Part shown: piece after piece, positions 1 to 64,000 of the stretch
How positions within the stretch are numbered: the first letter of the stretch is position 1
How the letters are laid out: the number at the start of each line of letters is the position of its first letter
Assembly: GCF_004786035.1 (NCBI RefSeq)
Contig: NZ_CP035088.1
Span: 1,586,001 to 1,650,000, forward strand
Length of the DNA: 64,000 bases
Source of the DNA: Pseudomonas viciae
GTDB taxonomy: Bacteria > Pseudomonadota > Gammaproteobacteria > Pseudomonadales > Pseudomonadaceae
Reading direction: 5' to 3'
Translations under genes and position numbers: made by a program
The notes under the pieces: model-generated
The model's database searches: none
What the model saw: the letters and a program-made list of their open reading frames with translations, nothing else
What the model was told of the DNA's origin: nothing

Positions 1-1
1 G

Positions 2-784
2 GTGACGTTGTTCAACGAGCTGCCGGGGATGCTCGCGAAATGGCAATCCCTGCTGTTACTGCTCCCCGAGCGCTACCCGCACCTGGTATCCGACGAGCAG
101 GTGTTGCAGACCATCGAAGTGGTGCGTGGCCAGATCGGCAAGTTCGGCCAGTGGGCGCTGACGTTTTCGCTGTCCAGTCTACCGCTGTTGGTGAACATCA
201 TGATCTACCTGGTGCTGGTGCCGATTCTGGTGTTTTTCTTCCTCAAGGATCGGCAAATGATCGGGCGCTGGGTCCGTGGCTACCTGCCCCGTGAGCGGGC
301 GCTGATTACCCGGGTCGCCCAGGAGATGAATCGCCAGATCGCCAATTACATTCGCGGAAAAGTCATCGAGATTTTCATCTGCGGCGCGGCGACCTACGTC
401 GGTTTCGTGGCCCTGGGGCTCAATTATTCCGCCCTGTTGGCGCTGCTGGTGGGCGTTTCGGTGGTGGTGCCCTACGTCGGTACCGTGGTCGTGACTGTGC
501 CAGTGGCACTGATTGCGCTGTTCCAGTGGGGCTGGAGCGACCAGTTCATTTATCTGATGGCGGTCTACGGGATCATTCAGACGCTGGACGGCAACGTGCT
601 GGTGCCACTGCTGTTCTCCGAGGCGGTGAACCTGCATCCGGTGGCAATTATCTGCGCGGTGTTACTGTTTGGCGGGTTGTGGGGCTTCTGGGGAGTGTTT
701 TTTGCGATTCCCCTGGCGACGCTGTTCAAGGCGGTGCTGGATGCGTGGCCGAGCAAGGAGCCGGTGGTGGCGCCGTTGTTGTAG
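2..784 (+). CDS. AI-2E/PerM family membrane transporter, 5'-truncated by window edge
   Basis: This is the C-terminal 260 residues of a multi-pass inner-membrane protein of the AI-2E exporter/PerM (DUF20) family. The reading frame is open to the first base, so the true start lies outside the window. Several hydrophobic helices are visible, including one near residues 55-80 and a cluster over residues 115-245. The family-typical glycine/proline-rich segment (VVPYVGT, about residue 155) precedes the last helices. Family members are proposed to export autoinducer-2 or small solutes; the substrate here is unknown. It lies upstream of and convergent with bcp, as in other Pseudomonas genomes. Confidence 0.85.
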   Translation: MTLFNELPGMLAKWQSLLLLLPERYPHLVSDEQVLQTIEVVRGQIGKFGQWALTFSLSSLPLLVNIMIYLVLVPILVFFFLKDRQMIGRWVRGYLPRERALITRVAQEMNRQIANYIRGKVIEIFICGAATYVGFVALGLNYSALLALLVGVSVVVPYVGTVVVTVPVALIALFQWGWSDQFIYLMAVYGIIQTLDGNVLVPLLFSEAVNLHPVAIICAVLLFGGLWGFWGVFFAIPLATLFKAVLDAWPSKEPVVAPLL

Positions 785-821
785 CGGTCAATCTGGTGTA
801 GTCGATGAGGCTGATGATTCC

Positions 822-906
822 TTCGCGAGCAAGCCTGCTCCCACATTGGATCTGCGGTGACCTGGTCATCACAGAACCTCTGTGGGAGCGGGTTTGCTCG
901 CGAAGG
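822..906. repeat. REP doublet (inverted pair)
   Basis: Two REP palindromes in opposite orientation, TCGCGAGCAAGCCTGCTCCCAC and GTGGGAGCGGGTTTGCTCGCG (each given only in part here), flank a short AT-rich spacer between the convergent perM-like and bcp genes. This is the usual position for Pseudomonas REPs, and it may also act as a bidirectional transcription stop. Confidence 0.85.
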
Positions 907-929
907 GCCTGAAGCGCCCCAGGGTAAAG

Positions 930-1403
930 TCAGGCCTTGTTGAGCGCCTGAGCCGCCGCCAACACCGCCTCCACATGCCCTGGCACCTTCACGCCGCGCC
1001 ACTCCTGGCGCAGCACACCGTTCTTGTCGATCAGGAACGTGCTGCGATCAACGCCCAGATACTCTTTGCCATACAGCTTTTTCAGCTTGATCACGTCGAA
1101 CAACTGGCAGACGGCCTCGTCCTTGTCGCTGATCAGCTCGAAGGGGAATTCCTGCTTGCACTTAAAGTTCTCGTGGGACTTGAGGCTATCCCGGGAGACG
1201 CCGAACACTTCGGTGTTGGCGGCCTTGAACTGCGCATACTGGTCACGAAAACCCTGGCCTTCAGTGGTGCAGCCCGGAGTGCTGTCCTTGGGGTAGAAGT
1301 AAACCACCACCTGCTGGCCTTTGAGGGCGGCGAGGCTGACGGTCTGCCCGCTGGTGGCGGGCGCCTGGAAATCGGTAACCGGCTGGTCGACGGCAACGGT
1401 CAT
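930..1403 (-). CDS. bcp: Thioredoxin-dependent peroxiredoxin Bcp
   Basis: A 157-residue cytosolic peroxiredoxin of the BCP/PrxQ class that reduces H2O2 and organic hydroperoxides with thioredoxin. The peroxidatic cysteine is Cys45 in the PGCT motif, and a Arg lies near residue 115-120 (VDRSTF) in the usual active-site strand. The resolving cysteine of E. coli Bcp, five residues after the peroxidatic one, is replaced by Gln50; cysteines remain in FKCKQ and AVCQLF. The protein is therefore a 1-Cys-like or atypical 2-Cys form. It is followed on the same strand, upstream, by gcvR with a 10-bp gap, which suggests a two-gene operon gcvR-bcp as in P. aeruginosa. Confidence 0.93.
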   Translation of the reverse strand: MTVAVDQPVTDFQAPATSGQTVSLAALKGQQVVVYFYPKDSTPGCTTEGQGFRDQYAQFKAANTEVFGVSRDSLKSHENFKCKQEFPFELISDKDEAVCQLFDVIKLKKLYGKEYLGVDRSTFLIDKNGVLRQEWRGVKVPGHVEAVLAAAQALNKA

Positions 1404-1413
1404 GAACGCTTCC

Positions 1414-1974
1414 TTACATTGGGTTTTGTGGGCGCCACGGTTCTATCAGTGCATCCAGGTTCATCGCATCGGCGAAGTCCAGGAACTGATCGCGCAGCCA
1501 ACTGATCTGGGTACCGGCCGGCAGTGTCACGGTGAACGTGGCGTTGAGCATGGTGCCGCCGGTTTGCGGCGCCTGATAGGTGTCGCAGGTCAGGTTTTCC
1601 AGTTCGACCTGGTGGTCCATGAAAAACTGGCACAGCTCGTTGATGATGTCCGGCCGGTAGGCCGAGCTTACATAGGCCACGTAGGGCAGGGCCTGGGGAC
1701 GGTTCTCCAGGGCGGCGCTGCGCACCACGTTGACGGTGAAGGCGTGCTTCTTGGCCAGCAGCGGCAGGCTGCCTTCCAGGCGGGCCAGGGCATCCCAGCT
1801 ACCGGAGATTTCGAGCACGAGCGCACTGCATTCGCCATGGCGGGTCAGGCGTGAGGTTACGACGGCGCAGCGATTTTCATGGCTGGCGCGGCACAGGACG
1901 TTAGTCAGCTCCATGGGGTTGGCGCCAAGGGCACTGATAACAAGGAATTGTTCGCGGACTGTGGGGGTGGACAT
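1414..1974 (-). CDS. gcvR: Glycine cleavage system transcriptional repressor GcvR
   Basis: A 186-residue protein with two ACT domains (about residues 8-85 and 95-170) and no DNA-binding domain. In E. coli GcvR binds glycine and sequesters the activator GcvA, so gcv transcription stays low when glycine is scarce. The opening REQFLVISALGANPMELTN and the later HQVELENLTCDTY match the family. The ATG at 1974 is preceded by GGAATG. It lies 10 bp upstream of bcp on the same strand and is divergent from dapA. The gcvR-bcp-dapA arrangement is the conserved Pseudomonas order. Confidence 0.9.
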   Translation of the reverse strand: MSTPTVREQFLVISALGANPMELTNVLCRASHENRCAVVTSRLTRHGECSALVLEISGSWDALARLEGSLPLLAKKHAFTVNVVRSAALENRPQALPYVAYVSSAYRPDIINELCQFFMDHQVELENLTCDTYQAPQTGGTMLNATFTVTLPAGTQISWLRDQFLDFADAMNLDALIEPWRPQNPM

Positions 1975-2290
1975 GCAGCATTCCTAAAGCGATGAGCGGT
2001 CGGTACTTCTGCGGCTCGGCACGGCGTCAGGCCCGGATAAACGAACGACTCAAGCCCTGTGCCTGGGGTTGTGCGGCATTCCGGGAACGACGGGAATGCA
2101 CCAGGACAAACGCAGGATCGGGGCTTGTGGCGACGAAAACGGAGGCTGGGAACCGGTGAATGAGCTTATCAGTACCGATCAAAGCCTGAAGGGTAGCGAA
2201 AACCATCGCCAAGGGGAATGGTAGTTCGCTTGTACAAGCATCTTGGCGCCAGTACCATTACCGCTCTCTTTTTCCGGCAGGAGCGGTTTC
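1975..2290. other. Intergenic region between gcvR and dapA
   Basis: About 316 bp between divergent genes. It must carry both promoters. I see no convincing ORF or strong repeat. The dapA ribosome binding site (GGCAGGAG) lies at its right end. Confidence 0.5.
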
Positions 2291-3169
2291 ATGATTGCGG
2301 GCAGTATGGTGGCACTGGTCACACCCATGGATGCACAAGGGCGTCTTGACTGGGCCAGCCTCAGCAAACTCGTGGACTTCCACCTTAACAACGGCACCCA
2401 TGCCATTGTCGCCGTCGGTACCACCGGTGAGTCGGCAACCCTCGATGTCAACGAGCACATCGAAGTCATCCGGGCCGTGGTCAAGCAGGTCGCCGGCAAG
2501 ATTCCTGTTATCGCCGGTACCGGCGCCAACTCGACCCGCGAAGCCGTCGAGCTGACCCGCAACGCCAAGGAAGCCGGCGCCGACGCCTGCCTGCTGGTCG
2601 TGCCGTACTACAACAAGCCGACCCAGGAAGGTTTGTACCAGCACTTCAAATATATTGCTGAAGCGGTCGATATCCCGCAGATCCTCTATAACGTTCCCGG
2701 CCGCACCTCCTGCGACATGCAGGCCGAGACCGTGATTCGCCTTTCCACCGTCCCGAACATCATCGGCATCAAGGAAGCCACCGGCGACATGACCCGCGCC
2801 AAAGCCATCCTCGATGGCGTGAGCCAGGACTTCATCGTCCTGTCCGGCGATGATCCGACCGCGGTCGAGCTGATCCTGATGGGTGGCAAGGGCAATATTT
2901 CCGTCACTGCCAACGTCGCGCCGCGCGAAATGGCCGACCTGTGCGAAGCAGCGCTCAAGGGTGACGCCGAAACTGCACGGGCAATCAACGAAAAACTGAT
3001 GCCGCTGCACAAAGACCTGTTCCTCGAAGCCAACCCGATTCCGGTGAAATGGGCTTTGGTCGAAATGGGTCTGATGCACCAAGGCATCCGTCTGCCGCTC
3101 ACCTGGCTCAGCGAAGCCTGTCACGAACCGCTGCGGCAGGCCATGCGCCAGTCCGGCGTCCTGGTTTAA
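2291..3169 (+). CDS. dapA: 4-hydroxy-tetrahydrodipicolinate synthase DapA
   Basis: A 292-residue TIM-barrel lyase that condenses pyruvate with aspartate semialdehyde, the first committed step to lysine and meso-diaminopimelate. The visible motifs are VGTTGES (pyruvate-binding TT pair), [21 protein letters not shown] with the catalytic Tyr and Arg, and GIKEATGD with the Schiff-base lysine. The ATG at 2291 was chosen over an upstream in-frame ATG at 2243 because it follows GGAGCGG at good spacing and gives the family N-terminus [13 protein letters not shown]. bamC follows after 17 bp, so the genes are probably cotranscribed. Confidence 0.97.
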
Positions 3170-3186
3170 TTGAGGAAGTACAACGC

Positions 3187-4302
3187 ATGAAGCGAATGGC
3201 CGGACTTTCCGCACTTGCCTTGATTATCTCCAGCACCAGTGGCTGCGGATGGATTTGGGGCCCGGAAGGTTACTTCCGCGACCGTGGTAGCGATTACCTG
3301 GAAGCGCAACAGACTGCACCGATGCAACTGCCACCTGATGTCAGCGTCGCCAAGCGCCTGGATCCGCTGCTGCCGATCCCGCGCAACGTGGCCGACGACA
3401 GCGTCAAGGGCGAATACGTCGTCCCACGTCCGCAGCCGCTGTCGGCCATGGCCGATGCCAGCGACTACACCTTGCAAAAGAGTGGCGATTCAAGCTGGGT
3501 CATGGCCCAGCATCCACCGGCCGAAGTCTGGCCCGTGGCAATCCAGTTCTTCCAGGACAACGGCTTCCGCCTGGACGAACAACGCCCGCAGACTGGCGAA
3601 TTCACCACCACCTGGCAACGTTCCGATGAGCTGTCCGCAGCCATGGCCAAGCGCATGAGCGCCGCCGGCGTCGCTGCCGACAGCGAAAGCCGTGTGCGAG
3701 TGCGCATCGAGCCAGGCGTGCAGCGCAATACCAGTGAAGTTTATGTGGTCAGCGCCGAGCGTCCTGCCGGCAGCACGGCCGACGTGGCGTTCACCAACCG
3801 TTCGGTCAATACCGGCCTCGACGCTGCACTGGTGGACGACATGCTCGCCAGCATGAGTCGTAACGCGGAGCAGGGTGGTTCGGTGTCGATGCTGGCGTCC
3901 AAGGAGTTCGATGCGCCGAGCCGCGTCAGCCTGAGCGAAGACGGCAGCGGCAACCCGGTGCTCAACGTCGGCTCCGACCTGGACCGTGCGTGGTCGAGTG
4001 TTGGTCGTGCGCTGGAGCAGGGCGAGTGGCGGGTTGAAGACATCAACCGCAGCCTGGGCCTGTACTACATCAACCTCGCCGAGAAGGCCGAGAAGAAAGA
4101 CGAGAAGCCTGGCTTCTTCAGTGGCCTGTTCGGCAGCAAGCCGGACAAGGAAGAGGTTGAAGCCCGCGCCGAGCGTTATCAGGTTCGCCTGAGCAAGGTG
4201 GGCGACAACGTCCAGGTCACCGTCGAGAAGAACATCAACACCGTGGCGCCGGCCGATGTGGCCCGCAAGGTATTGGGCGTGATTCAGGATAACCTGGGCT
4301 GA
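3187..4302 (+). CDS. bamC: Outer membrane assembly lipoprotein BamC
   Basis: A 371-residue lipoprotein of the BAM complex that inserts beta-barrel proteins into the outer membrane. The N-terminus MKRMAGLSALALIIS is a lipoprotein signal ending at Cys20 (STSGC). It is followed by the long unstructured segment that binds BamD (DYLEAQQTAPMQLPPD) and two helix-grip domains (about residues 100-210 and 240-370). The ATG at 3187 was chosen over an upstream in-frame start because it opens the signal peptide. It follows dapA by 17 bp and precedes the metallo-hydrolase gene by 4 bp, a dapA-bamC-MBL-purC cluster conserved in Pseudomonas. Confidence 0.95.
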   Translation: MKRMAGLSALALIISSTSGCGWIWGPEGYFRDRGSDYLEAQQTAPMQLPPDVSVAKRLDPLLPIPRNVADDSVKGEYVVPRPQPLSAMADASDYTLQKSGDSSWVMAQHPPAEVWPVAIQFFQDNGFRLDEQRPQTGEFTTTWQRSDELSAAMAKRMSAAGVAADSESRVRVRIEPGVQRNTSEVYVVSAERPAGSTADVAFTNRSVNTGLDAALVDDMLASMSRNAEQGGSVSMLASKEFDAPSRVSLSEDGSGNPVLNVGSDLDRAWSSVGRALEQGEWRVEDINRSLGLYYINLAEKAEKKDEKPGFFSGLFGSKPDKEEVEARAERYQVRLSKVGDNVQVTVEKNINTVAPADVARKVLGVIQDNLG

Positions 4303-4306
4303 TCCG

Positions 4307-5065
4307 ATGCGTTTTGCCGTTCTCGGCAGCGGTAGCCAGGGCAACGGCACGCTTGTAGCCAGTGCTGGCACCTATGTGCTGGTCGATTGTGGTTTCTCCC
4401 TGCGGGAAACCGAGAGGCGCCTGTTGCGCCTGGGTGTGCACCCGGCGCAACTGAGCGCGATACTGGTGACCCACGAACATGCCGATCACGTGCATGGCGT
4501 GGGTTTGCTGTCTCGGCGCTACAATCTGCCGGTGTACCTGAGCCGTGGGACGCTGGGTGGCCTGCGCAAGCCCATCGAGCCCGCCGGTTTCGTGGCCGGG
4601 GGCGAGCAACTGCGTATTGGTGCCCTGGATATCAGCGTGGTCAGTGTGGCGCATGATGCCCGGGAGCCGACGCAGTATGTGTTCAGTGACGGCGAGCGGC
4701 GTTTCGGCTTGCTCACTGACCTGGGTTCATATTGCGACAGGGTGATGGACAGCTACCGGGATCTCGATGCGTTGATGATCGAGTCCAACCACTGCCGCGA
4801 CATGCTGGCGCGCGGGTACTACCCGTATTTCCTCAAGCAGCGGGTAGGCGGGGAACACGGACATTTGAACAACCACCAGGCGGCGTTCCTGGTGGCCGAG
4901 TTGGGCTGGCAAGGCCTGCAACACCTGGTCCTGGCCCATCTGAGCAGCAAGAACAACCTGCCGCAGCTGGCCCGGCAATGTTTTGTCGACACCCTCGGGT
5001 GCGACCCGGACTGGCTGCAACTGGCCGATCAAGATTCAGGGCTCGACTGGCGACATATCGCCTAG
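4307..5065 (+). CDS. Metallo-beta-lactamase-fold hydrolase (YycJ-like)
   Basis: A 252-residue metallo-beta-lactamase-fold protein. It opens with a glycine-rich strand (LGSGSQGNGT) and carries the zinc motif THEHADHVHG near residue 54. Later metal-ligand positions appear in SVAHDAREP, LLTDLG and ESNHCRDM. This pattern fits the YycJ/WalJ-type hydrolases, several of which are DNA or RNA exonucleases; the substrate here is not known. The gene starts 4 bp after bamC and is followed by purC, so it is likely part of the same operon. Confidence 0.88.
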   Translation: MRFAVLGSGSQGNGTLVASAGTYVLVDCGFSLRETERRLLRLGVHPAQLSAILVTHEHADHVHGVGLLSRRYNLPVYLSRGTLGGLRKPIEPAGFVAGGEQLRIGALDISVVSVAHDAREPTQYVFSDGERRFGLLTDLGSYCDRVMDSYRDLDALMIESNHCRDMLARGYYPYFLKQRVGGEHGHLNNHQAAFLVAELGWQGLQHLVLAHLSSKNNLPQLARQCFVDTLGCDPDWLQLADQDSGLDWRHIA

Positions 5066-5092
5066 CCCACTACTTACCAAGCGGAGCCCATC

Positions 5093-5806
5093 ATGGAAAA
5101 ACGTGAAGAACTCTACCGCGGCAAAGCCAAATCGGTTTACAAGACCGACGACGCTGACCGCTTGATCCTGCTGTTTCGCAACGACACTTCGGCGTTCGAC
5201 GGCAAGCGCATCGAACAGCTCGACCGCAAGGGCATGGTGAACAACAAGTTCAACGCCTTCATCATGCAGAAACTCGAAGCCGCCGGCGTGCCGACCCAGT
5301 TCGACAAGCTGCTGGGCGACAACGAATGCCTGGTCAAGAAGCTGGACATGATCCCGGTCGAATGCGTCGTGCGTAACTACGCCGCCGGCAGCCTGGTCAA
5401 GCGCCTGGGCGTGGAAGAGGGCATGAAGCTCAACCCTTACACCTTCGAACTGTTCCTGAAGGACGACGCCAAGGGCGACCCGTTCATCAACGAATCCCAC
5501 GTCGTGGCATTCGGCTGGGGCACCGCCGAGCAATTGGTCCGCATGAAAGAGTTGTCCCTCAAGGTCAACGAAGTGCTGACCAAGCTGTTCGACGACGCCG
5601 GCCTGCTGCTGGTGGACTTCAAGTTGGAGTTCGGTGTGTTCAGCGACGGCTCCATCGTCCTGGGTGACGAATTCAGCCCGGACGGCTGCCGTCTCTGGGA
5701 CAAGGACACCAAGAAGAAAATGGACAAAGACCGCTTCCGCCAGGGCCTCGGTGATGTCATCGAAGCCTACGAAGAAGTCGCCCAGCGTCTGGGTGTACCG
5801 CTGTAA
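5093..5806 (+). CDS. purC: Phosphoribosylaminoimidazole-succinocarboxamide synthase (SAICAR synthetase)
   Basis: A 237-residue enzyme that joins aspartate to CAIR using ATP in purine biosynthesis. Key motifs are YRGKAKSVY (ATP-binding hairpin), [22 protein letters not shown] and LVDFKLEFG, with [12 protein letters not shown] near the C-terminus. Its length equals that of E. coli PurC. A 27-bp gap follows the metallo-hydrolase, and a Shine-Dalgarno-like GCGGAG precedes the ATG. It is followed by tRNA-Ser. Confidence 0.97.
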
Positions 5807-5850
5807 TCGACGCAAGCATCTGATAGCACGGAAAAAATTTCGCTCGGGGG

Positions 5851-5879
5851 TTCGCTTCCGGCGAATGTGCTGGTATGAT
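5851..5879 (+). promoter_or_regulatory. Putative tRNA-Ser promoter
   Basis: TTCGCT and TATGAT are separated by 17 bases, ending 10 bases before the tRNA. The -10 is good and the -35 is weak. The GC-rich stretch between the -10 and the tRNA looks like a stringent-type discriminator. Confidence 0.5.
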
Positions 5880-5889
5880 GCGCGCCACT

Positions 5890-5979
5890 GGAGAGATGCC
5901 GGAGTGGCCGAACGGGACGGATTCGAAATCCGTTGTACTGGCGACAGTACCTAGGGTTCAAATCCCTATCTCTCCGCCA
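5890..5979 (+). tRNA. tRNA-Ser (anticodon CGA)
   Basis: A 90-base class II tRNA. The acceptor stem GGAGAGA pairs with TCTCTCC, followed by the G discriminator and an encoded CCA. The anticodon stem ACGGA/TCCGT encloses the loop TTCGAAA with anticodon CGA, which reads UCG. A long variable arm is visible before the T-arm (GGGTTCAAATCCC). The 3' end of serine tRNAs is a frequent integration site, and the region just downstream looks like decayed accessory DNA, but I found no duplicated tRNA end. Confidence 0.97.
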
Positions 5980-5994
5980 TTATTGTGTATGACT

Positions 5995-6032
5995 AAGCCC
6001 CTGAAATTGTTAAAGATTTCAGGGGCTTTTTC
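5995..6032 (+). terminator. Rho-independent terminator after tRNA-Ser
   Basis: AAGCCCCTGAAAT pairs perfectly with ATTTCAGGGGCTT around an 8-base loop and is followed by a T run. Confidence 0.9.
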
Positions 6033-6582
6033 GTGTCTGGGATTTGGTTTAGGGTATGTTTAGGGCGAAAAACGCAGGCATCGTGCCGCTCTAGGCGACT
6101 CTGTGACCGAAATTGTTCTGCTCCCCGGGCCGACGCAACTCGTTTGGCTGTGGGGTTGTCTCCGGGGCACGAACTGGACTGGCTCGTGCTGACTGATAAG
6201 GTTACGTTACTTGTCCAAAACTACGGTGCGCAGGCGGTAAATTCGCTATCGAATAATTTTAAGTTGGCCGTCTGAAAACAATTTCTTGGATATTCGGTTT
6301 TTACAGCCTCTTGGGGATTACGAGTGCAAGTCGACGTGGTCAAAAGCGCTCTACGGTTCAGAATTATGGAGTTTTCCGAGGCATCGGAGTTTTGGATGGA
6401 ACGAAAGGAGGGAGGTGAGATTTAGATCAGCACAAATGAAGGGGCTGCGATTCATATCCCCCATCACTGATCGTTTGATAAGATTGCGACGGTGAAACCC
6501 AAACATGCAGAATTCTGCTGGTAGCTAATTTACTCATGAGGGGGCACCGATAGTGTTCGAGACTCCCCCGACAGGATATCTA
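6033..6582. other. Gene-poor islet DNA, no recognisable gene
   Basis: About 550 bp between the tRNA terminator and the sulfotransferase. Short open frames exist at 6033-6275 and 6286-6495, but they show no family motif and their composition is more AT-rich than the core genes. They may be remnants of transferred DNA. No integrase or att duplication is visible. Confidence 0.4.
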
Positions 6583-7548
6583 ATGAAGCTTATTCACATC
6601 GGGCTCCCCAAGGCAGCGTCCACTTACATTCAGGCTGCGGCACAGCAGCGGGGCGACGTGCAAGTACTGCAATGGCACAACTATGCACAGAATATCGTCC
6701 ATTCGGCCTCTCTGAACGCTTATCTGAGCGGGCCGGGTGAGTCGAGCATAGCGCCACATCAGTTGCTGGCTGACACCCCCACTTTCGTGAGTAGTGAAGA
6801 GCTCTGCGGGTGGGCCCCGCGCCCCGTAACGCAACTCGAAATTCAAACGTACCAGAACCTGGTGGCGGCGGCGCTGAAGCGTGAATTAGCCGGAGCTAAA
6901 GTACTGATTGTGACAAGAAGCCCATTGTCATTTGTGGATAGCTATTACAATCAGGCAGTAAAAGAAGGTGCCTCTGAAAACCCTTATGTGTTTGTCGAGC
7001 GGTGGCGTGCTCTGTTGCTCGAGCTTCTGAACTATACCAGGCTGTGCGATCTTTACTCTTCACATTTTGGCGCGCCGAATGTACTGGTTATTCCCGTAGA
7101 ATTATTACGTGACGACCCCACTCATTTTTACGACATGATTGAAGGGTACGCAGGCTTTACCCTGAGGCCCCGCTCTCCTGAGAGTATTCAGCACAACCGC
7201 TCACTAACCAGCTATGAGCTTCAGGCTATGAGAGTGCTAAATCGGATTGTAAAAATACTTTCGGCAGATCAACAGGGCAAGCCAGAGCAATTTCTGCTAC
7301 CTCATTTAAACTCGATAAAACGCAGCTTTTTATCGTATTACCTTGAAAATGATCCGAACTCCATGCGGCGCAGCCAGCGGTCGCTTCGGGCGGTCGGGGT
7401 CGGTATCGATAAGCGCCAGGCATCAACGGTTTTTCTTGAAAAAAGCCGTGCGCAAATCATTTGTGGCTTGAAGGGCCTGGAGCACCATTCCTTTCCGAGT
7501 AAATATCTATCTAGGTACTTGGCAGAAGTTGGCGGTGATGCCTCATGA
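6583..7548 (+). CDS. P-loop sulfotransferase-family protein
   Basis: A 321-residue protein resembling PAPS-dependent sulfotransferases. The N-terminal LIHIGLPKAASTYIQ is the 5'-phosphosulfate loop. VLIVTRSPLSFVDSYYNQ near residues 108-125 matches the 3'-phosphate motif (Arg and Ser positions kept). The family transfers sulfate from PAPS to carbohydrates, lipids or other acceptors; the acceptor here is unknown. The ATG at 6583 is preferred because it places the phosphosulfate loop next to the N-terminus as in the family, although a GTG at 6553 has a good ribosome site. Composition is less GC-rich than neighbours. A decayed APS kinase gene, whose product would supply PAPS, lies 100 bp downstream. 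Confidence 0.75.
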   Translation: MKLIHIGLPKAASTYIQAAAQQRGDVQVLQWHNYAQNIVHSASLNAYLSGPGESSIAPHQLLADTPTFVSSEELCGWAPRPVTQLEIQTYQNLVAAALKRELAGAKVLIVTRSPLSFVDSYYNQAVKEGASENPYVFVERWRALLLELLNYTRLCDLYSSHFGAPNVLVIPVELLRDDPTHFYDMIEGYAGFTLRPRSPESIQHNRSLTSYELQAMRVLNRIVKILSADQQGKPEQFLLPHLNSIKRSFLSYYLENDPNSMRRSQRSLRAVGVGIDKRQASTVFLEKSRAQIICGLKGLEHHSFPSKYLSRYLAEVGGDAS

Positions 7549-7650
7549 TCCGGTCATAACGGTAACGCTCTAGACTGGGCACAATAAAACGATGCCAAGT
7601 AGAATGCTCGGCGTAGACGAACTAACTTTGTGAGACGCTAGACTATTTTT

Positions 7651-7975
7651 ATGACTTCGCCAGCCAATAACCATAATTTGACGTCTGTCAGCCATCCTAT
7701 GACCCAGGCTGAGTTCGTCCATTACATGGGGCACCATGGCGCTGTACTTTAGTTGACGGGCCTCTCGGCTTTCGGGAAGTCGAGTTTGGCAATGGCCTTG
7801 GAGGCTCATCTGCTGAGGTCTGGTTACGCGTGCTACACACTTCGGAGACAATGTTCGCAAAGGGCTTAATGCCGACCTCGGCTTTTCAGAAGGCGATAGA
7901 ACAGAGAGCATTCGCCGGGTTAGTGAGGTAGCAGCGCTTTTTGCCAATGTGGGTCTAAGCAGACTGGTTGAATAG
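7651..7975 (+). pseudogene. cysC: Adenylylsulfate (APS) kinase remnant
   Basis: The translation starts at ATG 7651 and follows APS kinase: GHHGAVL, then a TAG at 7750 where the family has Trp, then the P-loop LTGLSAFGKSSLAMALEAHL. After CYTL the frame breaks at about 7843. Two bases of the expected Asp codon are missing, and the next frame continues as [18 protein letters not shown] and [16 protein letters not shown]. The match ends at a TAG at 7973, removing the C-terminal half. Three independent lesions (nonsense, -2 frameshift, truncation) make it non-functional. APS kinase makes PAPS, the donor for the adjacent sulfotransferase. Confidence 0.88.
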
Positions 7976-8486
7976 TTGCTGAGCACATCCTGCCAAGAGC
8001 TGACCGGTGATCGAAGTCTTCAAGAGCGAGAAAATTAATTTTTGAGTTTCTCTGCGTTGGAGCGGGTGAAAGGGCGTCGAGCCCTTGTTATCAGCTTGGG
8101 AAACTAATAACGAGTGAGTACAGGGCATGATGAACGAGGCTTGGAAATATTAAGCTTTTCGAAGTTTGCGTAAATACAGTTTTCCAAGAATGACGCCAAT
8201 TAGACCTTCTTGCACTCTTCAAATGTGATGGTGTCTGCTGATGCGGGATTTAATGTTCGGAGATTGGAGCGCTTCCGGTTGAGGAGTCATGGGCGATAGA
8301 CATGGTTGGACGCCTGGTGCCGAGTCAAGGCCTCGAAAGCGTGGGACGCGGGGCTCGCCACCAGAATTTCATTGTTTGATCCCCAGTAGCAAATCACTGG
8401 TTCGTGACAATTGAGCTAATGTCTCTTTAGCAGATGGCTCCTCAGCCGATAGCTAAGACATGCCCCCGATAAAGGAGTGACACCCC
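7976..8486. other. Gene-poor DNA upstream of the chemoreceptor
   Basis: About 510 bp of comparatively AT-rich sequence with stop codons in all frames and no family match that I can support. The right end holds the GGAG ribosome site of the chemoreceptor. It is probably decayed islet DNA plus the chemoreceptor promoter. Confidence 0.4.
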
Positions 8487-10121
8487 ATGCTGCGGTTCTT
8501 TGCCGATCTAGGCTTCCGCTGGAAAATCACCCTGCCAATTGCTTTCCTGGCGCTGTTGCTGGTGCTGATGGGTTGGTCGGGTATGCGTGGCATTGACCAG
8601 GTGACTGAGTCCAGCACGCAACTGACCAAGCGTTATTTGCCGGCCATCAGCCTGCTGCTCAATGCTGATCGCGATCTCTACCAGGCCTTTGTAGCCGAGC
8701 GAAGCCTGCTTGATGGTCATGCCGGCGAACATCTGAAAGCACTCAGCGCCAGTCATGGGGAGAATGCTAAGCAAGCTTATGACCGCGTGCAGAAATATGC
8801 TGCGATGCAGCCGGGTGCCGAAGCGCAGGCGTTGGTTGCTCAGTTCAATGACGCCTTTGCAAAGTGGACGCAGGTTTCGCGGCAGGTCCTGGAGCTGTCC
8901 GTGGGCAATCCAGAGGCAGCCAGTACGCTGAGTTTTGGTGACAGTGAGCGCCTGTTCGAGGCGATGCGCGATTCGATCGACAAGCTTGGCGAACTGGAAG
9001 ACCAGGCGTCGCATCGCGAAGGGGATGCGGCGATCGAAAATGGCGAGGAAGTGGGGATGCATCAGGGCGCAATTCTGCTGGTCGGGTTGCTCGGCTGTAT
9101 CCTGGTCGTTGTTGCCCTGCCGCTTGTCGTATTGAGCCCTATGCGTCGATTGCTTAGCCGCGTCGAACAAATTGCCGAAGGCGGTGGCGATTTGAAGGGG
9201 CGCCTCGAGGTGCGTTCGGCTGACGAATTGGGCCAGCTTGGCAGTGCCTTCAACCGCTTCCTCGACAAATTGCAGCCACTGATTGCCGAGGTGGGCCGGG
9301 TTACCGGGGAGGTCGATTCCGCAGCGCGCGCCATGGCCAGTATGGCCGCGACCAATGACAAACTGATCAGCAGCGAACATGCGGCTCTTGATCAAGTCAG
9401 CACCGCCGCGACCCAGATGAGTGCTGCCGTGCACGAGGTGGCGCATAACGCGCTAAGTGCTTCGGACGCCGCGCAGCAAGCTAGCAGTCAGTCCCGCGAT
9501 GGTGCCGAGGTTGTCAGCAGCACCATCGAATCGATCCGCCAATTGGCCCAAGAGGTGGAAAGCGCCTCGGGAACCATCGAAGCATTGGCCCAGGAGACCT
9601 CCAGCATTGGCGCGGTACTTGAGGTGATTCGCGGCATTGCCGAGCAAACCAACCTGCTCGCACTGAACGCTGCCATCGAGGCGGCGCGGGCTGGCGAGCA
9701 GGGTCGCGGTTTTGCTGTCGTGGCCGACGAAGTCAGGGCGCTCGCGGCGCGTACCCAGGATTCGACCAAGGACATCCAGGTGCGTATTGAGCGCCTGCAA
9801 TCCGGTGTCGCCAAGGCTGTACAAGCCATGCACGTTGGTAGCACCAAGGCCCGCGACAGCGTCGAGCGCGCCGCGAGTGTGGATCAGGTGCTCAGTGGCA
9901 CCGGCGGGTCGATACAACGGATTAACGATATGGCCGCACAGATCGCCAACGCATGCGAAGAGCAGAGTAGCGTCACCGAGGAGATAGCCCGCAACATCTC
10001 GGACATTCGCGACCTGTCCAACGAAGCGGCGGAGAACTCTGCCCAGAGCATGCATGCCAGCCAGCAGCTTTCCAATCTCTCGCAGAGCCTGGCAGAGCTG
10101 ACTGGCCGCTTCCGGGTCTGA
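8487..10121 (+). CDS. Methyl-accepting chemotaxis protein
   Basis: A 544-residue transducer. The first membrane helix is at about residues 12-32, followed by a roughly 160-residue helical periplasmic sensor (probable four-helix bundle). A second helix is at about 193-215. A HAMP domain follows ([20 protein letters not shown]), then a long cytoplasmic coiled coil with the invariant signalling hairpin [20 protein letters not shown] and [15 protein letters not shown]. It binds CheA/CheW and controls flagellar rotation. The ligand is not predictable. GGAG lies upstream of the ATG. It stands alone at the right border of the sulfotransferase islet. Confidence 0.95.
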
Positions 10122-10217
10122 GCCAGCGGCTAGCGTGGTCACCATCGAGCCCGCGGCGGCGTTTATCAGCGACCGTCAGCGGGCCCTGACAGCGGGAAGC
10201 TCTGTCCTGCTGGCCTC

Positions 10218-10589
10218 TCAGATCCAGACATCATTGACCGCCGTTCGCTCATTGGTTTCATCTCCGGTGTTGATGACGCCACGTGGCTCGATCAACAGCA
10301 GCTTCACTTCTCGGGCGGCGCAGGGCTTGTGCTCGACGCCTTTCTTGACGACGTACATCTCGCCTGGGCCAATCATCACCGCGCCGTCGCGAAAGTCGAT
10401 CCGCAGCTCACCTTCGAGCACGATAAACGTTTCATCGGTGTCGGCATGGCTGTGCCAGACGAAATCGCCTTCGAGCCGGGCAATCTTGAATTGGTAGTCG
10501 TTCATTTCGGCCACGACTTTTGGCGTCCATTGTTCCTGGAACAGTGCGTACTTTTGAGCGAAGTTGATGGGCGAGTATTGAGTGGTCAT
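10218..10589 (-). CDS. Small cupin-domain protein
   Basis: A 123-residue single-domain cupin. Motif 1 is visible as HSHADTDETFIVLEGEL, with two His and a Glu as likely metal ligands. Motif 2 is the PGEMYVVKKGVEHKP segment with the fourth His. The family is functionally broad (dioxygenases, isomerases, sugar binding), so no reaction is assigned. It lies 97 bp downstream of an AraC-type regulator on the same strand. Confidence 0.8.
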   Translation of the reverse strand: MTTQYSPINFAQKYALFQEQWTPKVVAEMNDYQFKIARLEGDFVWHSHADTDETFIVLEGELRIDFRDGAVMIGPGEMYVVKKGVEHKPCAAREVKLLLIEPRGVINTGDETNERTAVNDVWI

Positions 10590-10686
10590 CGATGCATGCT
10601 CGTATCGTGAGGGGGGGAAGCGCCACCTTACTGTCCTGGTCGGAGGCGGTATTGCATGATCGTGCAGCTTTTGCCACGCTCAGTCT

Positions 10687-11493
10687 TCAACTGAGCATTT
10701 TCAGCCAGCGTGCCGGTGAGATGCCGAACGCCTGGGTATGCAACCGGGTCATGTGGCTCTGATCGAAAAAGCCACTGGCCAGGGCGGCATCGCTCAACGG
10801 CATGCCGTGTAATACCAAGCGACGGACTTCATTCAATCGACGTTGGATGATATAGCGATAGGGGCTGGTGCCGTATAACGCACGAAAGTCCCTGGACAGG
10901 CTCCATCGGTCCCGACCGCTTGCCTGGACCAAATCATCCAGGGTAATGCTCTGGCCAAGGGCATCATGGATGTACAGTCGTGCACGTTCCGCCGCCGGAT
11001 AGTCAAGCAGTCGCCGCCCGCGCCGGTTACCCGCCGCGCTGTCCAGTGCCTGAGCCACGTCGTAGATGGCGTCCTCTTCCTCCAGGGGATCGAGCTGATG
11101 ATCCATGCTGTTCAATAACCTGCGGGTAGCGATATTGAGGCGAGGATCGCTCGATAACCCTCCTTCGATAAAGGGCAATGGTCTGCCGCCCAGCACTTGC
11201 TGGATGATTGATGGTTCGATGTAGAACATCCGGTAACGAAAGCCATCACTCGTCCCCGCCTCACCATCGTGAACTTCATCCGGGTGCAGGACGATGGTTC
11301 CACCGGGTTGGCTATGGCGCTTGGTGTGTCGGTAATTGAAGCTCTGGACACCGGCAAGCGTGATCCCGATGGCGTAGGTGTCATGCCTGTGGGTGGTGTA
11401 GCCATGCCCCCTGAAATAGGCTTCGATGCGTTCCAGTTTTCTCGATTCAGGCGCCCGCACCAGCCAGTCGCGGTTGTGAGTGGATTGAATCAT
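10687..11493 (-). CDS. AraC-family transcriptional regulator
   Basis: A 268-residue regulator with an N-terminal cupin-like effector domain (HDTYAIGITLAGVQ, HPDEVHDGE) and a C-terminal double helix-turn-helix (about residues 170-265: ITLDDLVQASGRDRWSLSRDF and LSDAALASGFFDQSHMTRL). The ATG at 11493 follows GAGAGG and is preferred over an upstream in-frame start. The effector is unknown. The downstream cupin gene is a plausible partner in one transcription unit. Confidence 0.9.
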   Translation of the reverse strand: MIQSTHNRDWLVRAPESRKLERIEAYFRGHGYTTHRHDTYAIGITLAGVQSFNYRHTKRHSQPGGTIVLHPDEVHDGEAGTSDGFRYRMFYIEPSIIQQVLGGRPLPFIEGGLSSDPRLNIATRRLLNSMDHQLDPLEEEDAIYDVAQALDSAAGNRRGRRLLDYPAAERARLYIHDALGQSITLDDLVQASGRDRWSLSRDFRALYGTSPYRYIIQRRLNEVRRLVLHGMPLSDAALASGFFDQSHMTRLHTQAFGISPARWLKMLS

Positions 11494-11606
11494 TGACCGG
11501 CCTCTCGTTTTTTGTCTGCATGATATCCGTCTGGTGGGCTCAGGTTGAGGCCGCAGAAAGCTGCCCACCCCGGAGCAGCTCGCGGGTCGACGCAGCGGGA
11601 CGCCGT

Positions 11607-11798
11607 CTAGATTTCCTTCACCAGCGTCTCGCCCTGAACACTTTTGATCAGCCCGATGACGTGAAGGCAGTCAGCCTTGTTCACATAGGATTCGCCGCTG
11701 GCGATCGTTTCGTGGTTGCCGGCTCTCAAGCGCCAACGCCATTGGCCTTTTCCGGTGCTTTGGGTGCCTCGGGTCTGCCTGTATATTTCAAAATACAT
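11607..11798 (-). CDS. DUF1508 (YegP-like) small protein
   Basis: A 63-residue protein with the DUF1508 signature: MYFEIYR at the start, WRWRLRAGNHETIASGESY in the middle and NKADCLHVIGLIKS near the end. E. coli YegP has two such repeats and this protein has one. The ATG at 11798 was chosen because it begins the family motif; a further 10 codons upstream are open. The function of the family is not established. Confidence 0.8.
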   Translation of the reverse strand: MYFEIYRQTRGTQSTGKGQWRWRLRAGNHETIASGESYVNKADCLHVIGLIKSVQGETLVKEI

Positions 11799-12120
11799 CG
11801 GTTCGCTCCATGCGATTGAGTCATTCAAGACATGTAGTGCACATGTCGCTTCAAAGCCTAGCCAAGCTGATTTTTTTCGCTATCGCAAATACGTTTCCAA
11901 TGGTTATGAGTTATTGCCAATAATTGCAGCGCTTCGTTCAAACGACCTCTTGCCATGGCCTGACACTAAGGTTTGCTCGCAGTGACGTTGAACCGTGCGC
12001 ACACCAAGGCAAGCTGCCCAAGGCTTGAAGCGCGAAACAAAACTGCCTGAAAGCAGCCAGTCGAGGTATGGTTGCGACGGCTGAACCATCTAGTCATATT
12101 TTCGAATTGGAGTCGAACAC

Positions 12121-12486
12121 ATGCCTCACCTGCACATGGAGTACACCGCCAACCTGCCTGACCTGAACGCCGAGGTAGCCCTGCTGCGCCTGAACAATGC
12201 GCTAGTGGCTTCCGGTCAATTCGCCGCCGAATTGGATATCAAAAGCCGGGCCGTGAAGCATGAGACTTTCCGGGTGGGTACGAGTCTGGTCGAGCGGGGT
12301 TTCGTACACGTGAAGCTGGCCTTACTGAGCGGCCGTTCGCCGGAAATCAAGAAACAACTGTCCGCTAGTCTGCTGGCGGTGATCCAGGAGTTGGGGCCAT
12401 GGCCGACTGAGGTCAGCGTGCAACTGTGCGTGGAGATCCTCGACATCGACCGAGAGTCGTATGCCAAGGCTTTGATCGGTCAATGA
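12121..12486 (+). CDS. 5-carboxymethyl-2-hydroxymuconate Delta-isomerase
   Basis: A 121-residue member of the CHMI family, tautomerase-fold enzymes whose N-terminal proline (Pro2 of the ORF, after Met removal) is the catalytic base. MPHLHMEYTANL is the typical opening. The classical role is in homoprotocatechuate (4-hydroxyphenylacetate) breakdown, but no other hpa gene is present here, so its substrate in this context is uncertain. GGAG lies 8 bases upstream of the ATG. It is convergent with a LysR gene, with only 3 bp between the stops. Confidence 0.85.
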   Translation: MPHLHMEYTANLPDLNAEVALLRLNNALVASGQFAAELDIKSRAVKHETFRVGTSLVERGFVHVKLALLSGRSPEIKKQLSASLLAVIQELGPWPTEVSVQLCVEILDIDRESYAKALIGQ

Positions 12487-12489
12487 CGA

Positions 12490-13422
12490 TCAGGCTTCAC
12501 GTGTGGCGCAAGCCTTGATGATCTGTTCGCGCAGCCAGGTATTGGCGCTGTCCTGATCAGCAGCCATGCTCCAGCACATGTCCAGGGTAAACCCCGGCAG
12601 CCCCTTGGGCACTTCGTGGTGATTGAAGATCGCCTCGTTGGCCAGCAACTTCTGGATACGGCGGGGCAGGGTCAGGATGAAGTCGGTGCCGGTGATCATC
12701 TTCAGTGCCGCGCTGTAGCTGTTGGCGCGAGCGGCAAGCTGGCGTTGATGGGCCTGCTGTGACAGCCAAGCATCCACCCTGTTGGTGGGCGAGTTCCAGG
12801 GTGTCGGGAAAACGTGCCGGCGCCCCAGGAAAGCCTGAAGGCTCAGTTGCGCGTCCAGCGGCGTCGCCCGTTTGTCCACGACACAAACCAGGTCCTCCTC
12901 CAGCAACTGCCGGGATTTGAAACTGGCATGGGGGCTGTGCACGCTCGGCCCGAAGCCAATCACCAGGTCCAGGCTGCCGTCGCGCAGTTCTTCGCCAGGT
13001 ATGTCAGCCTCAAGCCTGTGCACGTTCACCGTCACGGGCAGGTCGGCGTGGTCGAAGCGCTGCAGCAGCTGCGGGAGGATCAGGTGTTCGAAGTATTCCG
13101 GAGCGCAAATGTTGAAGGTGACGGCTTGGCGGGACGGATCGAACGTCGGCGCGCCGGCATGACACCGGTTGATGCTTTGCAAAATGGCGCGCACATGATC
13201 GTACATGCCCTCGGCTTTATAGGTAGGGCGCATGCCCGTACGAGTGTTGATAAACAGCTCGTCCTCGAAACAGCTCCGCAGTTTCTTGAGGCAGTAACTG
13301 ACCGTCGACTGGCTGACACACAATGCCTCGGAGACATCGGTGACACTGCTTTGCTCGTACACGGCGCTAAACACCATGAGGTCTTGCATATCGAGTTTTC
13401 TGAGGGCGTTACTGTTCAGCAT
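12490..13422 (-). CDS. LysR-family transcriptional regulator
   Basis: A 310-residue regulator. The winged helix-turn-helix occupies about residues 12-70 (MVFSAVYEQSSVTDVSEAL, SQSTVSYCLKKLR), and a periplasmic-binding-protein-like effector domain follows (about 95-305). The ATG at 13422 gives the standard LysR N-terminus; an upstream in-frame ATG at 13590 would add 56 residues of non-LysR sequence. It is divergent from the glutamine-synthetase-like gene across a 518-bp gap and could control it, but this is inference from position. Confidence 0.88.
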   Translation of the reverse strand: MLNSNALRKLDMQDLMVFSAVYEQSSVTDVSEALCVSQSTVSYCLKKLRSCFEDELFINTRTGMRPTYKAEGMYDHVRAILQSINRCHAGAPTFDPSRQAVTFNICAPEYFEHLILPQLLQRFDHADLPVTVNVHRLEADIPGEELRDGSLDLVIGFGPSVHSPHASFKSRQLLEEDLVCVVDKRATPLDAQLSLQAFLGRRHVFPTPWNSPTNRVDAWLSQQAHQRQLAARANSYSAALKMITGTDFILTLPRRIQKLLANEAIFNHHEVPKGLPGFTLDMCWSMAADQDSANTWLREQIIKACATREA

Positions 13423-13940
13423 CCGTTCTGTCTCGCTGTGCTCCTTGCGCGGATCTTGCGCAATCAGACTGATGATCCTAGCGGAACGATCGTCCCAAGA
13501 GAATGCCGTTGAGGCTGTTTCACGGTCGGGAGTGGGACAGATAATGTTGTGAACACGACGGAGCCGACTAACGCTTGACTTGTCGGGCATTGTTTAGCCT
13601 GGCTTGATCCAAGCTCCATCAAATCAGTGTTTAACGACCCATGGTGCCGTGGGACGCTTTCAGGATGTATTTCCTGTGATGCGTTTATGGACGATTGGCC
13701 TGCGGCATTCCAATACTCGTCATCCGCCGTGCCCGGCCCGGTCGGCCGATCCACGCCTGCCGTTGCCTCCTCGCTGTGTGCGCTGCCCTCTGAACTGGCT
13801 TTTTGGGCGCTCTGGCATTGTCGCCATGCGCGTCCTCCGGATGCTCGTATCTGCTGTTGATCATCAACAGTGTTCGCTGATGGCGAACACGGACTGACGG
13901 CGCCTCATCGCCCGTCCGACACGTCAATACGAGCCTTCCC
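13423..13940. other. Long intergenic region between LysR and glutamine synthetase-like genes
   Basis: About 518 bp. I see no supportable gene. It carries two adjacent inverted repeats near its right end (13854-13890), which are annotated separately. The middle part (13600-13850) has no features that I recognise. Confidence 0.5.
13854..13890. promoter_or_regulatory. Two adjacent inverted repeats, candidate operators
   Basis: CTGTTGAT-C-ATCAACAG (13854-13870) has perfect 8-bp arms around one base. It is followed immediately by GTGTTCGC-TGATG-GCGAACAC (13870-13890), with perfect 8-bp arms around five bases. They lie 50-87 bp upstream of the glutamine-synthetase-like start, a usual place for an operator pair. 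The binding protein is unknown. Confidence 0.6.
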
Positions 13941-15323
13941 ATGAGTCTTTCCAATCTTTCTTTCGCCCCCGTGCAACAAGCCCTGGCGTTCCTGGCGCAA
14001 CACCCGGATATCGAGCTGTTCGAACTGTTTATTCTCGACAACAACGGCGTGCCCCGGGGCAAGTTGTTGCACCGGGATGAGTTGCTGGCGGTGTTCGAAA
14101 GCGGTCGACCATTGCCCAGTACGATTCTGGGGCTGACCCTCAATGGCGATGATGTGGAAAACTCCGGATTGGTCTGGGAGGTCGGTGACATCGATTGCCG
14201 GGCTTATCCCATCAGTGGCAGTTTGCAGCGCATGCCGTGGCGGCTGATTCCCACAGCTGCGGTACAGGTCAGCATGCACCCTCAAGAGGGCATGCCGGCG
14301 ACCATCGCCGATCCGCGGTATGTGCTTAGCCGGGTGATTGAAGCCTTGCAGGCGGACGGCTATTACCCGGTGATGGCGGCGGAGCTGGAGTTTTATCTGT
14401 TGGATGCACAACGCGACAGCCAGGGCCGGCCGCAACCGGCGCGGGATGCAGATGGTGGCCGGCCACGCGCCACCCAGGTCTACGGTTTGCGCGAACTGGA
14501 GCAGATCGAGCCCTTCCTGGCGGACCTTTATGCTGCGTGCAAGTTGCAGGGTATTCCGGCCCGGACAGCGATTTCCGAATACGCACCGGGGCAGGTGGAG
14601 ATCACCCTTGAACACCGTACCGATGCCCTGCAGGCCATGGATGAAGCGGTGCGCTACAAGCGGCTGGTCAAGGGCGTCGCGCATAAGCACGGCATGCTTG
14701 CGTGCTTCATGGCCAAGCCGTTCGATGATCTGGCGGGCTCCGGCATGCACATGCACGTCAGCCTGGCGGATCGCGATGGCCACAATCTGTTTGCCAGCGA
14801 TGCGGCTGACGGTACGCCGTTGCTGCGCCACGCGGTGGGTGGGATGCTCGACACTTTGCTCGATTCGCTGTTGATGTTCTGTCCCAACGCCAATTCCTAC
14901 CGCCGCTTCCAAAGCAACAGCTACGCGCCGCTGGCAGCGACCTGGGGGGTGGACAACCGCACCGTGAGCCTGAGAGTTCCGGGTGGCCCGGCCTTCTCGC
15001 GCCACATCGAGCACCGCATTTGCGGTGCTGATGCCAACCCGTACCTGGCCGCCGCTGCGATACTGGCTGGCATCCATCATGGCATCCGGGAACAGTGCGA
15101 CCCCGGAGCGCCGGTCGAAGGTAACGGCTACGCCCAGGCTACGGAGCTGTTGCCCACCGATTGGCTCACCACCTTGCGCGCCCTTGAAGCCTCGACCTGG
15201 GCGCGGCAAACCTTGGGTGACGAGTTCCTTGGCGTTTACCTGGCAGTCAAGCGTGCCGAATACCGTCAGTTCATGGGCGAGGTAGGTGAGCAGGACTGGC
15301 GTTGGTATTTGCATCAGGCCTGA
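13941..15323 (+). CDS. Glutamine synthetase family ligase (PuuA/GlnA3-like)
   Basis: A 460-residue glutamine-synthetase-fold enzyme. The N-terminal beta-grasp domain spans about residues 15-110. The catalytic domain shows MAAELEFYLLD, SGMHMHVSL (active-site HxHxS), NSYRRFQSNSYAP and RIEHR-like FSRHIEHRICGADANPYLA. In Pseudomonas this subfamily usually glutamylates amines such as putrescine rather than making glutamine. No other puu gene is adjacent, so the amine is not assigned. Two inverted repeats upstream suggest a dedicated regulator. Confidence 0.88.
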   Translation: MSLSNLSFAPVQQALAFLAQHPDIELFELFILDNNGVPRGKLLHRDELLAVFESGRPLPSTILGLTLNGDDVENSGLVWEVGDIDCRAYPISGSLQRMPWRLIPTAAVQVSMHPQEGMPATIADPRYVLSRVIEALQADGYYPVMAAELEFYLLDAQRDSQGRPQPARDADGGRPRATQVYGLRELEQIEPFLADLYAACKLQGIPARTAISEYAPGQVEITLEHRTDALQAMDEAVRYKRLVKGVAHKHGMLACFMAKPFDDLAGSGMHMHVSLADRDGHNLFASDAADGTPLLRHAVGGMLDTLLDSLLMFCPNANSYRRFQSNSYAPLAATWGVDNRTVSLRVPGGPAFSRHIEHRICGADANPYLAAAAILAGIHHGIREQCDPGAPVEGNGYAQATELLPTDWLTTLRALEASTWARQTLGDEFLGVYLAVKRAEYRQFMGEVGEQDWRWYLHQA

Positions 15324-15487
15324 CGATCGCTTAAATCCGGAACTTAAAAAATTATTTAGTAGCAACTTTTTCACGAAAAATTGATGGTGGGCTGCCTAAA
15401 GTTTGTGTTGCCGTAGGAAACGAATTGTTCACGTTTTCTTCGGCACTTCTTTTTCAAAGAGCAACTTTCAGGAAGCCGCCAACCATC

Positions 15488-17137
15488 ATGCTGACTATTA
15501 AAGCCGTGCGCCCGGAGTGGGTGACGCTGGTCGCCAGTGCTTTTTTATTAGTGGGTTTCAACGTCATTCTCTGGCAACACCTGCTGACGATCACGGCGGC
15601 TGGCGGTCGGGGCATGCTGTTGTGCGTGGCGTTTGGTGTGATGATTTTCGCTGCGTTCAACCTGGTGCTGACGCTGCTGGCGTTCCGTGCGGTGCTCAAG
15701 CCCTTGTTGGTGCTGCTGTTTTTGATCAGCGCCGGGGTGGCGTATTTCATGGCCCAATATGGCGTGCTGGTCGACGCCGGCATGTTGCGCAACTTCGCTG
15801 AAACCAATGCCACGGAAGTCCGTGATCTATTGTCGCTGAAGTTATTTGCCTACCTCGGGCTATTAGGAGTATTGCCGTCCTGGTTATTGTTAAAGACCCC
15901 GATCAACTATCGCCGTTGGCCCAGAGAGTTGTTGAGTAAGTTCATTGTCGGCGTGGTCTCGGCTGCGGTAATTGGCGTGGTTGCCCTGGCCAATTACCAG
16001 GGGCTGTCTTCGTTGTTTCGCAACCACCACGAACTGCACTTGATGGTCGTACCGAGTAACTACATCGGTGCTTCGATCGGGTACTTGCGCGAGCAGGTCG
16101 CGTCCGCCAAGCAGCCGTTCATCCCGTTGGGCGAGGATGCGATTCGCAACCCCGCCTGGCAAACCCATGCCCGCAAATCCTTGACCGTACTGGTGGTAGG
16201 GGAGAGCGCTCGTGCCGAGAACTTTGGCATCCTCGGTTATAACCGCGATACCACGCCGGCCCTGGACAAAGAGGCCGGCCTGATCGCCTTTACCGATGTG
16301 TATTCCTGCGGCACCGAAACCGCCGTGTCGGTGCCGTGCATGTTTTCCAACATGGGGCGCAAGAATTACGACGCCAGCAAGGCCAAGAATGAAGAAGGCC
16401 TGCTCGATGTGCTCAAGCGCGCTGGGCTGGAGGTGATCTGGCGTGACAACCAGTCTGGCTGCAAAGGCACCTGCGACCGCGTCACTCTGCAGGATGTCAG
16501 CAATCTCAAGGATCCGACCCTGTGCGCCAACAGTGAGTGCCGCGACGAGATCCTGCTCCAGGGGCTGCAGCATTTCATCGACACGCTCGACAAAGACACA
16601 GTGCTGGTGCTGCATCAGATGGGCAGCCACGGGCCGGAATATTTCAAGCGCTATCCCAAGGAGTACGAGCATTTCACCCCGGTGTGCGAAAGCAACGCGC
16701 TGAACAATTGCAGCCGCGAGAGCATCGTCAATGGCTACGACAACACGCTGGTGTATACCGATCATGTGTTGTCGACCTTGATCGACTTACTGCGGGCCAA
16801 TCAGGACAAAGTCGACACGGCCATGTTGTACCTGTCGGACCACGGCGAATCCTTGGGCGAATACAACCTGTTCCTCCATGGCACGCCCTACATGCTTGCC
16901 CCGGAGCAACAGAAACACGTGGCGATGCTGGCCTGGTTTTCCGACAGCTATCAGAAGTCTTTCTCGGTCGATACCCATTGCCTGCAGATGAGTCGAGACA
17001 AACCCCTGAGCCAGGACAATCTGTTTCATTCGATGCTTGGGTTGCTGGAAGTCAACAGCAAGGTCTACAACCAGGACCTGGACCTGTTCGCCAGTTGTCG
17101 CAGTGCGGTAATCGACGGTGTGTTGGCCCGGGAATGA
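15488..17137 (+). CDS. eptA: Lipid A phosphoethanolamine transferase EptA-like
   Basis: A 549-residue inner-membrane enzyme that transfers phosphoethanolamine to lipid A phosphates, lowering surface charge and cationic-peptide binding. Five N-terminal membrane helices (about residues 10-180) precede a periplasmic alkaline-phosphatase-fold domain. Visible catalytic elements are VVGESARAENFGILGYNRDT, the Thr nucleophile in GTETAVSVPCM, and the zinc motif LSDHGESLGEYNLFLHG; paired cysteines form likely disulfides. The ATG at 15488 opens the membrane region, and an upstream in-frame start at 15425 is less likely. No sensor-kinase operon is adjacent. Confidence 0.92.
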   Translation: MLTIKAVRPEWVTLVASAFLLVGFNVILWQHLLTITAAGGRGMLLCVAFGVMIFAAFNLVLTLLAFRAVLKPLLVLLFLISAGVAYFMAQYGVLVDAGMLRNFAETNATEVRDLLSLKLFAYLGLLGVLPSWLLLKTPINYRRWPRELLSKFIVGVVSAAVIGVVALANYQGLSSLFRNHHELHLMVVPSNYIGASIGYLREQVASAKQPFIPLGEDAIRNPAWQTHARKSLTVLVVGESARAENFGILGYNRDTTPALDKEAGLIAFTDVYSCGTETAVSVPCMFSNMGRKNYDASKAKNEEGLLDVLKRAGLEVIWRDNQSGCKGTCDRVTLQDVSNLKDPTLCANSECRDEILLQGLQHFIDTLDKDTVLVLHQMGSHGPEYFKRYPKEYEHFTPVCESNALNNCSRESIVNGYDNTLVYTDHVLSTLIDLLRANQDKVDTAMLYLSDHGESLGEYNLFLHGTPYMLAPEQQKHVAMLAWFSDSYQKSFSVDTHCLQMSRDKPLSQDNLFHSMLGLLEVNSKVYNQDLDLFASCRSAVIDGVLARE

Positions 17138-17207
17138 TCACCTACACCTTTTTTTCACGCAGGGTTGTTTAACCTGCCAGCCAACCATTCTTTCAAGAGC
17201 TGTTCGA

Positions 17208-17849
17208 ATGTCCGGGCCACCCCCATCCAAAGTCGAACTTGAGTTCGCCAGGCATCACGATCAGGAGCATGCGCAGGTCTGCCGCCAGCCGGCGCCCAGA
17301 CGGCTGCGTCTCTCGTTCTGGCGTGACGAACAAATGGTGCGCAACGCCCTGAAAGTGGCCGGCGAGCCTGGGCTGGTGCTGGATGTGGCATGTGGCGCAG
17401 GGCGATTCTGGCCGGTGCTGGCCGAGCATGCCAACCGGGTAATCCTGGCGGCGGACCCATCGCCGGATATGCTTGAGCATGCACTCACCCACCATGGCGG
17501 TGCGTTGCTCAAGCGGGTCAAGACCTTTCCGAGTTCGGCGTTCACCATCGGGCTCTCGGCCAACGCGGTGGATTGTATTTTTTGTCTGCAACTGTTTCGG
17601 CACATCTGCGCCAGCGAGCATCGGTTGGCGCTGCTGCGCGAATTTCACCGGGTCAGTCGCGATACGGTGATCGTCTCGGTCCAGATCGAAGGGCGCTTTA
17701 AAATCGGCCATTCGTCACAACACAGCCTGGCCGGCAAGGCTGATGTTGAAGCCGAGTTCCGTCAGACCGGTTTTGCGGTGCTGTGGTATCAGGATTTCGT
17801 GCCCGGTTTTGCGCTGACGCGGGTTTACGTACTGCGTAAGACCGGTTAA
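17208..17849 (+). CDS. Class I SAM-dependent methyltransferase
   Basis: A 213-residue methyltransferase. Motif I appears as VLDVACGAGRFWP and motif II as VILAADPSPDML, with DCIFCLQLFRHI as the post-II strand. The substrate cannot be predicted. The ATG at 17208 was chosen because upstream in-frame codons overlap the eptA end and lack family similarity. It follows eptA by 70 bp on the same strand and may be cotranscribed with it. Confidence 0.75.
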   Translation: MSGPPPSKVELEFARHHDQEHAQVCRQPAPRRLRLSFWRDEQMVRNALKVAGEPGLVLDVACGAGRFWPVLAEHANRVILAADPSPDMLEHALTHHGGALLKRVKTFPSSAFTIGLSANAVDCIFCLQLFRHICASEHRLALLREFHRVSRDTVIVSVQIEGRFKIGHSSQHSLAGKADVEAEFRQTGFAVLWYQDFVPGFALTRVYVLRKTG

Positions 17850-17970
17850 GTCCTGATGTAGGACTATTCTTGCGTTTTCGCAGGCGATTTCTCTCAGGCT
17901 CCCGCTCTATGGATGCTCGCAATGGCCGGCGGCGATATATACTGCGCGCCATTCTTCAAGGGAGAGCCGT

Positions 17971-19104
17971 GTGGCCATCGATATTCACTGGATTCGCGAC
18001 AACGATAGCCTCGGTCAGTTTTGCGCCGAATGGCAGCAGTTGCCATTCGTCGCCCTCGACACCGAATTCATGCGGGTCGACACCTTTTACCCGATTGCCG
18101 GTTTGCTGCAGATCGGTGATGGCAAGCGTGCCTACCTGATTGACCCCTTGACCATCGACAACTGGCAGCCCCTGGCCGCACTGCTGGAAAACCCGACAGT
18201 GCTCAAGGTGCTGCACGCCTGCAGCGAAGACCTTGAAGTGCTGCTGCGTTTAACTGGCAGCCTGCCCGCGCCCCTGTTCGACACTCAACTGGCCGCCGCT
18301 TACCTGAACCTGGGTTTCTCCATGGGTTACTCGCGACTGGTGCAGGAAGTGCTCGGCATCGAATTGCCCAAGGGCGAGACTCGCTCCGACTGGTTGCAAC
18401 GGCCGCTGTCCGAGACGCAGATCAGCTACGCGGCTGAAGATGCGGTGCATCTGGCGGAGGTTTTCGTACAACTGCGTCCGAAGCTTTCCAACGAAAGATA
18501 CGCCTGGGTACTGGAGGACGGCGCCGAACTGGTGGCCAACCTGCGTCGCGAAGTCGACCCCTATGAGGTGTACCGTGAGGCCAAGTTGGCCTGGAAACTT
18601 TCCCGTGCCCAACTGGCCGTGCTGCGCGAACTGTGTGCCTGGCGCGAGCGGGAGGCGCGTGCCCGTGACGTGCCGCGCAACCGTATCATCCGCGAGCATT
18701 CGTTATGGCCCCTGGCTCGCACGCAGCCGGATAATCTCGGCGCGCTGGCGAAAATCGAAGATATGCACCCGCGTACCGTACGCCAGGATGGCGAGTTTCT
18801 GTTGGAGCTGATTCAGCGCGCCGCCAGCGTGTCGCCCGAGCAATGGCCGCCGGCGGTGGCTGAGCCGTTGCCCATCGAGGCCTCGGCGCTGGTCAAGCGC
18901 CTGCGGGCGCTGGGCCAGGCTGAAGCCGAGCGCCTGGGGATTGCCCCGGAGCTGATGCTGCGCAAGAAAACCCTCGAAGCGCTGCTCAAGAGCGGCTTTC
19001 CCGAGGGCCCTTACCAATTACCCGATTCGCTGCGTGGCTGGCGCCGCGAATTGATGGGCCAGGCGCTGCTCGACAGCCTGGCCACCGCCGGAGAACAGCC
19101 TTGA
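17971..19104 (+). CDS. rnd: Ribonuclease D
   Basis: A 377-residue 3'-5' exoribonuclease that trims tRNA and other stable RNA precursors. The DEDDy exonuclease domain shows [14 protein letters not shown] (Asp30, Glu32), [11 protein letters not shown] and [15 protein letters not shown]. It is followed by HRDC repeats (from about residue 205). The start is GTG at 17971, preceded by the strong site AGGGAGA. The stop overlaps the ycgL start, so the two are translationally coupled, as in other Pseudomonas. Confidence 0.95.
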
Positions 19105-19394
19105 AACGTATCTGCTCCATCTACCGAAGCTCGAAGAAAAACGAGATGTACCTGTATGTGCTCAAGAGCGATGCCTTGAAGCGTGTGCCGGAACCTCTGA
19201 TGGCTGCCTTTGGCAAGGCGATCCATGCCTTTGACCTGGTGCTGAGCCCCGAGCGGGAGCTGTCCCGGGAAGACATCGGCAAAGTGCTGGAAAACCTCGA
19301 CACCCAGGGGTATCACCTGCAGATGCCACCGGCCGAGGACGAATACATCGAGCATTTGCCCGAAGAGTTGCTGCGACGCAACGACCCGGTCTGA
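19101..19394 (+). CDS. YcgL domain protein
   Basis: A 97-residue member of the YcgL (DUF709) family, whose biochemical role is not established. Typical motifs are [14 protein letters not shown] and GYHLQMPP. The start is TTG at 19101, overlapping the rnd stop codon by four bases (TTGA), which is why I choose it: there is no ATG in this position and the family N-terminus CSIYRS begins here. Confidence 0.9.
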
Positions 19395-19516
19395 TGCTCT
19401 CCTGGGCACCCGTCCTGGGGGCTCTTGAAACACTGGAATGGTTTATTGGCGATGACCGCCTGGATAGAGCGACACTCTGTCGGCGGTTGTCTGCATTGTT
19501 TTTGAAAGGTTGATTC

Positions 19517-20449
19517 ATGCGCGTTCTGATTGCCGAACACGACCACGCGGTGTATGCCCAGCTTCTGCGTCAAGCTGCACCCGATCTCGAAGTCCTGACC
19601 AGTGGCGACTCTGCCGAACTGTCGCGACTGGCCGCCGATTGCCCGGTCTGGCTGGGTCAGCCCGATCTGCTGGGCACCCTGTTGCGTCAAGGTCATCGTC
19701 CGCTCTGGCTGCAATCGACCTGGGCGGGCATCACGCCGCTGCTGGCCGAGGGCTTGACGCGCAATTACCGCCTGACCCGTGCGGTGGGCATTTTCGGCCA
19801 GGTGATGGCCGAGTACGTGCTGACTTACATGCTCGGCCATGAGCGCGAGGTGCTGGCGCGGCTGGTCAGCCAGGTCGAGCGCAAGTGGGACAACCGCCAG
19901 GGGCAAGGTTTGGCCGGGCGCAAGGTACTGATCGTCGGCACCGGTGATATCGGTCAGCGTGTGGCGCAGTTCCTGGTGCCGTTTGGCGTGCAGTTGTATG
20001 GCATTGCCAGCGAAGCCCGGGAGCTGGCGCCTTTCATTGAGGTCGGGGCGCTGGAGGATTTGCCGCGGTTGGTAGGTGAGGTGGATTACGTGATCAACCT
20101 GCTGCCAAACACGCCTAACACCCATGACGTGTACGACGCGGCGCTGTTCAAGCAATTCAAGCCAACCGGACTGTTCATCAATGTCGGACGCGGCGTTGCG
20201 GTGGTGGATGCGGACCTGGTGCAAGCCTTGAAAGAAGGGCACCTGGCCGGCGCAGTGATCGACGTTTGCAGGCAAGAGCCGCTGCCGCAGCGTCACCCAT
20301 TCTGGACCGCCTGGGGCCTGCTGTTGACCGGCCATAGCTCGGCGCCCACCTCACCGACGATGATGGTGCAGTTGTTCCTGGAAAACCTGCGGGCCTATCA
20401 GGCCGGCGAAGCGCTGCGCGGGGAAGTGGATTTCACCCGGGGCTACTGA
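19517..20449 (+). CDS. D-2-hydroxyacid dehydrogenase (GhrA-like)
   Basis: A 310-residue NAD(P)-dependent dehydrogenase of the D-isomer 2-hydroxyacid family, likely reducing glyoxylate or hydroxypyruvate. The nucleotide-binding motif is VLIVGTGDIGQRVAQF. The catalytic Arg-Glu-His set is seen in FINVGRGVAVVD, AVIDVCRQEPLP and the TGHSSAP segment. A ribosome site (AAAGG) lies 12 bases before the ATG. It belongs to the rnd-ycgL block, and the IS110 element sits downstream. Confidence 0.88.
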   Translation: MRVLIAEHDHAVYAQLLRQAAPDLEVLTSGDSAELSRLAADCPVWLGQPDLLGTLLRQGHRPLWLQSTWAGITPLLAEGLTRNYRLTRAVGIFGQVMAEYVLTYMLGHEREVLARLVSQVERKWDNRQGQGLAGRKVLIVGTGDIGQRVAQFLVPFGVQLYGIASEARELAPFIEVGALEDLPRLVGEVDYVINLLPNTPNTHDVYDAALFKQFKPTGLFINVGRGVAVVDADLVQALKEGHLAGAVIDVCRQEPLPQRHPFWTAWGLLLTGHSSAPTSPTMMVQLFLENLRAYQAGEALRGEVDFTRGY

Positions 20450-20469
20450 AGCCACCCCGATCAAATGAG

Positions 20470-20553
20470 TGTGGGAGCGGGCTTGCTCGCGATAGCGGTG
20501 GGTCAGCTGACTTCAATGCTGGCTGACCCGGCGCCATCGCGAGCAAGCTCGCT
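20470..20553. repeat. REP doublet split by the IS110 element
   Basis: A left REP arm (GTGGGAGCGGGCTTGCTCGCG) and a right arm that reads GCGAGCAAGCTCGCT and then stops. The missing piece, CCCACAG, resumes at 21723 beyond the transposase gene. Joining the two restores an ordinary REP arm, so this is the insertion target. Confidence 0.9.
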
Positions 20554-20576
20554 TGTATGTTTAGACTTGAAGGGGT

Positions 20577-20715
20577 GGGCGGGACTAAAAGCTCGATTCC
20601 GACTCTAGCCAGTACGGACCGTGGGAGACTTCTCGTTCCGCCCTTTCTACCTAAAGCGCCGATAAGGAATTCATCGGTAAAACCGACGATAGAGGCAAGC
20701 CAGCGCAAAGGTAGA
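20577..20715 (+). ncRNA. Predicted IS110 bridge RNA
   Basis: Two stem-loops with internal loops lie in the 5' non-coding end. Loop 1 is closed by GGGCGGGAC (20577-20585) with GTTCCGCCC (20635-20643) and has an inner hairpin TCCG/CGGA. Its left strand carries AAGCTCG (20589-20595), identical to the target bases before the CT core. Its right strand carries GTGGGAG (20621-20627), the reverse complement of CT-CCCAC after the core. Loop 2 is closed by TCTACCT/AGGTAGA (20646-20652, 20709-20715) with inner hairpin TCGGT/ACCGA. It carries weaker matches to the element ends (AAGGAAT for the left donor, CAAG for the right). RNA ends are not determined. Confidence 0.75.
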
Positions 20716-20754
20716 CCCCGACAAGCACCTAAACCCTAGCTCCGAGGATTCGTC

Positions 20755-21717
20755 ATGACAATCCTTAACTCACCAACGGTTATTGGTATCGATGTAGCGA
20801 AGGCCGAAATCGTCGTTTACCGCGAAGACCTGAAAATCACTCAAGCCATCGACAACAATCGAGAAGCTCTTGGCCGGTGGCTCAAAACACTACCAGCCCA
20901 AAGCTCGATTGCGCTGGAAGCCACCAGTTTTTATCACCTGGACACAGCTGAGCTGGCCCATGGAATGGGGTTTCATGTTTACGTTGTGGATCCTTATCGG
21001 GTGGCTCATTACCGTGAAAGTATTGGTCTGCGGGCTAAAACTGATCCTTGTGATGCGCGTTTGCTGGCTCGTTATCTAACGAACGAACAAGCAAGGCTGC
21101 GTATCTGGAGCCCACCTCCAGAAGCCTACAAAGTGTTAAAAAGCCTGCTTAGAAAACGTGCGGCACTCATCAAGGCCCGCGTCAGCATCGTGCTGAGCTT
21201 TTCGAACGAACCGCGTCTGAAGGACATCTTGGCCCGGCAGTTGGAGGTCTTCAAAGAGTCCGATCAGGCCATTCAGAAACTAATGCGTGAGGCCAGCCAA
21301 GCGGCAGGGATCACTGAAAACATCAACCGCTGCAAAGCCATTGAAGGGATTGGTGAACTGACGGCCATTGGCTTGGCGACCGCATTCATGCGCGGTCACT
21401 TCGTCAGTGGCGATGCATTCATTGCTTTCTTGGGGATGGATTTGCGTCCAAAAGATTCAGGGAAGAAGCACAGTCCTCGTCACTTGAGCAAAAAAGGGGA
21501 CGGGGAGCTACGACGCTTGGCGCACAACGCCGCGATGGCGGCCTGTCGGTCTCCTGCCTGGAAACCTTACTATGAGGCCTTCTTGGCACGAGGCCTGGCC
21601 AGAACTCAGGCCTTGGTTATCCTCGCTCGCAAGTTGTGTCGGGTAGCATTCGCCCTGATGAAAAATCAGAGCGAATACCAACCAAATTCAGGGTTGCAGG
21701 GTTCCCCTGCAACATAG
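20755..21717 (+). CDS. IS110-family transposase (DEDD recombinase)
   Basis: A 320-residue recombinase. The RuvC-like domain has Asp13 (GIDVAKAE), Glu55 (IALEATSFYH), and Asp97 and Asp100 (KTDPCDARLLARYL). The C-terminal Transposase_20 domain has the candidate catalytic serine Ser235 in RPKDSGKKHS. In characterised relatives the protein works with a bridge RNA that pairs with target and donor DNA. All catalytic residues are present, so it looks intact. The stop codon lies only 3 bp from the right boundary. Confidence 0.95.
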   Translation: MTILNSPTVIGIDVAKAEIVVYREDLKITQAIDNNREALGRWLKTLPAQSSIALEATSFYHLDTAELAHGMGFHVYVVDPYRVAHYRESIGLRAKTDPCDARLLARYLTNEQARLRIWSPPPEAYKVLKSLLRKRAALIKARVSIVLSFSNEPRLKDILARQLEVFKESDQAIQKLMREASQAAGITENINRCKAIEGIGELTAIGLATAFMRGHFVSGDAFIAFLGMDLRPKDSGKKHSPRHLSKKGDGELRRLAHNAAMAACRSPAWKPYYEAFLARGLARTQALVILARKLCRVAFALMKNQSEYQPNSGLQGSPAT

Positions 21718-21732
21718 AATCTCCCACAGTTT

Positions 21733-22326
21733 TTAGAGGGTGAAGTCGCCTTCCGCCACCAGTTCACTCAACGGTCGGCGCGGGCTTGGGGTTTCGCGGG
21801 CCTGGAGGTAATCGGCCAGGGTCGATTTGTCCCCCAGCTTGCCGATTGCCACGGCGGCGTGCAGTGCATAGCCTTGCGGGATCTTCAGTTCCTTGCGGGT
21901 CAGTTCCTGGTCGAAACCGGCCATGCCATGGGTGTGCCAGCCGCTGAGGCTGGCTTGCAGCGCGAGGTGGCCCCAGGCCGCGCCCGTATCGAAGGTGTGG
22001 CACAGCGCCGGGGTTTCTTCGGTGGCGCCGGGTACCGCGAAGGTGGTTTTCGAGGCGATAATCACCAGCGCCGAGGCATGTTGAGCCCAGCCGCGGTTGA
22101 ATTCATTGAGCAGGCCCAAAAAACGCTCCCAGTTTGGCGTGTCGCGGCGCGCATAGAGAAAGCGCCACGGCTGCGAGTTGTACGCCGACGGCGCCCAACG
22201 AGCGGCTTCGAAGAAGCCCAGCAGGGTCTCCTCGGCAATGCTCTCACCGGTAAAGGCTCGGGGCGACCAACGCTCGATGAACTGAGGATGAATAGCGTAA
22301 TCGGCAATGCGAGAATTAGCGCTCAT
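21733..22326 (-). CDS. Nitroreductase family protein
   Basis: A 197-residue FMN-dependent oxidoreductase. RWSPRAFTGESI near the N-terminus and RWAPSAYNSQPWRFLYA are the usual flavin-binding segments, and GWHTHGMAGFD lies in the middle. The physiological substrate is unknown. AGGTAAG precedes the ATG. It lies within the rnd-ycgN region, and the IS110 insertion is just beyond its 3' end, so the gene itself is not disturbed. Confidence 0.9.
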   Translation of the reverse strand: MSANSRIADYAIHPQFIERWSPRAFTGESIAEETLLGFFEAARWAPSAYNSQPWRFLYARRDTPNWERFLGLLNEFNRGWAQHASALVIIASKTTFAVPGATEETPALCHTFDTGAAWGHLALQASLSGWHTHGMAGFDQELTRKELKIPQGYALHAAVAIGKLGDKSTLADYLQARETPSPRRPLSELVAEGDFTL

Positions 22327-22485
22327 GGACTTACCTGACTGGGTTCGGGAGGTGGATGACGCAACCTACTTCCCGACGCGCGGCCTGACAAGCTCCTCCC
22401 TACCGACAGTCGCCAATGCTTGGCCTGGAGCGGTCCCGGCACTAGACTGTCGGCCTTTTCACCACCTGATGTTGATGCTTGAGCC

Positions 22486-22935
22486 ATGGCCGCCAAAGTC
22501 GAACCGTTCTGGATACGCAAAACCCTCGATCAGCTCGACTCGCAGGAGTGGGAATCGCTGTGCGATGGCTGTGGCCTGTGCTGCCTGCAAAAACTCGAAG
22601 ACGAAGACGACAACAGCGTCTACTACACGCGCATCGCCTGCAAACTGCTGGACCTGAAAACCTGCCAGTGCACCGACTATCCCAACCGCCGCGACTTTGT
22701 TCCCGACTGCATCCAGCTCACGCCGGGCAAAGCCGATGAGTTCAAATGGCTGCCGCCGACCTGCGGTTATCGGCTGGTCAGCGAGGGCAAGGACTTGCCG
22801 TTGTGGCACCACCTGGTCTGCGGCGACCGCGATGCCGTGCACCACGAACGCATTTCTCAGTCTGGGCGTATGTTGGCCGAGGGCAGCGTGCCCGAAGACG
22901 ATTGGGAAGATCATCTGATTTTTCGCGCCGGCTGA
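22486..22935 (+). CDS. YcgN family cysteine-cluster protein
   Basis: A 149-residue UPF0260/YcgN protein. The N-terminal cluster [12 protein letters not shown] and further cysteines ([19 protein letters not shown]) suggest metal or Fe-S binding, but the function is not established. It ends 31 bp before the start chosen for the M61-like gene, on the same strand. Confidence 0.9.
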
Positions 22936-22966
22936 TCCGCTGGTGTCGCATCACCTGGGGGAGCCC

Positions 22967-24196
22967 ATGGCTGCAGGACTGAAACGGATGCTGGCGGCAG
23001 GGCTGCTGGCGGTGTGCGGGCCACTGTGGGCGGCGCAGAAAGTCGATCTGGATTATCACGTGCATCTGTTGCCGCAGAGCGACCAGGCTGAGGTGCGCCT
23101 GACCCTGGCACGGGGTTCGGCGGTGCGCAGCCTCGATTTTGACCTCGGCGATGGCAGCCGCTACAGCGACTTCAAGGCTGATGGTCAATGGCAGTTTTCG
23201 CCGGGTAAGCAAGCGCGAGGTGTCTGGCGCCCGACCGCCGACAAGTCCAGCCTGAGCTACCGCGTGCGCATCAGTCATGCCCGCAAGACAGGCACCTTCG
23301 AAACCCGCATGACCCCGGCATGGGCCTTGCTGCGCGGCGATGACCTGGTGCCGTCGGCCAAGCTCGATCAGCAGGACGGTGTCGAACTGGTTGCCCGCCT
23401 GGAGGTTGAATTGCCCGACGGCTGGAAAAGCATCGAAACCCCCTGGCCGCGCATCGGCAAGCAACGTTTTCGCATCGACAACCCCTCGCGGCTCTTCGAC
23501 CGTCCCACTGGCTGGATGCTCGCTGGCAAACTGGGCAGCCGCCGCACACGCCTGGGAGAAACCGAAGTCACGGTGGCCTCGCCCCGAGGCCAGGGCATGC
23601 GCCGGATGGACGTGCTGACGTTGTTGACGTTCGTCTGGCCGCAGGTGCAGGCGCTGGTGCCGCGTCATCCCGCCAAGCTGCTGATTGTTGGTGCAAGCGA
23701 CCCATTGTGGCGTGGCGCCCAGGCCGGCCATGACTCGATTTATCTGCACAGTCGCCCGCCGCTGGTCAGCGAACGGGGCAGCAGCGCGTTGTTGCGCGAG
23801 TTGGTGCAGGCGCTGGCGCGTGTTCATGATCATGATCGCAGCGATTGGATCAGCGAAGGTCTGACCGAGTACTACGCCATCGAACTGCTGCGTCGTGCCG
23901 GTGGCATGAGTGATGACCGCTACCAGGCCCTGAATGACCGGCTCGCGCGGGACAGCAAGGGCGTCACCACCTTGCGCGGTGAGCAGGTCGGCCCGGCTGT
24001 GGTGGCCAAGGCAGTATTGCTGCTGCAGGAACTGGATCGCGAGATCCGCTTGAAAACCCGTAACAAGCGTTCGCTGGATGATGTGTTACAGGGGGCTATG
24101 CGCCTGGAAACGGTCGACACCCAGGAGTTTGTGCAGCTCAGTGAAAGCATCCTGGAGGGGAGCTCTACTGTGCTGGATACCAGGTTACTTCAGTGA
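22967..24196 (+). CDS. M61-like exported protein with a degenerate zinc motif
   Basis: A 409-residue protein with a signal peptide (about residues 1-22, ending PLWA). The N-terminal part is a beta-rich domain. The C-terminal half resembles the gluzincin catalytic domain of M61 glycyl aminopeptidases: WISEGLTEYYAIELLRRAGG matches their EGFTxYY segment. The zinc motif HExxH expected just before it reads RELVQ, so both histidines are gone. It is probably not a zinc peptidase. The ATG at 22967 is preferred for the signal peptide; GTG 22943 and ATG 22988 are alternatives. Confidence 0.6.
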   Translation: MAAGLKRMLAAGLLAVCGPLWAAQKVDLDYHVHLLPQSDQAEVRLTLARGSAVRSLDFDLGDGSRYSDFKADGQWQFSPGKQARGVWRPTADKSSLSYRVRISHARKTGTFETRMTPAWALLRGDDLVPSAKLDQQDGVELVARLEVELPDGWKSIETPWPRIGKQRFRIDNPSRLFDRPTGWMLAGKLGSRRTRLGETEVTVASPRGQGMRRMDVLTLLTFVWPQVQALVPRHPAKLLIVGASDPLWRGAQAGHDSIYLHSRPPLVSERGSSALLRELVQALARVHDHDRSDWISEGLTEYYAIELLRRAGGMSDDRYQALNDRLARDSKGVTTLRGEQVGPAVVAKAVLLLQELDREIRLKTRNKRSLDDVLQGAMRLETVDTQEFVQLSESILEGSSTVLDTRLLQ

Positions 24197-24203
24197 CACC
24201 GCT

Positions 24204-24278
24204 ATCGCGGGCAAGCCTTGCTCCCACAGGATTGAGTCATACAAAATCCAATGTGGGAGCAAGGCTTGCCCGCGATGA
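24204..24278. repeat. REP doublet
   Basis: An inverted pair, ATCGCGGGCAAGCCTTGCTCCCAC and its mirror (given in part), around a 30-bp spacer. It lies between the convergent M61-like gene and the DUF2892-like gene. Confidence 0.85.
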
Positions 24279-24302
24279 GGCGATCAATTTCACCGCAAAA
24301 AC

Positions 24303-24686
24303 TTAGAATCCAGCTTTTGGTGACGGCGAATCCAACGAATCATTCCCCGTCACCGTAGCCGTACCCGTCGCCGCCTCGGCATTGGCCTTCAAGCGGCTCA
24401 GCTCATCACCGGCCTGCTCGATGCGGGCGCGGGCGCTGTGCAGATTCTGACGGTTCTTTTCCAGCAGGCTTTTGGCCGAGCAATGCCCGGTGATGCCCCG
24501 CGCCAGCGCCATGCCGCCGATCGCCAGTTGGGCCAAGCCGATCACTCCGCCACGGCGCAAGCCTTTGCCCATCATCAGCACGCCGCCGGCCAGTGAGCCA
24601 ATGCGTTCCCAGCCGTGCACGTTCTGCGGCGGATGAGATTGGAAAGGGGTGGTCTCAATCGGCTCGAACGGGTTGTTATCGCTCAT
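24303..24686 (-). CDS. YgaP-like (DUF2892) membrane protein
   Basis: A 127-residue protein with the conserved opening NVHGWERIGSLAGGVLMMGKGL, two hydrophobic helices (about residues 28-68) and a helical charged tail that looks like a coiled coil (residues 75-105). This domain occurs in YgaP and many short membrane proteins; its function is not known. It is preceded on the same strand by the TrmH-type gene. Confidence 0.75.
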   Translation of the reverse strand: MSDNNPFEPIETTPFQSHPPQNVHGWERIGSLAGGVLMMGKGLRRGGVIGLAQLAIGGMALARGITGHCSAKSLLEKNRQNLHSARARIEQAGDELSRLKANAEAATGTATVTGNDSLDSPSPKAGF

Positions 24687-24763
24687 GATCTGTCTCCAGT
24701 GTGGGGATCGGTATAAAACTGACTGCCCGAGCGATTCCCTTGTTCAATCCAATTGCACACCGA

Positions 24764-25234
24764 TCAGCGGAATTGCGGGCCCGAACGGGTGTTGTTGCCT
24801 TTGGCCATGCGGTCGTACAGCACGACGTTGACCGTGGCGGCCAGGTTCATGCAGCCGGTAGTGGGGATGTACACCACGTCTTCGCACCAATCGCGAATGT
24901 CTTTATCCAGCGAGCCGTCCTCAGGGCCGAAGATGTACAACGCCCGGTCCGGGTGCGTGTATTCGGGCAAGGGACGAGCGCCTTCCACCAGTTCCACGGC
25001 CACCGGCACACAGCCCAGGGGCAGGATTTTCTTCAGGTCGTCGATGCCGATCAGCGGAATGTCGTAGTGGACTTTCTTGGTGTCGGTGACGAAGTCGGCG
25101 GCGCGCTCATAGCGCTTGCCGGTGTAGAACACCGACGCCACGCCGTAGCAGCCGGCGGCACGCATGACCGAACCGACGTTTTCCGGTGACTTGGGGTTGA
25201 ACAGACCGATGCAGCTATAGCGTTTGTTGGCCAC
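24764..25234 (-). CDS. TrmH/SpoU-type RNA methyltransferase
   Basis: A 156-residue SPOUT-fold methyltransferase. Motif 1 is NPKSPENVGSVMRAAGCYGV. The C-terminal knot motifs are ALYIFGPEDGSLD and YIPTTGCMNLAATVNVVLYD. Members 2'-O-methylate tRNA or rRNA with SAM; which RNA is modified here cannot be told. It lacks the N-terminal substrate domain of larger SpoU enzymes. Confidence 0.88.
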   Translation of the reverse strand: MANKRYSCIGLFNPKSPENVGSVMRAAGCYGVASVFYTGKRYERAADFVTDTKKVHYDIPLIGIDDLKKILPLGCVPVAVELVEGARPLPEYTHPDRALYIFGPEDGSLDKDIRDWCEDVVYIPTTGCMNLAATVNVVLYDRMAKGNNTRSGPQFR

Positions 25235-25418
25235 GGACGGGGTGCCTTTGGGAAAAGGCGCGATTATACGGGGAATGGGGCTGCGTGTTCAGTTTGTGAG
25301 TGGGGGCTGATGGTCGGTTACCTATTCACGAACCTGACCAATCGGTAACGTCCCCGCCAGCGTCGTGAAAGGCACCAGTCGTTATGGTTTGCCTGACAAA
25401 TGACTGCCGGAGTTCCTC

Positions 25419-25751
25419 ATGAAGACCCTTGATGCCTTGCTCGCCGTTTCGATCCTGTCCCTTTCTTCCCTTGCCTTGGCGGAAGGAGGAGGTGACCGGG
25501 TTTATGGCCGGATGATCCAGAACAATCAACAAGCCATGGCGCAATACGCCGCCGCAAACGGCAAAGCCGTCGCCGAAATCGTTCATTACGAATACGGCAT
25601 GAAACTCGATGTAAAAAAAGTGGTGAGCATTACACCGGCCAATAAAGGCTGTGGTGTCGGACCGTCGCGCATGACTTACGAAGACTCGAACGGCAAGCTC
25701 AATACCGTGGAATACAGGCTCCTGGGTGATAACTGTCCGAATGGCGGCTGA
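25419..25751 (+). CDS. DUF2790 secreted small protein
   Basis: A 110-residue protein with a clear signal peptide (cleavage after about residue 21, ALA). The DUF2790 domain follows with HYEYGMKLDVKKVVSIT, two cysteines probably disulfide-bonded (GCGVGPSRMTYED and NCPNG). This family is common in Pseudomonas and several members are copper-responsive; a CopA-type ATPase lies directly downstream in convergent orientation. Its function is unknown. Confidence 0.88.
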   Translation: MKTLDALLAVSILSLSSLALAEGGGDRVYGRMIQNNQQAMAQYAAANGKAVAEIVHYEYGMKLDVKKVVSITPANKGCGVGPSRMTYEDSNGKLNTVEYRLLGDNCPNGG

Positions 25752-25789
25752 TTACCGTCTCGTTTGTTCTCCTTTGGTTTTGAGACGGT

Positions 25790-25815
25790 CAGGCGCCTGG
25801 TGGCGCCTGTTTTTT
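25790..25815 (+). terminator. Rho-independent terminator after the DUF2790 gene
   Basis: CAGGCGCC-TGGT-GGCGCCTG forms a perfect 8-bp stem followed by T6. It serves the DUF2790 gene, and the convergent copA ends 13 bp beyond. Confidence 0.9.
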
Positions 25816-25827
25816 ATGTGCTCCGGA

Positions 25828-27987
25828 TTATTGTGCTGGCGTGTTACGCAACCTCAAGGCATTGAACACCACCGATGCCGAACTCACGCTCATGGCGATG
25901 GCGGCAATCATGGGCGAGAGCAAGTGACCGGTCAGGGGGTACAGCAGGCCTGCTGCCAACGGAATACCCATCGAGTTATAGAGGAAGGCAAAGCCGAGGT
26001 TTTGGCGCATGTTCCTGACGGTTGCCACCGAAAGGGTGCGGGCCCGCAAGATCCCCATCAAATCGCCTTTTACCAAGGTCAGTTGGGCGCTGTTCATTGC
26101 GACATCAGTGCCTGTCCCCATTGCAATGCCTACGTTCGCCCGAGCCAGAGCGGGTGCGTCGTTTATCCCGTCACCCGCCATCGCGACCTGGCGGCCATCG
26201 CGTTGCAGGTCTGCCACCAGGCGCTCCTTGTCCTCGGGTTTGACTTCGCCATGGACCTCTTCAATGCCCATCTCCCTGGCCACGGCGCGTGCGGTGGTGA
26301 GGCCGTCGCCGGTGGCCATGATGATTTTTATGTCGTGAGCCTTGAGCCGGTTGACCGCTTCCCTGGAGGTCGGCTTGACCGGGTCCGAGACGGCCAGCAG
26401 CCCGGCCAGCACGCCGTCGACCGCCATGTAGATAATGCTGATGCCTTGGGCGCGTAGTTGTTCGGCCTGTTGTTGCAATGGGCTGACGCTGATACTGGCG
26501 GCGTCCATCAGGGCGGTATTGCCCAAGTGGACCTGCTTGCCGTCCACCAGGCCACTGACACCGATGCCACTGGCGGATTCAAATGAAGCAGGCTTGATCA
26601 GTTCAAGGTGCTCGGATCGTGCGTGATCGACGATGGCGTGGGCCAGGGGATGCTCGCTGCCCTGGTCGAGGCTGGCGGCCAACAGCAGCACCTGGCGGTC
26701 GTCGAAGCCCTGGGTGGCCTTCACGCTGTGAAAAGCTGGGCGCCCTTCGGTCAGGGTGCCGGTCTTGTCGACGATCAGCGTGTCGATCCTGCATAAGTTT
26801 TCGATGGCGCTGGCGTCCCGGAAAAGCACGCCCAGGCTGGCAGCCTTGCCGGTGGACACCATGATCGACATGGGTGTTGCGAGCCCCAATGCGCAGGGGC
26901 AGGCAATGATCAGCACGGCGACGGCATTGATCAGCCCGAAGACCCAGCCAGGTTCGGGCCCCAACAACCCCCAGCCGAAAAAGGTCAGTACGGCGATGGC
27001 AATCACGCCCATGACGAAATAACCAGCGATCACATCGGCCATGCGTTGCATCGGTGCTTTCGAGCGCTGGGCCCGGGCGACCATCTGAACAATTTGTGCC
27101 AGGACAGTCTCGGCGCCGACCTTCTGCGCCGTCATCACCAAGCTGCCGTGGGTGTTGATCGTGGCACCGATCAGGTTGTCCCCGGCGCGTTTGATCACTG
27201 GAACCGGCTCGCCGGTGAGCATCGACTCGTCAACGGCACTTTCCCCTTCGAGCACCGTACCATCGACCGGGACCTTCTCGCCGGGCCTGATCCTCAGGTG
27301 GTCACCCCGATGGACGTGGCTCAGGGGGATGTCTTGTTCCTGGCCATCGGCATTGATTCGGCGCGCGGTTTTGGGTGACAGCCCCAGCAGCGACTTGATG
27401 GCGGCCGACGTCTGCGAGCGAGCCTTGAGCTCCAGCATCTGCCCCAGCAACGTGAGGGAGATGATCACCGCGGCGGCTTCAAAGTAGACGCCGATGCGTC
27501 CCTCTTGCATGAACGTGGCGGGAAATCCCTCAGGCCAAAACGTGGCTGCGACACTGTAGAGATAGGCCGCCGCGGTACCCAGGCCAATCAGGGTCCACAT
27601 GTTCGGGCTACGCTGGCGAACAGAGGCCATACCCCGCACAAAAAACGGCCAGCCTGCCCACAGGACCACTGGCGTGGCCAGAAAAAACTCGACGAGATTT
27701 TGCGTGACGCCGTGAAACAGCGACAGGGCGTGCCCCGCCATGGCGAGCACAGTGACGATCACCGTCAACGGCAGGGACCACCAGAAGCGGCGGGTGAAGC
27801 CCTTGAGTTCTGGATTGTCCTCTTCTTCCAGCGCGGGCATCACAGGCTCCAGCGTCATGCCACACTTGGGGCAGGTGCCGGGGCTGGATTGGCGTATTTC
27901 CGGGTGCATGGGGCAGGTGTATTCAGTCGCCATGTCGCCGCTGAGCACTGAAGCACTGTGGTGAAGGTGCACGGGAGTGTCGGACAT
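25828..27987 (-). CDS. copA: Copper-exporting P1B-type ATPase
   Basis: A 719-residue heavy-metal ATPase. An N-terminal heavy-metal-binding domain (residues about 22-48, YTCPMHPE...CPKCGM) replaces the usual HMA domains. Eight membrane segments, the CPC motif in [14 protein letters not shown], the phosphorylation site DKTGTLTEG and the [12 protein letters not shown] hinge are all present. The class exports Cu(I) or, in SilP-like members, Ag(I). The ATG at 27987 was chosen because it begins 2 bp after the DUF2933 stop and precedes the metal-binding domain. Confidence 0.93.
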
Positions 27988-27989
27988 GG

Positions 27990-28253
27990 TCAGGGGCCTT
28001 CCTGATCCCTGCGGTTTACGGGTGATTCGCCATGTCGTCCATGACCGCCATGGCCATGGCCGTGCCCGTGTCCGAAGACATGCATCAAGGGACACATCAG
28101 GAGAATCAGGTACGGCCAATTCCCCGCGATGTGGCTGAAGTGTTCTCGCGCCAGATAGAAGAGGCCGATGGCCAACAACATGATCAATACAATGCCGGTC
28201 TTGTTCCGCCAGAAGGGCGTTGTGCCAGCAGATGGGGGTTGATGAGTGTTCAT
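27990..28253 (-). CDS. DUF2933 small membrane protein
   Basis: An 87-residue protein with two hydrophobic helices (about residues 18-36 and 44-60) and a histidine/glycine-rich tail ([15 protein letters not shown]) that could bind metal. DUF2933 genes are often next to copper resistance genes. GAAGGAG precedes its ATG. Its stop lies 2 bp before the ATPase start, so the two are cotranscribed and probably coupled. Confidence 0.85.
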
Positions 28254-28556
28254 GGTGTCGCTCCTTCAGGCCGGGCGCGCCGCCACCCATAGCCACAGCA
28301 TAGGCAGGGCGTGCTTTGGCAGATTGATATTCATCAACCTTGGCTTACTTCGCCTGTAAATGAGGGAAGTAACGGGCATGCTAAAGGTGCGGAGCTGTCA
28401 GCGACCTGACGGGGACATTGCAGATTTGTCAGCGGGTTCCCATGAAAGCGGCTTAGGCAGCCGCTGCACAGTGGAGTAGGCCACTTGTGGCGAGGGATTT
28501 TACCTGTGGCGCAAAACGTTGCTGCGGAAGATAAAACCGCTCGCCGCAATGGCTGA
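28254..28556. other. Upstream region of the copper operon
   Basis: About 303 bp between the DUF2933 gene and yajD. It holds the copper operon promoter. TTAC-TTCGCCT-GTAA (28345-28359) is an imperfect inverted repeat that could be a metal-regulator site, but it is not a clear CueR or CopR box. Confidence 0.35.
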
Positions 28557-28931
28557 CTATTCGTCTTTCTTCATCAACCCGGCCAGCGCGGCGAAGGGGT
28601 TGTGGGTCGCCTTGGCGATTTTCGGGGTGCTCAGGGAGCCGTCGCCGAAGTATTGCTGGTCGGTGTAGCGCGAGTGTTCGTTGTCGTGGCAGTACAGGCA
28701 CAGCAGTTCCCAGTTGGAACCGTCCTGCGGGTTGTTGTCGTGGTTGTGGTCGCGGTGGTGAACGGTCAGTTCGCTCAGGCGCTTGCCGGAGAACTCACGG
28801 GCACAGCGGCCGCAGACGTGGGGGTACATTTTCAGGGCTTTGTCGCGGTAGCCCATGTCCCGATCACGCTGGGCGTCGGCGAGGATGCGGTCCAGCTTGG
28901 CGGTGTTGGACGGTGGCGTTGACGAACTCAT
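28557..28931 (-). CDS. YajD family HNH nuclease
   Basis: A 124-residue HNH-fold protein. Cysteine pairs CGRC and CLYCHDNEH form the structural zinc site, and VHHRDHNHDNNPQDG is the HNH core. The sequence matches YajD, a small conserved nuclease-like protein with unknown substrate. It is complete and shows no link to a mobile element. Confidence 0.88.
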   Translation of the reverse strand: MSSSTPPSNTAKLDRILADAQRDRDMGYRDKALKMYPHVCGRCAREFSGKRLSELTVHHRDHNHDNNPQDGSNWELLCLYCHDNEHSRYTDQQYFGDGSLSTPKIAKATHNPFAALAGLMKKDE

Positions 28932-28979
28932 GGGTTCACCTTTGTAAAAAAGACTGATGACGGTTGAACAGAGTTTAGC

Positions 28980-29666
28980 TCAGCCCTTGAGCTTCTCGGC
29001 AATCCAGATGGTGTGGCGGGTGCCTTTGTTGCCATGGGCGAACACTTGCACTTCTTCGGCCTTGAAACCGGCCTTTTTCAATTTGTCGGAAAACTGCCGG
29101 TCAGCGCTGGCCGACCACACCGCCAGCACGCCCTTGGGCCGCAGGGCCTTGGCGCAGGCAGCCAGGCCACCGGTCGAATACAACCAACTGTTGGCTTTCT
29201 GGGTCAGGCCTTCAGGGCCATTGTCGACGTCCAGCATGATCGCGTCGAAACCCTGGGGCTCGGCTTGCAGTACCTTGGCCACGTCCTCCATGCGGATCAC
29301 CGTTCGCGGGTCCGACAGCGGCCGTCCGGCCTTTTCACCGAGGGGGCCGCGGTTCCACTCCACCACGCCGGGTACCAGTTCGGCCACCACCACCTCGGCG
29401 TTCTTGCCCAGGTGCTTGAGGGCCGAAGCGAGGGTAAACCCCATGCCCAGGCCACCGATCAGCACGCGCGAGCCAGGGCGACCGGCAACCTTGCGGCAGG
29501 GAATCTCTGCCAGCGCATCTTCGGAGCCGTGCATGCGGGTGTTCATCAACTGCCCGCCGTCACCGCCCTGGATCTTGATGACGAAGTCTTCGCCGTACTC
29601 GAACAGGCACAAGGCACCGCCGTTGTCAGGGATGGGAGTGGTGTCGAGCAGAACGAAACGTTTCAT
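28980..29666 (-). CDS. Spermidine synthase-like methyltransferase-fold protein
   Basis: A 228-residue Rossmann-fold protein. VLIGGLGMGFTLASAL is the nucleotide-binding loop, and FDAIMLDVDNGPEGL is the acidic strand. It resembles the SpeE-like group without the full polyamine-binding set, so a methyltransferase or orphan aminopropyl transferase role is possible. The N-terminus MKRFVLLDTTPIPD is typical for this family. Confidence 0.75.
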   Translation of the reverse strand: MKRFVLLDTTPIPDNGGALCLFEYGEDFVIKIQGGDGGQLMNTRMHGSEDALAEIPCRKVAGRPGSRVLIGGLGMGFTLASALKHLGKNAEVVVAELVPGVVEWNRGPLGEKAGRPLSDPRTVIRMEDVAKVLQAEPQGFDAIMLDVDNGPEGLTQKANSWLYSTGGLAACAKALRPKGVLAVWSASADRQFSDKLKKAGFKAEEVQVFAHGNKGTRHTIWIAEKLKG

Positions 29667-29741
29667 GTAAGTCTCATGAGGGAGGGCAAACCGGCGCGGT
29701 AAGGACTAGCCTGAAGGTAGACAATAGCCACGGAGCCATTG

Positions 29742-30029
29742 ATGAAGAGCACCATTCTAACGGCCATTGCCTTGGCGGCGCTCTCGATAAGTTGGGTGCA
29801 GGCCCAGCAACCGACGATTCCAGTAACCCCGGCGACCATTCCCGGCTCGCCCGGCACTGCCACCCCGATGCCGTACCCACCGGTCACGCCCAACGGCATA
29901 CCCAAGCCAGGGTCTGGAAGTAACGGGCCGCCGCTGCTGCCGCCGATCGAAATGCCCAAGCCGCCCAAGGATCAGCCAATACCGGGCATGGAGCCGAAAC
30001 CGCCGAAGGCCAAGTCGCCGGGTGGGTAG
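29742..30029 (+). CDS. Small proline-rich exported protein
   Basis: A 95-residue protein with a signal peptide (cleavage probably after AQA, residue 21) followed by a Pro/Gly-rich unstructured mature part. That part includes repeated PxPP/KPP segments such as PPLLPPIEMPKPPKD. CGGAG precedes the ATG at 29742. No domain is recognised. It may be a periplasmic or surface linker-type protein. Confidence 0.6.
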   Translation: MKSTILTAIALAALSISWVQAQQPTIPVTPATIPGSPGTATPMPYPPVTPNGIPKPGSGSNGPPLLPPIEMPKPPKDQPIPGMEPKPPKAKSPGG

Positions 30030-30082
30030 GCTTGATACGTGTCACTTAACTTCCAGCATGACGAAATCCTGTGGGGGCGCGG

Positions 30083-30556
30083 TTAAACCTGCTGCGAGAG
30101 CAACTGCCCATCGGCCATGCGCAGACGCTTGGACAGCGAGACCGCGAGGGCGCGGATGATTTTGGCGGCGATCTTCGGGGCGTCGTTGAGCATTTTTTCC
30201 AGGGAGTCCTTGCCCAGGTTCAGCAATTGGCAATCACTGGCGGCGATGCAACTGGCCGAGCGTCGCTCGCCATCGAGCACGGCCATTTCGCCGAATGCAC
30301 GGCCACTGCGCAGCGTAGCGATGGTCACGGGTTGACCGTCGGGGCCGGTTTTCTGCACGGCCACTTGTCCGGTGTGGATGATGCACATGAAGCTGCCGGC
30401 ATCGCCCTCGCGAAAAATCGCTTCGCCCTCGGCGATGGCGCTGATGCTGAAGTAGCCCGACGCAGCGGCGAAGTCGACAGGCAGCAATTGGTCGAACAGA
30501 CCGCAGTCCATCAACCAGTCGCGGATTTCTTTGTTCAGTAAGGTCGGTTCTGACAT
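30083..30556 (-). CDS. Cyclic nucleotide-binding domain protein
   Basis: A 157-residue protein with a single cNMP-binding domain. The phosphate-binding cassette reads AFGEMAVLDGERRSASC, keeping the Gly-Glu and Arg that hold cAMP/cGMP. No output domain is present: the residues after the cassette form helices only (IIRALAVSLSKRLR). It may act as a small cNMP sensor for a partner protein; the partner is unknown. Confidence 0.85.
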   Translation of the reverse strand: MSEPTLLNKEIRDWLMDCGLFDQLLPVDFAAASGYFSISAIAEGEAIFREGDAGSFMCIIHTGQVAVQKTGPDGQPVTIATLRSGRAFGEMAVLDGERRSASCIAASDCQLLNLGKDSLEKMLNDAPKIAAKIIRALAVSLSKRLRMADGQLLSQQV

Positions 30557-30633
30557 GTCGTCACGGTCTTTTTCTTGTGTCTGTTGCGGGTTCGGGTTGG
30601 CCTGGGTGTAAGACGATACCTGGGACCGGTTCT

Positions 30634-30739
30634 TGTGGGAGCAAGGCTTGCCCGCGATACAGGCGACTCGGTCTGTCTGTCAGATCAAGCTGATGTCATC
30701 GCGGGCAAGCCTTGCTCCCACAAAGGCTCGCTCCCACAT
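30634..30739. repeat. REP array (inverted pair plus a partial copy)
   Basis: GTGGGAGCAAGGCTTGCCCGCG and its mirror lie around a 45-bp spacer, followed by a partial third arm (GGCTCGCTCCCAC). The array lies between the cNMP-domain gene and ptrB. Confidence 0.85.
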
Positions 30740-30802
30740 TGGATTTTGGTTGTCTCAGAGCCTTGCGCATGGAGCTAAGACCCAGCGATCCGATGGAGTT
30801 CC

Positions 30803-32857
30803 TCAACCCAACCCCAAAACCTTCAAAACAAATGCATATTCGAGCGCTACGTCACGCAATCCCTGGTAACGCCCGCTCATTCCGCCGTGGCCGGCGCCCA
30901 GTTCGGTCTTGAGCAACAGCGGGTTGTCATCGGTCTTGGTGGCGCGCAATTTCGCCACCCACTTGGCCGCTTCCCAATACTGCACGCGGCTGTCGTTGTA
31001 GCCGGCGATCACCAGCAGCGCCGGGTATGCCTGGGCACTGACGTTTTCGTACGGCGCGTAGGCCCGGATCCGATCATAAACCTGCGGTTCTTGCGGGTTG
31101 CCCCATTCGTCGTATTCGGTGATGGTCAATGGCAGGTCCGGGTCGAGCATGGTGTTGAGCACATCGACGAACGGCACTTCGGCAATCGCGACTTTGAACA
31201 GCTCCGGGCGTTGATTGAGCACCGCGCCGATCAGCAGGCCACCGGCACTGCCGCCGCTGATCGCCAGTTGCTCGGCGGTGGTGAAACCGTTGGCGATCAA
31301 ATGCTCGGCGCAGGCAATGAAATCGCTGAACGTGTTGTGCTTGTGCTCCTGTTTGCCGGCGCGGTACCAGGCTTCCCCCAGCTCACCGCCGCCACGCACG
31401 TGGGCAATGGCGAACGCCACGCCACGGTCGAGCAGGCTCAGCCGCGAATGGGAAAACCACGGGTCGAGGCTTTCGCCATAGGCGCCATAACCGTACAAGT
31501 ACAGCGGCACCGGTTGGCCGAGGGCTTCGCGCTTGACCACCAGGCTGATGGGCACTTGGGTGCCATCCGGTGCTGTCGCCCAAAGCCGCTGGCTGACGTA
31601 GGCATCGGCGTCGAATGGGCCCAGTACCGGGGTTTGCTTGAGGACGACCTGTTCGCCGCTGGCCAGGTCCAGTTGGCGGATTTGTGCCGGGCGGTTCAGG
31701 GCTTCGTAGCGCAGGCGAATCCGGGTACTGACAAACTCCAGGCTGTTCTGCACATGCAGGCTGTAGGCCGCATCCGGCAATTGCACGCGATACGCCGGCA
31801 AATCCTGTGGGTGCACTTCGATGATCGGCAGGCCGCCTTCACGCAGGCTCAGGGTCATGGCGCTTGCGTTCAAGCTCAGGCCGTCGATCATCACCGTGTC
31901 GCTGTGGGGGATCAGGTTCTGCCAGTCGGCTTCGGTCGGTGCCACGCCTGTGTCGGCGGCCTGGTACAAGGCAAAGTTGATCCCGTCGCGGTTACTGCGG
32001 ATCAGCCAGGTCCATTGGCCGTCGAGCAGGCCGTGGTCGACGTCGTATTCATGGTTTTCCTGGCGTGGCGCCAGGCAGGTGAAGGGCTGCTGCGGCTGTG
32101 TGGCGTCGAGCACCCAGACTTCACTGGTGGTCTTGCTACCCAGGGACAGGATCAACTGCCGCTCGGAGCTGGAACGGTAGCAGTGCAGGAAGAAGCGCCC
32201 GTCCGGCTCATGGAACACTTCTTCGGCGGCGGTGCCATCCAGGCGATAGCGCCAGAGTTTGTGAGGGCGATGGGTCTCGTCCAGTTCGCCGAAAAACAGC
32301 GTCAGGCTGTCGTTGGCCCAGGTCATGCTGCCGTCGCACTGTTCAAAGGACAGTTCGCTGACCTTGTCGTTGGACAATTCCTTCACGAACAGGGTGTAAA
32401 TCTCATCGCCCGTGGTGTCCAGGCTGTAGGCCAGGCGCTGGTGGTCGGGGCTGATGCTGAAGGCGCCGAGGGAAAAGAATCCGCCTTCGGCCAATGCGTT
32501 GGGGTCCAGCAGCAGTTGTTCGCGGCTCTCATCCACGCTCAGGCTGTCGTCGGCCGGACGCGGGCAGCGGTAATGGCGCGGGTATTCATCCCCAGCGGTG
32601 GTGCGGGTGTAATACAGGTACGGACCCCAGGGCGAGGGCAGGGACAGGTCGGTCTCGAGGATCCGGCCCTTGATCTCCTGGAACAGGGCTTCGCGCAGTT
32701 TGGCCTGGTCGGCGAGTTGCGCCTCTTGATAGCTGTTTTCCGCCTTGAGGTAATCGAGCACGGCGTCGGTGTCGCGTTCCTGCAGCCAGGCGTACGGGTC
32801 AACACCGGCGTCCCTGTGGGCAATCGGGGCGTTGGAAACGTGGGCAGATAGGGACAT
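30803..32857 (-). CDS. ptrB: Oligopeptidase B (S9A serine peptidase)
   Basis: A 684-residue cytosolic prolyl-oligopeptidase-fold enzyme that cleaves short peptides after basic residues. The beta-propeller occupies the N-terminal two-thirds. The catalytic triad lies in the alpha/beta-hydrolase domain: Ser in AISGGSAGGLL, Asp in AGYNDSRVQ and His in GAGHGGMSGRYQ. Its length matches E. coli PtrB. Confidence 0.95.
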   Translation of the reverse strand: MSLSAHVSNAPIAHRDAGVDPYAWLQERDTDAVLDYLKAENSYQEAQLADQAKLREALFQEIKGRILETDLSLPSPWGPYLYYTRTTAGDEYPRHYRCPRPADDSLSVDESREQLLLDPNALAEGGFFSLGAFSISPDHQRLAYSLDTTGDEIYTLFVKELSNDKVSELSFEQCDGSMTWANDSLTLFFGELDETHRPHKLWRYRLDGTAAEEVFHEPDGRFFLHCYRSSSERQLILSLGSKTTSEVWVLDATQPQQPFTCLAPRQENHEYDVDHGLLDGQWTWLIRSNRDGINFALYQAADTGVAPTEADWQNLIPHSDTVMIDGLSLNASAMTLSLREGGLPIIEVHPQDLPAYRVQLPDAAYSLHVQNSLEFVSTRIRLRYEALNRPAQIRQLDLASGEQVVLKQTPVLGPFDADAYVSQRLWATAPDGTQVPISLVVKREALGQPVPLYLYGYGAYGESLDPWFSHSRLSLLDRGVAFAIAHVRGGGELGEAWYRAGKQEHKHNTFSDFIACAEHLIANGFTTAEQLAISGGSAGGLLIGAVLNQRPELFKVAIAEVPFVDVLNTMLDPDLPLTITEYDEWGNPQEPQVYDRIRAYAPYENVSAQAYPALLVIAGYNDSRVQYWEAAKWVAKLRATKTDDNPLLLKTELGAGHGGMSGRYQGLRDVALEYAFVLKVLGLG

Positions 32858-32955
32858 GAAAGACTCTCAAACGATGTACGAAAAGCTCGGCAGACGCCGG
32901 GGCAGCCTGATGAGCGAAAAGCCGTTACTATAAGCGCCTACTTGCTTGCCTTGCC

Positions 32956-33453
32956 ATGGACACCATGACCGAGAACGACTATCTGATTGCCTGGGGCCTT
33001 TATGCCTTCGCTGCCCTGGGCTGCCTGTTGGTATGGATGCGCATGACCCGCTGGATGTGGCGCTGGTTTCGCGAGCCGTTGCGGCTGCTGATGGCGGTGC
33101 TGCTGTTCAGTCCCACCGTCGTTGATCCGGTGAAGGAAAAAATCGCCCCGGCGCTGGCCATTGTGGCCCTGGACGTGCTGTTCAAGGTCGGTAACAACGT
33201 CTGGCGGGCAGCGTCCGATCTGCTCATGTACGGCATGATCGCTTTCGGCCTCTATTTGATTTTTGTGTTGATCCGCTTCCCCATCGAGCGTGCATCCAAC
33301 GCTCGCAAGGAACGGGCCGCCGCCGCAAAAGCCGCCGCCGCGGCCGATGAGCCTGAGGATGAGCCGCCGTTCGGCGTGGCCGGTGATGACCGTTACGGTC
33401 GCCCGCCAGTGCCGAGCAACCCGCAGCGTTCGCGTATCGAACCGCGTCTGTAA
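32956..33453 (+). CDS. Conserved small membrane protein
   Basis: A 165-residue protein with three hydrophobic helices (about residues 8-25, 42-58 and 87-107) and a charged, alanine/glutamate-rich cytoplasmic tail (residues 115-165). I do not recognise the family beyond a conserved Pseudomonas hypothetical. The first ATG at 32956 is used; MTEN at 32965 is an alternative. It is followed after 32 bp by the amidotransferase gene on the same strand. Confidence 0.7.
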   Translation: MDTMTENDYLIAWGLYAFAALGCLLVWMRMTRWMWRWFREPLRLLMAVLLFSPTVVDPVKEKIAPALAIVALDVLFKVGNNVWRAASDLLMYGMIAFGLYLIFVLIRFPIERASNARKERAAAAKAAAAADEPEDEPPFGVAGDDRYGRPPVPSNPQRSRIEPRL

Positions 33454-33485
33454 CCAGGCCTGCCCTTTGAAGCGAGAGTTCGAGC

Positions 33486-34262
33486 ATGTGTGAGTTATTG
33501 GGCATGAGCGCCAATGTGCCGACCGACATCGTGTTCAGCTTCACCGGGCTGATGCAGCGCGGCGGCAAGACCGGGCCGCACCGGGACGGCTGGGGCATCG
33601 CGTTCTATGAGGGCCGTGGCCTGCGTCTGTTCCAGGACCCGGCCGCCAGCAGCGAGTCGGAAGTGGCGAACCTGGTGCAGCGCTATCCGATCAAGAGCGA
33701 AGTGGTCATCGGACACATCCGCCAGGCCAATGTCGGCAAGGTCTGCCTGTCCAACACGCACCCCTTCGTGCGTGAGTTGTGGGGCCGCAACTGGTGTTTT
33801 GCCCACAATGGTCAGCTCGCCGATTTCCAGCCAGGGGTCAGCTTCTACCGTCCGGTGGGCGACACCGACAGCGAAGCGGCGTTCTGTGATTTGCTCAACC
33901 GCGTGCGCCAGGCATTCCCGGAACCGGTGGAGGTGGAGCAACTGCTGCCGTCCTTGATCCAAGCTTGCGCCGAATACCGCAGCAAAGGCGTGTTCAACTG
34001 TTTGCTCAGTGATGGCGACTGGCTGTTCTGCTACTGCTCGACCAAACTGGCCCAGATCACCCGTCGCGCCCCATTCGGCCCGGCGCGGCTCAAGGATGTG
34101 GACGTGATTGTCGATTTCCAGGCCGAAACCACGCCCAACGACGTGGTCACGGTCATCGCCACCGAACCCTTGACCGAAAACGAAACCTGGACCCGCTACG
34201 AACCGGGCCAATGGAGCCTGTGGCGGCGCGGCGAATGCGTCAGCCACGGCCAGACCGAATAA
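33486..34262 (+). CDS. Class II glutamine amidotransferase (YafJ-like)
   Basis: A 258-residue Ntn-hydrolase protein. Cys2 (MCELLGMS) is the N-terminal nucleophile, and the glutaminase-type pocket includes HRDGWGIAFYEGRGL and RQANVGKVCLSNTHPF. The subfamily is close to YafJ and consists of the glutaminase domain alone, with no synthetase partner visible, so the acceptor is unknown. It overlaps no neighbour and is followed by a DUF2937 gene after 12 bp. Confidence 0.88.
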   Translation: MCELLGMSANVPTDIVFSFTGLMQRGGKTGPHRDGWGIAFYEGRGLRLFQDPAASSESEVANLVQRYPIKSEVVIGHIRQANVGKVCLSNTHPFVRELWGRNWCFAHNGQLADFQPGVSFYRPVGDTDSEAAFCDLLNRVRQAFPEPVEVEQLLPSLIQACAEYRSKGVFNCLLSDGDWLFCYCSTKLAQITRRAPFGPARLKDVDVIVDFQAETTPNDVVTVIATEPLTENETWTRYEPGQWSLWRRGECVSHGQTE

Positions 34263-34274
34263 GGACGTCACGTT

Positions 34275-34817
34275 ATGTTGCTCAGTTATCTACGGCTGGT
34301 GTTGTTCGCGGTGGGCCTGTTGGTTGGGGTCCAGGTGCCGGGTTTCATCAGTGATTACGCCAAGCGGGTCGAAGCGCATCTGATCGAGGCGCAGACCGGC
34401 CTGCAAGGTTTCCAGGGCACCGCCAACCAGTTCTTCAAGGGTGACATGCAGGCCCTGGTGGCCCATTACCGCGCCAGCGAAGACCCGATCTTTCGCAGTG
34501 ATGCCGACAGCCTGAACACCTTGCTCGTGCGCCAGCAGGCTCTGGACAAGCAATTCCAGGCAATGCAAGGCCCGTGGTACATCCGCTTGCTGCAAGTGGC
34601 GCTGGCCGCCGATCCGGACATTCGCAAGGAAACCTGGAACGGCTACAGCTACCAGATCCTGCTGACCCCCGAGGCGATGGTCTGGGGTATCAGCGGCGCC
34701 ATGCTGCTGTCGTTTGGCCTTGAATGCCTGTTCCGCCTGATCGACTGGGTGGTGCTGGGCGGCAAGCGCCTGCGGCAGAGCCGGCCGATCGAAGAGCGCG
34801 ACCTGCGCGGGCTGTGA
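34275..34817 (+). CDS. DUF2937 family membrane protein
   Basis: A 180-residue protein with one N-terminal hydrophobic segment (about residues 6-26), a helical middle domain and a C-terminal hydrophobic segment (about 130-150). This matches DUF2937. Function is unknown. Twelve bp from the amidotransferase gene, same strand. Confidence 0.75.
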   Translation: MLLSYLRLVLFAVGLLVGVQVPGFISDYAKRVEAHLIEAQTGLQGFQGTANQFFKGDMQALVAHYRASEDPIFRSDADSLNTLLVRQQALDKQFQAMQGPWYIRLLQVALAADPDIRKETWNGYSYQILLTPEAMVWGISGAMLLSFGLECLFRLIDWVVLGGKRLRQSRPIEERDLRGL

Positions 34818-34839
34818 CGCCGTTGGGCAAAAGGCTCTG

Positions 34840-34920
34840 GTGGCGAGGGAGCAAGCGCCCTCCCACAGGGGATCTCACGTGTGACGAAGATCCAGTGTGG
34901 GAGCGAGCCTGCTCGCGATG
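34840..34920. repeat. Mixed REP pair
   Basis: A GTGGCGAGGGAGC-type arm and a GTGGGAGCGAGC-type arm, around a 30-bp spacer, between convergent DUF2937 and VWA genes. The two arms belong to different REP subfamilies. Confidence 0.75.
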
Positions 34921-34943
34921 AGGTCCTGAAGGACGCCAGAAAC

Positions 34944-36122
34944 TTACTTGGAAAGAAACCGCATCCCTTCCTCCAACCCCTGCAAGGTCAGCGGATACAT
35001 CCGGTCTTCGACCAATTCCCGCACGATATTGGTCGAGGCGGTATAACCCCAGGTATCTTTCGGGTAAGGGTTGATCCAGATGAGCTTCTTGTACTTCTCC
35101 ATGAAGCGCTGCATCCACACATAACCGGCTTCTTCATTCCAGTGTTCGACGCTGCCGCCGGCCTGGGTGATTTCATAAGGCGCCATGGCGGCGTCACCGA
35201 TGAAAATCACTTTGTAGTCGGCACCGTACTTGTGTAACAGGTCCTGGGTCGAAGTGCGTTCCGAGGTGCGGCGCAGGTTGTTCTTCCACACGGACTCGTA
35301 CACGAAGTTGTGGAAGTAGAAATACTCCAGGTGCTTGAACTCGGTCTTGCAGGCCGAGAACAGTTCTTCGCAGATTTTCACGTGGGCATCCATCGAACCG
35401 CCGATGTCGAACAGCAGCAACAGCTTCACGGTGTTGCGTCGTTCCGGGCGCATCTGGATGTTCAACAAACCGGCGTCCCGGGCGGTGTGGTCGATGGTGC
35501 CGTCGATGTCCAGCTCTTCGGCCGCCCCTTGGCGGGCGAACTTGCGCAGGCGGCGCAGGGCGATCTTGATGTTACGGGTGCCCAGTTCCACCTGGTCGTC
35601 GAGGTTCTTGTACTCGCGCTGGTCCCAGACCTTCACCGCCTTGCCCTGGCGCTTGCCGGCGTCGCCGACGCGGATGCCTTCGGGGTTGAAGCCACCGGAA
35701 CCGAACGGGCTGGTGCCACCAGTGCCGATCCACTTGTTGCCGCCGGCATGGCGTTCCTTCTGTTCTTCCAGGCGCTTCTTGAATTCTTCGATCAACTTGT
35801 CCAGGCCGCCCAGGGACTGGATCTGCGCCCGCTCTTCGTCGCTCAGCGAGCGCTCGAATTCCTTGCGCAGCCAGTCTTCGGGAATCAATGCCTGGAGATG
35901 ATCGTCGAGTTTCTCCAGGCCATTGAAATACGCGGCGAACGCCCGGTCGAACTTGTCGAAATGCCGTTCGTCTTTCACCAGGATCGCCCGGGCCAGGTAA
36001 TAAAACTCGTCCATGTCGGCGAAGATCACCCGCTGTTTCAGCGCGTTGATCAGGTCCAGCAGTTCACGTACCGACACGGGCACCTTGGCGGCGCGCATCT
36101 CATTGAACAGGTTAAGCAGCAT
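34944..36122 (-). CDS. VWA domain protein (CoxE-like)
   Basis: A 392-residue protein. The N-terminal half is a helical segment typical of CoxE-like proteins (VRELLDLINALKQRVIFADMD). A von Willebrand A domain occupies the C-terminal half: LLLLFDIGGSMDAHV is the MIDAS motif, with Gly in place of the usual Ser at one position (DIGGS against DxSxS). With the adjacent MoxR-type AAA+ ATPase it forms the common MoxR-VWA chaperone pair; its client is unknown. Confidence 0.85.
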   Translation of the reverse strand: MLLNLFNEMRAAKVPVSVRELLDLINALKQRVIFADMDEFYYLARAILVKDERHFDKFDRAFAAYFNGLEKLDDHLQALIPEDWLRKEFERSLSDEERAQIQSLGGLDKLIEEFKKRLEEQKERHAGGNKWIGTGGTSPFGSGGFNPEGIRVGDAGKRQGKAVKVWDQREYKNLDDQVELGTRNIKIALRRLRKFARQGAAEELDIDGTIDHTARDAGLLNIQMRPERRNTVKLLLLFDIGGSMDAHVKICEELFSACKTEFKHLEYFYFHNFVYESVWKNNLRRTSERTSTQDLLHKYGADYKVIFIGDAAMAPYEITQAGGSVEHWNEEAGYVWMQRFMEKYKKLIWINPYPKDTWGYTASTNIVRELVEDRMYPLTLQGLEEGMRFLSK

Positions 36123-36156
36123 GGCAATCGCCCTCGCTCTTGTTAAACGAAGAGGA

Positions 36157-37002
36157 TCAGCGAGTGCCGCGACGGCTCATGAACGCCAGGCGCTCAAGCA
36201 GTTGCACGTCCTGCTCGTTCTTGACCAGGGCACCGGCCAGCGGAGGAATGGCCTTGGTCGGATCACGCTCGCGCAGCACCGCTTCGCCGATGTTGTCGGC
36301 CATCAGCAGCTTGAGCCAGTCCACCAGTTCGGAAGTGGAAGGCTTTTTCTTCAGACCCGGCACCTTGCGTACGTCGAAGAACACGTCCAGCGCTTCGCTG
36401 ACCAGGTCTTTCTTGATGTCCGGGTAATGCACATCGACGATTTTCTGCAGGGTGACGCGATCGGGGAAAGCGATGTAGTGGAAGAAGCAGCGGCGCAGGA
36501 ACGCGTCCGGCAGCTCCTTCTCGTTGTTGGAGGTAATGATGATGATCGGGCGCTGATTGGCCTTGATGGTTTCATCGGTCTCGTAGACGTAGAACTCCAT
36601 CTTGTCGAGTTCCTGCAGCAGGTCGTTGGGGAATTCGATGTCGGCCTTGTCGATTTCGTCGATCAGCAGGATCACCCGCTCCTCGGATTCGAACGCTTCC
36701 CAGAGCTTGCCCTTCTTCAGGTAGTTGCGCACGTCGTGGACCTTGTCCACGCCCAGTTGCGAGTCCCGCAGGCGGCTGACCGCGTCGTACTCGTACAGGC
36801 CCTGGTGGGCCTTGGTGGTGGACTTGATGTGCCAGGTAATCAGGCGCGCGCCGAAGGACTCGGCCAGTTGTTCGGCCAGCATGGTCTTGCCGGTGCCCGG
36901 TTCGCCCTTGACCAGCAACGGCCGCTCCAGGGTGATGGCGGCGTTCACGGCCAGCTTCAGGTCATCGGTGGCCACGTAGGCGCTGGTGCCTTCGAACTTC
37001 AT
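36157..37002 (-). CDS. MoxR-family AAA+ ATPase
   Basis: A 281-residue AAA+ ATPase. The Walker A is GEPGTGKTML and the Walker B is ILLIDEIDKAD, with sensor 1 in IIITSNNEKELPDAFLRRC. The ATG at 37002 follows GAGGAA; a TTG at 37008 is a less likely start. It lies 34 bp upstream of the VWA gene on the same strand. MoxR-VWA pairs help assemble or activate metal- or cofactor-containing complexes in known cases. Confidence 0.92.
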   Translation of the reverse strand: MKFEGTSAYVATDDLKLAVNAAITLERPLLVKGEPGTGKTMLAEQLAESFGARLITWHIKSTTKAHQGLYEYDAVSRLRDSQLGVDKVHDVRNYLKKGKLWEAFESEERVILLIDEIDKADIEFPNDLLQELDKMEFYVYETDETIKANQRPIIIITSNNEKELPDAFLRRCFFHYIAFPDRVTLQKIVDVHYPDIKKDLVSEALDVFFDVRKVPGLKKKPSTSELVDWLKLLMADNIGEAVLRERDPTKAIPPLAGALVKNEQDVQLLERLAFMSRRGTR

Positions 37003-37169
37003 CTGCAATTTCCTCGAACGTGTCGCCGGCCTGACGAGGCAGGGCGCGCGAAATAAATAACGTGCCCGACTATAACGCGCCGCCCCGCCGACTGTGAACG
37101 CAGACGCTGTATTCAGTCTCTGAATGGAGCGTCACATGTTGACTCAGTCTCGGCGCCTTGCCAGTATTG

Positions 37170-37192
37170 CATATCGCCAAATTGGCGATATG
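37170..37192. promoter_or_regulatory. Perfect 23-bp palindrome, candidate autoregulatory operator
   Basis: CATATCGCCAA-A-TTGGCGATATG has perfect 11-bp arms around a single base. It ends 8 bp before the DUF4160 start codon. A TTGACT (37139-37144) lies upstream as a possible -35. The next gene in the pair encodes a helix-turn-helix, so self-repression is likely. Confidence 0.75.
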
Positions 37193-37200
37193 TTTGGCGC

Positions 37201-37431
37201 ATGTCTACTAAATATCGATTCAGAGATACCTACCGCATTCAACTGCGCGAAAGGGACCATCCACCACCCCATGTCCACCTCACCGGTGGCGGGCTGGATG
37301 TGATGCTGAGCCTGGAAACCGTCGAAGTGATGATGGGGCGGGCGCCGCCGTTGATCATTAGGGAGGCACTGGGCTGGGTCAGGGCCCATCAGGCACAACT
37401 GTTGGAGGATTGGCAACGATGCTACCCATGA
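37201..37431 (+). CDS. DUF4160 small protein
   Basis: A 76-residue protein with the DUF4160 signature RERDHPPPHVHLTGGG near residues 16-30. The family is usually paired with a DUF2442 gene and is suspected to be a toxin-antitoxin-like module, but its activity is not established. It follows the 23-bp palindrome and overlaps the next gene by 13 bp (ATG 37419), so the two are translationally coupled. Confidence 0.8.
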   Translation: MSTKYRFRDTYRIQLRERDHPPPHVHLTGGGLDVMLSLETVEVMMGRAPPLIIREALGWVRAHQAQLLEDWQRCYP

Positions 37432-37919
37432 AACGACCGCGGCTGTGGGCCGTGCAGGCCTTATTACCGTTCAGTCTCGAACTGACGTTCATTGACGGGC
37501 AGCGGTTGACGCTGGACATGAGCGCCGATGTGCACCGTTATCCGGGCTTGCAGCCTTTGCTTGAAGAGGGCGCGTTTGGAGGCGCGAGCCTGGGGGATGA
37601 TGGATGGAGCGTGGAATGGCCCGAACTGGATATCCAGATCGGAGCCGATACCCTGTATCTGGATGCGTTGGCGCAAAACGCCGTGGATGAACATACCCGC
37701 ATTTTCATCGACTGGCGCGCTCGCACCGGCTTGCCATTGAACAAGGCCGCCGAAGCGCTGGGGGTCAGCGCTCGCAGCATCACTCGCTACAGCAGTGGTC
37801 GCGAGGCGGTGCCGCGTTCGTTGGCCCTGGCGTGCCTGGGTTGGGACTCACTGCAGCGCGGAACGGCAGTAGCGGCGGCGGAAAAAACGGGTCGCTATAC
37901 CGTTACGCGCAAATCTTAA
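37419..37919 (+). CDS. DUF2442 protein with C-terminal helix-turn-helix
   Basis: A 166-residue protein with an N-terminal DUF2442-like domain (about residues 10-90) and an XRE-like helix-turn-helix (about 100-145: LNKAAEALGVSARSITRYSSGREAVP). GGAGGA precedes the ATG at 37419 by 9 bp; ATG 37428 overlaps the upstream stop as ATGA and is an alternative. The helix-turn-helix and the palindrome in front of the pair suggest it represses its own operon. Confidence 0.75.
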   Translation: MLPMKRPRLWAVQALLPFSLELTFIDGQRLTLDMSADVHRYPGLQPLLEEGAFGGASLGDDGWSVEWPELDIQIGADTLYLDALAQNAVDEHTRIFIDWRARTGLPLNKAAEALGVSARSITRYSSGREAVPRSLALACLGWDSLQRGTAVAAAEKTGRYTVTRKS

Positions 37920-38992
37920 TCGTTTGAAGGTGGCGGCTGCTCATAGCGGGCGTTGAACGCCTGGACGAAACCGTTGCGCAGGATCTGCAGGAAGGCTTCG
38001 AAGGCACTGATGTCCTGCTGATGAACATTGCCGCTGAGTTCCACCCGGGTGGCGAACTGGTTCTTGCGCTGGTTTTTGAGGGCCGTTTCACCTGTGCCGA
38101 CCAAGGCTTCCCAGATCGAGCGGAAGATGTTTTTGTTCTTGTTTTCCACGTCCTGCTGCCAGTCGAACACATCGACATCGCGCAGCAACGGTTTGATGTA
38201 GCCGCTGAGCTTGGCGTTGTCGGCTTCAGCCTCGATCACCAGGTCCCCGTGGCCGGCATTGAAATCGAATTTGCCATAGGCTGCGGCGAAGTCGTTCAGG
38301 CGCTTGAGTTCGATGTCCCTGGCCCGCAGGCGGAAATCGAAATCCTCGAAGTTGCTCAACGGGTCGAAGGTGGCCTGCATCTCCAGGGGCGCATGTTCGG
38401 CCACCAGGGCCTTGCCCTCGAAACGGGCGTCGCGCTTGCCTTTGGTGTCGACCACGTTGGTCAGGTTATAGAAGCTGGCGTTGACGTCGGTGGCCCGCAG
38501 GTTGACCGGCGGCTTGGAGCTGAAATTGCGAAAGGTGACTTTGCCGTCCCTGATCCGCACCTCGTTGAGGGTAATGGGCAGCAATTTGCTCAGTTGTTCG
38601 CGCCAGTTGGTGCCCTGGCCGGTCTGGGAGTTCTGCCGGTTGCCCCCGCCATCGACGAAGTTCACTTCGGGACGGGCAAACTCCGCCTCAGCCACCACCG
38701 CATGGTCGTACCACAGCGAATGCCAGCTCACGGACAAGTCGATCAATGGCGCGTCGACGAACGGCACGGGGATCTTGCCGTCGACCTTGACGATCTTCAG
38801 GCCGTTGATTTGGTAGGCCCCGCGCCAGAGTGCCAGGTCCACGTCGGTGACCTGGCCGTGGTAATCACCCATGTCGGCCAGTTTATCGTTCAGGTAGTCA
38901 CGCACCAGGTAAGGCAAGGTGAAGTGCAGGACCACGAACACCGCAACAATGGCGGCGAGTACCCACAGTGGCCAGCTGTATCGACGCTTCAT
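37916..38992 (-). CDS. DUF748/AsmA-like membrane-anchored protein
   Basis: A 358-residue protein with an N-terminal membrane helix (about residues 9-28) and a long beta-rich periplasmic part with AsmA-like repeats (LWRGAYQINGLKIVKVDGKIPVPF, VDAPLIDLSVSW). Such proteins are thought to move lipids between membranes or stabilise the outer membrane. Its stop overlaps the DUF2442 stop by a few bases in convergent orientation. Confidence 0.8.
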   Translation of the reverse strand: MKRRYSWPLWVLAAIVAVFVVLHFTLPYLVRDYLNDKLADMGDYHGQVTDVDLALWRGAYQINGLKIVKVDGKIPVPFVDAPLIDLSVSWHSLWYDHAVVAEAEFARPEVNFVDGGGNRQNSQTGQGTNWREQLSKLLPITLNEVRIRDGKVTFRNFSSKPPVNLRATDVNASFYNLTNVVDTKGKRDARFEGKALVAEHAPLEMQATFDPLSNFEDFDFRLRARDIELKRLNDFAAAYGKFDFNAGHGDLVIEAEADNAKLSGYIKPLLRDVDVFDWQQDVENKNKNIFRSIWEALVGTGETALKNQRKNQFATRVELSGNVHQQDISAFEAFLQILRNGFVQAFNARYEQPPPSND

Positions 38993-39122
38993 GTCAGTCA
39001 GTCTCCAGCGTTGTTAAATCCATTGACTGTTGTAACAACTGGAACGTTCGGTGCAACTGGACGACCTTGGGCAACAGGCATACCTTTAAGCGCTAAATTC
39101 CCGCTGCATTAAGGACCCAGCC

Positions 39123-40097
39123 ATGAGCCGTATATTCGCTGACAACGCTCACTCCATCGGCAATACGCCACTGGTGCAGATCAACCGCATCGCCCCACGC
39201 GGCGTGACCATCCTGGCCAAGATCGAAGGGCGTAACCCAGGGTATTCGGTCAAGTGCCGGATCGGCGCGAACATGATCTGGGACGCTGAAAGCTCGGGCA
39301 AGCTCAAGCCCGGCATGACCATTGTCGAACCGACCTCGGGCAACACCGGTATCGGCCTGGCGTTTGTCGCCGCCGCCCGTGGCTACAAGCTGATGCTGAC
39401 CATGCCTGCGTCCATGAGCATCGAGCGGCGCAAGGTGCTCAAGGCCCTGGGCGCGGAGCTGGTGCTCACTGAACCGGCCAAGGGGATGAAAGGGGCCATC
39501 GAGAAAGCCGCCGAGATCCTGGCCAGTGATCCTTCCAAATACTTCATGCCGCAGCAGTTCGACAATCCGGCGAACCCGGCGATTCACGAAAAAACCACCG
39601 GCCCGGAAATCTGGAACGATACCGATGGCGCGGTGGACGTGCTGGTGGCTGGGGTAGGCACCGGTGGCACCATCACCGGGGTGTCGCGGTATATCAAGAA
39701 CACCTGCGGCAAACCGATCCTGTCGGTGGCGGTGGAGCCCGAGGTTTCACCCGTGATTACCCAGGCGATGGCCGGGCAGGAGATCAAACCCAGCCCCCAC
39801 AAGATTCAGGGGATCGGTGCCGGGTTCGTGCCGAAAAACCTCGATCTGTCGATCGTCGATCAGGTTGAGCGGGTCACTGACGACGAGTCCAAGGCCATGG
39901 CCCTGCGCTTGATGCAGGAAGAGGGCATCCTCTGCGGGATCTCTTGTGGCGCGGCGATGGCCGTGGCTGTGCGCCTGGCGGAAAAACCGGAAATGCAGGG
40001 CAAGACCATCGTGGTGATCCTGCCTGATTCGGGCGAGCGCTACCTGTCGAGCATGCTGTTCAGTGATTTGTTCACCGAGCAGGAGACGCAACAGTAA
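39123..40097 (+). CDS. cysK: O-acetylserine sulfhydrylase (cysteine synthase) CysK
   Basis: A 324-residue PLP enzyme making cysteine from O-acetylserine and sulfide. The PLP lysine is in [11 protein letters not shown], and the substrate loop is [10 protein letters not shown]. The phosphate-binding loop [10 protein letters not shown] and the C-terminal [11 protein letters not shown] are present. Length and motifs fit CysK rather than CysM. No other cys gene is adjacent. Confidence 0.95.
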
Positions 40098-40353
40098 CCG
40101 CATGCGGGAGGTGGCGAGGGCGCTCGCCACAACAGCCCTTCGCCATTGAGGGAGGAATGGGCTGAAAGCAGGGTATTTGATTGGTGTCAGCCAAGGTTCA
40201 GGTCACGCATGTTATCAAGGACATTGTTGCGTGATCCTCAACAGTGAATATTGCGCCGGGCAGTTTCTTCGCCAGGCCTCGATCTATAACATGGCCGGCC
40301 GCTGCGCCGGGTTGATGACGTTGCGTAAGTTGTTTTCTGACAAGGAGTTGTAA
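40098..40353. other. Intergenic region with a short hairpin
   Basis: About 256 bp between cysK and lpxO. GTGGCGAG...CTCGCCAC (40112-40131) forms a stem resembling a single REP arm. The remainder holds the lpxO promoter and its AAGGAG ribosome site. Confidence 0.5.
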
Positions 40354-41292
40354 ATGACCGTTTCGTTTGTCGCCAAGGCCTCGGTGTTGCTGCTGTTCCT
40401 GGGCAGTACGCTTTACGTGCATTTGCGCGGCAAGGCGCGTTTGCCGGTATTGCGCCAGTTCGTTAACCACTCGGCTTTATTCGCCCCTTACAACGCCTTG
40501 ATGTACCTGTTCTCCGGCGTGCCTTCCAAGCCTTATCTGGACCGCAGCAAGTTCCCGGAGCTGGATGTGCTCAAGGACAATTGGCAAGTCATCCGAGACG
40601 AGGCCATGCACCTGTTCGACGAGGGGTACATCCGGGCCGCGGAAAAGAACAACGACGCCGGTTTCGGTTCGTTCTTCAAGAAGGGCTGGAAGCGCTTTTA
40701 CCTCAAGTGGTACGACAAAGCGCTGCCGTCGGCCGAACTGTTGTGTCCCCGTACCGTCGAGCTGGTCAACCAGATCCCCAACGTCCGGGGCGCGATGTTT
40801 GCCCTGCTGCCGGGCGGTAGCCATTTGAACCCCCATCGAGATCCGTTCGCCGGCTCCCTGCGCTATCACCTGGGGTTGTCCACGCCCAATTCCGACGATT
40901 GCCGGATCTTTGTCGACGGTCAGATCTACGCCTGGCACGACGGCGAAGACGTCATGTTCGATGAAACCTATGTGCACTGGGTCAAGAACGAAACCCCGCA
41001 GACTCGCGTGATCCTGTTCTGCGACGTTGAGCGGCCATTGAAGAGTCGCTTGATGACTCGCCTCAACCGTACGATCAGTGCCATCCTCGGCCGCGCCACC
41101 GCGCCGCAGAACCTCGACGACGAACGCGTCGGTGGTATCAACCGGGCCTATGCCTGGAGCAAGTCGTTCAGCGACGGCATCAGTGGCCGGGTCAAGCAAT
41201 GGAAACGCAAGCATCCCAGGGCCTATCGGGTGATGCGGCCTGTGTTGGCGGTGGCGGTGCTGACGGCCCTTGGCTATTGGCTGTTCGTTTAG
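40354..41292 (+). CDS. lpxO: Lipid A hydroxylase LpxO-like (aspartyl/asparaginyl beta-hydroxylase fold)
   Basis: A 312-residue Fe(II)/2-oxoglutarate dioxygenase anchored to the inner membrane by an N-terminal helix (about residues 6-22) and probably a C-terminal one (about 290-310). Iron ligands are seen in PGGSHLNPHRDPFAG and in DETYVHWVKN. In Pseudomonas and Salmonella, LpxO hydroxylates a secondary acyl chain of lipid A. AAGGAG precedes the ATG. A strong terminator follows. Confidence 0.88.
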   Translation: MTVSFVAKASVLLLFLGSTLYVHLRGKARLPVLRQFVNHSALFAPYNALMYLFSGVPSKPYLDRSKFPELDVLKDNWQVIRDEAMHLFDEGYIRAAEKNNDAGFGSFFKKGWKRFYLKWYDKALPSAELLCPRTVELVNQIPNVRGAMFALLPGGSHLNPHRDPFAGSLRYHLGLSTPNSDDCRIFVDGQIYAWHDGEDVMFDETYVHWVKNETPQTRVILFCDVERPLKSRLMTRLNRTISAILGRATAPQNLDDERVGGINRAYAWSKSFSDGISGRVKQWKRKHPRAYRVMRPVLAVAVLTALGYWLFV

Positions 41293-41301
41293 TCATTGCC
41301 T

Positions 41302-41343
41302 AACCCATCGAGCGCTGGTTATAGTCGGCGCTCGATGGGTTTT
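41302..41343 (+). terminator. Rho-independent terminator after lpxO
   Basis: AACCCATCGAGCGC pairs with GCGCTCGATGGGTT around a 12-base loop and is followed by a short T run. Confidence 0.9.
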
Positions 41344-41370
41344 CCAACCCACCCTCCAAGAGATCGGCTC

Positions 41371-41535
41371 ATGCCTGCATCCCCTGTCATCGCGGTTGTG
41401 GTTCCAGCGTTCAACGCTGGCGTCGTGCCGTGCGGGAATCAGCAGCCTGCGCAGATCGGTCAATACCCCCCACCTGTCAGTAGCCCACCGGTGTACGCCT
41501 TCGTATCACCACCGGGTGTTGGCGCTCAGGGCTGA
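41371..41535 (+). CDS. Possible 54-residue secreted peptide
   Basis: A short frame after the lpxO terminator. The start MPASPVIAVVVPAFNAG is hydrophobic, followed by a Pro-rich tail (YPPPVSSPPVYAFVSPPG). A weak ribosome site (AAGAGA) lies 9 bp upstream. No known family. It could be spurious. Confidence 0.3.
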   Translation: MPASPVIAVVVPAFNAGVVPCGNQQPAQIGQYPPPVSSPPVYAFVSPPGVGAQG

Positions 41536-41632
41536 TCGGCAACGATTGCCATTCCCTGTGCCCGCCTGAAAAAAAACTACTGGATTTCAGCTTCGGCTGA
41601 GTTGGCTTTTTGCCTGACTACAGGTGGTATTC

Positions 41633-42496
41633 ATGTTTTCCCTATCCAAAAACGCCTTATTGGCGGCGGCTTCCACGAGCCTGTTCGTTTTGCTGTGGAG
41701 CAGCGGGGCGATCTTTTCCAAACTGGGCCTGGCCCATGCTTCACCTTTTGCCTTCCTGCTGATCCGCTTTGCCATCGCGCTGTGCGCGCTGGTGTTGTTG
41801 ATCCCGCTGTTCAAGTTCAAGTTGCCGAAGGCTGGCAAGCCGATGCTATACGCGGCGACCACCGGGTTGGTGTTGCTGGGGGCCTATCAGATTTTCTATC
41901 TGCTGGCTTTGCAAATGAACGTCACCCCTGGGGTGATGGCGACGCTGATGGGCGTGCAGCCGATCCTTACGGTGGTGCTCGTGGAGCGCCAGCGATCCTG
42001 GCAGCGCCTGTTCGGCCTGGTGTTGGGGTTGCTGGGTTTGATCATGGTGGTCTACCAGGGCATCGGCCTGGCCGGCATGTCCCTGGCTGGAATGCTCTGC
42101 GGGTTACTGGCGCTGGTGAGCATGACGGTCGGCTCCATCATGCAGAAGCGCATCACCGACAACCCCCTGGGCACATTGCCCGTGCAGTACCTGGCCGGGC
42201 TGCTACTGTGCGCGGTATTCGCGCCGTTCCAGCCGTTTCACTTCGAGCACAACGCGGGGTTCATCGTACCGGTGTTGTGGATGGGGCTGGTGGTGTCCGT
42301 GCTGGCAACGTTGCTGCTGTACCGGCTGATTGCACGGGGCAACCTGGTGAATGTCACCAGCCTGTTCTACCTGGTGCCGGCGGTGACGGCGATCATGGAC
42401 TACCTGGTATTTGGCAACCGGTTGGCGTTGCTGAGTTTACTGGGGATGGGGCTGATCATCGTGGGGTTGGTGTTTGTGTTTCGTAAAAGCCGCTAG
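41633..42496 (+). CDS. EamA/DMT-family exporter
   Basis: A 287-residue membrane protein with ten hydrophobic helices in two EamA repeats (about residues 10-135 and 150-285). The substrate is unknown; DMT members export metabolites or drugs. The ATG at 41633 follows CAGGTGG and is preferred to GTG 41624. Its 3' end faces a REP doublet that separates it from a second EamA gene in convergent orientation. Confidence 0.85.
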   Translation: MFSLSKNALLAAASTSLFVLLWSSGAIFSKLGLAHASPFAFLLIRFAIALCALVLLIPLFKFKLPKAGKPMLYAATTGLVLLGAYQIFYLLALQMNVTPGVMATLMGVQPILTVVLVERQRSWQRLFGLVLGLLGLIMVVYQGIGLAGMSLAGMLCGLLALVSMTVGSIMQKRITDNPLGTLPVQYLAGLLLCAVFAPFQPFHFEHNAGFIVPVLWMGLVVSVLATLLLYRLIARGNLVNVTSLFYLVPAVTAIMDYLVFGNRLALLSLLGMGLIIVGLVFVFRKSR

Positions 42497-42528
42497 CCCT
42501 TAGATATTTAGTGACTGCACCATTGCTT

Positions 42529-42593
42529 TCGCGAGCAAGCCCGCTCCCACAGGTTATGTACAGGCCTTGTGGGAGCGGGCTTGCTCGCGAAGG
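42529..42593. repeat. REP doublet
   Basis: GCGAGCAAGCCCGCTCCCAC and its exact mirror around an 18-bp spacer, between the two convergent EamA genes. Confidence 0.9.
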
Positions 42594-42615
42594 CATTTTT
42601 GGCCGCACCGATGAA

Positions 42616-43524
42616 CTACCGGGCAGACACTTCAGCCGGTTTCACAGCCGCAGGCTTGAGCACCAACCACAACGCCGCCGCAATCAACACCCCACCATAC
42701 AAATGCGCCATTCCCAGCGGCTCATCCAGCAGCAACGCCCCCCACAGCACGCCGAACGGCGGGATCAGGAACGTCACGGTCATGGATTTGACCGGGCCGA
42801 TGGAGGTGAGCAGCCGGAAATAAAGGATGTACGCCAGCGCGGTACACACCAGGCCCAGCCCCAACAGTGACAACCAGACGCTCCAGCCACCCCAACTGGC
42901 CGGCGGTTGGCTGATGACGCTGTAGCCAAACAGCGGCAGCAAAAATACCGTGGCGCCGAACATGCTGCCCAGGGTTGAAAGACGACTGTCCAACCCTCCT
43001 TGATGATCGAGCCAGCGGCGGGTGAGGAAACCGGCGAAGCCGTAGCATGTGGTGGCGAGCAGGCAGGCGAGGGCGCCCATCAGCAATTGCAGGTCGAAGG
43101 CCACTGGGCCGGCGCGGGTCAGGATGCCGACGCCAAACAGCCCCAGGAATACCCCGCTGACCTTGGCGGTGGTGAGTTTTTCGCTGAAGAACAACCCGCC
43201 GATCAACACGCCCATCAGGGGCGTGGTGGCGTTGAAGATCGCCGAGTAACCGGCCGGCAGAACCTGGGCGGCCAACGAATAGAAGGTTGCCGGAATGCCC
43301 GAGTTGATCAAGCCCAGCCCCATCACCACTTTCAGTTTGCCGCGAAAATTCCAGTCGATGCGCATCAGCGCCAGGATCACCACCAGCCCGACAAAGGCGA
43401 TGGACACGCGAAAGAATGCGGTGGGGATTGTGCCAATGACGGGGGCAATAATGCGCATGAACAGAAAACTTGCACCCCAGATGGCGGCCAGTGACAGCAA
43501 ACGCAGGGTATCGACGAGGCTCAC
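42616..43524 (-). CDS. EamA/DMT-family exporter
   Basis: A 302-residue membrane protein with ten predicted helices and two EamA repeats, including the typical WGASFLFMRIIAPVIGT and YILYFRLLTSIGPVKSMTVTFLIP segments. The substrate is unknown. It has only distant similarity to the neighbouring EamA gene, so it is not a recent duplicate. Confidence 0.88.
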   Translation of the reverse strand: MSLVDTLRLLSLAAIWGASFLFMRIIAPVIGTIPTAFFRVSIAFVGLVVILALMRIDWNFRGKLKVVMGLGLINSGIPATFYSLAAQVLPAGYSAIFNATTPLMGVLIGGLFFSEKLTTAKVSGVFLGLFGVGILTRAGPVAFDLQLLMGALACLLATTCYGFAGFLTRRWLDHQGGLDSRLSTLGSMFGATVFLLPLFGYSVISQPPASWGGWSVWLSLLGLGLVCTALAYILYFRLLTSIGPVKSMTVTFLIPPFGVLWGALLLDEPLGMAHLYGGVLIAAALWLVLKPAAVKPAEVSAR

Positions 43525-43653
43525 GAGTCATTCCTTCCTTGGTTGGGCGGCAAGTGTCGCCGGCCTGAATACCGATGGCAATGGTTGCGTTGCCGCGCAA
43601 TTGGCCTCTAAGCTCAGTCGCCCATAACAAGCATGACCCGCCGAGGTTTATCT

Positions 43654-45375
43654 ATGCCGCAGCCATGGCCCGCCACCGATATCGCCCGTTCGATTCTCGA
43701 AGGTTTCGACGATTATCGTGAGCATTTCCGGCAGATCACCGATGGCGCCCGCGCCCGGTTCGAGCAGGCCCGGTGGTTGGAGGCGCAAGTGGCTTCGGCG
43801 GCGCGCATCAATTTGTATGAAGAGAAAGTCTTCGAAACCGTAGCCCGGCTGCGCGAGGCCTTCGACGCAGAGGTGTTGATGGACGTCAGTTGCTGGCCGC
43901 TGGTGAAAAGCGCCTACATCAGCCTGATCGACCTGCGTTTCGACGATGAGCTGTCAGAAACCTGGTACAACTCGATCTTCTGCGGGCTGTTCAGCCACGA
44001 CCTGATCAGCGACGGCACGATGTTCATCCACACTACCCGCCCGAGCCTGCGCCGGGCCCGTGCGGCCCAGACCCGCACCTACAAACCCCAAGGGCAACTG
44101 GACCGGATGCTGGCGAGTGTATTCGCCGATTACCGCTTCAGCGAGGATTACGCCGACTTGTCAGGCGACCTGAAGCGCCTCGAAGCGCAACTGCGGGAAA
44201 ACCTGCCGGACTGGGTCTGCAAGGACCCGGAACTGACGGTGGAATTGTTTTCTTCGGTGCTCTATCGCAACAAGGGCGCCTACCTGGTGGGCCGCATCTA
44301 TACCCGCGACGAGCAATGGCCGCTGGTAATTCCGTTGTTGCACCGTGAAGGCCGGGGCATCCAGATCGATGCGCTGATCACCGACGAGGCGCAGGTGTCG
44401 ATCATTTTTTCGTTCACCCGTTCGTACTTCATGGTGGACGTGCCGGTGCCGGCCGAATTCATCGGCTTTCTCAAGCGCATTTTGCCCGGCAAGCACATCG
44501 CTGAGCTGTACACCTCCATCGGTTTCTACAAGCACGGCAAGTCCGAGTTCTACCGGGCACTGATCAACCATCTGGCGAACACCGACGACCAGTTCATCAT
44601 GGCTCCTGGTGTGCGTGGCATGGTCATGAGCGTATTCACCCTGCCGGGCTTCAACACCGTATTCAAGATCATCAAGGACCGTTTCTCGCCGTCGAAAAAC
44701 GTCGACCGTGCCACGGTGATCGAAAAGTACCGCCTGGTGAAAAGCGTCGACCGGGTTGGGCGCATGGCCGATACCCAGGAGTTCGCCGATTTTCGCTTTC
44801 CCTTGAGCAAATTCGAACCGGCGTGCCTGGAGGAACTGCTGGAAGTGGCGCCGTCCACGGTGTCGGTGGAAGGCGATACGGTGTTGATCCGCCACTGCTG
44901 GACCGAACGGCGCATGACGCCACTGAACCTCTACCTGGAAAACGCCAACGACGCCCAGGTGCGCGAGGCGCTGGAGGACTATGGCCTGGCCATCAAGCAA
45001 CTGGCGGCGGCCAATATCTTCCCCGGCGACATGTTGCTCAAGAACTTCGGCGTGACCCGCCACGGTCGCGTGGTGTTCTACGACTACGATGAAATCTGCT
45101 TCCTGACCGAAGCCAACTTCCGCCACATCCCCGAGCCCCGCACACCGGAAGACGAAATGGCCTCCGAACCCTGGTATTCCATCGGGCCGCTGGACGTGTT
45201 CCCTGAAGAATTCCCACCGTTCCTGTTCGCCGACGCCGGGCAGCGCAAGCTGTTCGACCAGTTGCATGGCGAGCTGTACAACGCCGATTACTGGAAGGGC
45301 CTGCAAGCGGCGATCCGGGCGGGGAAGGTGATCGATGTGTTTCCGTATCGGCGTAAAGACCTGGATAGCGAATAA
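43654..45375 (+). CDS. aceK: Isocitrate dehydrogenase kinase/phosphatase AceK
   Basis: A 573-residue bifunctional enzyme that phosphorylates and dephosphorylates isocitrate dehydrogenase, controlling flow into the glyoxylate shunt. The N-terminal regulatory half precedes a kinase-like half with [30 protein letters not shown] (catalytic and metal-binding Asp residues). The ATG at 43654 follows GAGG and gives the family length; an upstream in-frame ATG at 43633 is unlikely. It stands alone, not next to aceA/aceB. Confidence 0.95.
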
Positions 45376-45491
45376 CCGGCGACCCTGAATCCCACAGGGT
45401 ATGGCGGCAGGCAGGTTGCCGTGTTCGGCGCTGCGTGCGCAAATCTGCGACAATCGGCCCCCTGCACAAACCGACGACCCTTGCGTACCTG

Positions 45492-48400
45492 ATGACTGAC
45501 CAAGCCCCCGCTATCGACAAGCTGCTGAAAAACCTCGACCACGCCATGCTCGCCGACCGTCACCGGTTGCGGCGCCAGTTGCTCGAGCTGCGCAAGAAAC
45601 CCGATGAGGCCAAGCTGGCCCAGTGGGTGACGCGCATGCAGGCGTCGTGCGATCAGGTGCTGGCGCGCAAGGCGAGCCTGCCGGTGATCCGCTACGACGA
45701 CAATTTGCCGATCGCCGCCAAGCGCGACGAAATCAAGGACGCGTTGCTCAAGCATCAGGTGCTGATCATCGCCGGCGAAACCGGCTCGGGTAAAACCACG
45801 CAGTTGCCCAAGATCTGCCTGGAGATCGGTCGCGGCCAGCATGGCTTGATCGGCCACACCCAGCCACGCCGGATCGCCGCCCGCAGCGTCGCCAGTCGGG
45901 TGGCCGAGGAACTGGCCACGCCGTTGGGGGCGCTGGTGGGTTATCAGGTGCGGTTCGAGGACCAGAGCGACGCCAACACCCTGATCAAGCTGATGACCGA
46001 CGGCATCCTGCTGGCCGAAACCCAGAACGACCGCTACCTGGAACGCTATGACACGATCATCGTCGACGAAGCCCACGAACGCAGCCTGAACATCGACTTC
46101 CTGCTCGGCTACCTCAAGACCTTGCTGCCGCGTCGTCCCGACCTGAAAGTCATCATCACCTCGGCAACCATCGACCTGGAGCGCTTCTCCAAGCATTTCG
46201 ATGACGCGCCGATCGTGGAAGTCTCGGGGCGCACCTTCCCGGTGGAAACCTGGTATCGCCCGCTGACCCTGGAGCAGGACGAAGAGGGCAATCGCGTCGA
46301 GGACGACTTGACGGTCGATCAGGCAATCCTTGCCACCCTCGATGAAATCGCCGCCTATGAGCGCAGCGAGCGCCGCAGCCCTGGGGATGTGTTGGTGTTC
46401 CTGCCGGGTGAACGGGAGATTCGCGACGCGGCGGAGATGTTGCGCAAAGCCCAGCTCAAGCACACCGAGATTTTGCCGTTGTATGCGCGATTGTCGCCGG
46501 CCGAACAGCAGCGGATCTTCCAGTCCCACCCAGGCCGTCGCGTGGTGCTGGCGACCAACGTCGCTGAAACCTCGCTCACTGTGCCGGGCATCCGCTACGT
46601 GATCGACAGCGGCACCGCGCGCATCAGCCGCTACAGCTATCGCGCCAAGGTCCAGCGCCTGCCCATCGAAGCCATTTCCCAGGCCAGCGCCAACCAGCGC
46701 AAGGGCCGCTGCGGACGGGTCGAACCGGGAATCTGCGTGCGTTTGTACAGCGAGGAGGATTTCCTCGGTCGACCGGAGTTCACCGATCCAGAAATCCTGC
46801 GCACCAACCTGGCGGCGGTGATTTTGCAGATGCTGCACCTGCGCCTGGGTGAGATCACCGATTTCCCGTTCATCGAACCGCCAGATGGCAAGGCCATCAG
46901 CGACGGTTTCAACCTGCTGCAAGAATTGTCGGCGGTGGATCGCAACAGCCAACTGACTCCGCTCGGTCGCCAATTGGCGCGCCTGCCGGTGGACCCGCGC
47001 ATGGGCCGCATGCTGTTGGAAGCGGCGAAACTGGGCAGCCTGCAGGAAGTGCTGATCGTCGCCAGCGCCATGTCGATCCAGGACCCCCGCGAGCGTCCGC
47101 CCGAACGCCAACAGGCGGCCGACCAGGCCCACGCCCAATGGAAGGACCCGGACTCGGACTTCGCCGGGCTGGTCAACCTGTGGCGCGGTTTCGAAGAGCA
47201 GCGCCAGGCCCTGACCGCCAGCCCGCTGCGCAATTGGTGCCGCAAGAATTTCCTCAACTACCTGCGCCTGCGCGAGTGGCGTGATTCCCATCGCCAGTTG
47301 AGCCTGATCTGTCGCGACATGCAGTTGAGCCTCAATAAAGAACCGGCCGATTTTCCTAAACTGCACAAAGCGGTGCTCTCGGGGCTGTTGAGCCAGATCG
47401 GCCAGAAAACCGAAGACGGCGATTACCTCGGTGCTCGTCAGCGACGGTTCTGGGTCCACCCGTCGTCGGGCCTGGGCAAGAAGCGCCCGCAGTGGCTGAT
47501 GACCGCCGAGCTGGTGGAAACCACCAAGTTGTACGCGCGCATGGTCGCCAAGATCGAACCGGACTGGATCGAACCGCTGGCCGGGCACTTGATCAAGAAA
47601 AACCACTTCGAACCCCATTGGGAGAAGAAGCGCGGGCAAGTGGTGGCGTATGAGCAGATCACCCTGTTCGGGCTGATTGTGGTCGGTCGCCGGCCGGTGC
47701 ATTACGGGCCGGTGGACCCGGTGGTGTCGCGGGAGCTGTTCATCCGTGAGGCGTTGGTGCGCGGTGAGATCCAGTCCAAGGCCAAGTGCCTGGACGCCAA
47801 TACCAAGCTGCTGGAGCAGCTCGACGAACTGGAAGCCAAGGCCCGCCGCCGTGACATCCTGGCGGACGAGGAAACCCTGTTCGCTTTCTACGATGCGCGC
47901 TTGCCGGCCGAGATTCACCAGACCGCGACGTTCGATAGTTGGTACCGGATCAACAGCCAGAAAGACCCGCAGTTGCTGATCATGCGTGAAGAAGACGTGC
48001 TGGCGCGCGAGGCCAATGAAGTCACCGCCGCGTACTACCCGGACACCCTGCGCGTCGGCGACCTGACTTTGCCGCTGAGCTACCACTTCGAACCCAACCA
48101 TCCCCGCGATGGCGTGACCCTGCGAGTGCCGGCGCCATTGCTGCCGATGATGCCGCCGGAGCGCCTGGAATGGCTGGTGCCGGGGATGATCGAGGCCAAG
48201 TGCATCGCCCTGGTGCGCAACTTGCCCAAGGCATTGCGCAAGAACTTCGTGCCGGTGCCGGACTTCGTCAAGGCCGCGCTGCAACGCATCACCTTCGCCG
48301 AGGGTTCATTGCCGCAATCCCTGGGCCGTGAACTGTTGCGCATGACCGGCGCGCGGGTCAGCGACGAAGCCTGGGCCGAAGCGGCGCAGCAGGTAGAAAG

Positions 48401-49403
48401 CCACCTGCGCATGAACCTGGAAATTGTCGATGGCCAGGGCAAATTCCTCGGCGAAGGCCGCGACCTGGCCGAGCTGACGGCGCGCTTTGCCGAAGCCAGC
48501 CAGGCGGCATTGGCCGTGCCGCAAACGGCAAAAAGCCAGGCGCCGGTGGAGGCGAAAATTTTCGCGCCGGTGGCAGAGAAAACCCAACAGAAGATCGCCG
48601 GGCTGTCGATGACGGTGTACCCGGCGCTGGTGGAAGAGGGGGGTGTGGTCAAGGAAGGGCGTTTCCCGACCCCGGCCGAAGCCGAGTTCCAACATCGCCG
48701 CGCCTTGCAGCGCTTGTTGATGCAGCAGTTGGCCGAGTCGGCGAAATTCCTGCGGGGCAAGCTGCCGGGGCTCACGGAGTTGGGCCTGTTGTACCGCGAC
48801 TTGGGGCGCATCGACAGCCTGGTGGAAGACATCCTGCTGGCCAGCGTCGACAGTTGCGTGCTGGAGGGTGAAGCAAGCCTGCCCCGTGACGGCGCCGCGC
48901 TCGCTTCCCTGGCCGAGCGCAAGCGCGGTGGCTGGACCGAACACGCCGAACGCCTGGCGAAGCTGACCCTGGACATCCTCAAGCTCTGGCACGGTCTGCA
49001 AAAACGCTTCAAGGGCAAGATCGACCTGGCCCAGGCCGTGGCCCTGAATGACATCAAGCTACAGCTCAGCCATTTGGTGTATCCGGGCTTCGTGCGCGAA
49101 ACCCCGCATCAATGGCTCAAGGAACTGCCACGCTACCTCAAGGCCATCGAGCAACGCTTCGAGAAGCTCGGCAGCCAGGTGCAGAAGGATCGGGTCTGGA
49201 GCGGCGAGTTGTCGAACCTCTGGGCCCAATACCAGGCCCGCGCCAGTAAACACGCCCAGGAAGGCAAGCGCGATCCGCAACTCGAGCTGTACCGCTGGTG
49301 GCTGGAGGAGTACCGGGTGTCGCTGTTCGCTCAGCAGTTGGGCACCAAGGTGCCGATTTCGGATAAGCGCTTGAGCAAGCAGTGGGGGCAGGTGGAGGGT
49401 TGA
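45492..49403 (+). CDS. hrpA: ATP-dependent RNA helicase HrpA
   Basis: A 1,303-residue DEAH-box helicase. Motif I is IAGETGSGKTTQ, motif II is DEAHERSLN, motif III is SATID and motif VI is QRKGRCGRVEPG. The helicase-associated domain and the long C-terminal DUF3418 region follow. E. coli HrpA resolves stalled ribosomes. The ATG at 45492 gives a length like E. coli HrpA, and upstream in-frame sequence lacks similarity. No strong Shine-Dalgarno is seen. Confidence 0.95.
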   Translation: MTDQAPAIDKLLKNLDHAMLADRHRLRRQLLELRKKPDEAKLAQWVTRMQASCDQVLARKASLPVIRYDDNLPIAAKRDEIKDALLKHQVLIIAGETGSGKTTQLPKICLEIGRGQHGLIGHTQPRRIAARSVASRVAEELATPLGALVGYQVRFEDQSDANTLIKLMTDGILLAETQNDRYLERYDTIIVDEAHERSLNIDFLLGYLKTLLPRRPDLKVIITSATIDLERFSKHFDDAPIVEVSGRTFPVETWYRPLTLEQDEEGNRVEDDLTVDQAILATLDEIAAYERSERRSPGDVLVFLPGEREIRDAAEMLRKAQLKHTEILPLYARLSPAEQQRIFQSHPGRRVVLATNVAETSLTVPGIRYVIDSGTARISRYSYRAKVQRLPIEAISQASANQRKGRCGRVEPGICVRLYSEEDFLGRPEFTDPEILRTNLAAVILQMLHLRLGEITDFPFIEPPDGKAISDGFNLLQELSAVDRNSQLTPLGRQLARLPVDPRMGRMLLEAAKLGSLQEVLIVASAMSIQDPRERPPERQQAADQAHAQWKDPDSDFAGLVNLWRGFEEQRQALTASPLRNWCRKNFLNYLRLREWRDSHRQLSLICRDMQLSLNKEPADFPKLHKAVLSGLLSQIGQKTEDGDYLGARQRRFWVHPSSGLGKKRPQWLMTAELVETTKLYARMVAKIEPDWIEPLAGHLIKKNHFEPHWEKKRGQVVAYEQITLFGLIVVGRRPVHYGPVDPVVSRELFIREALVRGEIQSKAKCLDANTKLLEQLDELEAKARRRDILADEETLFAFYDARLPAEIHQTATFDSWYRINSQKDPQLLIMREEDVLAREANEVTAAYYPDTLRVGDLTLPLSYHFEPNHPRDGVTLRVPAPLLPMMPPERLEWLVPGMIEAKCIALVRNLPKALRKNFVPVPDFVKAALQRITFAEGSLPQSLGRELLRMTGARVSDEAWAEAAQQVESHLRMNLEIVDGQGKFLGEGRDLAELTARFAEASQAALAVPQTAKSQAPVEAKIFAPVAEKTQQKIAGLSMTVYPALVEEGGVVKEGRFPTPAEAEFQHRRALQRLLMQQLAESAKFLRGKLPGLTELGLLYRDLGRIDSLVEDILLASVDSCVLEGEASLPRDGAALASLAERKRGGWTEHAERLAKLTLDILKLWHGLQKRFKGKIDLAQAVALNDIKLQLSHLVYPGFVRETPHQWLKELPRYLKAIEQRFEKLGSQVQKDRVWSGELSNLWAQYQARASKHAQEGKRDPQLELYRWWLEEYRVSLFAQQLGTKVPISDKRLSKQWGQVEG

Positions 49404-49650
49404 TCACGGGAATAAGATCAGGCCCATAACCCTGTGGGAGCGTGGTAACTCACGGAGAATGGGCCAAACGCCAGCGTTTATGGCAAACTTCGCGCCTATA
49501 AATGCCGGTCCCATGGTTTTGAGCTTCAATGCTCTGGGCGGATCGGAATAAAGCGCTGCCAGGTCTGCTTCCCCTGGATGGGAAAAGACCCTTTGTGTAT
49601 TGGTACGTCGGTGCCAATACTTTCTGCCTGAACAGATCAGAGACACGACC

Positions 49651-50772
49651 ATGCATAACGTCGTCATCAGCGGCACCGGCCTGTACACCCCGGCCAACAG
49701 CATTTCCAACGAAGAGCTGGTGCAATCTTTCAATACCTATGTCACGCAGTTCAACGCCGACAACGCCGAGGCCATCGAGCGCGGTGAAGTCCAGGCGTTG
49801 ACCGAATCCAACGCCGCGTTCATCGAAAAGGCCTCGGGCATCAAGAGCCGTTTTGTCATGGACAAGGACGGCATCCTCGACCCGCAACGCATGACGCCGC
49901 GCTTGCCCGAGCGCTCCAACGACGAATGGTCGGTTCTGTGCGAAATGGCCGTCGGTGCCGCCAAGCAGGCCCTGGAGCGCGCCGGCCGCACTGCCGCCGA
50001 CATCGATGGCGTGATCGTCGCCTGTTCCAACCTGCAACGCGCGTATCCGGCCATTGCCATCGAAGTCCAGGAAGCCTTGGGGATCGACGGTTTTGGTTTC
50101 GACATGAACGTGGCCTGCTCCTCGGCGACGTTCGGTATCCAGGCTGCGGCCAACAGCGTGCAGTTGGGCCAGGCCCGGGCAATCCTGATGGTCAACCCGG
50201 AAGTGTGCACCGGCCACCTGAATTTCCGCGACCGCGACAGCCACTTCATCTTCGGCGACGCGGCCACCGCCGTGATCATCGAACGGGCGGACCTGGCGAC
50301 TTCGGCGTATCAGTTTGACGTGGTCAGCACCAAGCTGCTTACCAAGTTCTCCAACAACATCCGCAACAACTTCGGCTTCCTCAACCGCGCCGCGGAAGAA
50401 GGCATTGGCAGCCACGACAAGCTGTTTGTCCAGGAAGGCCGCAAGGTGTTTCGCGACGTCTGCCCGATGGTGGCCGAGCTGATCGGTGCCCATTTGGAAG
50501 AGAACCAACTGAACGTCGGCGACGTGAAACGCTTCTGGCTGCACCAGGCCAACCTGAGCATGAACCACCTGATCGTGCGCAAATTGTTGGGACGCGAAGC
50601 CACCGAACAGGAAGCGCCCGTGATCCTCGACCGCTACGCCAACACCAGTTCGGCCGGATCGGTGATTGCCTTCCACACCTACCAGGATGATCTGCCCAGC
50701 GGCTCGGTTGCCGTACTCAGCTCGTTCGGCGCCGGCTATTCGATTGGTAGCGTGATTTTGCGCAAGCATTGA
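49651..50772 (+). CDS. Beta-ketoacyl-ACP synthase III (FabH-like)
   Basis: A 373-residue thiolase-fold condensing enzyme. The Cys-His-Asn triad is visible: Cys in NVACSSATFG, His in WLHQANLSMNH and Asn in RYANTSSAGS. The length and sequence fit the Pseudomonas FabH paralogue that can prime fatty acid synthesis from octanoyl-CoA (PA3286 type); this is inferred from the sequence and from its neighbours, a sigma factor and anti-sigma gene, as in PA3286-PA3284. The ATG at 49651 was chosen for the standard N-terminus. Confidence 0.85.
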   Translation: MHNVVISGTGLYTPANSISNEELVQSFNTYVTQFNADNAEAIERGEVQALTESNAAFIEKASGIKSRFVMDKDGILDPQRMTPRLPERSNDEWSVLCEMAVGAAKQALERAGRTAADIDGVIVACSNLQRAYPAIAIEVQEALGIDGFGFDMNVACSSATFGIQAAANSVQLGQARAILMVNPEVCTGHLNFRDRDSHFIFGDAATAVIIERADLATSAYQFDVVSTKLLTKFSNNIRNNFGFLNRAAEEGIGSHDKLFVQEGRKVFRDVCPMVAELIGAHLEENQLNVGDVKRFWLHQANLSMNHLIVRKLLGREATEQEAPVILDRYANTSSAGSVIAFHTYQDDLPSGSVAVLSSFGAGYSIGSVILRKH

Positions 50773-50792
50773 TTGTTGGCAATGAGATTTAT

Positions 50793-50887
50793 TGTGGCGA
50801 GGGAGCTTGCTCCCGCTGGGCTGCGAAACGGCCCCACGATTTTTCGGTTGCTGCGTAACCGAGCGGGAGCAAGCTCCCTCGCCACAA
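50793..50887. repeat. REP doublet, GTGGCGAGGGAGC subfamily
   Basis: TTGTGGCGAGGGAGCTTGCT and its mirror (AGCAAGCTCCCTCGCCACAA) around a 57-bp spacer. It is a second REP subfamily, distinct from the GTGGGAGC type elsewhere in the window. Confidence 0.85.
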
Positions 50888-50924
50888 AGGCATCATCAAG
50901 TCTCCCTGGCATTTGGGGCGTTGA

Positions 50925-51536
50925 ATGACGGTCACCGACGACACCCTCCTACTCCAACGCCTCCTGGCCGGTGAGCAGCAGGCCTACAAGGAGCTGGTCA
51001 GCACCTACCAGGGCCCGATGCGCGCCGTGGCCTACGCCATCGTCGGCAGCCGCCATGCCGACGAAGTGGTGCAGGACGCGTGGCTGTCGGTGGTGCGCAA
51101 TCTCAGTGGCTTCCAGGGGCGCTCCAGCCTCAAGACCTGGCTGCTGACCATCACTGCCAACGCCGCCAAGGGCCGCTACAAGCAGAACCGCCGGGAAGTG
51201 CTGCTCGATGATCTACCGGCGCCCCACGGCACCCTGGGTGATGATCGCTTCGCCGCCGATGGCCATTGGCTGCTGGCGCCGTTCGCCTGGCACCAGGACA
51301 CCCCGGAAGCGCTGCTCACGATGAGCGAACTGCGTGATTGCCTCGAACACACCTTGCTCAGCCTGTCGCAATTGCAAGGCAGCGTGTTGAGCTTGCGTGA
51401 ACGCCAAGGGCTGGAGCTGGAAGAAATCTGTAATCTTCTGGGTATTTCGCTCTCCAACGTACGCGTGCTGTTGCATCGTGCTCGGCTGAAGGTCTTTGCG
51501 ACCGTTGAACATTTCGAGGAAACCGGAGAATGCTGA
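50925..51536 (+). CDS. ECF-type RNA polymerase sigma factor
   Basis: A 203-residue sigma-70-family factor with region 2 (about residues 25-85, including VVQDAWLSVVRNLSGFQGRSSLKTWL) and region 4 (about 145-195, ELEEICNLLGISLSNVRVLLHRARLKV). A linker of about 40 residues separates them. Its gene overlaps a small zinc-finger anti-sigma gene. Target genes are unknown, but the upstream FabH-like gene and downstream porin are candidates by position. Confidence 0.9.
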   Translation: MTVTDDTLLLQRLLAGEQQAYKELVSTYQGPMRAVAYAIVGSRHADEVVQDAWLSVVRNLSGFQGRSSLKTWLLTITANAAKGRYKQNRREVLLDDLPAPHGTLGDDRFAADGHWLLAPFAWHQDTPEALLTMSELRDCLEHTLLSLSQLQGSVLSLRERQGLELEEICNLLGISLSNVRVLLHRARLKVFATVEHFEETGEC

Positions 51537-51766
51537 CCTGCAAGGAACAAGTGGCGCGCTCAAGCGATTTTCTTGACGGACAGCTGAGTTGGCGTGAGCG
51601 CCTGATGATGCGTCATCACCTGATGTTCTGCCCCAACTGCCGGCGGTTTATCCGCCAGATGCGCCTGATGCAGGCGACCCTCAAAAAACTGCCTCAACCA
51701 CCGATTCCCGACCTGGATCACCTCGCCGAAAAACTGGCCGCCGAACGGCGCAGAAATACCCCATAA
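51530..51766 (+). CDS. Zinc-finger anti-sigma factor
   Basis: A 78-residue protein with the zinc-binding anti-sigma motif HHLMFCPNCRRF (His-x3-Cys-x2-Cys) and no membrane helix, so it is a soluble ZAS-type regulator. It overlaps the sigma gene by 7 bp and is cotranslated with it. The short C-terminal tail (residues 50-78) is charged. Confidence 0.85.
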   Translation: MLTCKEQVARSSDFLDGQLSWRERLMMRHHLMFCPNCRRFIRQMRLMQATLKKLPQPPIPDLDHLAEKLAAERRRNTP

Positions 51767-51788
51767 ACCTCGAGTCATCACATGACCC

Positions 51789-51880
51789 TGTGGGAGCGAG
51801 CTTGCTCGCGATTGCGGTATGTCAGCCCCGTTGATGTCGCTGACCCACCGCTATCGCGAGCAAGCTCGCTCCCACAGGTT
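51789..51880. repeat. REP doublet containing two exact IS110 target sites
   Basis: An inverted pair between the anti-sigma and porin genes. Both arms contain AAGCTCG-CT-CCCAC: on the minus strand at 51790-51803 and on the plus strand at 51862-51875. This is the same 14-bp site that the IS110 element occupies, so it shows what the empty site looks like. Confidence 0.9.
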
Positions 51881-51923
51881 CCATAGCCGTACCGGTTATT
51901 CCCTTTCGAAGTAAAAAGTTCCG

Positions 51924-51941
51924 CTGTCATAAAATCTTTAT
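51924..51941 (+). promoter_or_regulatory. Partial Pho-box-like sequence upstream of the porin
   Basis: CTGTCATAAAATCTTTAT has a perfect first CTGTCAT half-site; the second half is poor. It lies 111 bp upstream of a phosphate-type porin. PhoB control is plausible but weakly supported. Confidence 0.35.
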
Positions 51942-52051
51942 CTGCCAGCAACTGCGCTGACACAACCCATCGCCAAGATCCCCTCCCAACACCAGCGGGC
52001 CCAGTTCCGCGTGTTTTCTAACGCATAGACTACCAACAGGGGAATTCTTCG

Positions 52052-53362
52052 ATGATTCGTAAGCACTTCGCAGGTGTTGCCGCCAGCGCACTGGCCATGG
52101 CAGTAACCGCCCAGGCTTTCGCCGGCACCGTCACCACCGATGGCGCCGATATCGTGGTCAAAACCAAGGGCGGCCTTGAGGTCGCTACCACTGACAAAGA
52201 GTTCAGCTTCAAGCTCGGCGGTCGTTTGCAGGCTGACTACAGCCAGTTCGACGGTATCTACACCGACAATGGCGACAAGGCCGATGCCGCTTACATCCGC
52301 CGTGGCTTCCTGGAGCTGTCGGGTGTGCTGTACACGGATTGGGCCTACACCATCAACTACGATTTCTCCCACAACAGCGGCGACTCCGATAACGGCTACT
52401 TCGACGAAGCGTCCCTGGCCTACAACGGCTTCAAGCCGGTTTCGATCAAAGTCGGTCGTTTCGACCCCGACTTCGGTCTGGAAAAAGCCACCAGCTCCAA
52501 GTGGGTGACTGCTCCTGAGCGCAACGCCGCCTACGACCTGATCGACTGGGCCAACGGCCACCAGAACGGTCTGGGCATCCAGGCTTCCAGCACCTTCGCC
52601 GATTCGTTCTACGCCTCGGCCGGTGTGTTTAGCAAGGACACCGACGACACCGACGGCAACAGCATCAAGCAAGCCAACGGTCGTTTCGTATTCGCCCCGA
52701 TGCACGAGGCCGGCAACGTGTTGCACTTCGGCTTGAACGTGGCCTCGCGCGATGTCTCCGACACCGCGTTCGACGCGCGTTATCGCTCTCGCCTGGGCAT
52801 GCGTGGCGTCGAGACCCTGGGCGGCAACGATGCTGGTCCTAACGGTAACCGTCCGGTACTGGGCGGCGCCAACAACTCGCCGGCCGGCTCGTACGACACG
52901 GATACCGCCTACGGCCTGGAAGCCGCTTTCGCCATGGGGCCTGCGTCGATCCAGGGTGAATACATTTCCCGCAAGACCAAGGCTGACAGCGACGCCTTCG
53001 AAGACCTCAAGGGCCACGGCTTCTACGTTCAGGGTGCCTACACCATCACCGGTGAGTCCCGTGGTTATAAAGTCGGCAAGTTTGACGCGATCAAACCCCA
53101 GAACAAGTCCATCGGCGCGTGGGAAGTGTTCTATCGCTTCGACAGCATGACCGTCGAAGACGACAACATCACCACCGCCTCCGCGACCCGCGACGTGGGC
53201 GATGCCGAAGCCAAGGTGCACAACCTGGGCGTGAACTGGTACGCCAACGAAGCGGTAAAAATCACTGCCGCTTACGTCAAGGCCAAAACCGACAACGTCA
53301 CCAACGTCAACGGTGATGACGACGGCAAAGGTGTAGTTGTCCGTGCCCAGTACGTGTTCTAA
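52052..53362 (+). CDS. Phosphate/polyphosphate-selective porin (OprP/OprO family)
   Basis: A 436-residue outer-membrane porin with a signal peptide (about residues 1-25, ending AFA). The mature protein is a 16-strand-type barrel, with [13 protein letters not shown] at the start and AQYVF at the C-terminus ending in Phe, as expected for barrel insertion. OprP/OprO-like channels take up phosphate or pyrophosphate. GGGG and AATTC precede the ATG. A strong terminator follows. Confidence 0.88.
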
Positions 53363-53415
53363 ATCGTGCTGACTTGATACACCGCTCTGACTTCATCCGT
53401 TAAAGCGCTCCTTTG

Positions 53416-53442
53416 AACCCCGCCTCTGGCGGGGTTTTTTTT
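53416..53442 (+). terminator. Rho-independent terminator after the porin
   Basis: AACCCCGCC-TCT-GGCGGGGTT followed by a T run. Confidence 0.92.
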
Positions 53443-53652
53443 AGCCTGTTTGGGCTCGTTTACCTGGACCACTGGATGGGCGGCCACCTGTCAACCCTGA
53501 CAGTTTCGCGGCATTTGGAAAACGTGCTTACTTCATCCAGTCGCAGAGCGATGGACGCGTCCGGCAAGTGCCCGGTGATACTCGCTCTGCTTTTCAAAAT
53601 GAAGCGCCACGAGAACCTCATGGCAGCCAAGTGATGAACGCGGAGAGCAACA

Positions 53653-54699
53653 ATGGCGGGTTCAGGTAAACCAGAGCCGTGTGCGTCAAATGAGTCCAGA
53701 CTCAATGCCAAGGCTTCGTCCGACGAATTGGCTATCCGCTTTCACTATGACGCCCAGGACGCTTTGATCGGGTGCAGTACTTCTGCCGGCAAAGAACAAC
53801 GCTTCTATCGAAACGATGAGTTGGCGAGCGAAATTCTGGGGGGCGCCAGCACTGCCTTCGTACGGGCGGAGGGCATGGTGCTTGCCGAACATCAGGCAGG
53901 CAGTGATCCCAAGTCCCTGTTATTGGCAGGCGATGACAAGAACAGCGTGCTCTGCGAGATCAGTCAGGCTGCCGTCAAGGGTGTTGCCTATTCACCGTAC
54001 GGCCATCGTATAGATGACGCGTTGGTGAGTAGTCATTTGGGTTACAACGGCGAGCGGCGCGAAGGGCAGACCGGCTGGTATTTGCTGGGCAAGGGTTACC
54101 GAGTTTTCAATCCTCGGCTGATGAGGTTTCACAGCCCGGATAACTTGAGTCCCTTCGGTAAGGGGGGATTGAATGCGTACATGTATTGTGTGGGGGATCC
54201 AATTAATAATGTAGACCCGGCGGGGCATGGTTTTATAGGAGCTGTGTCGCGTTTTTTTAGAAAGCCAGCAGTGTTTTCTGTGGGCGAAACTCCATCCGGG
54301 ATTTTTACCTTGACTAAGCACAGAGTCAAGTCTCCGAGTTTAAGGGTTGTTGGGGGTGAAGATGTTTTAAATGCCCAAAAAAACGTGGCTTATTTTGACA
54401 TGGTTGTTAGAAAGTATGAGGCTGAATTTATTGAAATTAGTAGTCTGGAAGTCAGGCCGAAGGTCGTGAAGAAGATGATGAGTGAACAAGATTTTTTTCT
54501 CGGAAAAACAACATCTGCATTGAAGGATTATGAATTCGCACTACTCCACAAAGGCGAGGTTGGAATTACGCGGCGTGGGGCAAAAAGACTCGAGGCGCTC
54601 GCAGAAGTATACGATGAGATGATGAAAAGCATACCAGCGAAGGAGCGCGCTGAACATTTAGCCAGTGTGGAATATAAAGTCAGAACATTCAGGACGTAG
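53653..54699 (+). CDS. Short Rhs-core protein with variable C-terminal domain
   Basis: A 348-residue protein. Residues 1-192 are the end of an Rhs/YD-repeat core, including GYRVFNPRLMRFHSPDNLS, GGLNAYMYCVGDPINNVDPAGH. Residues 193-348 are a variable domain with no recognised family (FALLHKGEVGITRRGAKRLEALA near 295-317). There is no signal peptide, PAAR or other secretion domain. The variable part is more AT-rich than the core. The next gene is a copy of the same core with a different end. GGAGAGCAACA precedes the ATG. Confidence 0.85.
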   Translation: MAGSGKPEPCASNESRLNAKASSDELAIRFHYDAQDALIGCSTSAGKEQRFYRNDELASEILGGASTAFVRAEGMVLAEHQAGSDPKSLLLAGDDKNSVLCEISQAAVKGVAYSPYGHRIDDALVSSHLGYNGERREGQTGWYLLGKGYRVFNPRLMRFHSPDNLSPFGKGGLNAYMYCVGDPINNVDPAGHGFIGAVSRFFRKPAVFSVGETPSGIFTLTKHRVKSPSLRVVGGEDVLNAQKNVAYFDMVVRKYEAEFIEISSLEVRPKVVKKMMSEQDFFLGKTTSALKDYEFALLHKGEVGITRRGAKRLEALAEVYDEMMKSIPAKERAEHLASVEYKVRTFRT

Positions 54700-54801
54700 G
54701 CGGGCTCTACCCCAGGAATTAAGACAAGTTCTGGTCATGTTTTTTTTGAAATGACGTGCCATGGAAGGTCCGTGGCAGCCAACGTGAACACGGAGAGCAA
54801 C

Positions 54802-55920
54802 ATGGCAGGTTCAGATAAGACAGAGCATCCAGTGTCCAATGAATCCCCATCCAATGTCAGCGCTTCGTCCGGCGACACGGTTATCCGCTTTCACTATGAT
54901 GCCCAGGACGCCTTGATCGGTCGCAGTACGGTTGATGGCAAAGAACAACGCTTCTACCGAAACGATGAATTGGCGAGCGAGGTCCAGGGGGGCGTCAGCC
55001 GTACCTTTGTACGTGCAGAGGGCATGGTGCTTGCCGAACACCAGGCAGGCAGTGATCCAAAATCCCTGTTATTGGTGGGCGATGACAAGAACAGCGTGCT
55101 CTGCGAGATCAGTCAGGCTACCGTCAAGGGTGTAGCCTATTCACCGTACGGCCATCGTATAGATGACGCATCGGTGGGTAATCATCTGGGTTACAACGGC
55201 GAGCGGCGCGAAAGGCAGACCGGCTGGTATTTGCTGGGCAAGGGCTACCGTGTCTTCAATCCTCGGTTGATGAGGTTTCACAGCCCGGACAACTTGAGCC
55301 CGTTTGGGGAAAGGGGATTGAATGCGTATATGTATTGTGTGGGGGATCCAATTAATAATGTGGATCCGACGGGGCATATTCCTTCTGGGGGGGTAGTAAA
55401 GCTTTTTACTCATACCACTGAGTCCGCTAAATACCTCCCCGGCTTTGAAAAAATTCCTGATAGTTTTCTAAGAGCCAACCCAGATAAAGCTGTGCTAGGT
55501 ATTGAGAGTCCGGCGTCTATGAATATTATTCGGCCTCAGGACGTAAAGGTTCTCAAGAAAAGGATGGGTTTTTATGGGGATGTTGTTGGCTTCCGGAAAG
55601 CGGATTATCTAACTTACGGGTTTCGTACTAATGATCCTGGGCTGCTTCTAGACCAGCTCGCGGCGAAAAGTGAGTATTTACGCAGCGTCAAGGTGTTTGA
55701 GGCAGCCCAGAGTGAGTATCAGTTTGCCAGAACGCATACATATAGATTTGGCATGACCAGGCATAGCCGGAGAGACTTTGAAATAATTGCGGGTGCTGAC
55801 AAAAAAATGATTGCACTCGCAGATAGGGTGGAGCAGGAGAAGTACTTTAAAAAATTAAAACTCGGAGCGGCGGAAATGGAGAACATTCGCGAAGTAGCGG
55901 AGTGGCCCCCCAATGGCTAA
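54802..55920 (+). CDS. Short Rhs-core protein, tandem copy with a different C-terminal domain
   Basis: A 372-residue protein aligning without gaps to the preceding gene through residue 192 (core), with only scattered substitutions. Residues 193-372 differ but keep a related pattern (YQFARTHTYRFGMTRHSRRD near 306-325 beside YEFALLHKGEVGITRRGA in the first). No secretion signal is visible. The ATG at 54802 is preceded by GGAGAGCAAC, as in the first copy. The last codons overlap a 27-residue frame that may be an immunity-gene stub. Confidence 0.85.
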   Translation: MAGSDKTEHPVSNESPSNVSASSGDTVIRFHYDAQDALIGRSTVDGKEQRFYRNDELASEVQGGVSRTFVRAEGMVLAEHQAGSDPKSLLLVGDDKNSVLCEISQATVKGVAYSPYGHRIDDASVGNHLGYNGERRERQTGWYLLGKGYRVFNPRLMRFHSPDNLSPFGERGLNAYMYCVGDPINNVDPTGHIPSGGVVKLFTHTTESAKYLPGFEKIPDSFLRANPDKAVLGIESPASMNIIRPQDVKVLKKRMGFYGDVVGFRKADYLTYGFRTNDPGLLLDQLAAKSEYLRSVKVFEAAQSEYQFARTHTYRFGMTRHSRRDFEIIAGADKKMIALADRVEQEKYFKKLKLGAAEMENIREVAEWPPNG

Positions 55921-55996
55921 TTGGTTTTTCGAACTGAAAAGTGGCGAGCAGTACCGCGATATCCAGTTTCGGATCGCTCATCACTCAAGCCTGTAA
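55913..55996 (+). CDS. Truncated putative immunity-gene start (27 residues)
   Basis: An ATG at 55913 overlaps the last codons of the second Rhs-core gene and opens a 27-residue frame beginning MANWFFELKSGEQYRD. GGAG lies about 10 bp upstream. Overlapping starts like this are how immunity genes often begin after a toxin end. The frame stops at 55996, so any immunity protein is truncated. It could be a non-gene. Confidence 0.4.
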   Translation: MANWFFELKSGEQYRDIQFRIAHHSSL

Positions 55997-56075
55997 AAAA
56001 CTACCCAGCTTCTCGTCCCTCCCATCCAGATCGGCGATACTCGCTCCATCCGCCCTCTGGATATCGAGGAACCGC

Positions 56076-57200
56076 ATGCCGCTTCACGTCTTGGACAGTC
56101 TGTCCGCCATCGCCCCGCACGAGTGGGACGCGCTGGTGCCCGCCAATCAACCGTTCCTGCGCCACGCCTTCCTGAGCACCTTGGAGGACAGCGCCAGCCT
56201 GGGCGCGCATTCCGGTTGGCAGCCGGAGCATTTGCTGCACATGGAAGACGGTCGTCTGCTGGCGGCCTTGCCCAGCTACCGCAAGTGGCATTCCTACGGT
56301 GAATACGTGTTCGACCACGCCTGGGCTGACGCCTGCGCCCGGGCCGGGATCGAGTACTACCCCAAGCTGCTGACGGCGGTGCCGTTCAGTCCGGTCAGCG
56401 GTCCGCGATTGCTGGCGGCCTGTGTGGAGGACGGCCTGGAATTGTTGGGCAGCCTGCCGGGTTATCTGGAAATCGAAGGGCTTTCCAGCGCCCACATCAA
56501 CTTCACCGATGCTTTCACCGACGCGGCGCTGGCCGGGCAGGAGGGCTGGTTGCAGCGGATTGGTTGCCAGTACCACTGGCGCAATCGCGGTTATCGAGAC
56601 TTTCAGGATTTTCTCGACGGGCTCAGTTCCCGCAAGCGCAAGCAGATGCGCAAGGAGCGTGAGCAGGTGGCGGGGCAGGGCATCGAGTTTGAATGGCTCG
56701 AAGGTCAGCAACTGGACGAGGCCCAGTGGGATTTTGTCTACGCCTGTTACGCCAACACCTACGCTGTACGGCGGCAGGCGCCGTACCTGACCCGGGCGTT
56801 TTTCAGCCTGCTGGCCGAACGCATGCCCGAGGCCATTCGCGTGGTGCTGGCCAAGCAAGGTTCACGGCCAGTGGCGATGGCGTTCAGCCTGGTGGGTGGC
56901 GACAGTCTCTACGGGCGCTACTGGGGTTGCCTGGCGGAGTTCGACCGCTTGCACTTCGAGACCTGTTTCTACCAGGGCATGGACTACGCGATTGCCCATG
57001 GCTTGCAGCGTTTTGATGCCGGGGCCCAGGGTGAGCACAAATTGATTCGTGGTTTCGAGCCGGTGATTACCCGCTCGTGGCATTACTTGCGTCATCCCGG
57101 TTTGAAAACCGCGGTTGAAGATTTTCTCGCACGGGAACAGGAGGGGGTGCTGGCGTATGCCGAAGAGGCGAAAACAGCACTGCCTTATCGGCAGTGCTGA
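56076..57200 (+). CDS. DUF482 (GNAT/FemAB-like) protein
   Basis: A 374-residue protein of the DUF482 group, which has a FemAB/GNAT-like fold and is sometimes called peptidoglycan-associated. Motifs include PFSPVSGPRLLA, SSRKRKQMRKEREQV and GAQGEHKLIRGFEP. The acyl acceptor is unknown. The ATG at 56076 gives the family N-terminus MPLHVLDSLSAI; upstream in-frame residues lack similarity. Confidence 0.8.
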   Translation: MPLHVLDSLSAIAPHEWDALVPANQPFLRHAFLSTLEDSASLGAHSGWQPEHLLHMEDGRLLAALPSYRKWHSYGEYVFDHAWADACARAGIEYYPKLLTAVPFSPVSGPRLLAACVEDGLELLGSLPGYLEIEGLSSAHINFTDAFTDAALAGQEGWLQRIGCQYHWRNRGYRDFQDFLDGLSSRKRKQMRKEREQVAGQGIEFEWLEGQQLDEAQWDFVYACYANTYAVRRQAPYLTRAFFSLLAERMPEAIRVVLAKQGSRPVAMAFSLVGGDSLYGRYWGCLAEFDRLHFETCFYQGMDYAIAHGLQRFDAGAQGEHKLIRGFEPVITRSWHYLRHPGLKTAVEDFLAREQEGVLAYAEEAKTALPYRQC

Positions 57201-57216
57201 TCTTCGCGGGTATGAC

Positions 57217-57906
57217 TCAGCGGGTTTCCTGGCCCAGCCAGCGGTAAGAAACACCGCCGATGACCGCACCCAGCAGCGGTGCGACCCAGAACAGCCACAG
57301 TTGCTCGATGGCCCAGCCGCCGACGATCAGCGCCGGACCGGTACTGCGGGCCGGGTTGACCGAAGTGTTGGTGACCGGAATCGAGATCAGGTGAATCAGC
57401 GTCAGGCCCAGGCCGATGGCTATCGGTGCCAGCCCGGCCGGTGCACGTTTATCGGTGGCGCCGAGGATGATCAGGATGAACATCGCCGTCATGACCAGTT
57501 CGGTGACAAAACCTGCCGCCATCGAATAGCCACCGGGCGAATGCTCGCCGTAACCGTTCGAGGCCAGCCCGGACGCGGCCAGGTCAAAGCCTTCCTTGCC
57601 GCTGGCGATGAAGTAGATCAACGCGGCGGCCAGCACGCCACCGATGACCTGGGCGATGATGTAGGCAGGCAACTCCCTGGCCGGAAACCGCCCGCCCACG
57701 GACAAGCCTAGCGACACCGCTGGGTTGAGGTGGCAACCCGAGATATGACCGATGGCAAATGCCATGGTCAACACCGTCAGGCCGAACGCCAGGGCAACCC
57801 CCAGCACGCCAATCCCGGAGGCAGCCAATACCGCGCTGCCGCAGCCGCCCAACACCAGCCAGAACGTACCTAGCAACTCAGTCACAGAGCGTTTGAATAA
57901 AGACAT
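57217..57906 (-). CDS. aqpZ: Aquaporin Z
   Basis: A 229-residue MIP channel with six helices and two NPA motifs ([10 protein letters not shown] and [10 protein letters not shown]). The selectivity filter residues around these motifs fit a water channel rather than a glycerol facilitator. The ATG at 57906 ([15 protein letters not shown]) was chosen over an upstream in-frame start because it begins the first helix. Confidence 0.93.
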
Positions 57907-58024
57907 AAGCATCCTTGATAAAGCAGTCGTGATCGATCGGTTATGCATCCAGCAGAATTACGACAGGTTCATCTCCAGAACCTGAGCTGAGTACAGCAGG
58001 GTTTATCGACAAATCCAGCGGCAC

Positions 58025-58060
58025 AAAAAAACCGCCAGAGTCATGGACTGTGGCGGTTTC
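58025..58060 (-). terminator. Rho-independent terminator for the ABC exporter gene
   Basis: On the minus strand AAACCGCCA pairs with TGGCGGTTT and is followed by a T run. Confidence 0.85.
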
Positions 58061-58175
58061 GGCCGTGGTCGGCGGGGAGTATGTCGTTGCTGTATGGGCT
58101 AAATGGATTCTGGACAGATTTTTTCAGAAAGGCCTTGGGGTTGGTTCAAACCCGGACCCCTGTGGCGGGTAGGGA

Positions 58176-60008
58176 TCAGTCAATCCCCACAAATCCACCC
58201 GTCTGATGTTGCCACAGTCGCGCATACAACCCGCCATGGGCCAGCAGTTCGGCGTGGCTGCCGGTTTCGGCGATGCGGCCGTTTTCCAGTACCACCAACC
58301 GGTCCATCCGGGCGATGGTGGAGAGGCGGTGGGCGATGGCGATCACGGTCTTGCCTTGCATCAAGGTCTCGAGGCTTTCCTGGATCGCCGCCTCGACTTC
58401 CGAGTCCAGCGCTGAGGTTGCTTCGTCCATGATCAGGATCGGCGCGTCCTTGAGCAGTACCCGCGCGATAGCGATGCGTTGGCGCTGGCCGCCGGACAGT
58501 TTCACGCCGCGCTCACCCACGTGGGCATCGAAGCCGGTGCGGCCTTCGGCGTCCGACAGCAGTGGGATGAACTCATCGGCGCGGGCCTTGCGCACGGCCT
58601 CCCAGAGTTGCGCATCGGTAGCGTCGGGCTTGCCGTACAGCAGGTTGTCGCGAATCGAGCGGTGCAGCAGCGAGGTGTCCTGGGTGATCATGCCGATGCG
58701 TTCGCGCAGGCTTTCCTGGCCGACTTCGGCAATGTCCTGGCCATCGATGAGGATGCGCCCGGCTTGCACGTCATAGAGGCGCAGCAGCAGGTTGACCAAG
58801 GTGGATTTACCCGCGCCGGACGGGCCGATCAGGCCGATTTTCTCGCCGGGCCTGATGGTCAGGTTGAGGTCGCCGATCACCCCGCTTTTCTTGCCATAGT
58901 GGAAGTCCACATGCTCGAAACGCACTTCGCCCCGGGCCACCGCCAAGGGCTTGGCCTGGTCGCGGTCGGTGACGCTGACCGGTTGGGCGATGGTCTGCAA
59001 ACCGTCCTGGACCATGCCGATGTTTTCGAAGATGCCGTTGACCACCCACATGATCCAGCCGGACATGTTGACGATGCGGATCACCAGCCCGGTCGCCAGG
59101 GCAATGGCGCCGACGCTGATCAGCGATTGAGTCCACAGCCACAGTGCCAGCGCCGTGGTGCCGACGATCAGCAGGCCGTTCATGGTGGTGATGACCACGT
59201 CCATGCTGGTCACCACGCGGCCGGCCAACTGGGCTTTTTCGGTCTGTTCCTGGATGGCTTCGCGGGCGTATTGCTGTTCGAAGTTGGTATGGGCGAACAG
59301 CTTCAGGGTGGTGATGTTGGTGTAGCCATCGACGATCCGGCCCATGAGTTTGGAGCGGGCATCGGACGACACCACCGAGCGCTCCTTGACCCTCGGCACG
59401 AAATAACAGAGTGCGCCGATGTAGGCAGCGATCCAGATCAGCAGCGGGATCATCAGGCGCCAGTCGGCCTCGGCGAACAGCACCAGGGAACTGACGGCGT
59501 AGATCAGCACGTGCCACAACGCATCCACGGCTTGCACCGCCGAGTCACGCAGGGAGTTGCCGGTCTGCATGATGCGCTGGGCGATGCGTCCGGCGAAATC
59601 GTTCTGGAAGAAATTCAGGCTTTGCTTGAGCACGTAGCTATGATTTTGCCAGCGGATCAGGCTGGTCATGCCGGGGCTCAGGGTCTGGTGCACCAGCAGG
59701 TCATGCAGGGCCACGAAGATCGGCCGAAAGACCAGTGCCACCACGGCCATCCAGGCCAGTTCGAGGCCGTGGAGCTTGAAGAAGTCGACGTTGGGCGTGC
59801 CTTGGGTCAGGTCGATGATGCGGCTCAGGTAGCTGAACAGCGCCACCTCGATCAGCGCGCCGATCAGGCCCACCACCAGCAGCACGGCGAAGCTGGGCCA
59901 GACTTGTTTCAGGTAGTACGTGTAGAAGGGCAGGACGCGGTTCGGCGGGGCCGAGGTCGGGGCGTCGCGGAAGATGTCGATCAGTTTTTCGAAGCGGCGA
60001 TAAACCAT
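58176..60008 (-). CDS. MsbA/multidrug-type ABC exporter (fused permease-ATPase)
   Basis: A 610-residue half-transporter. The N-terminal domain has about six membrane helices (residues 30-330). The ATPase domain shows Walker A GPSGAGKSTL, signature LSGGQRQRIAIARVLL, Walker B ILIMDEATSALDSE and the switch His (AIAHRLSTI). The substrate is unknown, with lipid or drug export typical. It is followed by a terminator. Confidence 0.92.
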   Translation of the reverse strand: MVYRRFEKLIDIFRDAPTSAPPNRVLPFYTYYLKQVWPSFAVLLVVGLIGALIEVALFSYLSRIIDLTQGTPNVDFFKLHGLELAWMAVVALVFRPIFVALHDLLVHQTLSPGMTSLIRWQNHSYVLKQSLNFFQNDFAGRIAQRIMQTGNSLRDSAVQAVDALWHVLIYAVSSLVLFAEADWRLMIPLLIWIAAYIGALCYFVPRVKERSVVSSDARSKLMGRIVDGYTNITTLKLFAHTNFEQQYAREAIQEQTEKAQLAGRVVTSMDVVITTMNGLLIVGTTALALWLWTQSLISVGAIALATGLVIRIVNMSGWIMWVVNGIFENIGMVQDGLQTIAQPVSVTDRDQAKPLAVARGEVRFEHVDFHYGKKSGVIGDLNLTIRPGEKIGLIGPSGAGKSTLVNLLLRLYDVQAGRILIDGQDIAEVGQESLRERIGMITQDTSLLHRSIRDNLLYGKPDATDAQLWEAVRKARADEFIPLLSDAEGRTGFDAHVGERGVKLSGGQRQRIAIARVLLKDAPILIMDEATSALDSEVEAAIQESLETLMQGKTVIAIAHRLSTIARMDRLVVLENGRIAETGSHAELLAHGGLYARLWQHQTGGFVGID

Positions 60009-60092
60009 TTGTAAATGCCCTGGCAGGGGCTCTCCTTTTTGCTATGAGCGGCGCGGGATCACCGCCGCCGCTCAGGCTTGCCGTGCGCCTCT

Positions 60093-60656
60093 TCAGTCGA
60101 TGCGCTTGGCCGACTTGATGAGCACAGGGTCGATCGGCACGTTTTGCATGCCTTGTTTGGTGGTGGTCTGGGAGTTGACGATGATGTCCACGACGTCCAT
60201 GCCCTTGACCACTTTGGCGAACACCGCGTAACCGGCGTCACGGCCCGGGTCGAGGAATGCGTTGTCAGCCACGTTGATGAAGAACTGGCTGGTGGCCGAG
60301 TCCGGGTTGGACGTGCGCGCCATCGACAAGGTACCGCGAACGTTGTGCAGGCCATTGCTGGCTTCGTTCTTGATCGGGGCCTTGGTGTCTTTTTGCTGCA
60401 TGCTCGTAGTGAAGCCGCCGCCCTGGGCCATGAAGCCCGGGATCACACGGTGGAAAATCGTGTTGTTGTAAAAGCCGCTGTCCACGTACTCCAGAAAGTT
60501 CTTGGTACTGATGGGGGCCTTGACCGGGTCCAGTTCGATTTCGATCTGGCCGTTGGTGGTTTCAAGCAGTACGTGTGGTGCCTTGGTCGGCTGAGCAGCC
60601 ATCAGGTTGGCGGCAAACAGTACGGTGCCAGCGGCGAGGGCGATTTTTTTCAGCAT
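60093..60656 (-). CDS. ppiA: Periplasmic peptidyl-prolyl isomerase (cyclophilin A)
   Basis: A 187-residue cyclophilin with a signal peptide (about residues 1-21, ending LMA). The catalytic Arg and Phe/Met/Gln set is present in [18 protein letters not shown] and [10 protein letters not shown]. It assists folding in the periplasm. The ATG at 60656 is preferred because it starts the signal peptide; upstream in-frame codons are open but dissimilar. It lies 4 bp after the hydrolase gene, same strand. Confidence 0.92.
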
Positions 60657-60660
60657 GGGT

Positions 60661-61464
60661 TCAATGATCCTGAGTGGTGGAATCGGTTGCGGTGAAAAAT
60701 TCGAGCAGGGTTTGGTTGAAGCGTTCGGGTTGATCCAGCGGGGTAGCGTGCCGTGAATCGGCGATGACCACCAGCCGTGCATCGGGCAGCAGTTTTACAT
60801 AGGCTTCTTTCAGCGCCACCGGGGTGTAGTCGTGGTCGGCGCAAATGACCAGGGTTGGACAGGCGACCTGTGAAAGTCGTTCCTGGACGCCCCAGCCGAC
60901 GATGGCATCGAAGCTGGCGAGATAAGCACGTTTGTCGTTTTTTGCCCAGCGCCGGGCCATTTCCAGGCGTAACTCGGTTTGCCCAGGCTTGGGAAACAAC
61001 TTGGCGCCCAGGGCCTTGCCGATGGTTTCCAGGCTGAGGATACGCATCAGGCTCCAACGCTTGAACCATTGCCAGCAATCGTCGGGCGTGCGCACTTTGA
61101 CTTCCGGCGCGCTGTTGACGATGCACAGGCTCTTGACCAGATGAGGTTCATCCACCGCCAACTGAAAAGCGATCATGCCGCCCATGGACCAACCCACCAG
61201 ATGCACCGGGCCTAGCGCCAGGTGTTCGATCAGGGCGATCAGGTCGGCGCTGAAACCTTCGATGCTGTAGCGCTCCCGCGGCTTGTCGGAGCGGCCGTGG
61301 CCGCGTACATCCACCACGATCAGGTGGTAACGGGCGGACAGCACCGGGATCTGCTTTTCCCAATCCCGGGTGCTGGAGCCCAACCCGTGGACCAGCAGCA
61401 AGGGCGCTCCGTGACCGTATTCCTCGTAGTGCAGGTTGCAACCTTCGTGTTCGAAATAGGCCAT
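60661..61464 (-). CDS. Alpha/beta-hydrolase
   Basis: A 267-residue hydrolase. The nucleophile elbow is [12 protein letters not shown] with the active-site Ser. The Asp is in [11 protein letters not shown] and the His in [10 protein letters not shown]. The oxyanion-hole region is [15 protein letters not shown]. The substrate is unknown; it may be an esterase or lactonase-like enzyme. It starts 14 bp downstream of the LysR gene stop on the same strand, and its stop lies 4 bp before ppiA. Confidence 0.88.
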
Positions 61465-61478
61465 CGGCGAAGTCCTCG

Positions 61479-62402
61479 TCACGCTTGTTCAGGGGCGGCG
61501 AACGGCGCATCCAGCGGCGCAGTGTCGAAGGTGCGCAGCAATTCGATAAGGATTTGCGTGGCCGGGCCCAGGGGTTTTTCCTTGTTCGAATACAAATAGA
61601 AGCTCGGGTTGCGGCTGCCGCCCTGATCCAAGGGTAGCCGCTTAAGCGTGCCTTCCTTGAGTTCCCGTTCGATCATGTGCCGGGGCAGCCAGGCGAAGCC
61701 CAGGCCGCTGCCAACGAACGTCGCGGCGGTGGCCAGGCTGCCGACGGTCCAGCGTTGTTCGGCACCGAGCCAACCAACGTCGCGCGGTTGCTGGCGTCCG
61801 GAGTCGCGGATGACCACTTGCAACTGGCTCTCCAGGTCCTGGAACGTCAGTTCGCGGTTGAGGCGATGCAGGGCGTGTTCGGGATGGGCCACCGCGACGA
61901 ACTCCACGTCGCTCAATTCAGCGCCCAGGTAACCAGGAATGCTGAAGCCGCTGATAGCCAGGTCGGCCACGCCTTCGAGCAGCACTTCTTCCACCCCCGA
62001 CAGCACTTCTTCGCGCAACCGCACGCGGCAGCCGCGGCTCTGCGGCATGAACGCCGTCAGGGCCCGAACGAGGCGGGCGGTGGGGTAGGCGGCGTCGACC
62101 ACCAGGCGCACTTCCGCTTCCCAGCCTTGCTCCATGTGGTGGGCCAGGTCTTCCAACTGGCTGGCCTGTTTCACCAGTTGCCGGGAGCGGCGCAGCAGCA
62201 CGCCGCCGGCTTCGGTCAACACGGCTTTGCGCCCATCGATGCGCAGCAACGGTACGCCGAGCTGATCCTGCATACGGGCCACGGTGTAACTCACCGACGA
62301 CTGGGAACGATGCAGCACTTCGGCGGCCTGGGCGAAGCCGCCATGATCCACCACGGCCTGTAATGTTCGCCATTGATCAAGGGTCACGCGGGGCGCTTTC
62401 AA
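61479..62402 (-). CDS. LysR-family transcriptional regulator
   Basis: A 307-residue regulator with a winged helix-turn-helix at about residues 8-65 (LQAVVDHGGFAQAAEVLHRSQSSVSYTVARMQ) and an effector-binding domain after about residue 90. It is upstream of the hydrolase-ppiA genes on the same strand and divergent from the small exported protein gene. The effector is unknown. Confidence 0.92.
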   Translation of the reverse strand: MKAPRVTLDQWRTLQAVVDHGGFAQAAEVLHRSQSSVSYTVARMQDQLGVPLLRIDGRKAVLTEAGGVLLRRSRQLVKQASQLEDLAHHMEQGWEAEVRLVVDAAYPTARLVRALTAFMPQSRGCRVRLREEVLSGVEEVLLEGVADLAISGFSIPGYLGAELSDVEFVAVAHPEHALHRLNRELTFQDLESQLQVVIRDSGRQQPRDVGWLGAEQRWTVGSLATAATFVGSGLGFAWLPRHMIERELKEGTLKRLPLDQGGSRNPSFYLYSNKEKPLGPATQILIELLRTFDTAPLDAPFAAPEQA

Positions 62403-62452
62403 ATTGAGCTCCTCTTGTCCTAAGCTGGCGGTCCCTTGGTGGAGACTGCCGA

Positions 62453-62767
62453 ATGAAGAAAATCTGTTGTGCGGTGCTGGCCCTGTTGCCGCTGACTGCG
62501 TTTGCCTATCCGATCGATGTGGAAAAACACCTCAACGGCCTGAGCATCGACTACAACGCCTATGACACCGATGCCGACATCGGTTCCATCCAGGTCAACA
62601 ACTACGGCAGCACTGACGCGGCCTGCACCGTGGTGTTCAGCAATGGCCCCGAAGCACCGCGCACCCGCAAGATCGAAGTCGCCGCCGGCAAGTTCAAGAA
62701 CGCCACGGCCAAGTTCAACCGCAACATCATCAAGCTGCGCATCAAGCTGACCTGCCAGCCGAAATAG
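62453..62767 (+). CDS. Small exported conserved protein
   Basis: A 104-residue protein with a signal peptide (about residues 1-18, ending AFA). The mature part is beta-rich, with two cysteines (DAACTVV and LTCQPK) likely paired. Homologues in Pseudomonas are sometimes mislabelled as 3-phosphoglycerate kinase. Function is unknown. It is divergent from the LysR gene. Confidence 0.8.
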   Translation: MKKICCAVLALLPLTAFAYPIDVEKHLNGLSIDYNAYDTDADIGSIQVNNYGSTDAACTVVFSNGPEAPRTRKIEVAAGKFKNATAKFNRNIIKLRIKLTCQPK

Positions 62768-62918
62768 CCCGGCAGCGGGGCAGGCACGCGTTGCTTGCTC
62801 CGCTTATAAACGAAATTATCGATGCTTTACAGCAATTATTTGCGCTTTTTCATCGATACGGCTGCGCTTAACCTTCACTCCATCGACTGACAACAATTTC
62901 CGATGGAGGCTACATCCC

Positions 62919-63518
62919 ATGTCCCGCGTTCTGATCATCGAAAGCAGTGCCCGCCAGCAAGATTCGGTTTCCCGTCAACTGACCCAGACCTTCATCAGCC
63001 AATGGAAAGCCGCACACCCAGCCGATGAAATCACTGTTCGTGACCTGGCCATCAACCCGGTGCCGCACCTGGACGCCAGCCTGCTGGGTGGCTGGATGAA
63101 ACCTGTCGAGCAGCGCAATGACATCGAGAACGCTTCGCTGGAGCGCTCCAACCAGTTGACTGATGAATTGCTGGCCGCCGACGTTCTGGTGATGGCTGCG
63201 CCGATGTACAACTTCGCCATCCCCAGCACCTTGAAAGCCTGGCTCGACCACGTGCTGCGTGCCGGCGTGACCTTCAAGTACACCCCCACGGGCCCTCAAG
63301 GCCTGCTGGCTGGCAAACGCGCCTTTGTGCTGACCGCTCGCGGCGGTATCCATGCCGGTGGCAGCACCGACCATCAGGAACCCTACCTGCGTCAGGTCAT
63401 GGGCTTCATCGGCATCCACGACGTGACCTTCATCCATGCCGAAGGCATGAACCTGGGAGGGGATTTCCAGGAGAAGGGTTTGAATCAGGCCAACGCCAAA
63501 CTGTCCCAGGTCGCCTGA
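62919..63518 (+). CDS. azoR: FMN-dependent NADH-azoreductase AzoR
   Basis: A 199-residue flavodoxin-fold quinone/azo reductase. The FMN-binding loops read SSARQQDSVSRQLTQTF, AAPMYNFAIPSTLKAWLDHV and TARGGIHAGG. It reduces azo dyes and quinones with NADH. A GGAGG precedes the ATG. A strong terminator follows. Confidence 0.93.
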   Translation: MSRVLIIESSARQQDSVSRQLTQTFISQWKAAHPADEITVRDLAINPVPHLDASLLGGWMKPVEQRNDIENASLERSNQLTDELLAADVLVMAAPMYNFAIPSTLKAWLDHVLRAGVTFKYTPTGPQGLLAGKRAFVLTARGGIHAGGSTDHQEPYLRQVMGFIGIHDVTFIHAEGMNLGGDFQEKGLNQANAKLSQVA

Positions 63519-63625
63519 TCCGTTAATCCTCGGATAATCGCCAGGTGGTCTAGTGACCTGGCGCTTCCCTTCAAACCGTTTTGCGCATCGAACCTCCCTT
63601 TGCACTTGTTGCTCCTGAGTGCAGT

Positions 63626-63664
63626 AGCCCGATTGAACGCTTTAGCGAGATCGGGCTTTTTTTT
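63626..63664 (+). terminator. Rho-independent terminator after azoR
   Basis: AGCCCGAT pairs with ATCGGGCT around a 16-base loop, followed by T8. Confidence 0.9.
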
Positions 63665-63817
63665 GGGAAATAGAATAACGCTGCCTTAGACTGAGCGGCC
63701 TCCCAAGTCCAGAGGGCAGGAAAGATGTGCAGGTCGCAGACTCACTTGGATTTGCCCAAGTCTCTCGACGCCTGCTGTGGTAATTTATGCGCGCAATTGC
63801 AGTAGGGAGGCTGTGAT

Positions 63818-64000
63818 ATGTTCAAAGTCAAACGCAAGACCTGGGCTTTATTCCTGGTCTACCTCATAGGGGCCGGTGGCTACATCTACTACCTCTATGT
63901 CGAGACGCAAAGCGTCCTTACTGAAAATATTAATAACAAGTTGCTGCATGCCGCGCTGGGCGCTTCGGCCATCCTTGGCGACCGTTACCATGACAACCTG
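63818..64000 (+). CDS. Membrane sensor protein, 3'-truncated by window edge
   Basis: The first 61 codons of a gene running off the window. The ATG at 63818 is preceded by GGGAGG. A single membrane helix (WALFLVYLIGAGGYIYYLYV) is followed by a periplasmic segment opening TENINNKLLHAALGASAIL. This layout is typical of dCache-sensor diguanylate cyclases or histidine kinases, but the output domain is outside the window. Confidence 0.6.
   Translation, partial: MFKVKRKTWALFLVYLIGAGGYIYYLYVETQSVLTENINNKLLHAALGASAILGDRYHDNL

Follow-up and report, generated by a model that had tools for sequence, protein, structure and literature searches.

The window that we analysed, a stretch of 64,000 nucleotides of Pseudomonas viciae, contains an insertion sequence lying between two genes that we take, from the look of their translations, to encode a 2-hydroxyacid dehydrogenase-like and a nitroreductase-like protein (Table 1). 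The recombinase of the element combines a DEDD RuvC-like N-terminal domain with a C-terminal Transposase_20 domain that carries the conserved serine. In a profile search both PF01548 and PF02371 exceeded their cut-offs with this protein, and NF033542, 'IS110 family RNA-guided transposase', reached 177.4 bits against a cut-off of 140. The solved IS621 and ISCro4 proteins also match it by sequence, and its residues D13, E55, D97, D100 and S235 align with IS621 residues. The left end measures 201 nt and the right end extends only 3 nt past the stop codon. Given these two lengths, and by the layouts described in PMC11208160, the element is on its sequence an insertion sequence of the IS110 group; the IS1111 group, in which a long right end holds the RNA, was rejected because of the 3-nt right end. 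A search of a phage collection with the element gave no match, and plasmid matches, found in 2235 records, were all below 60% identity, the best among the matches listed being at 31%.

It had been claimed in an earlier note on this DNA that the element split one arm of a REP doublet, restored as AAGCTCG-CT-CCCAC, and that the other arm, reading AAGCCCG, was not used; the coordinates of the split arm checked out and the second arm is indeed found in the sequence. The right-hand flanking gene was matched in 29 of the 57 genomes searched, its own genome counted, and both flanking genes lie close together at 19 of the 24 relatives' loci that we examined. One relative, L220, has an orthologous intergenic region with an intact REP doublet; the arm that matches is AAGCTCGCTCCCACAG there, and the CT core occurs in it once. 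The orthologous doublet is also present in L222, with the variant AGGCTCG, and the remaining loci have different repeats or none between the flanking genes. From the intact doublet of L220 it follows that the insertion in the window is exact, with CT alone on both sides and no longer target duplication.

Table 1. Features of the insertion sequence and of its target site, in positions of the window.
Feature	Position	Strand	Evidence
Unused REP arm of the same doublet, reads AAGCCCGCTCCCAC	20470-20492	-	Sequence read
Broken REP arm: left target half AAGCTCG (20545-20551) and CT core (20552-20553)	20545-20553	+	Intact orthologous doublet in L220
IS110-group insertion sequence, 1167 bp between two CT cores	20554-21720	+	Ends shared by relatives; empty site in L220
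Left non-coding end with predicted bridge RNA	20554-20754	+	Fold; alignment of relatives; stem covariation
Predicted bridge RNA fold, outer stem CTTG..GGGG / CCCC..CAAG	20566-20725	+	Folding; alignment of relatives
5' arm of target-loop stem, GGGCGGGAC	20577-20585	+	Pairs with 20635-20643; compensatory changes in relatives
Left target guide AAGCTCG	20589-20595	+	Covaries with target
Small hairpin within target loop (TCCGACT...AGTACGGA)	20598-20618	+	Folding; relatives
Right target guide GTGGGAG, spans CT core and CCCAC	20621-20627	+	Sequence; sites of relatives
3' arm of target-loop stem, GTTCCGCCC	20635-20643	+	Folding; compensatory changes
Donor-loop hairpin, stem TCTACC/GGTAGA (20646-20651/20710-20715), inner stem GCGC/GCGC	20646-20715	+	Folding; relatives
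Probable left donor guide AAGGAAT, 5/7 to ATAGAAT and one further G-T wobble	20664-20670	+	Sequence comparison
Probable right donor guide CAAG, complementary to CTTG where core and left end meet	20696-20699	+	Invariant in 42 left ends
Gene of the IS110 recombinase (320 aa; DEDD and serine)	20755-21717	+	PF01548, PF02371, NF033542; IS621 and ISCro4 structures
Right CT core (21721-21722) and right target half CCCAC (21723-21727)	21721-21727	+	Sequence read

Folding of positions 20565-20736 recovers both stems of the predicted RNA (z = -2.7, 1 of 200 shuffles being equally stable), and the target-loop stem, with nine pairs including one G-U, comes out exactly where the earlier note had placed it. 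In the minimum-energy fold the two target guides are partly paired together. The donor hairpin folded by itself gave again a z-score of -2.7 with 1 of 200 shuffles equally stable, while the target hairpin by itself is unremarkable (z = -0.9, 31 of 200). The two guides are also found at the positions read before, on the 5' and the 3' side of the loop respectively. Of 20,000 dinucleotide-shuffled versions of the left end, 529 contained the left 7-mer and 205 the right one, and 2 had both in order within 60 nt. Together they had been said to cover all 14 target bases, core included; all 14 are covered, but the CT core of the window element is read by the right guide alone, since the left guide is followed by AT and not by CT. 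No Rfam covariance model matched at its gathering score anywhere in the element, and when the search of 20500-21800 was relaxed to E up to 5 only Qrr was returned, on the minus strand within the gene (E 3.2, 17.6 bits against 50).

The recombinase has a match at E up to 0.001 in 187 of 398 Pseudomonas genomes. We gathered 179 loci. In 39 of them, fragments or loci at contig ends, the left end could not be read, and in 8 our search pattern gave no right end. Both ends and the target could be read in 132 loci with 44 distinct left ends, and as three sites recur across records these loci represent 129 distinct sites. Five of the 8 loci without a patterned right end belong to genome G080 and were used only in the guide-target test on 21 loop strings described below; left out besides were L007 (guide AAGCTCG, target AGGCTCG), L087 (guide and target both AAGCTCG) and L012 (no target sequence available).

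Four copies of the element are present in its own genome, all of them at AAGCTCG-CT-CCCAC. The REP arms of the target form number there 326 AAGCTCG, 448 AAGCCCG, 35 AGGCTCG and 0 AAGCCAG, so that four copies out of four at AAGCTCG would have a chance of about 0.03 if these four variants were drawn by abundance. In the third copy (L003) the guide-covered bases are kept, with a 7/7 guide match, and the left arm of the REP is absent. Three genomes together have 13 copies with an identical left end; 12 of these are at AAGCTCG and the remaining one is at AGGCTCG. If a one-base shift is permitted, target and left guide agree at 7/7 in 56 of the 129 sites, at 6/7 in 52, at 5/7 in 16 and at no more than 4/7 in 5 (L053, L068, L073, L074, L122); at a fixed offset these numbers are 55, 43, 10 and 21. 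The right guide matches at 7/7 in 124 sites and at 6/7 in the other 5. Copies at sites unrelated to the guide had been named beforehand as an outcome that would speak against a guide; what we observed is a left guide at 6 or 7/7 in 108 of the 129 sites of the family, in addition to the AAGCTCG copies just listed. That every copy should lie at AAGCTCGCTCCCAC was too strict a demand on the relatives, in which guides and targets have moved together.

Indeed, guide and target shift jointly among the relatives, through AAGCTCG, AAGCCCG, AGGCTCG, AAGCCGG, AAGCCAG and others. In L150-L153 both guides are altered (TAGTTCG and GTAGGAG) and the target reads AAGTTCG-CT-CCTAC. The left guide of G080, AAGCCGCC, agrees at 8/8 bases with five targets; the right guide of the same genome predicts CTCTCAC where the actual target is CTCCCAC, a prediction wrong at 1/7 bases. 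Covariation of guide and target was observed for the left guide across lineages and within genomes, and for the right guide in one lineage (L150-L153).

Some of these loci have unusual surroundings. The right flank of L156 (G349) contains, within 65 bases of the right core, an element end in inverted orientation, CCCTGTGGGAGATTCTA, that belongs to a second element; each arm of a single REP doublet seems to have taken up an insertion. L125 and L127 (G018), with a guide match of 6/7, are preceded by GCGGA(G/A)CGCCGCCCGATTCG and not by a REP left arm. In L074 (G186), which matches its target at 2/7, a part of the right flank (CTCCCACATTTGGTAG) recurs in the left flank; this locus looks like a rearranged junction. 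In G080 (L071, L129-L132) about 240 bases separate the end of the protein match from the right core, in two versions and with a REP-like part, in contrast to the window element, whose right end is 3 nt long.

The earlier note had also made its reading depend on a fold conserved in homologues. For this comparison 42 left ends were aligned, L073 and L168 being excluded. RNAalifold on a plain MAFFT alignment gave double changes at only 2 of 30 pairs; since covariation was so scarce and this alignment misplaced the target-loop stem between clades, the target-loop and donor stems were aligned outward from the loop by a script, with slid partners as a control. In such conditions, 353 of 420 cells are paired at pairs 1-10 of the target-loop stem, compared with 225, 229 and 252 in the slid controls. 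Pair 6 of this stem is C-G in 9, U-A in 17 and A-U in 14 of the 42 left ends, and 26 of them have an A-C mismatch at pair 2, which adjoins the loop. The donor stem could be parsed in 40 left ends (2 of the 42 could not); at pair 4, 10 of these have U-A and 30 have C-G, and 30 are paired at pair 5; in the hairpin at the tip of the donor arm three pairs are well kept and three poorly. The 42 left ends therefore share the fold, with compensatory changes. By eye, the columns of the left guide are variable within an otherwise well-conserved left end.

Guide-target agreement was then quantified over 21 distinct loop strings. Guide and target are identical at 121 of 147 positions, against 92.1 (sd 4.0) for permuted targets, none of 20,000 permutations being as good; with a shift allowed the values are 126 and 100.7, again with 0 in 20,000. 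When 7-base windows were moved along the left end over 123 offsets, in 20 of the 21 loop strings (G080 excluded), one clear peak was obtained, at the guide (z = 6.2, the next being 2.7), and the same scan with reverse-complement windows gave nothing above z = 2.1.

This agreement between guide and site, repeated across many related elements, makes the reading of the guide sound, and we consider it very probable that the left end of the window element encodes a bridge (seek) RNA that guides insertion into the REP site AAGCTCG-CT-CCCAC. By analogy with IS621 and ISEc21, from which we infer transcription, RNA binding, a circular intermediate and the chemistry, the recombinase would bind the RNA made from the left end. 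Its first loop would pair with both strands of the REP, the left guide with the bottom strand and the right guide, core included, with the top strand, and the second loop would pair with the joined ends of the element. The recombinase would then exchange strands at the CT core and insert the circular element, so that CT remains on both sides.

The strand of this RNA deserves attention, because several features would suit a guide RNA transcribed from the opposite strand, as Asr9 is in ISPpu9, or RNAs with different jobs made from both strands. The minus strand folds more stably in 42 of 42 left ends, the two strands of the window left end having similar z-scores (-2.7 for plus, -3.3 for minus), and the A-C mismatches at pairs 1-2 of the target-loop stem become wobbles if the minus strand is the one transcribed. 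The mismatches of the left guide lean the same way, 39 being minus-strand wobbles and 20 plus-strand wobbles, with 43 that fit neither strand. A terminator-like stem with a T tail (positions 20689-20671 on the minus strand, inside the donor hairpin) could also matter for an antisense RNA. We nevertheless find a minus-strand guide improbable: on the plus strand the match to the bottom strand comes first and the match to the top strand second, which is the order reported for IS621 and ISEc21 and reversed in IS1111 elements (PMC11208160, PMC11187229), and the mismatches of the right guide are plus-strand wobbles at 5 of 5 sites, although that of G080 is an exception. A scan for sigma-70-like promoters passed none in the integrated left end; the best score at the circle junction was 8/12.

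To exclude that hosts merely offer a repeat matching the loop, we counted four REP variants in 36 genomes and compared the variants occupied by 96 copies, which remain from the 132 rows after removal of 5 without genome assignment, 6 in uncounted genomes and 25 with other targets. The variant that fits the guide best is occupied by 77 of these copies, where abundance predicts 50.3, and none of 20,000 draws reached 77; with a shift allowed we obtained 75 against 47.7 expected. The fit of the guides to the REPs present in their genomes is likewise better than that of shuffled guides (5.90/7 against 5.53, 0 in 20,000). This last result is what shared ancestry would give if clades of elements simply stayed in clades of hosts in which the commonest REP variant resembles the loop by chance. 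The lineages are indeed related, insertions of related elements are partly non-independent, and all agreement tests were run without an element tree. We judge this explanation very unlikely, given that the dominant variant is the best fit to the guide in only 17 of 32 genomes and that the copies choose the fitting variant all the same. In G125, for example, three of four copies are at AAGCTCG, a variant that makes up 106 of 1075 counted arms, and in G254 both copies are at AGGCTCG (45 of 1344).

We find it very unlikely that the recombinase itself or the shape of the REP hairpin picks the site, the left end being a translation-regulating 5' leader as in ISPpu9 and its matches coincidental. In favour of this view, a transposase was held responsible for the target choice of two REP-inserting IS3-family elements (PMC1525189), the structured 5' leader of ISPpu9 is described as regulated by small RNAs (PMC8450116) and the REP inner stem is retained at 125 of 132 sites by a lenient test. 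Against it, guide and target change jointly between lineages, the REP variant occupied within a genome follows the guide more often than abundance would give, and agreement with the guide is 6 or 7/7 at 5 of the 7 sites that lack the stem.

Returning to the guide RNA itself, we looked at the bases that follow the left guide at a fixed offset in the 129 sites: they are AT in 85, CA in 31, CT in 12 and AA in 1, so the left guide is not followed by CT at 117 sites. Distant Pseudomonas lineages such as G266 and G060 retain CT at this place. As the core is absent from most left guides, we class the predicted RNA of the window as a bridge RNA of the IS110 group and not as the IS621 form. We tentatively suggest, as a possibility and with less than even confidence, that the bridge RNA of this Pseudomonas lineage changes in step with the REP variants that each host genome contains, and that the left guide has mostly dropped the core (AT or CA for CT) and left it to the extended right guide alone, an altered form of the IS621 division of labour that selection would keep in a family tracking a moving repeat.

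RNA-guided transposons of this type, those targeting REPs included, are already published, and the window element is very probably a further example. Bridge RNAs, or seekRNAs, were described in 2024 (PMC11208160, PMC11187229, PMC11208158), and covariation of guide and target has been reported over thousands of IS110 elements (PMC11208160). With IS621 of E. coli, as presented in PMC11208160, the window element shares an IS110-group recombinase, a long left end, a two-loop RNA (predicted for the window element), a CT core, a REP target, and a left guide that matches the top strand with a right guide complementary to it. It differs from IS621 in its distant protein (78 bits, E 7.4e-21), in its target, which is a Pseudomonas REP, and in its right guide, which spans 7 bases including the core where that of IS621 has 4; the IS621 left guide pairs with the core (PMC11208160), whereas the left guides of the window family mostly have AT there.

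In P. putida KT2440, all seven copies of ISPpu9 and all seven of ISPpu10 were reported in 2006 to lie in REPs and to have 2-bp repeats (PMC1525189); the window element resembles them, by their published description only, in belonging to the IS110 family, in its 2-bp repeat and in its insertion into a Pseudomonas REP. The leader of ISPpu9 is also reported to be covered by a stable antisense RNA, Asr9 (PMC8450116). ISPpu10 and ISPa11 are, according to a legend in PMC11208160, among six elements with a predicted bridge RNA and guide pairing. Like the seekRNA of ISPa11 in P. aeruginosa, the predicted RNA of the window would guide insertion into a Pseudomonas REP; ISPa11, unlike the window element, is of the IS1111 family, with its RNA downstream of the gene and the opposite order of strand matches (PMC11187229). 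ISEc21, as described in the same paper, is also an IS110-family element with its RNA in the upstream non-coding region and the same order of strand matches, and its relative ISMch6 has an altered guide and target, as is seen in the window family; the target of ISEc21 lies inside IS3-family transposase genes and its transposase is larger, at 358 aa (PMC11187229). In a literature search that took in few subscription journals, none of the papers listed was centred on covariation between guides and REPs in Pseudomonas elements.

The target guide of a bridge RNA could here be read from one element and then confirmed from public genomes alone. As the family offers more than 100 natural insertions, about 20 guide loops and target variants that can be counted in each host, the tolerance of the guide, its drift and its tracking of host repeats become measurable. 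The recombinases of the family, with their longer right guides, are also candidates for genome engineering.

On the donor side the matches had been called weak, and they are: AAGGAAT agrees with ATAGAAT at 5/7, and CAAG amounts to 4 bases. AAGGAAT is also 5/7 to the end of another lineage, so its own end fits no better. In sister clades that have AAAGAAT the match is 6/7 to their own end and 4/7 to the end of the other lineage. The element end AGAATCT is found in 129 of 129 sites, though the search pattern nearly required it, and CTTGTATG in 128. Since there is little variation in the element ends or in GAAT and CAAG of the loop, covariation on the donor side is invisible within the window family. 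Distant Pseudomonas IS110 lineages with the same layout (G266, G320, G041 and G060; 28-31% protein identity) have a different end, ACGGTAT, which is identical at 7/7 to the loop sequence ACGGTAT and matches the window's end at 4/7. By these comparisons the donor guide has good support in the wider group, and in the window element a donor guide is plausible, though in a degraded form. The target guides of these lineages are also matched to their sites: G266 has the left guide TACCCACC-CT for the target AACCCACC-CT, and G060, in another matched change, TACCCAGC-CT for AACCCAGC-CT.

These four genomes contain a second Pseudomonas IS110 group (L243-L246, L251-L253, L257, L258, L261, L262). Its guides spell ACCCACC-CT, TGTCCGCC-CT or ACCCAGC-CT sites, which apparently also lie in inverted repeats, and in G041 two copies of the second-group element are found in tandem.
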